From Sharpea porci (GTDB lineage: Bacteria > Bacillota_I > Bacilli_A > Erysipelotrichales > Coprobacillaceae), in contig NZ_VUNM01000021.1 in NCBI RefSeq assembly GCF_009695655.1, forward strand, positions 1-43,741: a DNA stretch of 43,741 bases. The letters run 5' to 3'. Numbering within the stretch: the first letter of the stretch is position 1; each line of letters begins with the position of its first letter. The position numbers were made by a program, and so were the translations under genes. Under the pieces are notes generated by a model. That model was not told where the DNA came from. It saw nothing but the letters and a program-made list of their open reading frames with translations, and made no database searches. Below are positions 1 to 43,741 of the stretch, piece by piece.

Positions 1-133
1 TTTGAGGGATAGCGAGCGTCAAGAGCGGTAGCTTGAACGAAGTGAAAGCAAGCGCCTTTAGACGCGAGCAGGTATTACAGGCTTATAGCCGCAGTTCAAA
101 CCACGCCTTTTAGGCGTGGTTTTGATTGTTCAA
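1..133 (+). mobile_element. Right-end remnant of an IS200/IS605 element (omega-RNA-like)
   Basis: GC-richer sequence than its surroundings, packed with short complementary segments. It ends in a perfect hairpin: ACCACGCC (100-107), loop TTTTA, GGCGTGGT (113-120). This is followed by T-rich sequence and TTCAA at 129-133. IS200/IS605 elements end in a subterminal hairpin followed by a short cleavage sequence (TCAA in IS608), and the right end of tnpB-bearing elements encodes the scaffold of the guide RNA. No transposase gene is visible because the window starts inside the element. The hairpin could also serve as a weak terminator. Identification is by resemblance only. Confidence 0.55.
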
Positions 134-173
134 ATATACGTTTTTAATAGAATAGCTTTAGGAGGAGATGAAA

Positions 174-914
174 ATGATTCATAATACAACCATTGACACA
201 TTGATGAAAAGAAAGTCAGTGAGAGTCTTTTTAGACCAAGAGATTGAAGAAGAGAAAGTTGAAAGCATTCTACAGGCTTCCATCAATGCCCCAACAGCTG
301 GTAATCAACAGCTCTATACCATCCTCAAGATCACTGATCCAGCGATAAAAGAACAGCTCTCCATACTTTGTGACAATCAGCCTTTTATAGCCTCAGCTAA
401 GCTCATACTTATCTATCTTGCGGATTGTCATAAATGGTATGAAGCCTATAAAGATATTGGACTTAACCCACGTCAACCTGAATTTGGTGATTTCTTGCTT
501 GCTGTTGATGATGCCTTGATTGCCTCAGAGAATGCGGTTATTGCGGCTGAGAGTTTAGGAATAGGATCATGTTATATCGGTGATGTGAAGGAAAATAAGG
601 AAGAAATTTGTAAACTTCTTCGTTTACCTGAGTATGTTTTTCCTGCTAGCTTACTTGTTTTTGGCTATCCGACAAAGCAGCAACAAGAAAGACAAAAACC
701 TCAGCGTGCTAATTTGAAAGATATTGTCTTTGAAAATAGCTATTATGAGATGAATGCTAAAGAGAGAGAAGGGATGCTTAAATATCATTATGGTGATGCA
801 AAATATCATCCATGGCTTGAAGCGTTCTACAAACGTAAATATGATTCATCATTCGCCCATGAGATGAACCGTTCAGTAAAAGCCTACTTAAAAGACTATC
901 AGGAGGAGAAATAA
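174..914 (+). CDS. Nitroreductase family protein (FMN-dependent NAD(P)H oxidoreductase)
   Basis: A 246-residue protein. The N-terminal segment, with a KSVRVF motif near residue 15 and NAPTAGNQQ near residue 40, is the FMN-binding signature of the nitroreductase fold. GIGSCYIGD near residue 125 is the second conserved segment. The C-terminal 60 residues, rich in Tyr and Lys, resemble the tail of NfsA/FRP-like members. Such enzymes reduce nitro or quinone compounds using flavin; the natural substrate is unknown. An ATG at 168 is in frame, but GGAGGAG (161-167) abuts it, so the ATG at 174 with 6-8 bases of spacing is preferred. The stop codon overlaps the next start by one base (TAATG), so translation with the methyltransferase is probably coupled. 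Confidence 0.88.
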   Translation: MIHNTTIDTLMKRKSVRVFLDQEIEEEKVESILQASINAPTAGNQQLYTILKITDPAIKEQLSILCDNQPFIASAKLILIYLADCHKWYEAYKDIGLNPRQPEFGDFLLAVDDALIASENAVIAAESLGIGSCYIGDVKENKEEICKLLRLPEYVFPASLLVFGYPTKQQQERQKPQRANLKDIVFENSYYEMNAKEREGMLKYHYGDAKYHPWLEAFYKRKYDSSFAHEMNRSVKAYLKDYQEEK

Positions 915-1663
915 TGAACTATCAAGATATCAATAAAGAAACCATCAATAGATGGGCAAACGAAGGATGGCAATGGGCTCAGCCTATTAGCCATGAAGAA
1001 TATGTAGCAGCTACACAAGGTCATTGGAATATTGTCTTAACCCCATTAAAGAATGTTCCTAAAGAATGGTTTGGTGATTTAAAAGGTAAGAAGGTGCTTG
1101 GTCTTGCTTCTGGTGGTGGCCAGCAAATGCCTATTCTCACTGCAGCTGGTGCAGTGTGCACTGTCATGGATTATTCTGACAAGCAGCTTGAAACAGAACG
1201 CATGGTCGCAAAGAGGGAAGGCTATGATATTGAAATTATTGAAGCTGATATGACAAAGCGCTTTCCTTTTGAAGATGAAACATTTGATTTGATTGTTCAT
1301 CCTGTTTCCAATTGTTATATTGAAGATGTTGATCATGTCTTTAAAGAATCCTATCGTGTATTAAACAAGGGTGGGGTCATGCTTTCAGGTTTAGGTAATG
1401 AAATCAATTATATTGTTGATAATGATGAACGGGAGATTGTCTGGAAAATGCCTTTCAATCCATTAAAGGATGAGAAAGCGATGGCTTTTATGCAAGAAGA
1501 ACAATGTGGTGTTCAGTTCTCCCATGATATGAGTGAGCAGATTGGTGGACAGTTAAGAGCGGGCTTTAGACTTGTTGATTTGTATGAAGATACAAATGGT
1601 GAAGGCCGCCTGCATGATCTTAATATCAAAACTTATATTGCGACTAAGTCAGTCAAAGAATAA
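914..1663 (+). CDS. Class I SAM-dependent methyltransferase
   Basis: A 249-residue Rossmann-type methyltransferase. Motif I reads LGLASGGGQQ (about residues 61-70), with the acidic motif II partner at VMDYS (about 84-88). A motif-IV-like segment, FDLIVHPVSNCYIED, is followed by VLNKGGVML, the usual strand after motif IV. The substrate cannot be told; the family (Methyltransf_11-like) contains many small-molecule enzymes. The start codon shares its A with the upstream TAA, and AGGAGGAG (901-908) precedes it, so it forms a two-gene operon with the nitroreductase. Confidence 0.88.
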   Translation: MNYQDINKETINRWANEGWQWAQPISHEEYVAATQGHWNIVLTPLKNVPKEWFGDLKGKKVLGLASGGGQQMPILTAAGAVCTVMDYSDKQLETERMVAKREGYDIEIIEADMTKRFPFEDETFDLIVHPVSNCYIEDVDHVFKESYRVLNKGGVMLSGLGNEINYIVDNDEREIVWKMPFNPLKDEKAMAFMQEEQCGVQFSHDMSEQIGGQLRAGFRLVDLYEDTNGEGRLHDLNIKTYIATKSVKE

Positions 1664-1688
1664 GTATTTTTAAAAAAATGAGAAGTTA

Positions 1689-1717
1689 TTGACCTTCTTG
1701 ATACTCTTCGATATGAT
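1689..1717 (+). promoter_or_regulatory. Sigma-A promoter for the DUF1846 gene
   Basis: TTGACC (1689-1694), 17 bases, then TATGAT (1712-1717), shortly before the RBS AGGAGA of the DUF1846 gene. It was read by eye against the TTGACA-N17-TATAAT consensus. Confidence 0.65.
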
Positions 1718-1738
1718 GGCTGTTAGGAGAAATGGAAT

Positions 1739-3223
1739 ATGAATAAAATAGGATTTGATAATGAGAAATATCTAAAAATACAATCAAAGCATATTAAGGA
1801 ACGTATTGAGTCTTTTGGTGGAAAGCTTTATTTGGAATTTGGTGGTAAGTTATTTGATGACTATCATGCATCAAGAGTCTTACCAGGCTTTGCCCCTGAT
1901 AGTAAGATACGTATGCTTAAGGAATTAAAGGACCAGACAGAAATCGTGATTGCGATTAAGGCTGGTGATATTGAGAAGAATAAGGTGCGTGGGGATTTAG
2001 GCATTACATATGATGAAGATGTCTTACGTCTTATTGATGCATTTACATCCAATGGTCTCATGGTTGGATCAGTTGTATTAACACAATTTAAAGATCAGCC
2101 TAGTGCCATTGCTTATGAAAAGAAATTGAAATCTCTAGGCTTACAGGTTTATCGTCATTATATGATTCCTGGCTATCCTTCTAATATGCAGCTTATTTTA
2201 AGTGATGATGGCTATGGCAAGAATGACTATATTAAGACTACAAGACCATTGGTTGTTGTTACAGCACCAGGTCCTGGTTCAGGCAAGATGGCCACATGTC
2301 TCTCTCAGCTCTATCAGGAAGCTAAGCGTGGTGTGAAGGCTGGCTATGCGAAATTTGAGACATTCCCAATCTGGAATATTCCTCTTAATCATTCAGTCAA
2401 CTTAGCTTATGAAGCAGCTACTGCTGATTTAAATGATGTTAATATGATTGACCCTTATCACTTAGAAGCTTATGGCAAAACAGTAGTCAACTATAATCGA
2501 GATGTAGAAATCTTCCCAGTTCTTAAAGCTATGTTTGAAAAGATCAATGGCTCATCACCATACAACTCACCAACGGATATGGGTGTGAATATGGCTGGCT
2601 ATTGCATCTTTGATGATGAAGCAGTCACTAAGGCAGCTAATCAGGAAATCATTAGACGCTATTATGATGCCCTGGATGAAGAACGCAAGGGCAACGCTTC
2701 TCATAAACCTGTTGGCAAGATTGAATTGCTGATGGAAAAAGCCCATACAAGTATTGCTGATCGTCCTGTTGTTGCTGCAGCCAATGTTAAAGAAGAAGAA
2801 ACAGGTGGACCAGCTGCTGCTATTGAAATGCCTGATGGGACAATTATTACAGGCAAGACATCAGAACTGCTTGGGGCAAGTAGTGCAATGCTGATTGATG
2901 CACTCAAATATCTTGCTCATGTGAATGATGATATTAAGCTTATCAGCCCTGATATTATTGAACCTATCCAAAAGCTTAAGGTTGAAACACTACAAAACAA
3001 GAATCCTCTTCTTCATATTGATGAAATCCTCATTGCTTTATGCATTGCAGCCACGCATCATGAAGAAGCCAAGAAAGCTTATGGTAAGCTTAAAGAACTG
3101 GCTGGCTTACAAATGCATTCAAGTGTTCTATTAGCACAAGAAGATGTCAATGTGCTCAAGAAACTTGGTATTCATCTGACATGTGAACCTAAATATCAGA
3201 ATAATAAACTCTATCATCATTAA
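1739..3223 (+). CDS. DUF1846 (UPF0371) family protein
   Basis: A 494-residue soluble protein, full length for the UPF0371/DUF1846 family of Bacillota. The N-terminal half contains KLYLEFGGKLFDDYHASRVLPGF (residues about 29-51) and a nucleotide-binding-like APGPGSGKMAT stretch (about 179-189). The C-terminal part is more variable. The P-loop-like glycine run suggests binding of a phosphate-containing ligand, but the biochemical role is not established to my knowledge. It is probably monocistronic, with its own promoter at 1689-1717 and a strong terminator at 3222-3249. RBS AGGAGA at 1725-1730 supports this start. Confidence 0.9.
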   Translation: MNKIGFDNEKYLKIQSKHIKERIESFGGKLYLEFGGKLFDDYHASRVLPGFAPDSKIRMLKELKDQTEIVIAIKAGDIEKNKVRGDLGITYDEDVLRLIDAFTSNGLMVGSVVLTQFKDQPSAIAYEKKLKSLGLQVYRHYMIPGYPSNMQLILSDDGYGKNDYIKTTRPLVVVTAPGPGSGKMATCLSQLYQEAKRGVKAGYAKFETFPIWNIPLNHSVNLAYEAATADLNDVNMIDPYHLEAYGKTVVNYNRDVEIFPVLKAMFEKINGSSPYNSPTDMGVNMAGYCIFDDEAVTKAANQEIIRRYYDALDEERKGNASHKPVGKIELLMEKAHTSIADRPVVAAANVKEEETGGPAAAIEMPDGTIITGKTSELLGASSAMLIDALKYLAHVNDDIKLISPDIIEPIQKLKVETLQNKNPLLHIDEILIALCIAATHHEEAKKAYGKLKELAGLQMHSSVLLAQEDVNVLKKLGIHLTCEPKYQNNKLYHH

Positions 3224-3249
3224 TGCCTTTTTCATAAAGGCATTTTTTT
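3222..3249 (+). terminator. Rho-independent terminator after DUF1846
   Basis: Perfect stem AATGCCTTT / AAAGGCATT with a 5-base loop, followed by seven Ts. Confidence 0.9.
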
Positions 3250-3309
3250 GTGGTTTGAACAACATTATTAAAAAGAATCTCTCTCTATAATAAGCACGTG
3301 GTGATAGAA

Positions 3310-3672
3310 ATGTATGAATTAAAGATCAAAAGAATTTATGATGAATATGAAGAGAGTGATGGCATGCGTATTCTTGTTGATGGAATCTGGCCAAGGGGCA
3401 TCAGTAAAGAAAAGGCGCATCTTGATCTCTGGGACAAAGAAATCAGTCCAACAAAAGGCTTAAGAAAAGCCTTCAACCATGAAGTAGATAAATATGAGGA
3501 CTTTAGAAAACATTATCGTCAGGAACTAGCAGAAAACCCACATACACAGGATTTTCTCAAAATAGTTTTCAATCACCTAGAAGAACAGCCAGTAACACTA
3601 TTATATGGTGCGAAAGATTGTATGCATAATCAGGCTGTTGTTTTAAAAGAGTATATATTGGAGGAAATGTAG
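3310..3672 (+). CDS. DUF488 family protein
   Basis: A 120-residue protein. MYELKIKRIYD at the start, ILVDGIWPRGISKE (about residues 22-35) and a C-terminal VTLLYGAKD followed by HNQAVVLKEYI are the conserved blocks of the DUF488 family, whose function is uncertain. Two in-frame GTG codons lie upstream (3298, 3301), but GGTGAT at 3300-3305 fits best as the RBS for the ATG at 3310. The stop codon TAG directly abuts the hemerythrin ATG, and the RBS of that gene lies inside this one, so the two form an operon. The partner suggests a shared stress or redox setting, which is inference only. Confidence 0.85.
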   Translation: MYELKIKRIYDEYEESDGMRILVDGIWPRGISKEKAHLDLWDKEISPTKGLRKAFNHEVDKYEDFRKHYRQELAENPHTQDFLKIVFNHLEEQPVTLLYGAKDCMHNQAVVLKEYILEEM

Positions 3673-4230
3673 ATGTTTATAATTGAAGCAATGATGAATG
3701 ATCATGAGAATATTAGACGTATGATGAAAGTTATGCGTGCGATTGATAATGATATTAGAAATGGTAATGTGATTGAAACTGAGGATGTTGAACATATTAT
3801 TGATTTCTTGAGAGTCTATGGTGATGAACATCATCATCATAAGGAAGAAGTGATTCTCTTCCCAGCTATGCTTGAAACAATTCCAATGACAGATGGTATG
3901 ATCAATGGTGTCATGCTTGTCGAACATGAAGGTGGCAGAGAATATGTCAGTGACTTAGAGAGTGCTCTACTTGATTACAAGAAAGATCCAAGTGATAACA
4001 ATGCCTCACGTATTTGTTTTGCTTCAGAAGGCTATATTAACTTATTAAGTGATCATACAAGTAAAGAAGATGAGATTCTTTATCAGGTTGCGGAAAACAA
4101 TTTACCAGCTGCGACAAAGGAAAAAGTGGATGCTTTAGGTCATGAATGGGAAGAAAGAAGCACGGCCAATGGTATTTATGACAAGTATCTAGGCTTACTT
4201 GAAGAATTAGAAGCACGTTATCTCTTTTAA
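3673..4230 (+). CDS. Hemerythrin domain-containing protein
   Basis: A 185-residue all-helical protein of the HHE type. Candidate iron ligands in the expected order are His10 (MNDHENI), a His53-His56 cluster followed by EE (HHHHKEE), His84 (LVEHEGG) and His127 with Glu131 (DHTSKEDEIL). This pattern supports a non-haem di-iron centre binding O2 or NO, as in cytoplasmic hemerythrin-like proteins of anaerobes. It starts immediately after the DUF488 stop, with GGAGG at 3660-3664 spaced 8 bases from the ATG. The glutaredoxin-like gene follows with its own promoter. Oxygen sensing or detoxification is likely, but the exact role is not shown by sequence. Confidence 0.9.
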   Translation: MFIIEAMMNDHENIRRMMKVMRAIDNDIRNGNVIETEDVEHIIDFLRVYGDEHHHHKEEVILFPAMLETIPMTDGMINGVMLVEHEGGREYVSDLESALLDYKKDPSDNNASRICFASEGYINLLSDHTSKEDEILYQVAENNLPAATKEKVDALGHEWEERSTANGIYDKYLGLLEELEARYLF

Positions 4231-4240
4231 AGCATTATAG

Positions 4241-4269
4241 TTGTCATATTATCTATAAAACAGTATGAT
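4241..4269 (+). promoter_or_regulatory. Sigma-A promoter for the glutaredoxin-like gene
   Basis: TTGTCA (4241-4246), 17 bases, TATGAT (4264-4269), followed by RBS AGGGGGAT and the ATG at 4294. Confidence 0.65.
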
Positions 4270-4293
4270 AATGATGAAAAGGGGGATGAACCT

Positions 4294-4572
4294 ATGAAGA
4301 ATATTAAAATGTTTCATTTAAATGATTGTGGCTATTGTGATAAGGCAAGAAAAGCCATGAAAGAATTAAAGCAGGAAGATAAGTATAAGGATGTTGTTGT
4401 TGAAACAATTGAAGAAACTGAACATCCTGATATTGCTGATCAGTATGATTATTATGCTACACCTACATATTATGTGGATGAAAAGAAAATCTTTGAAGCC
4501 CATATTGGTATGACATATGAACAGATTAAAGCTGAAGTCAAGCATGTCTTTGATCTTGCATTAGAAGACTAG
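4294..4572 (+). CDS. Glutaredoxin/thioredoxin-fold protein
   Basis: A 92-residue thioredoxin-fold protein. It has a redox-active CGYC motif at residues 12-15 after an initial beta strand, and the cis-proline signature ATPTYYV around residue 58, followed by the GMTYEQI segment where glutaredoxins bind glutathione or contact partners. Length and motif spacing match the bacterial glutaredoxin-like/thioredoxin-like group. It probably reduces disulfides in the cytoplasm. It is single-gene, with its own promoter and terminator, next to the hemerythrin gene. Confidence 0.88.
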   Translation: MKNIKMFHLNDCGYCDKARKAMKELKQEDKYKDVVVETIEETEHPDIADQYDYYATPTYYVDEKKIFEAHIGMTYEQIKAEVKHVFDLALED

Positions 4573-4596
4573 GAACTCGATGAGTTCCTTTTTTTT
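4571..4596 (+). terminator. Rho-independent terminator
   Basis: AGGAACTC / GAGTTCCT stem with a 3-base loop, followed by eight or more Ts. Confidence 0.9.
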
Positions 4597-4615
4597 ATTA
4601 TTTTTTTGTGAGAAA

Positions 4616-4644
4616 TTGACCAATGGTCAGTCAAGAACTACAAT
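4616..4644 (+). promoter_or_regulatory. hppA promoter with overlapping palindromic operator
   Basis: TTGACC (4616-4621), 17 bases, TACAAT (4639-4644). The -35 box is part of the palindrome TGACC-AAT-GGTCA (4617-4629), and an outer TTGAC...GTCAA repeat extends to 4634. TGACC/GGTCA half-sites are typical of TetR-family operators, so a repressor site over the -35 is inferred. No TetR gene lies in the window. Confidence 0.65.
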
Positions 4645-4690
4645 AGTATATAGATGATAGGTCGATTCATGATCTTAAAAGAGGGGGGAA

Positions 4691-6790
4691 ATGTTTATGA
4701 GTGGACTTACAGCAATTTATTTTACCGGTATTGGATCGTTGATGGCATTGTGCTTTGCAGCCTATAATTTCATCAGGACCAAGAAAGAAGACACAGGTAA
4801 TGAACGTATGACCAAGATTTCAGGATTGATTGGTCGAGGTGCTAACGCTTATCTGAAAAGACAGTATCGTGGTGTTTCGATGTTCTTTATTGCCTTATTT
4901 GTCATTCTTTGTATTATGGCAGCTTGTCATTTACTAAGCTGGTTTACACCATTTGCCTTTATTACAGGTGGCGTGTTCTCAGGCTTATCCGGCTTTATTG
5001 GCATGCGTACTGCAACAATGGCGAACTGCCGTACGACAAATGCCGCCAGCAAATCTCTCAATAAGGGCTTACGTGTGGCCTTTTCAGCTGGTAGTGTTAT
5101 GGGCTTTACGGTTGTTGGGTTAGGGCTTCTTGATTTGACAATCTGGTATTTCATTTTGAATTTTGCCTTTAGAAATCTGGCAATGAATGCACGCTTAGTA
5201 CAGATTACAAGCAATATGCTGACTTTTGGTATGGGTGCAAGCAGTATGGCGCTCTTTGCCCGTGTTGGTGGTGGTATCTTTACAAAAGCGGCTGATGTTG
5301 GTGCAGATCTTGTAGGTAAGGTTGAAGCTGGCATACCAGAAGATGATCCACGTAATCCTGCCGTTATTGCTGATAATGTTGGCGATAATGTTGGTGATGT
5401 AGCTGGTATGGGTGCAGACCTATATGAATCCTATGTTGGTTCCATTATTTCTACGGCAGCCTTGGCCGTTGCTGCTGATTATGGCTTGAAGGGTGTTGCT
5501 GTACCAATGGTTATAGCTGCTCTAGGTGTTCTTTGTTCAATAATTGGTACTTTCTTAATCAAGACAAAAGAAGGTGCTTCTCAGAAGAACTTATTGAAAG
5601 CTTTACGTACAGGTACTTATACAAGTTCAATCCTGATTATCATTGCTTCATTCTTCGCTATTAAATTCCTTTTACCAGATCATATGGGTGTTTATATTGC
5701 GATTCTTTCAGGCTTGCTTGCCGGTGTATTAATTGGCGCAAGTACGGAATATTTCACAAGTGATACTTATCAGCCTACAAGAAAGCTTGCTGAAAGTGCT
5801 GAAACAGGTGCTGGTACAGTCATCATTAGTGGTCTATCACTTGGCATGATGTCAACAGTTGTTCCTGTTGTTATTGTTGGTATCTCAGTTCTTGTCAGCT
5901 ACTATGCTTCATCTCATGGCGGTGATTTCGCTCAGGGCTTATATGGTGTTGGTGTTTCCGCTGTTGGTATGCTTTCAACATTAGGCATTACTCTTGCGAC
6001 AGATGCTTATGGACCAATTGCGGATAATGCTGGTGGTATTGCAGAAATGGCTGGATTGAAGCCAGAAGTCCGTGATCGTACAGATGCGCTTGATTCCTTA
6101 GGAAACACAACTGCTGCAACAGGTAAAGGCTTTGCCATTGGCTCAGCTGCCTTAACAGCCCTTGCCTTGATTGTATCCTATATCGATCGTATTCATTCCT
6201 TGGACAAGAGCTTTACATTCAATCTCGCAGTTAATAATCCAATCGTTCTTGTTGGTTTATTTGTTGGTGGTATGCTGCCATTCCTTTTTGCGGCACTCAC
6301 AATGTCAGCTGTTGGCAAAGCAGCCGAAGCCATCGTTATTGAAGTACGTCGTCAGTTTAAGGAAATCAAAGGCTTGCTTTTAGGTAAGGCTGAACCTGAT
6401 TATGAACGTTGTGTAGATATGTGTACACGTAGTGCTCAGAAACTTATGATTGCACCTGCCTTAATTGCCGTCATCATTCCAGTTGTCTTCGGCATGATTA
6501 CAGGACCTGATGGTGTTGTAGCGATGCTTGCAGGTAATACGGTAACTGGTTTCGTACTTGCTATTATGATGAGTAATGCTGGTGGTGCCTGGGATAATGC
6601 GAAAAAATATATTGAAGCAGGACATCATGGTGGTAAGGGTTCACAGCAGCATCGTGCAGCTGTTGTTGGTGATACTGTTGGTGATCCATTCAAGGATACA
6701 TCTGGTCCATCCATCAATATTCTTATCAAACTTGCATCAATGGTTTCCATTGTCTTTGCTCAGCTTATTCTTACAATTCATCTTCTATAA
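4691..6790 (+). CDS. hppA: Membrane-bound ion-pumping pyrophosphatase (K+-dependent class)
   Basis: A 699-residue integral membrane protein with about 15-16 transmembrane helices. It hydrolyses cytosolic pyrophosphate and pumps H+ and/or Na+ outward. The pyrophosphate/Mg site is intact: DVGADLVGKVE (202-212), EDDPRNPA (217-224), DNVGDNVGD (228-236), and C-terminal GGAWDNAKK and DTVGDPFKDT. GNTTAATGKG at 471-480 has Ala where K+-independent enzymes have Lys, so it falls in the K+-dependent class; H+ versus Na+ cannot be decided by eye. ATG 4691 and ATG 4697 are both possible after the AGAGGGGGG RBS. It is monocistronic, with a strong promoter and terminator. Confidence 0.97.
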   Translation: MFMSGLTAIYFTGIGSLMALCFAAYNFIRTKKEDTGNERMTKISGLIGRGANAYLKRQYRGVSMFFIALFVILCIMAACHLLSWFTPFAFITGGVFSGLSGFIGMRTATMANCRTTNAASKSLNKGLRVAFSAGSVMGFTVVGLGLLDLTIWYFILNFAFRNLAMNARLVQITSNMLTFGMGASSMALFARVGGGIFTKAADVGADLVGKVEAGIPEDDPRNPAVIADNVGDNVGDVAGMGADLYESYVGSIISTAALAVAADYGLKGVAVPMVIAALGVLCSIIGTFLIKTKEGASQKNLLKALRTGTYTSSILIIIASFFAIKFLLPDHMGVYIAILSGLLAGVLIGASTEYFTSDTYQPTRKLAESAETGAGTVIISGLSLGMMSTVVPVVIVGISVLVSYYASSHGGDFAQGLYGVGVSAVGMLSTLGITLATDAYGPIADNAGGIAEMAGLKPEVRDRTDALDSLGNTTAATGKGFAIGSAALTALALIVSYIDRIHSLDKSFTFNLAVNNPIVLVGLFVGGMLPFLFAALTMSAVGKAAEAIVIEVRRQFKEIKGLLLGKAEPDYERCVDMCTRSAQKLMIAPALIAVIIPVVFGMITGPDGVVAMLAGNTVTGFVLAIMMSNAGGAWDNAKKYIEAGHHGGKGSQQHRAAVVGDTVGDPFKDTSGPSINILIKLASMVSIVFAQLILTIHLL

Positions 6791-6796
6791 GAAAAA

Positions 6797-6820
6797 CAGC
6801 TCGTTAGAGCTGCTTTTTTT
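6797..6820 (+). terminator. Rho-independent terminator after hppA
   Basis: CAGCTC-GTTA-GAGCTG stem-loop followed by a run of Ts, located between convergent genes. Confidence 0.88.
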
Positions 6821-6840
6821 GGCGGTGAGATTGTAAGTAG

Positions 6841-7158
6841 TTACTTGTTAATGATTTTTAAAACTTTCAAGAGCTTATTTTTATAGTCATCTGAGAGCTT
6901 ATTAATTTCATTGACAAGTTCAGCATCAAGAGCATGGCTAGAATAGCCTTCTTCCTGTGCTCCAATAAGATAGTCAACAGTAATACCAATCAGTTTCGCA
7001 TAATTAGCTAGACAATGAATACTCATAGCAGTACGATTGTTTTCAACATTGCTAATGTAGCCCGGAGTGACATCAAGGACATCGGCAACTTGCTGCTGTG
7101 TTAGGCCTTTTTCTATACGCAATTCCTTAATTCTTGCGCCCAATTCTAAATCCTTCAT
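6841..7158 (-). CDS. XRE-family transcriptional regulator
   Basis: A 105-residue protein. An N-terminal Cro/C1-type helix-turn-helix occupies residues about 7-65; recognisable segments are IKELRIEKGLTQQQVADVL and PGYISNVENNRTAMS. A short C-terminal helical tail (EINKLSDDYKNKLLKVL) probably mediates dimerisation. TTGGAGGT lies upstream of the ATG on the minus strand. It is transcribed away from the convergent hppA gene and lies downstream of, and co-directional with, the GIY-YIG/HAD gene with a gap of about 90 bases. Targets are unknown. Confidence 0.9.
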   Translation of the reverse strand: MKDLELGARIKELRIEKGLTQQQVADVLDVTPGYISNVENNRTAMSIHCLANYAKLIGITVDYLIGAQEEGYSSHALDAELVNEINKLSDDYKNKLLKVLKIINK

Positions 7159-7249
7159 AAAAGTATACCTCCAACTATCTTCATTATATACTTTGCATAT
7201 TTGTCAGTGTAGAAAATTCATACTTTCTCAAAAAAAAGTTGAAAAGCCA

Positions 7250-8137
7250 TCACAATGGATAACTTTCCAACAATTTCTTTAAATCTTCAGGTGTCTTTGC
7301 AATCGCAATCGCACCTGCTTTTTCTAGATCTTCTATCTTTCCATATCCCCATCTTACGCCAATTGTATCAATATTTGCTTTCTTAGCACCAATAACATCA
7401 AAGGCTGTATCACCAACCATAATGAACTGATGTTCATGACCAATTGTATTTAACAGGTAGGCAATAACCTGATGCTTTGTCTCTCTTTCATGACTGCTTG
7501 TTGCCCCAGCAATCTTTTCAAAGTACTGGTCCATTTCAAAATGCTGCAAGATTTCAATAGCTGTTGCTTCAGGCTTGCTTGTCGCAACAAAGAGCTTGTA
7601 TTCTTTTTTCAATTCTTCAAGCATTTCAATAATACCTGGGTAAGGGTGATTTTCAAACTTGCCCACTGTTAAATAGCGGTCCCTAAAAAGTTTAATGGCA
7701 TGTTCAATTTCATCATCTGGCACACCATATTTCTTAAAAGACAAAGAAAGTGGAGGCCCCACAAATGTCTTTAAATCCTCAAGATCAAGATGGATATCAT
7801 AGTAATTAAGGGCATGAATGGCACTCTTGATAATACCTTCACCACTATCAGTCAATGTACCATCCAAATCAAATAAAATATATTTCATAGCTTTTCCTTT
7901 CATAATTAGTTCTTCTTTCCTTTTTCGTGTCAGCCCCTTGATGGCATATTCACGCTTTAAAGCCGAACTCTTGTCATTAAAATGTTCAAAGTATATAAGC
8001 TTAACTGGCCTTCTTGCCTTCGTATATTTAGCACCTTTTCCATTGTTGTGGGTATCAATACGCTTTTGCAGATTATTCGTATAGCCAGTATAGTAGCTGT
8101 GATCAGAACATTCTAGAATATATACATAATGGTTCAT
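7250..8137 (-). CDS. GIY-YIG nuclease domain fused to HAD-family phosphatase
   Basis: A 295-residue two-domain protein. Residues 1-80 form a UPF0213/YhbQ-like GIY-YIG domain: YVYILEC (4-10), YYTGYT (15-20) and KREYAIKGLTRKRKEELI (61-78). After a linker of about 5 residues, residues 84-295 form a HAD hydrolase of the phosphoglycolate phosphatase type: DLDGTLTDS (90-98), the VATSKP motif II and GDTAFDVIGAKKA motif IV. A Met at residue 84 (7886-7888) begins a complete HAD protein and is preceded by AAAGGA, so a separate HAD product is possible. No Shine-Dalgarno precedes the first ATG; a TATAAT (8149-8144) lies 6 bases before it, suggesting a leaderless mRNA. Confidence 0.88.
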   Translation of the reverse strand: MNHYVYILECSDHSYYTGYTNNLQKRIDTHNNGKGAKYTKARRPVKLIYFEHFNDKSSALKREYAIKGLTRKRKEELIMKGKAMKYILFDLDGTLTDSGEGIIKSAIHALNYYDIHLDLEDLKTFVGPPLSLSFKKYGVPDDEIEHAIKLFRDRYLTVGKFENHPYPGIIEMLEELKKEYKLFVATSKPEATAIEILQHFEMDQYFEKIAGATSSHERETKHQVIAYLLNTIGHEHQFIMVGDTAFDVIGAKKANIDTIGVRWGYGKIEDLEKAGAIAIAKTPEDLKKLLESYPL

Positions 8138-8143
8138 GGGGCT

Positions 8144-8149
8144 ATTATA
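8144..8149 (-). promoter_or_regulatory. Minus-strand -10 box placing the start site at the GIY-YIG/HAD ATG
   Basis: TATAAT on the minus strand at 8149-8144, with only six bases to the ATG beginning at 8137. A normal -10 to start distance puts transcription initiation on or next to the A of the ATG. The -35 region is poor. Confidence 0.45.
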
Positions 8150-8196
8150 GTACAGTCACAACAATGTTTCTAGTGATATGTTATGAAGAAAAGGGT

Positions 8197-8256
8197 TGCT
8201 TTTTTCTCATATTTGTATATACTCATAGACAAGTGTCAAGACATATAGAATGACAC
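8197..8256 (+). promoter_or_regulatory. Promoter and inverted repeat upstream of the PfoR-type EIIC gene
   Basis: TTGCTT (8197-8202) and TATACT with 16-base spacing form a plausible promoter. Downstream, GTGTCA (8233-8238) and TGACAC (8251-8256) form a perfect inverted repeat with a 12-base spacer in the leader. It could be an operator or an RNA hairpin; there is no T-run. Confidence 0.45.
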
Positions 8257-8276
8257 ATATATACAGGAGGAAAATT

Positions 8277-9338
8277 ATGGATCAGGTAAATGCATTTCTT
8301 GAACGTAAAAATGTCAAGATTTCATTAAAGCGTTATGGTATTGATGCTCTTGGCGCAATGGCGCAGGGGCTCTTTGCATCATTACTTATTGGAACCATCA
8401 TGAATACATTGGGGACACAGCTTGGGATTGAGCTTTTGGTAAAGATAGGTAGTTTTGCTACAAGTGCAACAGGGGCAGCCATGGCTATTTCGATAGGCTA
8501 TGCCTTGCAAGCTCCACAGCTTGTTCTCTTTAGTTTGACAGCAGTAGGTGTTGCCGCTAATACACTAGGAGGAGCAGGAGGACCTTTAGCGGTATTAGTT
8601 GTCACGATTATCGCCTGTGAAGCAGGAAAAATCGTCAGCAAGGAAACAAAAGTCGATATTATCGTAACACCATTTGTGACAATATTTGTTGGGGTTGGCT
8701 TAGCGATGCTTTGGGCTCCAGCAATTGGCTATGGGGCAAGCAGCGTCGGTCATGCTATTATGTGGGCAACGGAATTAGCACCATTTACAATGGGCATTAT
8801 TGTTTCAGTGATTGTAGGTATAGCCTTGACATTGCCTATTTCTTCAGCAGCCATCTGTGCCGCTCTCAACTTAACTGGCCTGGCTGGGGGAGCAGCGTTA
8901 GCTGGATGCTGTGCTCAGATGATTGGTTTTGCAGTAATGAGTTATAAGGAAAATGGTGTGGGTGGCCTATTTGCTCAGGGAATTGGAACAAGCATGCTGC
9001 AAATGGGTAATATTGTAAAGAATCCTAAAATATGGTTAGCACCAATTATCAGTTCAGCCATTATAGGACCAATTGCGACATGTCTCTTTAAGCTGAAAAT
9101 GAATGGTGCTGCTGTTTCAAGTGGTATGGGAACTTGTGGTCTTGTTGGCCAGATTGGTGTCTATACTGGCTGGGTGAAAGATATCGCAAGTGGCAAGATG
9201 AGTGGTATTACTGCTTTTGACTGGATAGGATTAATCATGATTTCCTTTATTCTCCCAGCTATCATTACTTATTTATTTGGCCAACTTTTTAGAAAGCTTG
9301 GCTGGATCAAAAAAGATGATTTAAAACTCGACTTATAG
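8277..9338 (+). CDS. PfoR-type PTS EIIC-like membrane protein
   Basis: A 353-residue polytopic membrane protein with about 9-10 hydrophobic segments rich in Gly and Ala. The N-terminal RYGIDALGAMAQGLFASLLIGTI and the later GGAGGPLAVL and SSGMGTCGLVGQIG segments match the family annotated as PTS EIIC type 2 or PfoR. PfoR was first described as a perfringolysin regulator but is a membrane protein. No EIIA or EIIB partner is nearby, so sugar transport by the phosphotransferase route is unproven. ATG 8277 is chosen over the upstream ATG 8250 because AGGAGG (8265-8270) is 6 bases before it. It is monocistronic, ending in a terminator. Confidence 0.85.
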   Translation: MDQVNAFLERKNVKISLKRYGIDALGAMAQGLFASLLIGTIMNTLGTQLGIELLVKIGSFATSATGAAMAISIGYALQAPQLVLFSLTAVGVAANTLGGAGGPLAVLVVTIIACEAGKIVSKETKVDIIVTPFVTIFVGVGLAMLWAPAIGYGASSVGHAIMWATELAPFTMGIIVSVIVGIALTLPISSAAICAALNLTGLAGGAALAGCCAQMIGFAVMSYKENGVGGLFAQGIGTSMLQMGNIVKNPKIWLAPIISSAIIGPIATCLFKLKMNGAAVSSGMGTCGLVGQIGVYTGWVKDIASGKMSGITAFDWIGLIMISFILPAIITYLFGQLFRKLGWIKKDDLKLDL

Positions 9339-9366
9339 AATACCCTTTACAAGGTATTCTTTTTTA
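9337..9366 (+). terminator. Rho-independent terminator
   Basis: AGAATACC / GGTATTCT stem with an 8-base loop, followed by Ts. Confidence 0.88.
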
Positions 9367-9381
9367 TTTAAGTACTAAATT

Positions 9382-9410
9382 TTGACCACTCATAACTATA
9401 GTGGTACAAT
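9382..9410 (+). promoter_or_regulatory. Promoter with internal inverted repeat before the first GGDEF gene
   Basis: TTGACC (9382-9387), 17 bases, TACAAT (9405-9410). ACCACT (9385-9390) and AGTGGT (9400-9405) are perfect inverted repeats with a 9-base spacer, filling the spacer between the two boxes. An operator is likely but its regulator is unknown. Confidence 0.65.
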
Positions 9411-9452
9411 ATAAATAACAATAGTATGTTTTATTGACAGTATGGTGATTTT

Positions 9453-10517
9453 ATGAAATGGTTGAATAAAATTATTGATTTTTTTAAGGTTGGATTAACA
9501 AAAGAAAACTATATCACTTTAAAAAATGAAATACAGATAGAGAATTTTAAAAATTTGCTTTTTATTTCAAATTTAGCTTCTATTCTCACATTTTTAATCT
9601 ATATACTCTCATTTTGGATTAAGGAACTTGAAGAAACAAAAATTCTTTTTTTCTCTTTTTCAATCAGCCTTTTAGTGATTAACTTGATTGCACGTTATTT
9701 TTCAAGACATACAAAACATGTAATCATTTATGATGTCTATGCCTTTATGACATTGCTTATTATATATTCTATTATTATCAGTACCCATATTAATTCAGAT
9801 AAGATTGCAGTTGCTTTTATTGCCTTTATCTTATTTTTACCGCTATTCTTTATTGATTTACCTTACCGTATGTGCATCTTTATCATATTGAGTACAATTG
9901 TTTTTATTATCAATGTCTTACTTTTTGATAATTCTTCAATACGTAATATTGATATAATGGATTCCATTATCTTTTCAATAGTAAGTATTATAACGAGTAC
10001 ATATACTATAAAGATGAAATTTCAAAATATCTACATGAAAAGCCGCTATCACTATTTTAGTGAAACGGATGTACTGACAGAGATGAAGAATCGTAATAGC
10101 TTTGAACATTATATCAATTCAATTGATGCAACAGATAATACTTATTGTATTTTCCTAGACGTCAATGGTCTTCATGAACTGAATAATATAAAAGGACATA
10201 AATCAGGTGACTGTATGTTGGTGACTGTTGCGAAGTATTTTAAAAAAGCATTTGGATCTGAACATAGTTATCGTATTGGTGGGGATGAATTTGTAGCTTT
10301 TGTTGAAGCAAGGCAGGAAGATGATATTATACAAGACATAAAACTATTACAGGATGAGATTAATAATGAGGGCTATTCTGTTTCTATAGGCTTTGCGAAG
10401 CGAAAGGCGTATGAGAATCTTGAAGGGCTAGTTAAACTTGCTGAAATCAATATGTATGAAGATAAAAGGCGATATTATTCTCATGCTGAACATAATCGTA
10501 GATCATCGATGAATTAG
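9453..10517 (+). CDS. Membrane-anchored GGDEF diguanylate cyclase-like protein
   Basis: A 354-residue protein. Residues about 30-185 contain five or six hydrophobic helices, followed by a GGDEF domain (about 200-350). It shows ETDVLTEMKNRN, DVNGLHELNNIKGHKSGD and an intact RIGGDEF signature, so c-di-GMP synthesis from two GTP is plausible. The inhibitory RxxD I-site five residues upstream of GGDEF is absent. The RBS is weak (GGTGAT). It has its own promoter and a terminator. The next gene is a paralogue of the same architecture, so a tandem duplication is inferred. No EAL or HD-GYP partner is in the window. Confidence 0.9.
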   Translation: MKWLNKIIDFFKVGLTKENYITLKNEIQIENFKNLLFISNLASILTFLIYILSFWIKELEETKILFFSFSISLLVINLIARYFSRHTKHVIIYDVYAFMTLLIIYSIIISTHINSDKIAVAFIAFILFLPLFFIDLPYRMCIFIILSTIVFIINVLLFDNSSIRNIDIMDSIIFSIVSIITSTYTIKMKFQNIYMKSRYHYFSETDVLTEMKNRNSFEHYINSIDATDNTYCIFLDVNGLHELNNIKGHKSGDCMLVTVAKYFKKAFGSEHSYRIGGDEFVAFVEARQEDDIIQDIKLLQDEINNEGYSVSIGFAKRKAYENLEGLVKLAEINMYEDKRRYYSHAEHNRRSSMN

Positions 10518-10542
10518 GAAATACATGGTTATTTCCTTTTTT
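10517..10542 (+). terminator. Rho-independent terminator between the GGDEF paralogues
   Basis: GGAAATA / TATTTCC stem-loop followed by six Ts. Confidence 0.85.
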
Positions 10543-10558
10543 CTTTTGTAGACAATGG

Positions 10559-10567
10559 TGATATAAT
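10559..10567 (+). promoter_or_regulatory. Extended -10 promoter for the second GGDEF gene
   Basis: TGATATAAT (TG at 10559-10560, TATAAT at 10562-10567) is an extended -10 element; the -35 region is weak. Confidence 0.5.
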
Positions 10568-10603
10568 ACAAAAATCAAAGACATGTCAATGAGGAGGTTT
10601 CAT

Positions 10604-11656
10604 ATGTTTTTGAAAGAAATATTGAAGTTCTTTAGTGTTGGTTTATCAAAAGAAGATTTAATAGAAATATCTGATAATATTCGAAAAGAGAATTATAAAA
10701 GTCTTATTGTTGTGGCGTTATTGAGTATGCTTTTTTCCTTTGTTATGACAATTGTGTCCTATGCAGCTCATGATTCTTTTAGGGTTACGATGCTTCATGC
10801 CACACTGACTATTTGTAGTTGTGTGCTGTTACTTTTTGTCATATTGTATAAAGACCCAAAACATCATCTTATCATGACTGAGACACATCTTTTTTGTTTC
10901 TTACTGGTTACTTATGCCATCATACTTTCTACAGTACTCAATAGTAATCGTTCTGCAGTTACCTTTATAGCCATTATTCTTGCCTTGCCACTTTTCTTTA
11001 CAGACCACCCCAAACGTGTAGCACTCTTTATTGGGCTCTCCTCGATATTTTTCCTTGTCTTTGCAACGCTTTTTGACAGCCAAGAAGTGCTCTTAGACGA
11101 TATTGTCAATGGGATTGTTTTTTCTCTCATCAGTATTATAGTAAGCAGCTATATGTCAAAAGTTAAATTTCAAAATATTTATCTCAAACGTAAATACCAA
11201 TATCTAAGTGAAACTGATGTCTTGACAGGACTACAGAATCGTAATCATTATGAATATATTCTTGAACATAATCAAAACTATCATCCTAGCTATTGTATCT
11301 ATATGGATGTCAATGGTCTTCATGAACTCAATAACAATGATGGACATATGGCTGGAGATATTATGTTGAAATATATTGCCAAGATCTTTTGTAGAACATT
11401 TGGGGAACATTCTTGTTTTCGTGTTGGTGGAGATGAATTTGTAGCTTTTTCATTTGATGAAGATAAAGATCAGCTTATTCAGGCAATTGCCTATCTTCAA
11501 CATGAAGCTAACCTCAAGGGCTATCATGTTTCTATTGGTTATAGTGCGATGCATAATAATATTTCACTAGAAAAACTAGTCAAAGAAGCAGAGAGCATGA
11601 TGTATGAAGAAAAGAGAAAGTATTATGAAGAGAATAATCGTCGAAAGATGCGCTAA
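10604..11656 (+). CDS. Membrane-anchored GGDEF protein, paralogue of the preceding gene
   Basis: A 350-residue protein with the same layout as its neighbour: several membrane helices (about 30-180), then GGDEF. Conserved segments are ETDVLTGLQNRN, DVNGLHELNNNDGHMAGD and RVGGDEF; no RxxD I-site is visible. The juxtamembrane KFQNIYLKRKYQYLSETD closely matches KFQNIYMKSRYHYFSETD in the paralogue. ATG 10604 is preferred over 10583 because GAGGAGG (10591-10597) sits 6 bases before it. It is separated from the paralogue by a terminator and a new promoter, so the two may respond to different signals. Confidence 0.9.
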   Translation: MFLKEILKFFSVGLSKEDLIEISDNIRKENYKSLIVVALLSMLFSFVMTIVSYAAHDSFRVTMLHATLTICSCVLLLFVILYKDPKHHLIMTETHLFCFLLVTYAIILSTVLNSNRSAVTFIAIILALPLFFTDHPKRVALFIGLSSIFFLVFATLFDSQEVLLDDIVNGIVFSLISIIVSSYMSKVKFQNIYLKRKYQYLSETDVLTGLQNRNHYEYILEHNQNYHPSYCIYMDVNGLHELNNNDGHMAGDIMLKYIAKIFCRTFGEHSCFRVGGDEFVAFSFDEDKDQLIQAIAYLQHEANLKGYHVSIGYSAMHNNISLEKLVKEAESMMYEEKRKYYEENNRRKMR

Positions 11657-11714
11657 GTTCATCTTTTAAGTAGATGCAAAAGAGTCTATAATGCTTGAGA
11701 GGTAGGTGTATATT

Positions 11715-12428
11715 ATGTATCAAGCTGTTATATTTGATATGGATGGAACGATCTTGAATACAATTGATGATTTAAAGGAAAGTTTGAATTATGCTTTAAA
11801 AGTGACAGGACATCGTCATGATTATACTGTCGCAAACACAAAAGTCTGTTTTGGCAGTGGTGTCAAGGTTGCCATTACAAGAGCATTATGCTTAGAAGCG
11901 GGCATGGAGGAAAATGCTCTCTATGCGATTGGGACAAGTCAGGAAGTATTGCCGGAAAGTGTACATGAGGATGAAATTAACCGTGTCCAGGAAGTTTTTA
12001 GAGCTTACTATGTGAATCATTGTAAAATTAAAACAAAGCCTTATCCCGGCATTCTAGATTTATTGAAAGAACTAAAATCAAAGGGTATCAAGGTTGCCGT
12101 TGTTTCCAATAAACAAAATAATGCCGTTGAAGAACTTGTGAAGGATCAGTTTGATGGTTATTTTGATTTCTATCTTGGTGAAAAGAAGGGCATCAAGAGA
12201 AAACCAGCTCCTGATATGTGTAATCAATGTCTGAGTGTTCTCAATGTCTTGAGAGAAGACGCACTTTATGTAGGTGACTCTGAAATTGATATTCAAACAG
12301 GAAAGAATGCCCATATGGATGTTGTCGCTGTGAACTGGGGCTTCCGTTCAACATCTTTCTTAAAAGAAAATCAAGCCAAAACGATTGTTTCCAATACAGA
12401 TGAACTCTTGGAAGCTATCGTAAATTAA
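11715..12428 (+). CDS. HAD-family hydrolase (phosphoglycolate phosphatase-like)
   Basis: A 237-residue HAD phosphatase. Motif I DMDGTILNT lies near residue 7, with the cap domain between about 15 and 90. Motif II is VAVVSNK, motif III the Lys in KRKPAPDM, and motif IV GDSEIDIQTGKNA. All catalytic positions are present, so it should dephosphorylate a small phosphorylated metabolite such as 2-phosphoglycolate; the substrate is not determined. A GTG at 11706 is in frame, but AGGTG just upstream favours ATG 11715. This is the second HAD in the window besides the GIY-YIG fusion. Confidence 0.9.
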   Translation: MYQAVIFDMDGTILNTIDDLKESLNYALKVTGHRHDYTVANTKVCFGSGVKVAITRALCLEAGMEENALYAIGTSQEVLPESVHEDEINRVQEVFRAYYVNHCKIKTKPYPGILDLLKELKSKGIKVAVVSNKQNNAVEELVKDQFDGYFDFYLGEKKGIKRKPAPDMCNQCLSVLNVLREDALYVGDSEIDIQTGKNAHMDVVAVNWGFRSTSFLKENQAKTIVSNTDELLEAIVN

Positions 12429-12435
12429 GAATACG

Positions 12436-12482
12436 AATGACGTTTATTTGTCATTGACGATTGCATGAAACCGCTCTATAGT
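12436..12482 (+). promoter_or_regulatory. Promoter with inverted repeat before the 12513 gene
   Basis: TTGACG (12454-12459), 17 bases, TATAGT (12477-12482). AATGAC (12436-12441) and GTCATT (12450-12455) form an inverted repeat touching the -35 box. The promoter covers an upstream in-frame ATG at 12465, which argues against that start. Confidence 0.6.
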
Positions 12483-12512
12483 AGTGTAAGAGCTTACAAT
12501 AAGGAGGGTGCT

Positions 12513-12851
12513 ATGCTGGACTTAGATATCATATCATCGGATAAAGAGAAAACCGAAGAACTCATCTTTGATCAGGGTACAATTACTTTTGTTCATGATG
12601 GTGTTAGCAGCAATATAGATATTGATGAACATAAATATAATATGATTACCAATATCATTAGCGAAACACTGCATTCACTCATCATGATTCCAATGTTTCC
12701 CCATCACGGTAAATGGAAGGTTGTCATTGGTGATGAAGAGTTTGAAGGATCATTGACGGGACTGAGGAATGAGAATTTTGATCTAACAGAATTCATCAAT
12801 CTGCACTTAGGGTTGAATTTCTTAGGCTTTGGCAGAAGCCTTGAGGAATAA
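12513..12851 (+). CDS. Hypothetical protein, 112 aa
   Basis: An acidic soluble protein with no signal peptide or membrane helix and no family I can recognise. It has Asp/Glu-rich N-terminal strands (LDLDIISSDKEK) and a hydrophobic stretch around LIMIPMFPHHGKWKVVIGDEEFEG. The start at 12513 is set by GGAGGG (12503-12508) and by a promoter that overlaps the alternative ATG at 12465. The MATE gene starts one base after its stop codon, and the RBS of that gene (GAGGA) lies within the last codons, so the two are co-translated. A link to the pump is suggested only by this coupling. Confidence 0.75.
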   Translation: MLDLDIISSDKEKTEELIFDQGTITFVHDGVSSNIDIDEHKYNMITNIISETLHSLIMIPMFPHHGKWKVVIGDEEFEGSLTGLRNENFDLTEFINLHLGLNFLGFGRSLEE

Positions 12852-12852
12852 A

Positions 12853-14184
12853 ATGAAACAAACCATGAAAATGACAGAAGGAAGTCTTGCTGACAAGATT
12901 TTCTTTTTTGCGTTACCGCTTGCTGCTTCTTCGATACTTCAACAGCTCTTCAATAGTGCAGATGTAGCGGTTGTTGGAAACTTTGCGGGAAGCAATGCCC
13001 TTGGTGCTGTTGGAGCCAATGGTTCAGTCATCAACCTTCTTGTCAATACCTTTGTTGGTATATCAATTGGCAGTAATGTTGTCATTGCAACACTTATTGG
13101 TCAAAATAAAGAAAAGAAAGCCAAGCAGGCTGTCCATACATCAATGCTTTTTGCTGTTATTCTTGGTGTTATCTTAATGGCCTTTGGTCTGTTGATTGCC
13201 CCACAGCTATTAAGATTGATGGCTACACCAAGTAATATCCTTTCCTTAGCCGTACTTTATTTGCGTATTTATTTCCTTGGGGTACCTTTTATTGTTCTCT
13301 ATAACTTCGAAGCAGCCATTCTACGAAGTAGAGGAGAGACGCGTTTACCACTTATTGCGTTATCGATTGCAGGGGTAATTAATGTCATCTTGAATCTTGT
13401 CTTTGTGGTAGGACTAGGCATGAGTGTTGATGGGGTAGCATATGCAACTGTTATATCCAATATCTTTTCTTCACTTTTCTTGCTTATCTATCTTACCCAT
13501 GATACAACAATAACCCATTTTACATTCAAGCAATGTCATATTCATAAGGACTTGTTGCTGCATATTCTTAAGATTGGTATTCCTTCAGGCATGCAAGGCG
13601 CCCTCTTTTCCATCAGCAATGTCATCATTCAATCACAGTTGAACCAATTTGGATCTTATGCGATTGCAGGAAGCGCAGCAGCCTTGAACTTTGAAATACT
13701 GTCTTATTATTTCTTTGAAGGCTTTGGCCAGGCTGCTATTACTTTTGTGGGTCAGAACTATGGTGCAGGGAAAATGGACCGTTGTCATCAGGTGCTTAAA
13801 TATTGCTGGATGGAAGCGAGTGTTGTCACGATTGTTTCAACGATTCTCTTTGTGGCTTTCGCAAGACCGCTTGCCTCCATCTTCTCAAGTGATCCCCATG
13901 TCCTTGGCTATGCAGTTAGACGTATGTATATTCTGATCACTTTTGAAATACTGAATATGTCCATTGAAATTCTGTCAGGCGCAATGCGTGGTTTTGGCTA
14001 TGCGATTGTCCCAACGCTTGTGGCTGTCTTTGGCATTTGTGTCAGTCGTATTATCTGGGTCTTTACCATCGCCAAAATGATTCATAGTTATGAAGTATTG
14101 CTTTATTGTTATCCTATCAGCTGGTTATTGACATCGATTGCCTCACTTATTGCCTATAAATATCTCACACGTAAGCTTGTCTAG
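12853..14184 (+). CDS. MATE-family efflux transporter
   Basis: A 443-residue protein with about 12 hydrophobic helices in two similar halves. The N-terminal DKIFFFALPLAASSILQQLFNSADVAVVGNFAG is the classic MatE start, and repeat-specific segments include FEAAILRSRGETRLPL and SGAMRGFGYAIVP. Such pumps export cationic drugs or metabolites using Na+ or H+ gradients. ATG 12853 is chosen because GAGGA (12843-12847) precedes it; an upstream in-frame ATG at 12829 lacks an RBS. It shares an operon with the 112-aa gene. A second, distinct MATE gene lies at 31627. Confidence 0.94.
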   Translation: MKQTMKMTEGSLADKIFFFALPLAASSILQQLFNSADVAVVGNFAGSNALGAVGANGSVINLLVNTFVGISIGSNVVIATLIGQNKEKKAKQAVHTSMLFAVILGVILMAFGLLIAPQLLRLMATPSNILSLAVLYLRIYFLGVPFIVLYNFEAAILRSRGETRLPLIALSIAGVINVILNLVFVVGLGMSVDGVAYATVISNIFSSLFLLIYLTHDTTITHFTFKQCHIHKDLLLHILKIGIPSGMQGALFSISNVIIQSQLNQFGSYAIAGSAAALNFEILSYYFFEGFGQAAITFVGQNYGAGKMDRCHQVLKYCWMEASVVTIVSTILFVAFARPLASIFSSDPHVLGYAVRRMYILITFEILNMSIEILSGAMRGFGYAIVPTLVAVFGICVSRIIWVFTIAKMIHSYEVLLYCYPISWLLTSIASLIAYKYLTRKLV

Positions 14185-14199
14185 CCTGCGTGTTTTTTT
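14167..14199 (+). terminator. Probable terminator overlapping the MATE stop codon
   Basis: ACACG / CGTGT outer stem with imperfect inner pairing, followed by seven Ts. Confidence 0.6.
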
Positions 14200-14266
14200 A
14201 CGAAATTTTTCTGTTCTCTATCTTTTATAGGAAAGAATTCTATATAATATGGATGAGGGTATTCAT

Positions 14267-14863
14267 ATGAAGAAGAAGTCTTTATTATTCATCATAACAT
14301 TATTTTTACTAACCGGCTGTCATATGATGACACCAGAACAGACACTCACTACATTCCTTAATGGTCTAAAGAAGCAGAATGCCAGAATGGTTTATTTAAG
14401 CTATGGCGGGAAGATGTCTAAGAAAGACATTGAGGAAGATATTGATGTGGCCGATGATTATCTTCATGGTGTTGATACAACCAATCTTAAAAAAGAAGCT
14501 TTGAAGAAGTTTCTTGACTTTGATTTCACGATCAATGCTGTGGCTTTGCATAATAATCATGCCAAGATCCAAGTCACCATTACAACCTATGATAGTGGCA
14601 AGCTTTTAAAAGACTGGCTTGAAGACTATCAGGCAAGAGTTGTGGTCACAAGATTTAGTGGTGCTAAGCGTTTTGAAATCAAAGAGAAAGCAATTGAAAA
14701 GCTAACCAATGATATTGCTCATCTCACGAAAAAGGATTATCAGTCCACCGTTTATTTTACCTTAACAAAGAAAAGCAGCTGGAAGGTGGATGAATTATCA
14801 GATGAGGTGAAAAATGCATTGACTGGCGGCTTGTTAGAAACAGTTGAAAGGCTCAATGATTAA
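14267..14863 (+). CDS. Putative lipoprotein
   Basis: A 198-residue protein beginning with a basic N terminus and hydrophobic core ending in LLTGC, a lipobox with the lipid-modified Cys at residue 18. The mature part starts with TPEQTLTTFLNGLKKQN, an NTF2-like/DUF4878- or DUF5105-like beginning, followed by alternating strands and helices. It is predicted to sit on the outer face of the membrane; its ligand is unknown. ATG 14267 follows GAGGGT (14255-14260). A strong UACG-loop terminator follows. Confidence 0.82.
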   Translation: MKKKSLLFIITLFLLTGCHMMTPEQTLTTFLNGLKKQNARMVYLSYGGKMSKKDIEEDIDVADDYLHGVDTTNLKKEALKKFLDFDFTINAVALHNNHAKIQVTITTYDSGKLLKDWLEDYQARVVVTRFSGAKRFEIKEKAIEKLTNDIAHLTKKDYQSTVYFTLTKKSSWKVDELSDEVKNALTGGLLETVERLND

Positions 14864-14864
14864 G

Positions 14865-14888
14865 ACGACCATTACGATGGTCGTTTTT
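14865..14888 (+). terminator. Rho-independent terminator with UACG tetraloop
   Basis: ACGACCAT-TACG-ATGGTCGT followed by five Ts. Confidence 0.92.
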
Positions 14889-14915
14889 GACAATTCAAAA
14901 AGAAATATGTAAACT
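14887..14915 (+). promoter_or_regulatory. Sigma-A promoter for the alpha/beta hydrolase gene
   Basis: TTGACA (14887-14892), 17 bases, TAAACT (14910-14915). The -35 box overlaps the T-run of the preceding terminator. Confidence 0.65.
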
Positions 14916-14933
14916 ATAAGCGGTGATTTATTA

Positions 14934-15659
14934 ATGAAAAAGATTATCAAAAGAGTGATTGGCATTATTCTTGTACTTGTGCTTGTATTGGCAATGGCAT
15001 TTGGCATATATGTCAATGATTATTATCATGCAACCCATGCAGCTAACAACATTCTTACAGCTGAACAAAAGAAGGCTGCCAAAGATGATCAGCTGTTGGT
15101 CTTCAAGCCAGAAGGGCAAATTAAAGCCGGCTTCATTTTCTATCCAGGAGGCAAGGTGGAATATAAAGCCTATACGCCTCTCTTAAAGAAGCTTGCCAAT
15201 CAAGGGATTCTTTGTCTATGTCCCCATATGCCTTTTAATCTTGCCGTTTTTGCGTCTGATAAAGCAAAGGGAATGCAAAAAGATTATCCTGAAGTGACAA
15301 AATGGTATATTGGTGGACATTCATTAGGTGGCGTAATGGCAAGTCAATATGCCTATAAGCATCAAAAAGACTTTGATGGGATGATCTTTTTAGCTAGCTA
15401 TCCAACCCATTCATTTAAAAACTCTTCTTTGAAAGCGATAACGCTTTATGGCAGTCAGGACCATGTTTTGAATAAGAAAAGCTATCAGAAAAATAAAAAG
15501 AACTTCCCAAAGCAGACAAAGGAAGTCATTTTTGAAGGTGGCAATCATGGACAGTTTGCGAATTATGGCAAGCAATCAGGTGATGGCAAAGCGTCAATCA
15601 CTTCTTTGCAACAACAAGAAGAAACTGTAAAAGCCATCATGCAATTGATGAATAATTAG
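14934..15659 (+). CDS. Membrane-anchored alpha/beta hydrolase
   Basis: A 241-residue protein. Residues about 7-26 form a single hydrophobic anchor; the rest is an alpha/beta-hydrolase domain likely facing outside. The nucleophile elbow is GGHSLGG with Ser130, and the likely acid and base are Asp176 (GSQDHV) and His205 (GGNHGQF). FYPGGKVE (about 69-76) would supply the oxyanion region. The size and GNHGQF ending match a Bacillota group of small carboxylesterase-like hydrolases; the substrate is unknown. It has its own promoter and a terminator at 15658-15683. Confidence 0.88.
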   Translation: MKKIIKRVIGIILVLVLVLAMAFGIYVNDYYHATHAANNILTAEQKKAAKDDQLLVFKPEGQIKAGFIFYPGGKVEYKAYTPLLKKLANQGILCLCPHMPFNLAVFASDKAKGMQKDYPEVTKWYIGGHSLGGVMASQYAYKHQKDFDGMIFLASYPTHSFKNSSLKAITLYGSQDHVLNKKSYQKNKKNFPKQTKEVIFEGGNHGQFANYGKQSGDGKASITSLQQQEETVKAIMQLMNN

Positions 15660-15683
15660 GCAGGAATAAGAACTGCCTTTTTT
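15658..15683 (+). terminator. Rho-independent terminator
   Basis: AGGCAG / CTGCCT stem with a 9-base loop, followed by six Ts. Confidence 0.82.
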
Positions 15684-15696
15684 CAATGGAGGACAC

Positions 15697-16989
15697 ATGG
15701 ATCATATCTATTTATGTATTGATTTAAAATCGTTTTATGCATCAGTTGAATGCGTGGCAAGAGGCTTAGATCCAATGACGACCAATCTTGTTGTTGCTGA
15801 TAGCAGTCGCAGTGAAAAGACAATCTGTCTGGCTGTTTCTCCAGCCTTAAAAGCATTAGGTGTAAAGAATCGTTGTCGTGTCTTTGAAATCCCCAAGCAT
15901 ATCAACTATATTATGGCAACACCACGCATGCAGGAATATATCAATGTCTCAGCATCCATCTATGCCATTTATCTCAAATATATTTCTAAAGATGATATCC
16001 ATGTCTATTCCATTGATGAAGCATTTCTGGATATCACCAATTATCTTTCGCTCTATCATATGAGCGCAAAAGAGCTTGCTGTTACTATTATGGATGATAT
16101 CTATCAGAATACAGGCATAACAGCTACAGCCGGTATTGGCACCAATATGTATTTGACGAAGATTGCCTTAGACATAACAGCAAAGCATGTTGATGACCAT
16201 ATTGGCTATCTTGATGAAGAGCTCTTTAAGAAAACACTATGGGATCATCAGCCCTTAACAGATTTCTGGCGTATTGGCAAGGGCATTGCCAATCGTTTAG
16301 CGTGCATGCATATCCATACAATGCGTCAGCTTGCCAATTATAATGAAGATGAGCTTTATAAGCAGTTTGGTGTTGATGCAGAATTGCTAATTGATCATGC
16401 CTGGGGCAGGGAAAGTGTGACTATTGCGGATATCAAGCATTTTGCTCCTAAGAATCATTCATTGACAAGTGGCCAGGTGCTAAGTCGTGATTACAGCTTT
16501 GCAGAAGGTCTTGTCGTTGTTAAGGAAATGGCAGAGGATCTTGCCTATGAACTTGTCGATGCGCACCTCGTGACATCGCAGATTTCACTGATGTTAGGCT
16601 ATACGAAAAATACGCGTAACCCAAGTCGCAAGGTTGTAACACTAAGTGTCAATACATCTTCTAGTCGCATTCTTGTCGATGAAACAATCAAGCTCTATAA
16701 GAAAATCTATGATCAGCGCTATGGCTTACGAAGAATAATGCTGGCCTATTTACGAGTGGAAGATGAAATGTATGAATCCTATGATCTCTTTAGTGATCAG
16801 GAAACTATTGAAGAAGATAAAAAGCTAGCTGAAGTAACATTGGCTATTCGTAAGAAGTTTGGTGCCAATGCCTTACTTAAGGCAAGAGACTTTGAAAAAG
16901 GTGCAACCGCCAAAGAACGCCATGAGCAGATAGGAGGACATCGAAAAGGTGATGAAACATGGGAAGATGGACAATTACCAACGCGCTAA
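15697..16989 (+). CDS. Y-family translesion DNA polymerase (UvrX/YqjW-like)
   Basis: A 430-residue DinB/UmuC-family polymerase. The N-terminal IDLKSFYASVECVARG carries the first catalytic Asp of the palm, and YSIDEAFLDIT (about 108-118) supplies the second Asp-Glu pair. TAGIGTNMYLTKIALD is the conserved palm/finger segment, followed by helix-hairpin-helix and little-finger regions. It bypasses damaged template bases. The length and the following YolD-like gene match the Bacillus YqjW/YqjX and phage UvrX/YolD arrangements rather than DinB. GGAGG at 15688-15692 supports the start. It heads an operon with YolD-like and yjbR genes. Confidence 0.93.
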   Translation: MDHIYLCIDLKSFYASVECVARGLDPMTTNLVVADSSRSEKTICLAVSPALKALGVKNRCRVFEIPKHINYIMATPRMQEYINVSASIYAIYLKYISKDDIHVYSIDEAFLDITNYLSLYHMSAKELAVTIMDDIYQNTGITATAGIGTNMYLTKIALDITAKHVDDHIGYLDEELFKKTLWDHQPLTDFWRIGKGIANRLACMHIHTMRQLANYNEDELYKQFGVDAELLIDHAWGRESVTIADIKHFAPKNHSLTSGQVLSRDYSFAEGLVVVKEMAEDLAYELVDAHLVTSQISLMLGYTKNTRNPSRKVVTLSVNTSSSRILVDETIKLYKKIYDQRYGLRRIMLAYLRVEDEMYESYDLFSDQETIEEDKKLAEVTLAIRKKFGANALLKARDFEKGATAKERHEQIGGHRKGDETWEDGQLPTR

Positions 16990-17299
16990 GCAGTTCATGC
17001 CCTTTGCAGCACTAAAGGGCTATAAAGAAGCGCTCAAAGAGAAAGAAAAACAGGTTGTCTTTCAGGCAAGCATATTAGAGGATACGCTTGAGGAACTTGA
17101 TTATACACTTGCCTCGCTTCATCCAGGAGATATGGTGAGCTGTATTTATTATGATGAAGAAGAATATGTGAAGCTGACAGGCATGCTTGCACATGTTAAT
17201 TATGACTTTCATACTATTACTATTGTTGATAAAACAATTCCTGCTAAATATATTAAACATCTGGAGGTTATTGCTCATGGCACAAGAAGAAATCTTTAA
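16952..17299 (+). CDS. YolD-like protein
   Basis: A short soluble protein (115 residues from ATG 16952; ATG 16967 is also possible). RAKQFMPFAALKGYKEAL near the N terminus is the hallmark of the YolD-like family, and the C-terminal half (DMVSCIYYDEEEYVKLTG) has the beta-rich form seen in the family. YolD-like proteins are regularly encoded next to Y-family polymerases and are thought to act as accessory or UmuD-like partners, though the mechanism is not settled. It overlaps the polymerase gene by about 38 bases and the yjbR start by 23 bases, giving tight translational coupling. Confidence 0.9.
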   Translation: MKHGKMDNYQRAKQFMPFAALKGYKEALKEKEKQVVFQASILEDTLEELDYTLASLHPGDMVSCIYYDEEEYVKLTGMLAHVNYDFHTITIVDKTIPAKYIKHLEVIAHGTRRNL

Positions 17300-17885
17300 T
17301 CGCAAGAAACCCAATATTCACAAGCTTAAAGCATATGGATTTAAGCAAGAAGGTGAGAGCTATCTGTATAAGCAATACTTTTTTCATGATGAATTCTATT
17401 GTGTTGTTGAGGTAAGTGATCATGTTGAATGTCATGTCTATGATGCTTTGCTAAACGAAGAGTATTACTTGCTTCACTCATCATTAACGCAAGGTACATA
17501 TGTTTCACAGGTTAAAGAAAGCTATCAGGCTCTCTTAGAAGATATTGTCACACATTGTTTTGATGATCAGCTCTTTGTCTATGACCAGACAATGCGTATT
17601 GCGAAATGGATTGAAGACAACTATCATCTCACCCCAGAATTTCCCTGGAAGAATAACCATTATGCCATCTATCGCCATCAGGATAATAGGAAATGGATTA
17701 CAATTATCATGGATATAGAAAAATCAAAGATTGCAGAAGGAACAGGCATGTGTGAAGTCATGAATGTCAAAGTCTTACCAGCTGATGTTAAAAACTTAAT
17801 CTTAGAAGAAGGCATCTATGAATGTTATAAATTCCGGCATAAAACTACATTTCTGCTACTTGGCACATACATAGATTTGATATAA
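17277..17885 (+). pseudogene. MmcQ/YjbR-family gene, 5' part, interrupted by IS605
   Basis: ATG 17277 follows GGAGG (17263-17267). The first 184 codons encode a MmcQ/YjbR protein: LKAYGFKQEG, a mid-protein DNRKWITIIMDIEKSK and LEEGIYECY. After the Tyr codon at 17826-17828 the reading frame enters the inserted element and stops at 17885, so the product would lack the conserved final motif. The missing end (HMNKKNWVSIILDDT) is found at 20400-20513. YjbR proteins have a CyaY-like fold and are proposed DNA-binding proteins. This is the third gene of the polymerase/YolD operon. Confidence 0.92.
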
Positions 17886-17894
17886 TCTATGTAT
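17860..17894 (+). promoter_or_regulatory. IS left-end hairpin and transposon promoter
   Basis: The perfect 11-bp inverted repeat 17867-17877 / 17884-17894 has a 6-base loop. TATAAT (17881-17886) falls in the loop and 3' arm, and TTGGCA (17860-17865) is a possible -35 with 15-base spacing. The hairpin is the expected single-strand recognition structure for a Y1 transposase, so transposase binding could also silence the promoter (inference). Confidence 0.55.
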
Positions 17895-18005
17895 AAATTA
17901 ATAAAAGTTTCAGCTTATGAGGATATAAACATGTGTGAATCATATAAGGCAATACTTTTTACAATAACAGCACATCAAGACGAAAGCATGGAGGGATTAT
18001 AAATA

Positions 18006-18185
18006 ATGGCACGTTCTAAAAGCAATAACGTACAAATCAATATTTCTATTCCTTCTGAATGGAAGACCCAGCTTGAGAATCTTGCACGTATCTGTTTTGT
18101 CGAGGAAGGTGAAACCATTACATTTCTTGACCTGATGCGCAGAGGGATTCAGGAAAAAATATCAGTTAGGAGAAAAAGACAATGA
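18006..18185 (+). CDS. Small accessory protein of the IS element, possible ribbon-helix-helix
   Basis: A 59-residue basic protein starting MARSKSNNVQINISIPSEWKT. A short beta-strand-like segment (VQINISIP) precedes two helices (EWKTQLENLARICF and TFLDLMRRGIQEKI), the order seen in ribbon-helix-helix regulators. GGAGG lies about 12 bases upstream. Its TGA overlaps the tnpA start as ATGA, so the two are translationally coupled. The order suggests an autoregulator of transposition or a transposase partner. Function is inferred from fold-like pattern and position only. Confidence 0.7.
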   Translation: MARSKSNNVQINISIPSEWKTQLENLARICFVEEGETITFLDLMRRGIQEKISVRRKRQ

Positions 18186-18594
18186 GCGAGGAACAATATC
18201 ATAGTGTTTCGCATTGTAAATATCTGACGCAGTATCATATCATCTGGTGCCCTGAGTTCAGATTCTCTGTCTTGCAGAAAGGCGCTGACGATAAGCTAAA
18301 ATACATCCTTGCTGACATCTGTAATCAATATGGATATGAAATCAAGGCATTGGAAGTGATGCCAGACCATATACATATATTCGTGGATTGCCCGCAGACA
18401 GTTGCTCCCTGTGATATAGCAAGGACGCTTAAAAGCATCAGCGCTATTGAAATGCTTAAGGTTTCCCACAGTTGAAGCAGTTTTACTCCCGTTGTGGGGT
18501 ATTATGGTCAGGGAGATATTTTGTATCAACGGCAGGACATACAAGCGAAGCTACAGTTAAGAAATATATCGAGGAACAGAAAAATCATGACTGA
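18182..18594 (+). pseudogene. tnpA: tnpA, Y1 (HUH) transposase broken by a -1 frameshift
   Basis: Frame one encodes the first part of a REP/IS200 Y1 transposase: HYHIIWCPEFR-like start and the metal-binding HUH motif PDHIHIFVD (His63, His65). It stops at 18473-18475. The rest of the protein (KQFYSRCGVLWSGRYFVSTAGHTS and the KKYIEEQ segment with the catalytic Tyr) is intact in another frame and ends at 18592-18594. Adding one T in the GTTTCCC tract at 18461-18467 would give KVFPQLKQFY and a normal protein of about 137 residues. As written, the HUH motif and the catalytic Tyr are uncoupled, so the transposase is inactive unless ribosomes shift frame. Confidence 0.92.
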
Positions 18595-20197
18595 TGGAGA
18601 ATACAAGAAAATCTTGAAGCAGTTTCATAAACTTTCTGACAGGCATATCCTGGCTGTCGAAACCGATATGCCGTATTCTGATGTGTTAAAGATTGTCGCT
18701 CTTTCTGATAAGATACGCAAGGCTGGAAATGAACTTGTTGGTCTGATGAGAAAGAAATATGACCAGCTTTTACGTACCAAGAGATACCGCAAACTGCTTA
18801 AATTATATGGGGATACTGAAGATAAGAACAAACGTAAGGCTTTGGCAAAGCAGCTCAATGAAATGCAGATATCCTACAATGTCACATGGGATTATTGTAG
18901 AAAATCTATGATACCCATAGGTAAGAAATATGGCATAGATGCTATATTTGCTCTTACTAAGGCCGAAGATATTTGGCACGGGATGGAAAAATGTCTTTAC
19001 GATAACGGCAAAACAATACATTTTTCAAAATATGGAGATTTGCCATGCATCAGGGCAAAACAGATAAACCGCGGAATTCCTATGTCTGTCAAGGATGGCA
19101 GGATACAGTTCAGACTTGGTAAAACTATGTTTGGAATACAGGCAAATGACAGATTTCAACAAGATGAAGTAGATGCCGTTTTATCTTATCTTGCCGAACC
19201 AGAGAACATAGATAATAAAGCTGTTAATACACTTATCGAAGATGCCTGCTGCATAGATACATATAGACCATGCTATGCCACTCTTGTGCCCAAACTGATA
19301 AGAGGCAAATACAGGCTGTATCTTCATCTGACCATCGAAGGGAAAGCGATGCCCAAATATGACAAGTACAGCAATCCCCGTCACATATACGGCAAGGGCA
19401 CGATAGGCGCTGATATCGGAACGCAGACGGTTGCATATACATCAGATACCGAGGTTGGCTTAAAAAATATTTCGGAGCGTGGCAACAGCATCCAGACATC
19501 CGAAAGAAAGGAACGACTCCTTTACCGCGCCATGGACAGGTCAAGGCGGGCTACAAATCCTCAGAACTATAATGATGATGGCACGATGAAGAAAGGCCGC
19601 AAAATATGGAAATACTCTCATCATTATAAGCGGCTAAAAGCTAAGCACTCTGAATTATGCCGTATCAACGCGGTCAACAGGCAGCTTGCAATAAATGAGG
19701 ATGCCAACCACTTACGAAGTCTTGGAGATACGTTCGTGACTGAACCTAAAAATGCGAGCAGGCTCATGAGACGCACAAAAGAAACTACTGTTAACAGTAA
19801 AGGCAAGTTCAATAGGAAAAAGCGTTTTGGCAAGTCCATAAAGAACAGATGCCCTTCTGGATTCCAGACTGCGGTAGAAAGGAAATTCAAGGCCACGGGT
19901 GGCACGTACATAGAGGTTCCTAATAATTACAGGGCAAGCCAGTATGACCATACGGCCGATGATTACATCAAAAAGAAACTGTCTGACAGGCTGTATAAAC
20001 TTTTTGATGGTACTGAAGTACAAAGAGACTGGTATTCATCATTTCTGCTTTACTGCTACGATTTCAAAAGTGAGGATATAGACAAAGACAAATGCAATGC
20101 AGAATTTGAAAGATGCTACAGCAAAGAAAAAGCCCTGATCACATGGATTAAGGCTAATAAAATCAAGATATTAAATAGTGGAATAAAGATTGCTTAA
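18587..20197 (+). CDS. tnpB: TnpB, RNA-guided nuclease of the IS605 element
   Basis: A 536-residue protein, longer than the roughly 400 residues usual for TnpB. The start is ATG 18587, which overlaps the end of tnpA and follows GAGGAACA; an upstream ATG at 18494 reads through tnpA sequence. RuvC residues are placed at Asp276 (IGADIGTQTVA), Glu386 (TFVTEPKN) and Asp481 (VQRDWYSS). The usual four-Cys zinc ribbon between RuvC-II and III is not visible; the region reads NYRASQYDHTADDY. The protein should use a guide RNA from the 3' end of its own transcript to cut DNA next to a TAM. The frame is open and all three acidic residues are present, so activity is plausible. Confidence 0.93.
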   Translation: MTDGEYKKILKQFHKLSDRHILAVETDMPYSDVLKIVALSDKIRKAGNELVGLMRKKYDQLLRTKRYRKLLKLYGDTEDKNKRKALAKQLNEMQISYNVTWDYCRKSMIPIGKKYGIDAIFALTKAEDIWHGMEKCLYDNGKTIHFSKYGDLPCIRAKQINRGIPMSVKDGRIQFRLGKTMFGIQANDRFQQDEVDAVLSYLAEPENIDNKAVNTLIEDACCIDTYRPCYATLVPKLIRGKYRLYLHLTIEGKAMPKYDKYSNPRHIYGKGTIGADIGTQTVAYTSDTEVGLKNISERGNSIQTSERKERLLYRAMDRSRRATNPQNYNDDGTMKKGRKIWKYSHHYKRLKAKHSELCRINAVNRQLAINEDANHLRSLGDTFVTEPKNASRLMRRTKETTVNSKGKFNRKKRFGKSIKNRCPSGFQTAVERKFKATGGTYIEVPNNYRASQYDHTADDYIKKKLSDRLYKLFDGTEVQRDWYSSFLLYCYDFKSEDIDKDKCNAEFERCYSKEKALITWIKANKIKILNSGIKIA

Positions 20198-20399
20198 CAA
20201 TTTATCATCAGGGAGATTGACTGTACTTCCTTGCTGAAAAGCAGAAGTTTACCGCTAATGTGGTCGTTGGACTGCTTGGTAATGAAAGTCCTGATTCAGA
20301 CAGATTTACACTTGTAACTCCAAAGCCTGAAAATGGTGTACGATTACAAGCTACCCTTGGCAATCAGAACCCCACGGGCTTGCCCGTGGGAGCAGTCAG
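20198..20399 (+). ncRNA. Predicted omega-RNA scaffold / right end of the IS element
   Basis: A non-coding stretch directly after tnpB. It holds a hairpin ACTTC-C-TTGCT-GAAA-AGCA-GAAGT (20225-20248) and a terminal 9-bp hairpin CCCACGGGC-TT-GCCCGTGGG (20371-20390), then AGCAGTCAG at the element end. In TnpB systems the guide RNA scaffold ends at the right tip and the next 16-20 bases of flank are the guide. Here that guide would be the yjbR 3' sequence starting at 20400. Position-based; no covariance was tested. Confidence 0.7.
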
Positions 20400-20513
20400 C
20401 ATATGAATAAGAAGAACTGGGTTTCCATTATTCTTGATGATACGCTTGAAGATTCTCGAATAGAAGAGCTTCTCCAACAGTCCTACCTGCTTACAAAATC
20501 TTCAAAAAAGTAG
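20400..20513 (+). pseudogene. MmcQ/YjbR-family gene, 3' fragment downstream of the IS
   Basis: The last 37 codons of yjbR, beginning HMNKKNWVSIILDDTLED and ending TKSSKK before TAG at 20511-20513. HMNKKNW is the most conserved motif of the family. It has no start codon in a translatable context apart from ATG 20403, with no RBS. Joined to 17277-17828 it gives a 221-residue protein of normal size. Confidence 0.92.
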
Positions 20514-20565
20514 TTTTTTCTTTCTTTTATGATAGAATAGAAAGGCGTGATTTGAGGAGGTTTTT

Positions 20566-21921
20566 ATGAAAAGGGAAGGTTTTAGCTCAAGACTGGGCTT
20601 TATTCTTGTCAGTGCTGGATGTGCGATAGGTATTGGCAATGTCTGGAAATTTCCATTCTTGGCTGGACAGAATGGTGGTGGCTTATTTGTCATCATCTAT
20701 TTGTTGTTTTTATTGATTATTGGTGTACCTATTCTTACCATGGAGCTCGCAGTAGGAAGAGCAAGTGGAAAAAGTATTTATCAGGCTTATCGCAAGCTTG
20801 AAAAGCCAGGTACAAAATGGCATCTTCATGGGCGTATTGCGAATATTGGCTGTATTGTCTTGATGATGTACTATACAACCGTATCAGGCTGGATGCTTGA
20901 TTATGCCTTTAAGTTTGCATCAGGACAATTTAGGCATATCACTACACAACAAGTTGATACGATTTTCGATAAGATGCTTGCTTCACCTTTGGAAATGGTT
21001 TTAGCCATGGGTATTACGATCATTGCAGGATTTGTGATTTGTTCATTTGGCTTGCAGAATGGTGTTGAAAAGATGACCAAAGTCATGATGGGGTTACTGT
21101 TAAGTATTATCATCATTCTTGCATTGCATTCTTTTGCACTCAAAGGGGGTAATGCAGGCTTTAAGTTCTATCTTATGCCTAGTTTACAAAATGTTAAGAA
21201 AGCAGGAGGGCTAGGACATGTCATTATGGCAGCTATGAGTCAGGCATTCTTCACGCTTTCAGTAGGCATGGGCAGTATGGAAATATTCGGCAGTTATATG
21301 TCAAAAAAACAAACATTATTAAGCGAGTCTATTACCATTGCCTCATTGGATACTTTTGTCGCTATTATGAGTGGATTGATTATATTCCCTGCTTGTTTTG
21401 CTTTTGGTGTTGCACCAGATTCGGGACCATCATTGATCTTTGTGACATTGCCAAGAGTCTTTATTAATATGAAATTCGGACAGATCTGGGGAACGCTTTT
21501 CTTTGTCTTTATGACATTTGCATCTTTTACAACGGTTATGGCTGTTTTTGAAAATATTATTGCAAGCTTCATGGATAATTTTAATTGGACACGTAAAAAG
21601 GCAACGATTATTTCGGGTATCAGCATCTTTCTCTTATCCTTGCCATGTCTTCTTGGCTATAATGCCCTAAGCTTTGTTACAATTGGATCAAAGAATATTC
21701 TTGATATGGAAGATTTTCTTGTCAGCAATTTAATCTTACCAATCGGTTCAGTTATCTTCCTGCTTTTCTGTGTGAGTCGTTATGGCTGGGGTCAGGATAA
21801 TTATCTTAATGAAGTCAATACGGGCAAGGGCATAAAGCTAAAGAGATGGATGTTGCCTTATTTCCGTTATATCTTGCCTGTTTTGATTATTATTGTGTTC
21901 ATTCAAGGATTAATAGGATAA
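20566..21921 (+). CDS. Sodium-dependent transporter (NSS/SNF family)
   Basis: A 451-residue protein with 11-12 helices. The N-terminal FSSRLGFILVSAGCAIGIGNVWKFPFLAGQNGGG contains the unwound TM1 substrate and Na+ site of LeuT-like symporters, including the GNVWKFP motif. MYYTTVSGWMLDY in TM3 and SMEIFGSYMSKKQ in the middle are further family features. It probably imports an amino acid with Na+; bacterial relatives include LeuT and MhsT. TTTGAGGAGG precedes ATG 20566. The next transcription unit is a lysine-riboswitch ABC transporter, but this gene is separate and upstream of the switch. Confidence 0.94.
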   Translation: MKREGFSSRLGFILVSAGCAIGIGNVWKFPFLAGQNGGGLFVIIYLLFLLIIGVPILTMELAVGRASGKSIYQAYRKLEKPGTKWHLHGRIANIGCIVLMMYYTTVSGWMLDYAFKFASGQFRHITTQQVDTIFDKMLASPLEMVLAMGITIIAGFVICSFGLQNGVEKMTKVMMGLLLSIIIILALHSFALKGGNAGFKFYLMPSLQNVKKAGGLGHVIMAAMSQAFFTLSVGMGSMEIFGSYMSKKQTLLSESITIASLDTFVAIMSGLIIFPACFAFGVAPDSGPSLIFVTLPRVFINMKFGQIWGTLFFVFMTFASFTTVMAVFENIIASFMDNFNWTRKKATIISGISIFLLSLPCLLGYNALSFVTIGSKNILDMEDFLVSNLILPIGSVIFLLFCVSRYGWGQDNYLNEVNTGKGIKLKRWMLPYFRYILPVLIIIVFIQGLIG

Positions 21922-21934
21922 GAAGTCTTTTTTG

Positions 21935-21962
21935 TTGATTAATGAGTTGAAGTCAGTATAAT
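21935..21962 (+). promoter_or_regulatory. Promoter of the lysine riboswitch transcript
   Basis: TTGATT (21935-21940), 16 bases, TATAAT (21957-21962), ending 15 bases before the first riboswitch helix. Confidence 0.65.
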
Positions 21963-21977
21963 AGGGTTAAAAGATGA

Positions 21978-22131
21978 AGATAAAGGCTGCGGTGCATCAG
22001 AGTAGTATGTGGACAAGACATTGGTTGAAGCATATGAAAGGTAATCATCGCCGAAAGAATACCATGGTAATGATATTCTTGGGGATTAATGAAAGACATT
22101 AATCACTCCTTCGTAAGAAGAGGCGTTATCT
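21978..22131 (+). promoter_or_regulatory. Lysine riboswitch (L box) aptamer
   Basis: P1 is AGATAA (21978-21983) with TTATCT (22126-22131). Conserved core blocks appear in family order: GGCTGCGG-type 5' core, ATCAGAGTAGTAT, GAAAGG followed by the TCGCCGAAAG block, TTGGGGATTAAT paired with ATTAATCACTC, and a 3' GAGGCGTTATCT. The spacing matches the five-helix lysine aptamer. A terminator follows at 22145-22176, so lysine would stop transcription of the downstream ABC transporter genes. Confidence 0.93.
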
Positions 22132-22144
22132 GTAAAGCAATCAC

Positions 22145-22176
22145 AAAGGCTATGCATATAATGCATAGTCCTTTTT
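22145..22176 (+). terminator. Riboswitch-controlled attenuator terminator
   Basis: AAAGG-CTATGCAT, loop ATA, ATGCATAG-(T)-CCTTT followed by Ts. It lies between the lysine aptamer and the first structural gene. Confidence 0.9.
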
Positions 22177-22201
22177 ATTCTTCATCGGGAAGGATGAAAA
22201 T

Positions 22202-23014
22202 ATGAAAAAGTTAGTCATTATCATGCTGGCATTTGTTTTAACAGGATGCATGACGACAAAGAATACTGAAGACAATTTTGTCGTTGGTATGGAAGCTGCC
22301 TATCAGCCTTTTAACTGGCAAGCTATCAAGAGAGGATCAACAGGTGTATATCTTGATGGTGGTGCTGGTATTGCTGATGGGTATGACGTAGTCATCGCAC
22401 AAAGAATTGCCAAGAAGATTCACAAGAAGCTTGTCATTAAGAAAATAAGCTGGGAAGGCTTGCCTAGTGCCGTGGAGTCTGGTGAAATTGATGCAATTAT
22501 TGCCGGTATGACAGCTAGCCCTGAAAGAGAGAAGGGCATGGATTTCACCACACCTTATTATTCAAGTGACATGGTTATGGTTGTTAGAAAGAATAGTAAA
22601 CAATCTCAGTATTATGACATCGCCCAATTCAAGGGAAGCCGTGTTATGGGACAAAAGAATACCAACTATGATACGATTATCGATCAGATCAAAGGGGTTA
22701 AGCATCAGGTTCCTAAATCAACATATCCTGAACTTGTTATGGCGTTAAGAAGCAAGGATACGGATGGCATAACTGCTGAACTACCTGTTGCTACTGGTAT
22801 TGTTAAGGCCAACAAGGACTTGGCTATTGTAAGATTTAATAAGGGAACGGGTTTTAAGGTTGATACGAGTGTATCAATTGGCATGAAAAATAACAGCCGT
22901 AATACATTGCTGTTTAAGGATGTCCAGAAAGCCTTAGATTCCATTTCACAAGAAGAAAGACAAAAGATTATGGAAGGGGCTGTTAATAGAGCTCCACTCT
23001 ATAATGATCAATAG
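22202..23014 (+). CDS. Amino acid (probably lysine) ABC transporter, substrate-binding lipoprotein
   Basis: A 270-residue periplasmic-binding-type protein with a lipoprotein signal MKKLVIIMLAFVLTGC (Cys16). The mature domain has the SBP family 3 fold: VGMEAAYQPFNW at the start, GYDVVIAQRIAKKI, SGEIDAIIAGMTASPEREKGMDFTTPYY and a later lobe with VMGQKNTNYD. The lysine riboswitch upstream points to lysine as ligand; sequence alone would allow other polar amino acids. It is the first gene of a three-gene operon with permease and ATPase. AAGGATG before ATG 22202 serves as RBS. Confidence 0.93.
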   Translation: MKKLVIIMLAFVLTGCMTTKNTEDNFVVGMEAAYQPFNWQAIKRGSTGVYLDGGAGIADGYDVVIAQRIAKKIHKKLVIKKISWEGLPSAVESGEIDAIIAGMTASPEREKGMDFTTPYYSSDMVMVVRKNSKQSQYYDIAQFKGSRVMGQKNTNYDTIIDQIKGVKHQVPKSTYPELVMALRSKDTDGITAELPVATGIVKANKDLAIVRFNKGTGFKVDTSVSIGMKNNSRNTLLFKDVQKALDSISQEERQKIMEGAVNRAPLYNDQ

Positions 23015-23027
23015 GGGGATAAGTGTT

Positions 23028-23756
23028 ATGAGTATTGATTTTCATTTTGCTTGGCAGACATTAATTGATGGCTGGCCATTATTTGGATATGGTATTGCCA
23101 TGACTTTGACATTTGCGATTGTAGGTACAGTTGCAGGTTTAATCATTGGTTTATTGTTAGGCGCTATTCGTTCGCTTGAGATTGATCCATTGGATTCATC
23201 TTCAATCAAGGCACTCAAGAAGTTTGGCAGAGGGCTGACTTCTTTCTATGTCTGGATTTTTAGAGGAACACCAATGATGGTTCAGGCTGTCTTCCTTTAT
23301 TATTTATTGAAACCCATTTTCCATTGGGATGGTTTGACAGCAGGCTTGATTATTATTTCCATCAATACAGCAGCTTATATGGCTGAAATTGTGCGTTCAG
23401 GCATTCAGGCTATTGACCGTGGGCAATATGAAGGGGCTAAAGCCTTAGGTATGACGAATGGCCAGACACTTTTCAACATTATTTTACCACAGGCTATTAA
23501 AAACAGCTTCCCATCCATTGGCAATCAGCTTATTGTCAATATCAAGGATAGCTGTATGTTGAATGCAATTGCGGTTACTGAACTCTACTTCCAGGCAACA
23601 AGCATTGCTGGTTCAACAATGAAATATACTGAAATCTATATGTTAGTAGCAATTATGTATTTAGCACTTACTACCATTGCAACATTTGTCTTGAATACAA
23701 TTGAAAAGAAGCTCAACAAGACAAATAAAGCGACAACAATGGATGCATGTGCATAG
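23028..23756 (+). CDS. Amino acid (probably lysine) ABC transporter, permease
   Basis: A 242-residue inner-membrane permease of the HisMQ/GlnP type with about five helices. [23 protein letters not shown] starts the family domain, and the EAA loop that docks on the ATPase is [24 protein letters not shown]. The ATG at 23028 follows AGGGGGAT just after the preceding stop; the open frame extends upstream but without an RBS. As a single permease it presumably forms a homodimer. Confidence 0.93.
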
Positions 23757-23767
23757 AGGTAAAGACA

Positions 23768-24508
23768 ATGGAACACGTTATTGAAGTTAAGCATTTAAAG
23801 AAATCTTTTGGTGCACTTGATGTATTAAAAGATGTTGATTTTATTATTGATAAGGGTCAGGTTATTACGATTATTGGCTCTTCTGGATCAGGTAAGAGTA
23901 CGTTACTAAGATGCATGAACTTGCTGGAAATACCAGATGGAGGAGAGATTCTCTATCATGGCGAAGATATTCGTCAACATACTAATATCAATAGCTATCG
24001 TGCTAAGGTTGGCATGGTCTTCCAGAGCTTTAATTTATTTGAAAACAAAACCGTACTGGAAAACTGCATGCTTGCCCAAATGAAAGTTTTGAAAAGAAGT
24101 AAAGACGAAGCGAAAGACAAAGCTTTGAAATATTTAAAACAAGTTGGAATGGAACGCTTTATGAATGCTTCTGTGACAACATTATCAGGTGGTCAGAAAC
24201 AGAGAGTAGCCATCGCCCGTACACTTTGTATGAATCCAGATGTGATTCTCTTTGATGAACCAACCAGTGCCTTGGACCCAGAAATGGTGGGGGATGTCCT
24301 CGATGTCATGAAGAATTTAGCGAAAGAAGGACTGACTATGGCTGTTGTTACGCATGAAATGCAGTTTGCGAAAGAAGTAAGTGATATTGTGCTCTTTATG
24401 GATGCGGGAAGAGTCTGTGAAATGGGTACACCTGATCAGATTTTTAACCATCCTAGCCATGAACGTACAAAGCAATTCCTTTCTCGTTATAATAACGATC
24501 AAGCATAA
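23768..24508 (+). CDS. Amino acid (probably lysine) ABC transporter, ATP-binding protein
   Basis: A 246-residue polar amino acid ABC ATPase. Walker A is GSSGSGKST, the Q-loop lies in [13 protein letters not shown], the signature is LSGGQKQR, and Walker B is [13 protein letters not shown] followed by the switch His in VVTHEM. ATG 23768 follows GAGGT overlapping the permease stop; an upstream ATG at 23747 lies inside the permease gene. It is the last gene of the riboswitch operon, followed by a bidirectional terminator. Confidence 0.96.
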
Positions 24509-24540
24509 AAGCCTCAGGTCATATGACCTAAGGCTTTTTT
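24507..24540. terminator. Bidirectional terminator between the ABC operon and tag
   Basis: AAAGCCT-(C)-AGGTCAT / ATGACCT-(A)-AGGCTTT near-perfect stem, T-run on the + strand and A-run on the other side, between convergent genes. Confidence 0.9.
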
Positions 24541-25078
24541 ACTTGTGATAAAGAAAACATCCTTCTTCATGACTGTTAATAACACCTACAGCCTGTAAGA
24601 AACTATAGATCGTCACACTACCAGCATATTTTACGCCTCTTTTTTTCAAATCCTTACTCATGGCATCGCTGATGGCATTGGTTGTCTTTCCTACTTCGTA
24701 GATGACCTGATTGTTGGTAAAGGACCAGACATAGTTATTAAAGCTGCCATATGTCTTGATGATATCAAGAAGAATCTGAGAGTTTGTGATGGAAGCTTTA
24801 ATCTTATTGCGTGATCGAATGATATCTTTGTTTTGCATTAATTCATCAATCTTTTTTTCATCAAAACAAGCAACCTTATTTATATCAAAATCATCATAGG
24901 CTTTTCTAAAAGCATCACGCTTGCCTAAAATAATCCGCCATGATAAACCAGCCTGAAAGAGTTCTAAGACAAACATCTCATAAAGTCGATGTTCATCATG
25001 AAGGGGCCTACCCCACTCATGATCATGATAATTTTCATAAAGTTCATCGCCAACAGGCACCCAAGAACAACGCTGCAT
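24539..25078 (-). CDS. tag: DNA-3-methyladenine glycosylase I
   Basis: A 179-residue enzyme that removes 3-methyladenine from DNA. MQRCSWV at the start, YHDHEWGRP (17-25), ELFQAGLSWRIIL, and the closing HEEGCF (His170, Cys174) are the Tag hallmarks. Cys4, an N-terminal His, His170 and Cys174 are the expected zinc-snap ligands. The length equals the family norm. It is single-gene on the minus strand, convergent with the ABC operon. Confidence 0.95.
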   Translation of the reverse strand: MQRCSWVPVGDELYENYHDHEWGRPLHDEHRLYEMFVLELFQAGLSWRIILGKRDAFRKAYDDFDINKVACFDEKKIDELMQNKDIIRSRNKIKASITNSQILLDIIKTYGSFNNYVWSFTNNQVIYEVGKTTNAISDAMSKDLKKRGVKYAGSVTIYSFLQAVGVINSHEEGCFLYHK

Positions 25079-25159
25079 AGAATTCCCTCCAAATCCAAGA
25101 ATTAGTATAACTTATTTTGAAAAGGAGTGCTATAATAGGGGCACTGGAGGTAGAAAGAA

Positions 25160-25672
25160 ATGTTAGACGCGAAAGTAAAAGAACTTATCAACACACAAAT
25201 CAATCAGGAATTCTATAGTGCTTATCTCTATTTAGATTTCTCAAACTATTATCATGATCAGGGACTTGATGGTTTTGCACACTGGTATGAAATCCAGGCT
25301 CAGGAAGAAAGAGATCATGCAATGCTGATGAGAACTTACCTTATTAATAATGGTGAAACAGTCACTTTTGAAGCTGTTGAGAAACCTGATAAAACATATC
25401 ATTCTTTAAAAGATCCACTTGTTTATGGCTTAGAACATGAACAGTATGTCACAAGTCTTATTAATACTATCTATAAGGCTGCAAGTGATGTCAATGACTA
25501 TCGTACAATGCAATGCTTTGACTGGTTTGTAAAGGAACAGGGCGAAGAAGAAAAGAATGCAGATGATTTAATTAAGAAATATAATTTATTTGGTACTGAT
25601 CCAAAAGGACTCTATGCCTTAAATCAGGAACTTCTTGCTCGTGTTTATGCAGCACCTAGTCTTGTACTATAA
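25160..25672 (+). CDS. ftnA: Ferritin (non-haem, FtnA type)
   Basis: A 170-residue four-helix ferritin. All ferroxidase residues of the FtnA type are at their canonical numbers: Glu17, Glu50, His53, Glu94, Gln127 and Glu130. It oxidises Fe(II) and stores iron in a 24-subunit shell in the cytoplasm. TATAAT at 25132-25137 and GGAGG before ATG 25160 mark its own transcription unit, ended by a terminator at 25676-25702. Confidence 0.96.
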   Translation: MLDAKVKELINTQINQEFYSAYLYLDFSNYYHDQGLDGFAHWYEIQAQEERDHAMLMRTYLINNGETVTFEAVEKPDKTYHSLKDPLVYGLEHEQYVTSLINTIYKAASDVNDYRTMQCFDWFVKEQGEEEKNADDLIKKYNLFGTDPKGLYALNQELLARVYAAPSLVL

Positions 25673-25675
25673 AAA

Positions 25676-25702
25676 AGTCACTCTTTAATGAGTGATTTTT
25701 TT
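25676..25702 (+). terminator. Rho-independent terminator after ferritin
   Basis: TCACTC / GAGTGA stem with a 6-base loop and an eight-T tail; the next gene RBS follows directly. Confidence 0.85.
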
Positions 25703-25713
25703 TGGAGGAAATC

Positions 25714-26250
25714 ATGAAAATACTGTGTTTTGGTGATTCAAATACATATGGCTATCATGCTGGAGGTGGCAGGATTGAAGACAACTATCCTAGATTGCTA
25801 GAAAGTGAGAAATATCAGACTATTAATGAGGGTGTATGTGGTCGTACGACTAATTGTTTAGGCAGCTTTATTAAAGCTATCCAACAACCCCATGAATTAA
25901 CGATTATCATGCTAGGGACAAATGACCTTTCATCTATTGGTGGCTATGCGGTTGATCGTATCATCATGCAGTTAGAAGAACTCATTGTAATTGAAAAAGA
26001 AAAGATATTATTGTTGATACCACCTTATATACATTATGAATGTGTCGTTGGCTGGGATTATCCTATAGATGTATTTGATAAGTCAAAGAAACTCGAAGAT
26101 GCTATGATAAGGCTTGCTATTAAGCATCATATTGATTATCTAAGTATGAAGGATGATTTAGATATGGATAAAGATGGTATACATCTTACATCACGAGGAC
26201 ATCAACAACTTGCACAAAAGATCAACGACTATCTTCATCACTATGCATAG
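25714..26250 (+). CDS. SGNH/GDSL-family hydrolase
   Basis: A 178-residue SGNH hydrolase. Block I is CFGDSNTYG with Ser9 in GDS, the block II glycine lies in NEGVCGRTT, block III is MLGTNDLSS, and block V is DGIHLTSRGHQQLA with the Asp-x-x-His pair. The family includes esterases and acetyl-transfer or deacetylase enzymes; the substrate is unknown. ATG 25714 follows GGAGGA (25704-25709), with an in-frame TTG at 25702 rejected. Confidence 0.93.
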   Translation: MKILCFGDSNTYGYHAGGGRIEDNYPRLLESEKYQTINEGVCGRTTNCLGSFIKAIQQPHELTIIMLGTNDLSSIGGYAVDRIIMQLEELIVIEKEKILLLIPPYIHYECVVGWDYPIDVFDKSKKLEDAMIRLAIKHHIDYLSMKDDLDMDKDGIHLTSRGHQQLAQKINDYLHHYA

Positions 26251-26253
26251 ATG

Positions 26254-26297
26254 AAAAGATGTATCAGTCTTATTATGGCTGATACATCTTTTCTTTT
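26254..26297. terminator. Bidirectional terminator
   Basis: A 14-bp perfect stem AAAAGATGTATCAG / CTGATACATCTTTT with an 11-base loop, between convergent genes. Confidence 0.92.
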
Positions 26298-26303
26298 TGA
26301 CTT

Positions 26304-26495
26304 CTAGTCATCAAAGAAAATATCGTCATAAAGCATCATCTCTTCAATTGTATAAGGCTGACTTTTATGATCACGCTGAAGTTTTTTATAAGTCTTGTCA
26401 TCTACTTCAACAGTATGGGTTTCCATGACGGTTTTCTTTATTCCAAGAAAACCTCTTTTCTTTATTGGCATCCTAACTTTGACTTTATGTCGCAT
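26304..26495 (-). CDS. Hypothetical small protein, 63 aa
   Basis: Not recognised. The N-terminal half is basic (MRHKVKVRMPIKKRGFLGIKK), the C-terminal half acidic and ends in DDIFFDD. The basic strand-turn-strand start could bind nucleic acid, but this is guesswork. GGGAGGA sits just before the paired ATG codons on the minus strand; the second ATG (MRHKV) has better spacing. A shared bidirectional terminator downstream supports a real gene. Confidence 0.65.
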   Translation of the reverse strand: MRHKVKVRMPIKKRGFLGIKKTVMETHTVEVDDKTYKKLQRDHKSQPYTIEEMMLYDDIFFDD

Positions 26496-26638
26496 TTGCA
26501 TTCCTCCCTTTTGCCTAGATTTTTAGAACCTCTTACTCTAAAGATATTATAGTCCTTTGATATTGACTTTTCTTCTTTCTAGCATAAAAACTGAAAACAT
26601 GTTACAATAAAAATCAGTATTTTGAAGGAGGAAAGTTC

Positions 26639-27637
26639 ATGAATTTTATGATGCATATGGCTGACGGGTTGATTTCGATACCTGTTGGTATAATCTTTTA
26701 TGTTGTTATTGGATTCTTGATTGCGTATGCCATTAAGAAATGTAATACCGCCAACCTGTCTCATAAAGTTGCTTTAATGGGAGTGATGGGGGCATTTGTC
26801 TTTGCCGGACAGATGATCAATTTTACAATACCTGGGACAGGTTCTTCAGGCCATATTCTTGGCAGCATCATGCTGGCAATGGTTCTAGGACAGTATCCTG
26901 CATTCTTGTCCATTGTTGCTGTGCTTGTCATTCAGGCACTTTTGTTTGGTGATGGTGGTTTGTTGGCACTTGGCTGCAATATCTTTAATATGGGTGTCTT
27001 GCCTCTTTTTGTAGCCTATCCTTTCATTGTCAAACCAATATTGAATAAGTTTGGTATTAATGGTAAGACATTGACAATAGCTTCTATTCTTTCATGTATT
27101 GTTGGTATTGAATTAGGGGCTTTGTCTGTCAGCTTGCAGACTCTAGCTAGCCATATAACAGCACTGCCTTTTACGGCTTTTATTGCTTTGATGTTGCCTA
27201 TTCATGTTGTGATTGGGCTTGTTGAGGGGCTGATTACGAGTGCTGTTGTGGGCTTTGTCTATAAATATTCACCATCCATTATTGAAGATGCCCTTCATAT
27301 GACAAACACTGTTGAAAGCAAGAAAGCATCGCTCATCATTGGGCTTTGTGCACTTGTTGTGGCGGGGGGATTATCACTTTTTGCCTCAAGTCATCCTGAT
27401 GGCTTAGAGTGGTCCATTGCTAATATTACAGGTTCGACAGAAATTGAAGATAAAAACAAAACAAAGAAAGACATCGCTCAAGTCCAGGAACAGACATCAT
27501 TGCTTCCAGATTATAGCTTTAAAGACAACGACTCACCATTATCAGGCGCAAGCGCAGGCGTGATTGGCGCAGGTGTCGTGCTTGTCGTCGCCGGTGGTGT
27601 GGGCTATTTGCTGTCAAAGAAACATCGTCATGAATAA
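26639..27637 (+). CDS. cbiM: Cobalt/nickel ECF transporter S component CbiM with C-terminal PDGLE (CbiN-like) region
   Basis: A 332-residue membrane protein. Residues 5-215 are CbiM-like, with MHMADGLIS at the start of the family domain and conserved GSSGHILGS and QALLFGDGGLLALGCNIFNMG. Residues about 230-330 form a CbiN/PDGLE-type region (SHPDGLEWS, then SLLPDYSF) with a final helix and KKHRHE tail. It should capture Co2+ or Ni2+. AAGGAGG (26625-26631) selects ATG 26639, giving four residues before the Met-His that normally forms the N-terminal metal site. cbiQ starts within its last codons. Confidence 0.94.
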   Translation: MNFMMHMADGLISIPVGIIFYVVIGFLIAYAIKKCNTANLSHKVALMGVMGAFVFAGQMINFTIPGTGSSGHILGSIMLAMVLGQYPAFLSIVAVLVIQALLFGDGGLLALGCNIFNMGVLPLFVAYPFIVKPILNKFGINGKTLTIASILSCIVGIELGALSVSLQTLASHITALPFTAFIALMLPIHVVIGLVEGLITSAVVGFVYKYSPSIIEDALHMTNTVESKKASLIIGLCALVVAGGLSLFASSHPDGLEWSIANITGSTEIEDKNKTKKDIAQVQEQTSLLPDYSFKDNDSPLSGASAGVIGAGVVLVVAGGVGYLLSKKHRHE

Positions 27638-28400
27638 ATATACCTACTCACTTTTTTCTTTAAATCATATTGAAGAGCTCACCAATCAACATACACCCAT
27701 TCATCACCTCCATCCCATCGTCAAACTTTTCTTTACTTTATTTTTTATCATTTTCACCTTAACCTCAACATCCTACGCACTCTTCTCCTATCTCTTTCTT
27801 CTATGTCTTATCATTTTGATATGTTTTTTAGCCAAAATTCCAGTTAAAGAAATGCTGAAGCGTACCCTTATTGGTTTGCCATTCTCTTTCTTTTTAGGCA
27901 TCAGTAATGTCATTCTCATGCCTACACCTATCAATTTCTACAATATTCCACTCACAATAGGTCTCTTATCAATGATCGCTATTATGGTCAAGACCTTTCT
28001 CTGTCTTGCCATTGTCTTTCTTTTTGTAGCAACAACGCCATTAGAAGATATAGCTGGGGCATTTGTCATGCTGCATGTTCCCTATTTCCTTATCAGCATT
28101 ATTCTCATGACCTATCGTTATATCTTTTTACTTGTAGAAGAAGCAGGCAAAATGCATCAGGCCTATCTCTTAAGACATTTTAAAAAGGAGGCTTTGGAAA
28201 TGAAACATATGGGAAGCTTTCTTGGCTTGTTGTTTGTAAGAAGCTTGCATCATGCCCATCTTGTTGATGATGCAATGAGCTTAAGGGGTTATGATCCTGG
28301 GCATTATTATGGTGTGCATCAGCCCATACATCTTGATGATATCTTTCTTATTCTATTGATGGCTGGTATGATGCTTATTATGAAGGTGGTGTTATCATGA
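27630..28400 (+). CDS. cbiQ: ECF transporter transmembrane component CbiQ
   Basis: A 256-residue EcfT-type membrane protein with five or six helices. The N-terminal part (HHLHPIVKLFFTLFFIIFTL) begins the CbiQ domain, and the two coupling motifs that contact the ATPases lie near the C terminus (LLRHFKKEALE and DDAMSLRGYD, containing the Ala/Ser-Arg-Gly signature). The start overlaps the cbiM stop by 8 bases, and the stop overlaps cbiO as ATGA. Confidence 0.92.
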   Translation: MNKYTYSLFSLNHIEELTNQHTPIHHLHPIVKLFFTLFFIIFTLTSTSYALFSYLFLLCLIILICFLAKIPVKEMLKRTLIGLPFSFFLGISNVILMPTPINFYNIPLTIGLLSMIAIMVKTFLCLAIVFLFVATTPLEDIAGAFVMLHVPYFLISIILMTYRYIFLLVEEAGKMHQAYLLRHFKKEALEMKHMGSFLGLLFVRSLHHAHLVDDAMSLRGYDPGHYYGVHQPIHLDDIFLILLMAGMMLIMKVVLS

Positions 28401-29104
28401 TCCAAATTAATGATGTCAGTATAGTCTATGACCATACAATTACAGCTATCAATCATCTTACAACAACAATCAACACACCTGTTACAGCCATTATTGGTGA
28501 AAATGGCAGTGGTAAGAGCACACTTCTAACCTCCATTGTTGGTTTACATCCGATGACGGGATCTATTCTCGTTGATGGTTTGGAGGTGAAGAAAGAGAAC
28601 CTGCATACGATTAGAAAACGTGTGGGTTATCTCTTCCAAAATCCTGATCATCAGCTTTTTATGAATACGGTCTGTGAAGATATTGCCTTTGGCTTAGTCA
28701 GCCAGGGAATCCAACAAGATGTTGTTGATGAAAAGGTACAAGCGATGGCAAGTCAATTACATATTGAAGACCTGCTGACAAGAAACTGTGCCAAGCTTTC
28801 TGGCGGGCAGAAAAGTTTGGTTGCTTTAGCTGGAGTGCTTGTGATGGAACCAGATATCTTGCTGCTTGATGAACCAACAGCCTTTCTGGATCCTAAAGCA
28901 AGACGACGAATCATCAATATCTTAAAATCTCTTCCTCAAAGTATCATTCTTGCGACACATGATCTCGATATGGCTTATGATCTTGTGGATGAGGTCATTC
29001 TTATTCATAAAGGAGAAATCATCCTAAAAGGAGATAAGCAGATACTTACAAATAAAGAACTCCTAGAGTCAAATGGGTTAGAATTACCTTTACGTTTTCA
29101 ATAG
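28397..29104 (+). CDS. cbiO: ECF transporter ATPase CbiO
   Basis: A 235-residue ABC ATPase. Walker A is GENGSGKST (34-42), the Q-loop FQNPDHQLF is typical of ECF ATPases, the signature is KLSGGQKSLVALAG, Walker B is ILLLDEPTAFLDP, and the switch His is in ATHDLDMAYD. It energises CbiMQ. Last gene of the operon; terminator at 29101-29126. No cobalamin riboswitch is seen upstream of cbiM, so control is by other means. Confidence 0.95.
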   Translation: MIQINDVSIVYDHTITAINHLTTTINTPVTAIIGENGSGKSTLLTSIVGLHPMTGSILVDGLEVKKENLHTIRKRVGYLFQNPDHQLFMNTVCEDIAFGLVSQGIQQDVVDEKVQAMASQLHIEDLLTRNCAKLSGGQKSLVALAGVLVMEPDILLLDEPTAFLDPKARRRIINILKSLPQSIILATHDLDMAYDLVDEVILIHKGEIILKGDKQILTNKELLESNGLELPLRFQ

Positions 29105-29126
29105 CTACCTTGGGTAGCTATTTTTA
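29101..29126 (+). terminator. Rho-independent terminator after cbiMQO
   Basis: ATAGCTACC-TTG-GGTAGCTAT perfect 9-bp stem followed by Ts. Confidence 0.93.
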
Positions 29127-29136
29127 TTAGACATAA

Positions 29137-29199
29137 TGTAAAATATAGTTGACTTATTAGTATGAATGAACTATGTTTAAGGTGTAAAATATATTTGAC
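29137..29199 (+). promoter_or_regulatory. Promoter with repeated TGTAAAATATA-TTGAC element
   Basis: TGTAAAATATAGTTGAC (29137-29153) and TGTAAAATATATTTGAC (29183-29199) match at 16 of 17 positions, starting 46 bases apart. The first ends in TTGACT with TATGTT 17 bases later (29172-29177), a good promoter; the second also ends in TTGACA. The repeat is likely the operator of the small XRE regulator in the same operon. Confidence 0.65.
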
Positions 29200-29236
29200 A
29201 CAACATCATACATGAATGACTTAGGAGGATATGTAT

Positions 29237-29764
29237 ATGACATTTGAGATTTTTGTTCCATGGGTGGTTGTTTTGCTTATTGTTGTACTTTTAGGATTGT
29301 TTTTCTCTATCCTTATTCGCAAGAATCATCGCATGCATAGTGAGTATGATGAAAGACAGAAGCTGATCAGAGCAAAGGGAAAGTCAGTGGGCTTCATGGT
29401 CATGCTTGTTTATTATGCCATTCTTGCCTTACTCATATTATTTGATGTCCGCATCCCGATGTATACGGATACAATGTTGCTTGTAGGCATCATGCTTGGT
29501 GCAGGCAGTGCAGCCATCTATTATAGTCTCTATGATGCTTATGCAGGCATGAATGATAATGCGAAGCGTTTGTCGATTATTGCCGTCGCAGTTGGAGCAT
29601 TTGATTTCTTTGTAGGCTTACAGAATATGATGTCAGATCATTTTGTGGACAGTCATGGCATGCTTTCAAGAGGAATTGTGAATACGCTTCTTGGTGGTAT
29701 TGTCTTTATTCTTGGTATGATCATGATTGTTAGAAACTGGAAGATGAAACATGAAGAATCTTAA
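29237..29764 (+). CDS. Membrane protein cotranscribed with an XRE regulator
   Basis: A 175-residue protein with about four helices (residues about 6-28, 50-75, 80-105, 115-165 region). A cytosolic loop carries EYDERQKLIRAKGKS, a segment shared by several uncharacterised Bacillota membrane proteins (DUF2178/DUF3169-like) that pair with 60-70-residue XRE regulators. ATG 29237 follows AGGAGG (29223-29228); ATG 29231 is too close. Its 3' end overlaps the regulator gene. Function unknown. Confidence 0.82.
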   Translation: MTFEIFVPWVVVLLIVVLLGLFFSILIRKNHRMHSEYDERQKLIRAKGKSVGFMVMLVYYAILALLILFDVRIPMYTDTMLLVGIMLGAGSAAIYYSLYDAYAGMNDNAKRLSIIAVAVGAFDFFVGLQNMMSDHFVDSHGMLSRGIVNTLLGGIVFILGMIMIVRNWKMKHEES

Positions 29765-29945
29765 ATTAAAGGCTGCCAGGGCTGCGCATGATATGAGTCA
29801 GGCACAGCTTGCTGAGGCTGTTGGGGTATCTAGACAGACGATTATCGCGATAGAAAAAGGGGACTATAATCCAACAATAAATCTTTGTATTGAAATATGT
29901 AAAGTGCTGGATGTGACTTTAAATGATTTGTTTTGGGATAACTAG
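29751..29945 (+). CDS. Small XRE-family regulator
   Basis: A 64-residue protein that is essentially one Cro/C1 helix-turn-helix: ARAAHDMSQAQLAEAVGVSRQTIIAIEKGDYNPTI, ending in the LNDLFW motif typical of this YgzD-like group. It overlaps the membrane protein gene by 14 bases. It probably binds the repeated element at 29137-29199. A terminator follows directly. Confidence 0.92.
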   Translation: MKNLKLKAARAAHDMSQAQLAEAVGVSRQTIIAIEKGDYNPTINLCIEICKVLDVTLNDLFWDN

Positions 29946-29969
29946 GGGTGCTTATGAAGCATCCTTTTT
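29946..29969 (+). terminator. Rho-independent terminator
   Basis: GGGTGCTT-ATG-AAGCATCC stem with one G-T pair, followed by five Ts. Confidence 0.88.
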
Positions 29970-29994
29970 CTTATAGTGATTTACTATCATCTTA

Positions 29995-30003
29995 TGATAT
30001 AAT
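29995..30003 (+). promoter_or_regulatory. Extended -10 promoter for the ribokinase gene
   Basis: TGATATAAT (29995-30003) has the TG-N extended -10 form. Its position shows that translation starts at 30030, not at the upstream ATG 29948. Confidence 0.55.
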
Positions 30004-30029
30004 GCGGGAAGAAAAGGATGTTGGAATAA

Positions 30030-31258
30030 TGAAAGTATTATGTTTTGGATCGATGAATATTGATGAGAGTTATCTCATGGATCACTTTGTGCGTCCAGGA
30101 GAAACGCAATCAGCACTTAAATGTACAAGAAGTCTTGGTGGTAAAGGTTTCAACCAGGCTCTGGCTATTGCCAAAGCTGGTGGTGAAGTCATCATGGCAG
30201 GCTGTATTGGTCGTGATGGATATGACTTTAAGAAAGCCTTAGAACAATATCACTGTACAACACAGTTTATACGTGAAGTCAATGCGCCAACTGGTCATGC
30301 CTTTATTCAGGTCGCTGGTGGTGAAAATGCGATTGTGATAAATCATGGAGCTAATCATGCCATTACTGATGCATTTATTGATGAAGTACTTAGTGTTATG
30401 CATGCTGGTGATATGATCTTATTACAAAATGAGATTAATAATGTTGATAAGATCATCAAGAAAGCTCATGAAAGAAAACTGAAGATTATCTTTAATGCGG
30501 CACCTATGCATGAAACTGTCCTTGATTATCCATTAGATGTCATTGACTTGCTTGTTGTCAATGTACGAGAAGCACAAGCTCTTACAAATAATCCAACAAG
30601 TCTTGAAAAACTGATGAATGCCCTGGAAACAAAGTTCATGCATCAGGATATTTTGTTAACAGTTGGTGGGCAGGGGAGCTATTATTTATCAGAAGGTAAA
30701 CGTAAATATGTTGCTGCTCTGTCTTGCCATGTGGTGGATACGACTGGAGCTGGTGATACCTATATTGGTTATTATCTTGCGAGTCTGATGGCGAATAAAT
30801 CTATTGAAGAAGCTATGCAGATTGCCAGTCTTGCAGCTGCCTGTACATGTGAGAAAAGTGGGGCGAGTAGTGCAATCCCGACCAAAGATGAACTCAAAAA
30901 AGCTTATATTATCCGTCAAGCAATCAATCTTCCTGTCTTTGAAGGTAAGAGTGTTACTTATCATAAAGGAGAATTTGATAAGAATATTCCCCATTTTGAT
31001 GAAGCGACAAAAGATTATGTTTATCGTTTCTATAAGCTAGGACTTTTTGATGAAGATTATTATAAGCATTTTAAGAAGATGGGTGTGAAGGCGATTGAGG
31101 ACATGGATTTACTAGAATGTGTGACAATGCTGACATTCTATATGCGTGAAGAACGTGTCCATACAGCACTCATGGCTCATGCAATTGAAAATGGGAAATT
31201 TAAGGCTATAGCTGACCGTCTGCAAGAACTCATACGATTGGAGGTTGCTCATGATTAA
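30030..31258 (+). CDS. Ribokinase-family sugar kinase with C-terminal DUF6508-like domain
   Basis: A 409-residue protein. Residues 1-295 are a PfkB/ribokinase: CFGSMNIDE, SLGGKGFNQALA (35-46) and DTTGAGDTYIG with catalytic Asp243. Residues about 325-403 form an extra helical domain, with a segment LLECVTMLTFYMREERVHTAL that resembles the DUF6508 pattern (leucine pair, short helix, R-x-x-R/E-x-F/V). The extension is absent from ordinary ribokinases of about 300 residues. ATG 30030 is supported by the promoter and the family start. The next gene overlaps its stop, so they are coupled. Confidence 0.85.
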
Positions 31259-31640
31259 GATTAAGAATACAAGAAGCACATATGCCTATGATGAAGACTT
31301 TGATGGCTATCAGTTACAAAGTGCTATATGTGAAATCAACATCGAAGAAGATGGTGAAGAGAAATATGTAACATGTGCCTGGAAGGCAGAAGCACCAGAG
31401 TATATGTCTTTCTATACGACAAAGTATTCTTTGTGGAATTTACTGACGTTTGAAGAAGATGACATTGATGAATTGACAAATACCATTAAGACAGGTGAAG
31501 CACTTGTCTCAATCAAAAATGCCAAGGCAAGCCATTATGTGCTTCTCTATAATAAAGCCTTTCATGAAGTACGTAAGCTGATTCAACTTAAGGGCTTCTA
31601 TCGTATCGAATACGAAGAAGCCTGGTATGAAAATGACTAA
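31251..31640 (+). CDS. Hypothetical protein, 129 aa
   Basis: Soluble, acidic and Tyr-rich, with no recognised family. The N-terminal half is strand-rich (CEINIEEDGEEKYVTCAWKAEAPEY) and the C terminus forms a probable helix (FHEVRKLIQLKGF). GGAGG (31240-31244) is 6 bases before ATG 31251, which overlaps the ribokinase stop. Its own 3' end overlaps the MATE gene start, so all three genes probably share one transcript. Confidence 0.78.
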   Translation: MIKIKNTRSTYAYDEDFDGYQLQSAICEINIEEDGEEKYVTCAWKAEAPEYMSFYTTKYSLWNLLTFEEDDIDELTNTIKTGEALVSIKNAKASHYVLLYNKAFHEVRKLIQLKGFYRIEYEEAWYEND

Positions 31641-32961
31641 GGATATGACAAAGGGGAAGCTTGCTCCCCTCATTATTTCTTTTACAATACCTCTTGTCTT
31701 AGGGAATATTCTACAGCTGACCTATAATGCTGTTGATTCAATTATTGTTGGTCGTTTTGTGTCTTCCTTGGCATTAGCAGCTATTGGGACGAGCAATCCT
31801 TTAATGACATTAGTCATCTTGATGCTTAATGGCATCTGCTTAGGGGCAGGCATTTTGGTGGGTCTTCTCTATGGCGCTAAGGACTACAGGAGGCTTGAAC
31901 GACAGGTTTCTACAGCGCTTATTGCTGGAACAATCTTTTCTCTTGTGATGAGTCTTTTTGCCTTTCTCTTTGCGAAAGAGCTTCTTATGATATTACAGGT
32001 TGAAGACCAATTACTTATTGAAGCAACAAGCTACTTGCGCATTGTCTCATTAGGTCTTGTCTTTACTTTTCTTTATAATTTCTTTGCTTCAACATTAAGA
32101 GCTATGGGTGATTCCAAATCCCCCCTCATCTTCTTAGGTGTTTCAGCAATCTTAAATATTATTGGTGATCTCTTCTTTGTGATTGTCCTTGATTTTGGTA
32201 TTCATGGTGTCGCTTTATCAACAGTAATCAGTGAAGGTTTGTCCGCATTGATGTGTTTAGTCTATATTAAGAAAAATGTCCCCGTACTCAATTTAGGCAA
32301 ACGCTGGTTCATCTTTGATCATACTATGCTTTCTAAAACAATTTCCTATGGGATTGTCACAGCCCTCCAGCAATCAACAGTCCAGATAGGAAAACTAGGC
32401 ATCCAGATGATTGTCAATACAATGGGGGTATCCACAACAGCAGCCTTCAATGCCGTCAATCGTACGGATGATTTTGCGATTGTTCCAGAACAGAATATCG
32501 CCCATGCCATGACAGCTGTAATGGCTCAGAACAAAGGGGCTAAAGAAGAACAAAGAGTTCGTGAGGCATTTAGAGTAGGCAATCGGATTGAACTAATATA
32601 TGGTCTAATAGTCGGATTGCTTTTCTTCATTCTAGCTAATCCCATCATGCAACTCTTCACCAAAGACATGAAAGTCATTAAGCTAGGTGAAGTCTATCTT
32701 CATTGCATAGCCTTCATGTATATACTTCCAGCCATCACAAATGCCATTCAGGGCTATTTTAGAGGTATAGGTGATTTGAAGATCACTTTCTTTAGCAGCT
32801 TGATTAATATGACTGGTAGAGTTATCAGTGCACTCATTCTTGTCTTTACTTTGCATATAGGCATGATTGGTATTCCTTTAAGCTATCTTGTGGGATGGAT
32901 ATGTATGCTTCTCTTTGAAGTGCCATTTCTTTTCCATATGTTGAATAAGCATGACTGGTAG
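31627..32961 (+). CDS. MATE-family efflux transporter (second copy)
   Basis: A 444-residue protein with 12 predicted helices in two halves. The start LIISFTIPLVLGNILQLTYNAVDSIIVGRFVS is the MatE signature, and FASTLRAMGDSKSPL and IQGYFRGIGDLKIT mark the two repeats. It belongs to a different subgroup from the 12853 protein, as the N-terminal motifs differ at many positions. It is the last gene of the ribokinase unit. ATG 31627 or 31633 may be used; the gene overlaps the preceding stop. Confidence 0.94.
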   Translation: MKMTKDMTKGKLAPLIISFTIPLVLGNILQLTYNAVDSIIVGRFVSSLALAAIGTSNPLMTLVILMLNGICLGAGILVGLLYGAKDYRRLERQVSTALIAGTIFSLVMSLFAFLFAKELLMILQVEDQLLIEATSYLRIVSLGLVFTFLYNFFASTLRAMGDSKSPLIFLGVSAILNIIGDLFFVIVLDFGIHGVALSTVISEGLSALMCLVYIKKNVPVLNLGKRWFIFDHTMLSKTISYGIVTALQQSTVQIGKLGIQMIVNTMGVSTTAAFNAVNRTDDFAIVPEQNIAHAMTAVMAQNKGAKEEQRVREAFRVGNRIELIYGLIVGLLFFILANPIMQLFTKDMKVIKLGEVYLHCIAFMYILPAITNAIQGYFRGIGDLKITFFSSLINMTGRVISALILVFTLHIGMIGIPLSYLVGWICMLLFEVPFLFHMLNKHDW

Positions 32962-32989
32962 TTGTATATAGATCATGAAATGATTAAAG

Positions 32990-33070
32990 GCTGCAATTCA
33001 GCACCCAAAGGTCATCTAGGAGCTTATGGCGTAGAAGTGTGGGTGTAATGCTCATGCTGCACCGTTTTTT
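32990..33070 (+). terminator. Candidate attenuator or terminator structure
   Basis: CACCCA (33002-33007) can pair with TGGGTG (33040-33045). Alternatively GGTG (33042-33045) pairs with CACC (33060-33063), just before a six-T run. The two pairings are mutually exclusive, as in an antiterminator/terminator pair. The terminator stem is weak, so this is tentative. Confidence 0.4.
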
Positions 33071-33125
33071 ATGTTGATTTGTGACTGTTCTTAACTCAAA
33101 AAGAGTTAAGCATGTAGGTGATGAC

Positions 33126-33292
33126 ATGGCATATCTCTATAAAGTTCTTGCAGTCAAGGTAACTATGAGGATGTAGAGTTAAAAAAGAATCTCATAAGAG
33201 TTTATCGTGAGCAGCTGCAAAGCGATAAAGAAAAAGTCGAAAATCTCCTAGAGTTCTCAAATAGCACTATGTTGATTCCAAGCACTCAATAA
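33126..33292 (+). pseudogene. Small gene with a frameshift
   Basis: ATG 33126, preceded by AGGTGATGA, reads MAYLYKVLAVK and then stops after a few codons. A one-base shift near 33156-33160 continues as NYEDVELKKNLIRVYREQL... to a stop at 33290-33292, giving a coherent helical, charged protein of about 56 residues. The family is unknown. One missing base explains both halves. Confidence 0.55.
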
Positions 33293-33313
33293 TTTTCAAA
33301 TTATGAAAAGTGC

Positions 33314-33342
33314 TTGAAATCGCTTACAAAAGTGATTATAGT
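33314..33342 (+). promoter_or_regulatory. Promoter overlapped by a cre-like (CcpA) site
   Basis: TTGAAA (33314-33319), 17 bases, TATAGT (33337-33342). TGAAATCGCTTACA (33315-33328) matches the cre consensus TGWAARCGYTWNCW at 13 of 14 positions and covers the -35. No intact gene follows within 300 bases. Confidence 0.5.
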
Positions 33343-33596
33343 GTAATTAGAAAAAAGAAAAGAAAGAAGGAGATTCCAAAATTCTAGATACTGAAAATTC
33401 GTTTAATGAAAAGACATCTTGTTTAGATAATTCATTACATTCCTAGTATATAAAGCCAAGCAAAGAAGACTTTCTTCTCTACAGAATCAAACGATAATGG
33501 TGATTCAAGACTAAGTACTTAATGGATGACAGGTAAAGTGATGAATACGTAAGCAGGGTGTCTTTTCATATACTCTGAAAAAATAATGCGTTCTTT

Positions 33597-33625
33597 TTGC
33601 CTGTTAGAAGAGATGTCGATATACT
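33597..33625 (+). promoter_or_regulatory. nrdAB promoter
   Basis: TTGCCT (33597-33602), 17 bases, TATACT (33620-33625). Transcription would start near 33632, giving a leader of about 50 bases. No clear NrdR box was recognised. Confidence 0.6.
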
Positions 33626-33662
33626 GAAAAAAGCTAAGTATGTTGGAAAGGAGAGGGGCAGT

Positions 33663-33680
33663 ATGTCCTGCCTCAAATAA
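33663..33680 (+). CDS. Five-codon leader ORF (MSCLK) before nrdA
   Basis: ATG-TCC-TGC-CTC-AAA-TAA preceded by AAAGGAGAGGGG, which is the best RBS in the area; the nrdA ATG comes three bases after the stop and has no good RBS of its own. Reinitiation of ribosomes from the mini-ORF onto nrdA is the likely mode. Confidence 0.45.
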   Translation: MSCLK

Positions 33681-33683
33681 AGA

Positions 33684-36212
33684 ATGAAAACGATCGTCAA
33701 GAGAGATAATCGCAAAGAAGCCTATGATGGGAAGAAGATTATTCATGCCATTCAAAAAGCATTCAATGCGTCAAAAGAAGAGATTAGTCAAGAGAAGCTA
33801 GAAGCGTTGCTTGTAGAAATCGCTGATATGCTTAAGGGAGAAGATGTTGTTGCGGTTGAACGTGTACAGGATGCCGTTGAACAGATTTTGATGAAGAATG
33901 GATTTTATAATGTTGCAAGAAATTACATTCTTTATCGAGAAAAGAGAAATGAAATCAGACAGGCACGTAAGCATCTTTTACAAGTTGTCGCTATTGATGA
34001 ACATGATAACGAGGATAATCTCAATGATGTCATCAAGCGTATTCAAAAGACATTCCCAAAAAGAGATATCAATCGCTTGACTTCTCGTTATGAAGCTATG
34101 GCTAAGGATCTCATGAGCCAGAAAGAACGTCTTGAATTATTGACAAGAGCAGCTGCGGAACTGACAAGCAAGGAAGAGCCGGAATGGGAAAAGATTGCCG
34201 GTCGTTTATTATGTTTTCAATTCATGCGTGAACTGAAAGAAACAGAAAAGACAATGCATATTCATTCTTTCTATGACAAGATTGTCATGATGACAGAAAA
34301 AGAACTCTATGGTGCCTATATCCTTGAAAACTATACGAAAGAAGAAATTGATCAATTAGAACAAGCGCTAGACCAAAGCCGTAACGACCTCTTTGGTTAT
34401 TCGGGCTTAGATTTATTGCTTTCTCGCTATGTCATTCATACGCATGATAAAGTAGCCATTGAATCTCCTCAGGAAATGTATATGGGTATTGCCATGCATC
34501 TTGCCATGAAAGAACCGCATGATCGTCTAATATGGGTGAAGAAGTTCTATGATATGATGTCACTTCATAAAGTTACGATGGCAACACCAACACAATCCAA
34601 TGCCCGCAAGCCATATCATCAGCTTTCGAGCTGCTTTATCGATACCGTACCGGATAGTCTGGATGGTATTTATAATGCTGTTTCGAAGTTTGCTGATGTC
34701 TCAAAATATGGTGGCGGCATGGGAATGTATTTTGGTAAGGTTCGTGCTCGTGGTGGAACTATCCGCGGTTTTGAAGGGGCATCTGGTGGTGTCATTCGCT
34801 GGATTCGTCTTGTCAATGATACAGCTGTTGCTGTTGACCAGCTTGGCATGCGTCAGGGGGCTGTAGCCGTTTATCTTGATGTGTGGCATAAGGACCTTCC
34901 TGAATTCTTGCAGCTTCGTACGAATAATGGCGATGATCGTATGAAAGCACATGATGTCTTCCCAGCTGTATGTTATCCTGATTTATTCTGGAAACAGGCT
35001 AGAGATGACTTGGAGGGCAACTGGTATCTTCTTGATCCTCATGAAGTGCTCTTGAAAAAAGGTTATGCGCTTGAAGACTGTTATGGTGAGGAATGGGAAA
35101 GAAAGTATCATGAATGTATTAGTGATCCAACGATCTCTAAACGTGTTGTTCCTATTAAAGATATTGTCAGATTAATCTTAAAATCAGCTGTTGAAACAGG
35201 TACACCATTTGCTTTTAACAGAGATGTAGTCAATCGTATGAATCCTAATAAACATAAGGGGATGATCTATTGTTCTAATCTCTGTACAGAAATAGCTCAG
35301 AATATGTCAGAAGCTGAAATACTTTCAGAGAAAGTTGAATTAGAAAATGGCGAAGAAGTGATTGTTACAAGAAGCAAGCCTGGGGACTTTGTTGTTTGTA
35401 ATCTTGCTTCCTTATGCTTAGGGAATATTGATGTCAATAATAGCCAAGAAATTGAAGAGATTACAAGTACGGTAGTACGTGCTCTTGATAATGTCATTGA
35501 CTTGAATTTCTATCCTGTTGCTGATGCAAAAATCACTAACCAGCATTATCGTGCAATTGGTCTAGGGGTATCTGGATATCATCATATGTTAGCAAAGAAT
35601 GGTATCAAGTGGGAATCTGAAGAACATCTTGCTTTTGTTGATCATGTCTTTGAAGATATCAATTATGCAGCCATCAAAGCTTCAACAAAGCTTGCCAAAG
35701 AAAGAGGCTCATATCCTTATTTTGCGGGTTCAGAATGGGAAGATGGCCAATATTTCGATCGAAGAAATTACACTTCACCTAGATGGCAAGAACTCAAGAA
35801 AGAGGTTCATGAAGGTATTCGTAATGCCTGGATCCTAGCGACAGCACCAACATCTTCAACATCCATTCTTATTGGTACATCAGCAGGACTTGATCCTGTC
35901 ATGCATCGTTTCTTCCTCGAAGAAAAGAAGGGGGCTATCTTACCTAGAGTTGCCCCAGAGCTTTCAATGGAAACATATTGGTATTACAAGAGTGCGCATT
36001 CTATTGACCAGAGGTGGTCTGTCAAGGCAGCAGGTATCCGTCAGCGCCATATTGATCAGTCCCAGTCTGTCAATTTCTGGATTACTAATGAATATAAAAT
36101 GAGCCAGTTACTAAGACTCTATATTCAAGCCTGGGAAGAGGGCGTGAAGACCGTCTATTATGTACGTTCTCGTGCGCTTGATCCTGAAGAATGTGAATCT
36201 TGTTCAGCATAG
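33684..36212 (+). CDS. nrdA: Ribonucleoside-diphosphate reductase alpha subunit (class I)
   Basis: An 842-residue catalytic subunit. Residues about 1-95 form an ATP-cone allosteric domain (VVKRDNRKEAYDGKKI-type start). Active-site features are SSCFID (Cys about 315), the NLCTEI loop (thiyl-radical Cys about 533), CNLASLCLGN (about 571) and APTSSTSILIGTSAG. The C-terminal CESC (Cys837, Cys840) shuttles electrons from a thioredoxin or glutaredoxin. It makes deoxyribonucleotides with the nrdB product 18 bases downstream. The start is near a five-codon leader ORF. Confidence 0.97.
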   Translation: MKTIVKRDNRKEAYDGKKIIHAIQKAFNASKEEISQEKLEALLVEIADMLKGEDVVAVERVQDAVEQILMKNGFYNVARNYILYREKRNEIRQARKHLLQVVAIDEHDNEDNLNDVIKRIQKTFPKRDINRLTSRYEAMAKDLMSQKERLELLTRAAAELTSKEEPEWEKIAGRLLCFQFMRELKETEKTMHIHSFYDKIVMMTEKELYGAYILENYTKEEIDQLEQALDQSRNDLFGYSGLDLLLSRYVIHTHDKVAIESPQEMYMGIAMHLAMKEPHDRLIWVKKFYDMMSLHKVTMATPTQSNARKPYHQLSSCFIDTVPDSLDGIYNAVSKFADVSKYGGGMGMYFGKVRARGGTIRGFEGASGGVIRWIRLVNDTAVAVDQLGMRQGAVAVYLDVWHKDLPEFLQLRTNNGDDRMKAHDVFPAVCYPDLFWKQARDDLEGNWYLLDPHEVLLKKGYALEDCYGEEWERKYHECISDPTISKRVVPIKDIVRLILKSAVETGTPFAFNRDVVNRMNPNKHKGMIYCSNLCTEIAQNMSEAEILSEKVELENGEEVIVTRSKPGDFVVCNLASLCLGNIDVNNSQEIEEITSTVVRALDNVIDLNFYPVADAKITNQHYRAIGLGVSGYHHMLAKNGIKWESEEHLAFVDHVFEDINYAAIKASTKLAKERGSYPYFAGSEWEDGQYFDRRNYTSPRWQELKKEVHEGIRNAWILATAPTSSTSILIGTSAGLDPVMHRFFLEEKKGAILPRVAPELSMETYWYYKSAHSIDQRWSVKAAGIRQRHIDQSQSVNFWITNEYKMSQLLRLYIQAWEEGVKTVYYVRSRALDPEECESCSA

Positions 36213-36230
36213 TAAGAAAGAAGGAAAAAC

Positions 36231-37277
36231 ATGGAAAACAAAATTATGCGTAAGCCACTCTTCAACCCTGAAGGGGATACGAGTGTTGCACATCGCCGTC
36301 TTATCAATTTCAATACGACAAATATCAATGATTTTAATAATATGAAATATGAATGGGTATCTGACTGGTATCGTCAGGCCATGAATAACTTCTGGATTCC
36401 TGAAGAAATTAATTTGAATCAGGATAAATCTGACTACCCCCATTTACCTCATGCTGAACGCATTGCTTATGACAAGATTTTATCATTTCTTGTCTATCTT
36501 GATTCACTCCAATCAGCTAACCTGCCTAATATTAGTCAGTATGTGACAGCTAATGAAGTGAATCTCTGTCTTGGCATTCAGACATTCCAGGAATGCATTC
36601 ATTCACAGAGCTATTCTTATATGTTGGATACGATATGCAATCCTACAGAAAGAAATGATATCCTCTATCAATGGAAGACGGATGAACATTTATTAAAGAG
36701 AAATGAATTTATTGGTCATCTCTATAATGAATTCATCAACAAACAAGACAAAGAAACATTCTTACGAGTCTTAATAGCCAATTATATCTTAGAAGGCATC
36801 TATTTCTATTCTGGCTTCATGTTCTTCTATAATCTAGGAAGAAATGGCAGAATGCCAGGCTCAGTACAGGAAATACGCTATATCAATAGGGATGAGAATA
36901 CCCATTTATGGCTTTTCAGAAATATTCTTGTAGAACTGAGAAAAGAAGAACCTGATCTCTTTGATGATGCTCATATCAAGATTATTAAGGATATGATTCA
37001 GGAAGGTGTTGAACAGGAAATTGCCTGGGGTAAATATGTTATTGGTAATGAAATTGAAGGTCTTAATGAAAAGATGATTGAAGATTATATTAAGTATCTT
37101 GGCAACTTACGTTATTCATCATTAGGCCTTGGAACACTTTATCCAGGTTATGAAAAAGAACCTGCGGATATGAAGTGGGTATCTCTTTATGCCGATGCTA
37201 ACCAGGTGAAGACAGACTTCTTTGAAGCCCGTTCAACAGCCTATGCGAAATCATCAGCTATCGAAGATGACCTATAG
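36231..37277 (+). CDS. nrdB: Ribonucleoside-diphosphate reductase beta subunit (class I)
   Basis: A 348-residue radical-generating subunit. Metal ligands fall in family order: Asp91 (YLDSLQ), Glu121 and His124 (QECIHS), Glu188 (LEGIYF), Glu222 and His225 (RDENTHL). Tyr128, four residues after His124, occupies the radical-tyrosine position, so it is a tyrosyl-radical class I enzyme rather than the Tyr-less class Ic. No nrdI flavodoxin is present nearby. RBS AAGAAGGAAAA precedes ATG 36231. A strong terminator follows at 37281-37308. Confidence 0.97.
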   Translation: MENKIMRKPLFNPEGDTSVAHRRLINFNTTNINDFNNMKYEWVSDWYRQAMNNFWIPEEINLNQDKSDYPHLPHAERIAYDKILSFLVYLDSLQSANLPNISQYVTANEVNLCLGIQTFQECIHSQSYSYMLDTICNPTERNDILYQWKTDEHLLKRNEFIGHLYNEFINKQDKETFLRVLIANYILEGIYFYSGFMFFYNLGRNGRMPGSVQEIRYINRDENTHLWLFRNILVELRKEEPDLFDDAHIKIIKDMIQEGVEQEIAWGKYVIGNEIEGLNEKMIEDYIKYLGNLRYSSLGLGTLYPGYEKEPADMKWVSLYADANQVKTDFFEARSTAYAKSSAIEDDL

Positions 37278-37280
37278 TCA

Positions 37281-37308
37281 AAAAGGGAAAGAAGCACTTT
37301 CCCTTTTT
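37281..37308 (+). terminator. Rho-independent terminator after nrdAB
   Basis: AAAAGGGAAAG / CTTTCCCTTTT stem with a 5-base loop and T-run. Confidence 0.93.
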
Positions 37309-37375
37309 AGACAATAAATGTGTTTCAATTTGACTCATATAATGATAAAATGACTCTAGTCAGGAGGGATCTTTG

Positions 37376-37513
37376 ATGAGTGTTTATGAAACAATTGGTA
37401 CGCTTATTCTTATGGTTGCAGCCTTTCTTATAATGGCTATTATCTGGAAAGTTACGGATTTACTCCATGTTGGTGAACCAAAAGAGGATAAGCAGAAAAA
37501 GATCGAACAATAG
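37376..37513 (+). CDS. Small membrane protein, 45 aa
   Basis: MSVYETIGTLILMVAAFL starts a protein with one membrane helix (about 7-26) and a charged cytosolic tail (GEPKEDKQKKIEQ). Not recognised. Strong RBS AGGAGGGAT (37362-37370) and a downstream TCTAGA / TCTAGA hairpin with T-run (37515-37540) support a real gene. It is convergent with another very small membrane protein gene. Confidence 0.7.
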   Translation: MSVYETIGTLILMVAAFLIMAIIWKVTDLLHVGEPKEDKQKKIEQ

Positions 37514-37514
37514 T

Positions 37515-37540
37515 TCTAGAGAAATCTAGAGCTTTTTTTC
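37515..37540 (+). terminator. Terminator between two small convergent membrane-protein genes
   Basis: TCTAGA-GAAA-TCTAGA stem (with flanking AG/CT) followed by seven Ts. Confidence 0.8.
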
Positions 37541-37713
37541 TATAACTTAATAATCCCACATAATCCTAGGATAAGAATAACGCCGGCAAACAAGCCAAGC
37601 GCACCCCAGGAATAAGCAACTTTTCTATCTTTTTCTCTATTTCTAATAAACATCACAACCCCAACAACAATCAACATCACTTCAATCAACATATTCACAC
37701 TAAAATGCATCAT
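37540..37713 (-). CDS. Small two-helix membrane protein, 57 aa
   Basis: It reads MMHFSVNMLIEVMLIVVGVV, then a basic loop RNREKDRK and a second hydrophobic helix (LGLFAGVILILGLCGII). AAGGGG lies 6 bases before the first of two ATG codons on the minus strand. The family is not recognised; the helix-loop-helix layout is common in small bacterial membrane proteins. It was found by reading the minus strand of an otherwise gene-free interval. Confidence 0.65.
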   Translation of the reverse strand: MMHFSVNMLIEVMLIVVGVVMFIRNREKDRKVAYSWGALGLFAGVILILGLCGIIKL

Positions 37714-37792
37714 CTAATTCCCCTTTCAATCATATTGCATGAAATATCTTACCATCTATGCTATAGTGTTGTCACGAAAGGGTGAGAGGTAG

Positions 37793-38014
37793 ATGAAAAA
37801 TATCGATATTACAGATAATATCCCTGCTCTTTTTGGAGCTATTGAAACATTAAAACAACAAGTCGCTAAAAAAGAAGGTGACGCATATATAGAAGGACAG
37901 GGGGTCATCACTGGTCTTGAACTCGCCATTGGTCTTCTTGGCTTAGAAGAACCCTATCAAGTCTTTAAAGACTATGTCGACGATGAAGATGAAAATAATG
38001 ATTTAATAAACTAG
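37793..38014 (+). CDS. Hypothetical small protein, 73 aa
   Basis: An acidic, helical soluble protein with no recognised family. The C terminus is strongly acidic (DYVDDEDENND). GAGAGGTAG directly precedes the ATG. It is followed by a perfect terminator at 38013-38036, so it is a single-gene unit. Confidence 0.75.
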   Translation: MKNIDITDNIPALFGAIETLKQQVAKKEGDAYIEGQGVITGLELAIGLLGLEEPYQVFKDYVDDEDENNDLIN

Positions 38015-38036
38015 GTGTGCTGCAAGCACACCTTTT
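38013..38036 (+). terminator. Rho-independent terminator
   Basis: AGGTGTGCT-GCA-AGCACACCT perfect stem with T-run. Confidence 0.92.
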
Positions 38037-38078
38037 ATCATGAAAAAAGAGATATAAATGTCTTGTGAGGTGTTTTTA

Positions 38079-38288
38079 ATGAGACTTGTCACAACATTAA
38101 TCATATTAAGAAATGATCATCACATGACACAGGAAGACTTATCAAAGGTTGTTGGTGTATCGCGTGAGACAATTGGAAGGCTTGAAAGAGGCGAATTCAA
38201 TCCATCCTATCGTCTTGTTTATGAGATTGCTCATGTATTTGGGAAGAATGTAGAAGAAGTCTTCTATTATCAGGAAACAGATGACTGA
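38079..38288 (+). CDS. Small XRE-family regulator
   Basis: A 69-residue Cro/C1-type helix-turn-helix protein: ILRNDHHMTQEDLSKVVGVSRETIGRLERGEFNPSYRLVYEIA, ending in VEEVFYY as in the short YgzD-like regulators. ATG 38079 is set by GAGG (38067-38070). It lies upstream of the esterase gene with its own RBS; targets unknown. Confidence 0.92.
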   Translation: MRLVTTLIILRNDHHMTQEDLSKVVGVSRETIGRLERGEFNPSYRLVYEIAHVFGKNVEEVFYYQETDD

Positions 38289-38352
38289 AAGGTCATCTTT
38301 TCTTGTTGTAATATGTTGTGTTTCTATTACAATGAATATTAGAGGTGATTTA

Positions 38353-39018
38353 ATGGAAACAATAAAGAATCTTCAATGTTTTATTCATGGTAAGAAACAA
38401 GCAAAATATTTATTAATACAGCCTATCGATGAACATGACTTAGAAGCCATGGAAGAAGAGATAGAAACAATCAATAAAACGACTAAAGATTATCTTTTAG
38501 TAGGTATATTGGTCAATGACTGGCAAAAAGAGCTTTCACCATGGTTTATGCCTGCTATATTTGGCAATCAGGACTTTACAGGTGGGGCTGATCTATTCTA
38601 TCAAGAAGTCAAAGAAGTTATTAAAGAAGTCAAAGTGCTCTATGCAATGCAAGATGCTAATGTCATTATTGGTGGTTATTCACTTGCTGGACTCTTTGCG
38701 CTTTATGCAGCCTATCAGGACGAATATGATGGGGTTGTGGGGGCTTCGCCAAGTGTCTGGTTCAAAGACTTTTTAAGTTATACACAAACTCATCCAATTC
38801 AAACACAATATGTCTATTTATCACTAGGTGACAAGGAAGAAAAGGCAAGAAATAAGATTATGGCTAGTGTGGGTGATTGCTTAAGAACATATCAATCATA
38901 TCTTCAAAATGAAACCCATTGCGTTCTTGAAATGAATCCTGGCAATCACTTTAAAGATACGGGTATAAGAGTGGGCAAGGGATTTAGCTGGATTATTCAG
39001 AACTTAAATCATGCGTAG
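38353..39018 (+). CDS. Alpha/beta-hydrolase, esterase-like
   Basis: A 221-residue protein. The nucleophile elbow is GGYSLAGLFAL with the catalytic Ser in the middle; ASPSVWF follows as in PF00756/IroE-type esterases, then LGDKEEKA supplying the Asp and GNHFKDTG with the His. Substrate unknown. AGAGGTGAT precedes ATG 38353. The last codons overlap the next gene by 8 bases, so it is cotranscribed with the 2',3'-cyclic phosphodiesterase. Confidence 0.88.
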   Translation: METIKNLQCFIHGKKQAKYLLIQPIDEHDLEAMEEEIETINKTTKDYLLVGILVNDWQKELSPWFMPAIFGNQDFTGGADLFYQEVKEVIKEVKVLYAMQDANVIIGGYSLAGLFALYAAYQDEYDGVVGASPSVWFKDFLSYTQTHPIQTQYVYLSLGDKEEKARNKIMASVGDCLRTYQSYLQNETHCVLEMNPGNHFKDTGIRVGKGFSWIIQNLNHA

Positions 39019-39520
39019 AGTCTATTATGCTTTGACATTCAATCAAGAAGCTACCCACAAAATCATCACTAATGTCAATCGACTTAAAGAACATGCCTTA
39101 CAGATGAAACCCATTCCTGAAAATTCTATTCATATGACAATGGCCTTTTTAGGGGAAGTAGAGGAATCACTGATTGATGAATTGTTGGAAATAAGAGATG
39201 AAATAAGCTTTGAACCTTTTTGTTTCAATCTTGATTATCTTGATAGTTTTCCTGATTGCAATAGTCGCCTTTATTATCTTTCAACAACACATGCTCAAGA
39301 ACTTTATGCTTTACAAAGCACTCTTGTTCAAAAGCTTTATCAACATAAGATTGCCTTTCATGATAAACAGTTCTTGCCCCATGTGACTTTATCACGAAAG
39401 ACCATTTTAAAAGAACCTACTGATTTAATATTACCCATTTCTTGTACTATCACATCATTAGAACTCTTAGAATCCATTCCCTATAAACAAACACGAATAG
39501 GTATTCCTGTAAAAAAATAG
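39011..39520 (+). CDS. thpR: RNA 2',3'-cyclic phosphodiesterase (LigT/ThpR family)
   Basis: A 169-residue 2H phosphoesterase. The two catalytic HxT motifs are His41-Met-Thr43 (SIHMTMAFLG) and His124-Val-Thr126 (FLPHVTLSR), at the usual spacing, and the N-terminal MRRVYYALTF strand is typical. It opens 2',3'-cyclic phosphates on RNA ends. The start overlaps the esterase gene. Confidence 0.94.
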   Translation: MRRVYYALTFNQEATHKIITNVNRLKEHALQMKPIPENSIHMTMAFLGEVEESLIDELLEIRDEISFEPFCFNLDYLDSFPDCNSRLYYLSTTHAQELYALQSTLVQKLYQHKIAFHDKQFLPHVTLSRKTILKEPTDLILPISCTITSLELLESIPYKQTRIGIPVKK

Positions 39521-39537
39521 TGAATGTATGATTTTTA

Positions 39538-39567
39538 TTGTCGTGAGGGGTATCGATTGATTATAAT
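39538..39567 (+). promoter_or_regulatory. Promoter of the structured RNA upstream of the LuxR regulator
   Basis: TTGTCG (39538-39543), 18 bases, TATAAT (39562-39567). Transcription would start near 39574. Confidence 0.65.
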
Positions 39568-39573
39568 AAGGCT

Positions 39574-39708
39574 AGAGGAAGTCATGGGAAATGTCTCCAG
39601 AGACTCACGATTCTTTCCTTTAATTCTTGTTTTCTCATATATAAAAGAATGGGTGGCATTTCTGATTTCTTCTTAGATGACTTTTGGTATCCTTCAGGAT
39701 ACCTTTTT
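39574..39708 (+). ncRNA. Candidate structured leader RNA / riboswitch or sRNA
   Basis: About 135 bases between a good promoter and a perfect terminator. Nested helices are P1 AAGTCAT (39579-39585) / ATGACTT (39677-39683) and P2 GAAATG (39588-39593) / CATTTC (39657-39662). A small hairpin GTCT-CCAG-AGAC lies at 39593-39604. A long arm TCAC-G-ATTCTTT (39605-39616) pairs with AAAGAAT-GG-GTGG (39644-39656). The terminator is GGTATCC-TTCA-GGATACC followed by five Ts, 27 bases before the regulator ATG. I do not recognise the family. Confidence 0.6.
39686..39708 (+). terminator. Rho-independent terminator between the structured RNA and the regulator gene
   Basis: GGTATCC-TTCA-GGATACC 7-bp perfect stem followed by five Ts. 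Confidence 0.92.
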
Positions 39709-39734
39709 GTGTATAATGGGAAAGAGGTGATTTC

Positions 39735-42095
39735 ATGCGCTATATCAAGATACAAAATGTCTATCGTTTATTAAAAGAAGCTGAAGATAACTATGTGCCT
39801 TGTCTTCTTCTCGCTCCAACAGGCTATGGGAAAAGTGCTGCAGTCCATTACTTTTATCGTCGTAAAGCCACTCTTGAACTCAGCGGTCTTCATGGCAAGC
39901 TAGATGCTATGCCGGATATCAATAGTATTAGAGTCGGTACGATTATTATCGATAATATCAGTTTTATTCGTGATGAAGAATCAAAACAATATATTCTCTC
40001 TTTGTTTGATCATCCGGAATTTCATATGATTGTTATTGGGAGGGGGAGAATGCCCCAATGGCTAATGACAAAGCTATTTGATCGAAATTATGTTTTGATT
40101 GGAGAGAAAGCTTTTGTCTTGAATACAAGTCATGTTAAAGCATTCCTAGAAAACTATCACCTGCATTTAAGTGAAGCAGACATCAAGTTGCTGACAAAGG
40201 CAAGCCGTGGCTTTCCGGTGAGCGTCATGGCCATGTGTGGTCATCTGCTTAAAGGTGAAAAGATTCAGGAATTCGCACAAGGATTAGGCTGGGAGGATGT
40301 TTTTAGCTATTTTAAAGAACATGTCTATCGTTATTTACCTCCTGATGTTAGGATGTTTTATTTGAAGATGGGGGTCTTTAAGAAGTTTGATAGCGATATG
40401 GCAAAGGTCATAACGGGATTTGATTATGTGCATAGTATTATTGAATATTCGTTGGATGTTGGGCATTTTGTGACACTTGATGAGCATGGGATTTGGGTGA
40501 TGCGTGATGAATTTGTGAAATTCTTTGACTGGCGTAGAGGTCTCGAGATGACGCCTGAAGATGTTCGTGCGATTTGTATAGCTGGCGCAAAATATTATGA
40601 AGATAAGCAGGAAGATGTTCTTGCAATTAAGTATTATCAGAAAGCACATCAAAGAAATGACATGATTCGTATTTTAAAGAATAATGCGAAAAGACGTCCA
40701 TCGCTTGCTCATTATAAAGAACTTGAACCCTATTATATGAATTTAACTGATCAAGAAGTAAGATCATCATTCTATTTAAATAAAGGCATTTGTCTTGTTC
40801 ATTATTTCTTGTTGAGAAATAATGAAAGTCATTACTGGTATCAAGAACTTATAGGAAATAAAAATGAAATAGATGAATATGAATATCAGATACAGATGGA
40901 TATACTTCAGCTCTATTTACATTTTTCATCACCAAGAACACTTATTGAAAACTTCACACAGCTCTGTTGTGAAAGTCAACACTATCATCTTTCCATTCCA
41001 CCAATCGACTTAACACTCGCAATGCCTTCTCTTATGAATGGCGGTGTAGACTTTAGTACCTATCTAACAGTTGATGATCAAATCTGGCATAACTTATCAT
41101 CATCATTGATTGATTTATATGGAGATGAAGGCAAAGGTTTAATCTTGCTTCTACAAAGTGAAAAAAGAATGATTTGTGATGAGAAACCTCATTATGAAAT
41201 CTTGCGAGACTTATGTGAAGCTTCTGAGCTTGTCAATCATGGCAGACAGCTTGATTTACGCTTTGTGGCAGCAGCATGTATAACACGTATGCATATCTTT
41301 GATGGGCAATATGAAAGTGCAGAAAAATGGTTGAGAACATTTCAGGATAGTCTTGTCGATAAGAAAGATGAACGCTTGAAAATGAATGTTGAAGCTTTTG
41401 CGACTGCACTTAAACTTTATGTCGGTGATGAACAGGCAGCAAGGCATTATCTTAGTATAGCTCCCAATATCCAGGAAGGTCTTTATATGTTGGATAATTA
41501 TCGTTATCTTATAACTATTAAAGCCTATGTAACCATCAATGAATTACAGCTTGCCCTAGACAATATTCACTTTCTTCAATCTTATTACAAACGTAAGAAT
41601 AATATCATCAACACGATCATCCTCCAATTCATAGAGTCCATTATCCTTTATCGATTAGGCAATGACCACTTCAAAGAAGTCTTTCAAGAAGCTTTCCGCA
41701 AAGCTCAAAAATTTCATTATGTCTATTTAATCGCCCAGGAAGGAATAGCAATACTGCCCATTCTTGAAGCATCTTACGATAAATCATTCGATCAAGCGTT
41801 CTATAAACATGTCTTGCAGGAAACAAGAAAAATTGCTGCTTATTATCCTGAAAACCTTTCCTATATACCAGAAAGAGAAATTCATCTCACTAATCGAGAG
41901 ACAGAAATATTGGGAATGTTGACAGCAGGTTTATCAAGTGATGAAATATGTCAAAGATGTAGAATCAGCTATAGTGGACTGAAAAAACATAATCGCAATA
42001 TTTATCGAAAGCTTGGCGTGAAGTCAAGAAGTGAAGCGGAACGGATGGCTAAACGACTGCATTTATTGGCGAAGGATGCACATCCGTGGGATTGA
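39735..42095 (+). CDS. MalT-like (LAL-type) LuxR-family transcriptional activator
   Basis: A 786-residue multidomain regulator. The N-terminal STAND-type NTPase has Walker A APTGYGKSAA (27-36) and a Walker-B-like TIIIDNISF (about 69-77). A winged-helix region follows, then about 400 residues of helical repeats, and finally a LuxR-type HTH (718-780: LTNRETEILGMLTAGLSSDEI...YRKLGVKSRSEA). Such proteins bind an inducer through the repeat region and activate catabolic or adaptive genes. GAGGTGATTTC precedes the ATG. A structured RNA with a terminator sits upstream, so readthrough may control it. Confidence 0.92.
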   Translation: MRYIKIQNVYRLLKEAEDNYVPCLLLAPTGYGKSAAVHYFYRRKATLELSGLHGKLDAMPDINSIRVGTIIIDNISFIRDEESKQYILSLFDHPEFHMIVIGRGRMPQWLMTKLFDRNYVLIGEKAFVLNTSHVKAFLENYHLHLSEADIKLLTKASRGFPVSVMAMCGHLLKGEKIQEFAQGLGWEDVFSYFKEHVYRYLPPDVRMFYLKMGVFKKFDSDMAKVITGFDYVHSIIEYSLDVGHFVTLDEHGIWVMRDEFVKFFDWRRGLEMTPEDVRAICIAGAKYYEDKQEDVLAIKYYQKAHQRNDMIRILKNNAKRRPSLAHYKELEPYYMNLTDQEVRSSFYLNKGICLVHYFLLRNNESHYWYQELIGNKNEIDEYEYQIQMDILQLYLHFSSPRTLIENFTQLCCESQHYHLSIPPIDLTLAMPSLMNGGVDFSTYLTVDDQIWHNLSSSLIDLYGDEGKGLILLLQSEKRMICDEKPHYEILRDLCEASELVNHGRQLDLRFVAAACITRMHIFDGQYESAEKWLRTFQDSLVDKKDERLKMNVEAFATALKLYVGDEQAARHYLSIAPNIQEGLYMLDNYRYLITIKAYVTINELQLALDNIHFLQSYYKRKNNIINTIILQFIESIILYRLGNDHFKEVFQEAFRKAQKFHYVYLIAQEGIAILPILEASYDKSFDQAFYKHVLQETRKIAAYYPENLSYIPEREIHLTNRETEILGMLTAGLSSDEICQRCRISYSGLKKHNRNIYRKLGVKSRSEAERMAKRLHLLAKDAHPWD

Positions 42096-42164
42096 TGAAA
42101 AAAAGCAGGCATGGTAGCCTTAAGGGTACTATCATATCTCTTTAAAATAACTATAATGAGAAGC

Positions 42165-42301
42165 GTCAGTAGAGCACTGACTGATGTTTATTCATCATCG
42201 ATAAGCGATGCTTATCATCCCTTTTACAATATGACTCAAAAAATATCCCAATACATGCATTTGAGCCATAAAGAACCGATTTTCCCACTCGGTTCTTTTT
42301 T
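42165..42301 (+). ncRNA. Candidate structured small RNA with terminator
   Basis: Hairpins in order: GTCAGT-AGAGC-ACTGAC (42165-42181), TGATG-TTTATT-CATCA (42182-42197) and GATAAGC-GAT-GCTTATC (42200-42216). A longer-range CTCAAA / TTTGAG pairing follows. The terminator is AAGAACCGA / TCGGTTCTT (42271-42297) with a T-run. CATCG-ATAAG-CGATG (42196-42210) is an alternative fold overlapping the second and third hairpins. Candidate only; no covariance was tested. Confidence 0.5.
42271..42301 (+). terminator. Rho-independent terminator
   Basis: AAGAACCGA / TCGGTTCTT 9-bp stem with a 9-base loop and seven Ts. Confidence 0.92.
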
Positions 42302-42387
42302 GTTGCAGAGAAAGTGTATATTTGGTAGTGTTGTTCATGGATAATTCATTTCCGTGAACTACAATACATGCTTACAGGAGGTTGTAT

Positions 42388-42972
42388 ATGAGAAAAAATA
42401 AAGGAAGTGTACTGACAAAGATTATTATTATTTTAATACTTGTCATTGTCATAGCACTAGGTATACGTTATGTCTATAATCAAATCAGTACCCCAGATAC
42501 CTCAGCTATACAGGAGTCTTTTGGAGACATTCAAGAACTTGCAACAGAACAATATGAATATACAATTGCTGATAAATATGAAGATAAACAGGAACTCTTT
42601 GGCATTAAGATTCCTTTTACAACAGAATCCTTTGTCATCAAATTTAGTGGAACCATTAAAGCAGGTGTAAATCTAGAAAAGGCCAAAGTGACTGCATCAG
42701 GCAAGCATGTAACTGTCACATTGCCACAAGTCACAACCCTTTCCCATACTACCAGCAAAGTTACTTATCTTGATCGACATGCCAATATACTTAATCCATC
42801 CAACCCTCAAAGCTCAACAGAACTCGTTGATAAATTAAAGGAAAAAGAAGAAAAAAGAGCGATAAAAAAAGGCCTTTATACAAAGGCAGAAAAGAAACTT
42901 GAAAGTGTTATCACTGAAGATGTGAAGAAGGTAGCAGGTGATGATATAGGTGTAAAAGTTGTTTTTCAATAG
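42388..42972 (+). CDS. DUF4230 family membrane-anchored protein
   Basis: A 194-residue protein. A basic N terminus and one membrane helix (about 9-29) are followed by an extracellular domain with the DUF4230 layout: ELATEQYEYTIADKYEDK, FTTESFVIKFSGTIKAGVNL and KVTASGKHVTVTLP. Long Lys/Glu-rich helices close the protein. Function unknown. AGGAGG (42376-42381) supports ATG 42388; an upstream TTG at 42382 is rejected. Confidence 0.88.
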   Translation: MRKNKGSVLTKIIIILILVIVIALGIRYVYNQISTPDTSAIQESFGDIQELATEQYEYTIADKYEDKQELFGIKIPFTTESFVIKFSGTIKAGVNLEKAKVTASGKHVTVTLPQVTTLSHTTSKVTYLDRHANILNPSNPQSSTELVDKLKEKEEKRAIKKGLYTKAEKKLESVITEDVKKVAGDDIGVKVVFQ

Positions 42973-43052
42973 TAAAAAGCTATAACGAAATCGCTTTCTT
43001 TCTATGTATATTTTTGGTATGATTTACTTACATGAAAAAAGGGAGTGGATAT

Positions 43053-43250
43053 ATGGAGAAGCTAATTTGTAATACGCTTGTCGCTACCGCCCAGAAAGGG
43101 TCATTAATTAAAGTCTTGGGTGGTATCTTTGCGGCTGGAGCATTTACTGGCTTAGTGGTCACAAAAGCATGTGGTAATGCTATGGTCAAAAGACATATAC
43201 GCAAGCAAGAAGAAGCAGATAAAGATTTAAAAATTGTGGAAGTTAAGTAA
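43053..43250 (+). CDS. Small hypothetical protein with one membrane helix, 65 aa
   Basis: MEKLICNTLVATAQKGS followed by a Gly/Ala-rich hydrophobic segment (about 19-43: IKVLGGIFAAGAFTGLVVTKACG) and a charged tail (RHIRKQEEADKDLK). GGGAGTGG (43041-43048) favours ATG 43053 over ATG 43032. It is closed by a perfect terminator at 43249-43274. Unrecognised family. Confidence 0.72.
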   Translation: MEKLICNTLVATAQKGSLIKVLGGIFAAGAFTGLVVTKACGNAMVKRHIRKQEEADKDLKIVEVK

Positions 43251-43274
43251 TAGGTCTTAAATGACCTATTTTTT
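43249..43274 (+). terminator. Rho-independent terminator
   Basis: AATAGGTC / GACCTATT stem with a 6-base loop and six Ts. Confidence 0.92.
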
Positions 43275-43330
43275 AATACTTAAAAAGAGATATATTTGTG
43301 TTAATTGTTGATAATATTTCATAGAGGTAT

Positions 43331-43369
43331 ATGAAACGCTTTCATGACTTTGTTTATGTGTGATATACT
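43331..43369 (+). promoter_or_regulatory. Inverted repeat and extended -10 promoter
   Basis: ATGAAA-CGC-TTTCAT (43331-43345) is a perfect 6-bp inverted repeat resembling a one-base-short cre site. TGATATACT (43361-43369) is an extended -10. The repeat overlaps the expected -35, so repression is plausible. Confidence 0.5.
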
Positions 43370-43429
43370 TTCATAGTAAGGTCTTTCAAACAACAGTTTT
43401 TTTCAAAGTAATACATCAAGAAATTTAAA

Positions 43430-43506
43430 AAGGTTGCCGAAGCAACCTTAGTAAAGTCATCTAAATGACACCAGCAGAGCTGGCATTTAAGCATAAGCTT
43501 TATTTT
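43430..43506 (+). ncRNA. Array of four consecutive hairpins
   Basis: AAGGTTGC-CGAA-GCAACCTT (43430-43449), GTCAT-CTAA-ATGAC (43456-43469), CCAGC-AGA-GCTGG (43471-43483) and AAGC-ATAA-GCTT (43489-43500), then TATTTT. They are spaced 1 to 6 bases apart, downstream of the promoter at 43361-43369. A stable small RNA or complex terminator is likely; the family is unknown. Confidence 0.5.
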
Positions 43507-43741
43507 AACTCGTTGTGTTATTTTGGACTGAACAAAACATATTGTTTTGAACAATTAAAGAATAATCTAAAATAGGGAGGTTGTCAAGTTCATGGCTAAA
43601 AATAAGGATAGAAGTGTGAGTCAAACATGATATTGTCTTTATGTACCAAGAAAGAAAGTGTCCTGAATGATAGATCTGAAAAAAGCATGTTACAATAATC
43701 TCCTAACTATTCTATAAGACTTGGAGGTATTGCATGAGAAA
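43507..43741 (+). other. Window end: mini-ORF and start of a truncated gene
   Basis: A 12-codon open frame (MAKNKDRSVSQT, 43592-43630) follows AGGGAGG, possibly a decayed gene start. TACAAT near 43691 and GGAGG (43723-43727) precede ATG 43734, which begins a gene cut by the window edge after two codons. Nothing can be said of its product. Confidence 0.4.

Follow-up and report, generated by a model that had tools for sequence, protein, structure and literature searches.

Does a structured RNA that ends just upstream of a regulator gene serve as the leader of that gene, or is it an RNA in its own right? The question is raised by an element at positions 39574–39708 of the 43,741-nt stretch of DNA analysed here (hereafter, the window), which comes from a species of Sharpea (Coprobacillaceae) with a 2.5-Mb genome. 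The element lies between the gene for an RNA 2',3'-cyclic phosphodiesterase of the LigT/ThpR family (39011–39520, plus strand) and a 786-aa open reading frame with a LuxR-type HTH that encodes a MalT-like regulator (39735–42095). The preliminary description proposed either an attenuator of this regulator or an independent small RNA (sRNA). The second half of that proposal is the better supported, the RNA being conserved in a sister species that lacks the regulator, whereas the first half finds no antiterminator to rest on. Since the RNA persists in a genome without that gene, it is probably a free-standing sRNA rather than a switch for the regulator. With fair confidence, and judging from sequence, we read the element as an independently transcribed, intrinsically terminated sRNA, about 135 nt long and met so far in Sharpea alone.

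The element begins with a promoter-like site, TTGTCG-N18-TATAAT (39538–39567, plus strand), that matches the consensus at 10 of 12 positions and predicts a transcription start at about 39574. The transcript would fold into a rod of two stacked helices. The outer helix pairs AGAGGAAGUC (39574–39583) with GAUUUCUUCU (39664–39673), and the inner helix pairs GAAAUGUC (39588–39595) with GGCAUUUC (39655–39662). Within the apical loop lies a pyrimidine-rich strand, UUCUUUCCUUUAAUUCUUGUUUUCUCAU (39611–39638), the candidate functional part of the RNA. An intrinsic terminator, GGTATCC-TTCA-GGATACC followed by T5 (39686–39708), with a 7-bp GC-containing stem, ends the element 26 bases before the ATG of the regulator gene at 39735; all these parts are on the plus strand.

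In the window sequence, the terminator stretch alone folds far better than its shuffles (z −4.2; none of 200 as good). The whole element (−36.4 kcal/mol) reaches z −1.9, a fold equalled by 8 of 200 shuffles, and the rod without the terminator is moderately better than shuffled sequence (z −1.8). Promoter-like and terminator-like matches within 1.5 kb occur at the level of shuffled sequence; the weight of the element comes from its conservation in the sister species and not from motif counts. The rod would be weak evidence if the window sequence stood alone; the comparison gives it weight.

A BLAST search with positions 39530–39740 yielded a single real relative (E 1e-26), in S. azabuensis DSM 18934 (G001:C26:9719–9865), the sole other Sharpea genome compared, and a covariance model built on the window copy alone recovered the same copy at 62.6 bits, with the match running through the terminator. 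According to the covariance model, each of the two Sharpea genomes carries one copy. In S. azabuensis, the RNA occupies the syntenic position and keeps its promoter, its loop strand, its terminator and the two helices of the rod; the gene order common to the two species is esterase, LigT-like gene, RNA. In both species, the RNA and the LigT-like gene are syntenic; in the window, the RNA starts 54 bases past the LigT-like stop codon. What follows differs: in S. azabuensis, the gene of a DUF4230 protein (42388–42972 in the window, plus strand) comes directly next.

Conservation is concentrated in the parts named above. In a hand-checked alignment, the rod strands are identical at 29 of 30 positions, the 28-nt loop core at 28 of 28, and the terminator stem with its T tract at 18 of 19, as against 23 of 66 in the remainder of the transcript; Fisher p-values for these classes are optimistic because the classes were partly chosen after the alignment was seen. 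Both promoter hexamers are identical in the two species, as are both strands of the inner helix. In the outer helix, AGGAAG of the 5' strand is identical and has the same partner strand in the fold of the homologue itself; the 3' strand is shorter there (UUCCUUCUU), with pairing kept. The terminator stem is retained; one of its U-A pairs has become U-G, and its loop differs. Folded separately, the S. azabuensis copy gives the same rod, equalled by 1 of 200 shuffles (z −3.2), together with the same terminator; the entire homologue reaches z −2.6. Thus, the promoter and terminator that the preliminary description saw are borne out, whereas its four interlocking helices stand in part: the homologue shares the outer helix, the inner helix and the terminator but not the two small hairpins within the loop. 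Between these two copies, the only sequences available, no base pair is changed on both sides, so the conservation is one of sequence.

Beyond Sharpea, neither BLAST nor covariance models detected the RNA among 60 relatives and 43 family members, and searches of viral and genome collections returned S. azabuensis itself only. The best match outside the genus (G022) was rejected; it falls within a BglG-type regulator gene, antisense to it, and has no counterpart of the inner helix. Rfam holds no family for the element, either at the gathering threshold or at E up to 10, where only chance snoRNA matches with E above 4 appear, in agreement with the initial impression that it belongs to no known riboswitch class. 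Elsewhere in the window, RF00168 matches 21973–22136 at 62.6 bits, a lysine riboswitch that precedes genes for a family 3 solute-binding protein (22202–23014) and an ABC transporter ATPase (23747–24508), together a predicted lysine-regulated operon for amino-acid uptake.

The segment that S. azabuensis lacks (39709–42294, plus strand) comprises the MalT-like regulator gene together with its own downstream terminator and is flanked by two TTTTTGT tracts, one after the RNA terminator and one after that of the regulator, which mark the breakpoint. Either an insertion that brought the regulator into the window species or a deletion between these tracts in S. azabuensis would fit the sequences. As the RNA stays where the regulator is absent, the regulator is not needed to explain it, and a structured RNA located before a gene need not be the leader of that gene. 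If, however, S. azabuensis lost the regulator recently, the conservation could date from the time of its presence.

The regulator itself lacks close relatives, within its family as well as in the phylum. Over its full length it fits MalT best, with a score that falls far short of the equivalog cut-off, and searches of S. azabuensis, the other relatives and a 392-genome sample of the phylum found no regulator at useful similarity, only matches to the HTH domain. The nearest full-length relatives, 21–24% identical, come from megaplasmids of Enterococcus raffinosus and from a fecal scaffold that is labelled 'Bacteriophage sp.' but unverified. The closest of these matches to the MalT/LAL-type regulator, at 24% identity, is to the unverified fecal phage scaffold, MT835693.

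With regard to how the sRNA might work, the promoter-like site and intrinsic terminator are conserved as a unit, and the layout (promoter-like site, two stacked helices, long apical loop, strong terminator) is the same in both species whatever gene follows. Transcription would start near 39574 and stop near 39708, and the rod would present the pyrimidine-rich strand in single-stranded form, so that this strand could reach a partner in trans, whether an mRNA by base pairing or a protein by direct binding. The MalT-like gene would then be expressed through leakage of the terminator or from a weak promoter of its own, not under ligand-controlled attenuation. Right after the T tract of the terminator, at 39712–39717, there is a perfect TATAAT with no −35 element, absent from S. 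azabuensis, which may provide this weak promoter.

Among the alternatives, the one that survives best, although we regard it as unlikely, is that the RNA belongs to the MalT-like regulator as its leader and works as a riboswitch or attenuator, in which a ligand or the translation of a micro-ORF would lift termination. The arrangement is suggestive inasmuch as just 26 bases, with no strong separate promoter among them, lie between the end of the terminator and the ATG; the rod, moreover, has to form as transcription proceeds and could be remodelled on the way, and the S. azabuensis RNA could be a relic if the gene was deleted between the TTTTTGT tracts. A leader, however, is expected to be conserved together with the gene it regulates, and here the RNA, promoter and terminator are all kept in a species without the regulator gene; nor was a relative of the RNA found beside the distant LuxR/MalT homologues examined, or an Rfam riboswitch at the element. 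Folding points the same way. The terminator forms with a pair probability of about 0.99 in both species, neither of which offers a consistent alternative fold as an antiterminator, and forcing the 5' arm of the terminator elsewhere costs about 8 kcal/mol; the element, therefore, reads as a terminated RNA. When the 5' half is removed, as a translating ribosome might do, the terminator of the window RNA remains intact, and in the S. azabuensis RNA it is replaced by a longer hairpin that involves the same arms. A possible 10-codon micro-ORF (39591–39623, plus strand; MSPETHDSFL), preceded by the SD-like AGAGGAAG, can be read in the window; its frame exists in S. azabuensis (MSRLYLISFL), where all five middle codons differ. 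Given these codon differences and the persistence of the window terminator after 5' removal, we rejected it as a leader peptide, and the frame is probably incidental. Altogether, the attenuator or riboswitch reading is disfavoured.

A little less probable still is that the upstream esterase-LigT operon ends here, the element being its 3' structure with terminator and the promoter-like site having arisen by chance. The 54-base distance from the LigT-like stop and the shared synteny of both in the two species agree with this, as does the observation that shuffled sequence contains promoter-like sites at least as often. Still, the −35 and −10 hexamers are identical in both species, and neither a loop strand invariant over 28 nt nor a conserved rod of 100 nt would be required for termination alone.

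We assign a low likelihood to a composite reading, in which a new, genus-specific class of structured RNA, with an invariant pyrimidine-rich loop that would bind protein or mRNA in trans, has in the window species additionally become joined to the gene of a MalT-like activator, which would be controlled by terminator readthrough.

The DUF4230 gene, directly downstream in S. azabuensis, could instead be the one regulated, the RNA being its leader or an adjacent antisense-type regulator. This appears improbable, despite the fact that, in both species, the start of the gene contains AUGAGAAAA, the complement of UUUUCUCAU in the invariant loop, and that this start is the best of the 31 translation starts in the window for pairing with the loop. 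The advantage is lost in larger samples of pairing energies, which covered 367 translation starts in the window species and 372 in S. azabuensis (about 450 kb of each genome): the DUF4230 start ranks 13th and 154th, respectively, with the whole loop, and 52nd and 116th with the loop core, and was dropped as a candidate target. In the window species, furthermore, 2.6 kb and another terminator separate the gene from the RNA. The same samples contain no outstanding mRNA target for loop pairing among the roughly 370 starts per genome, and the translation start of the regulator ranks 27th. Against translation starts in general, 36 of 40 dinucleotide shuffles of the loop core pair at least as well as the core itself, which leaves a mechanism directed at Shine-Dalgarno sequences unsupported; the loop was accordingly rejected as an anti-Shine-Dalgarno seed.

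That the element is a diverged housekeeping RNA (6S RNA, or the tracrRNA of the nearby Cas9 locus) is very improbable, notwithstanding its rod shape and the type II CRISPR locus 4 kb downstream, since it has no Rfam match, 6S RNA (RF00013) matches other loci on other contigs in both genomes with E below 1e-6, and the CRISPR repeat matches an anti-repeat beside cas9 (about 43513–43540), which puts the tracrRNA there on the minus strand, inspection of 39574–39708 having shown no anti-repeat. The 6S matches, at G000:C32:4014–4173 in the window species (40.9 bits) and at G001:C3:6693–6852 in S. azabuensis (42.3 bits), are just below the Rfam gathering threshold of 46.4 but are probable 6S RNAs of Sharpea. 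The CRISPR locus (window 43420–43741) has a tracrRNA-like region at 43420–43545 on the minus strand, including the repeat-like anti-repeat at 43513–43540. At the contig end, the start of cas9 is broken after about 9 codons by other DNA, and contig C5 (G000:C5:1–155) carries a full-length cas9 ORF with foreign DNA before it. At the break, exactly 29 nt are common to the two cas9 contigs, the pattern that a mobile element with a long target-site duplication would produce; the element is perhaps IS1202-like. In S. azabuensis, cas9 is intact and accompanied by a CRISPR array with a 66-nt period.

Candidate sRNAs that are undescribed and confined to one lineage are common. For this lineage, a narrow search of the literature turned up no paper on small or structured RNAs. 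If our reading holds, these gut and rumen bacteria gain an undescribed sRNA, and the case cautions that a structured RNA ending just 5' of a gene is not necessarily the leader of that gene. Among known systems, it shares a rod-like fold with 6S RNA (RF00013), from which it differs in having one large apical loop in place of the central bubble. It resembles riboswitch and attenuator leaders, such as the lysine riboswitch (RF00168) of this window, in being a structured RNA with a terminator shortly 5' of a gene, but has no known aptamer or antiterminator, and its downstream gene is not conserved with it. Trans-acting sRNAs encoded between genes in Bacillota, such as RsaE/RoxS, have a sigma70-type promoter, a length of about 100–150 nt, an exposed pyrimidine-rich strand and an intrinsic terminator. 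The Sharpea RNA has no sequence or Rfam match to RoxS/RsaE, its strand is CU-rich without their C-rich motifs, and its loop shows no bias to Shine-Dalgarno pairing; what it has in common with these sRNAs is a promoter of its own, a similar length, a hairpin with a pyrimidine-rich strand, a terminator, and conservation apart from the neighbouring genes.
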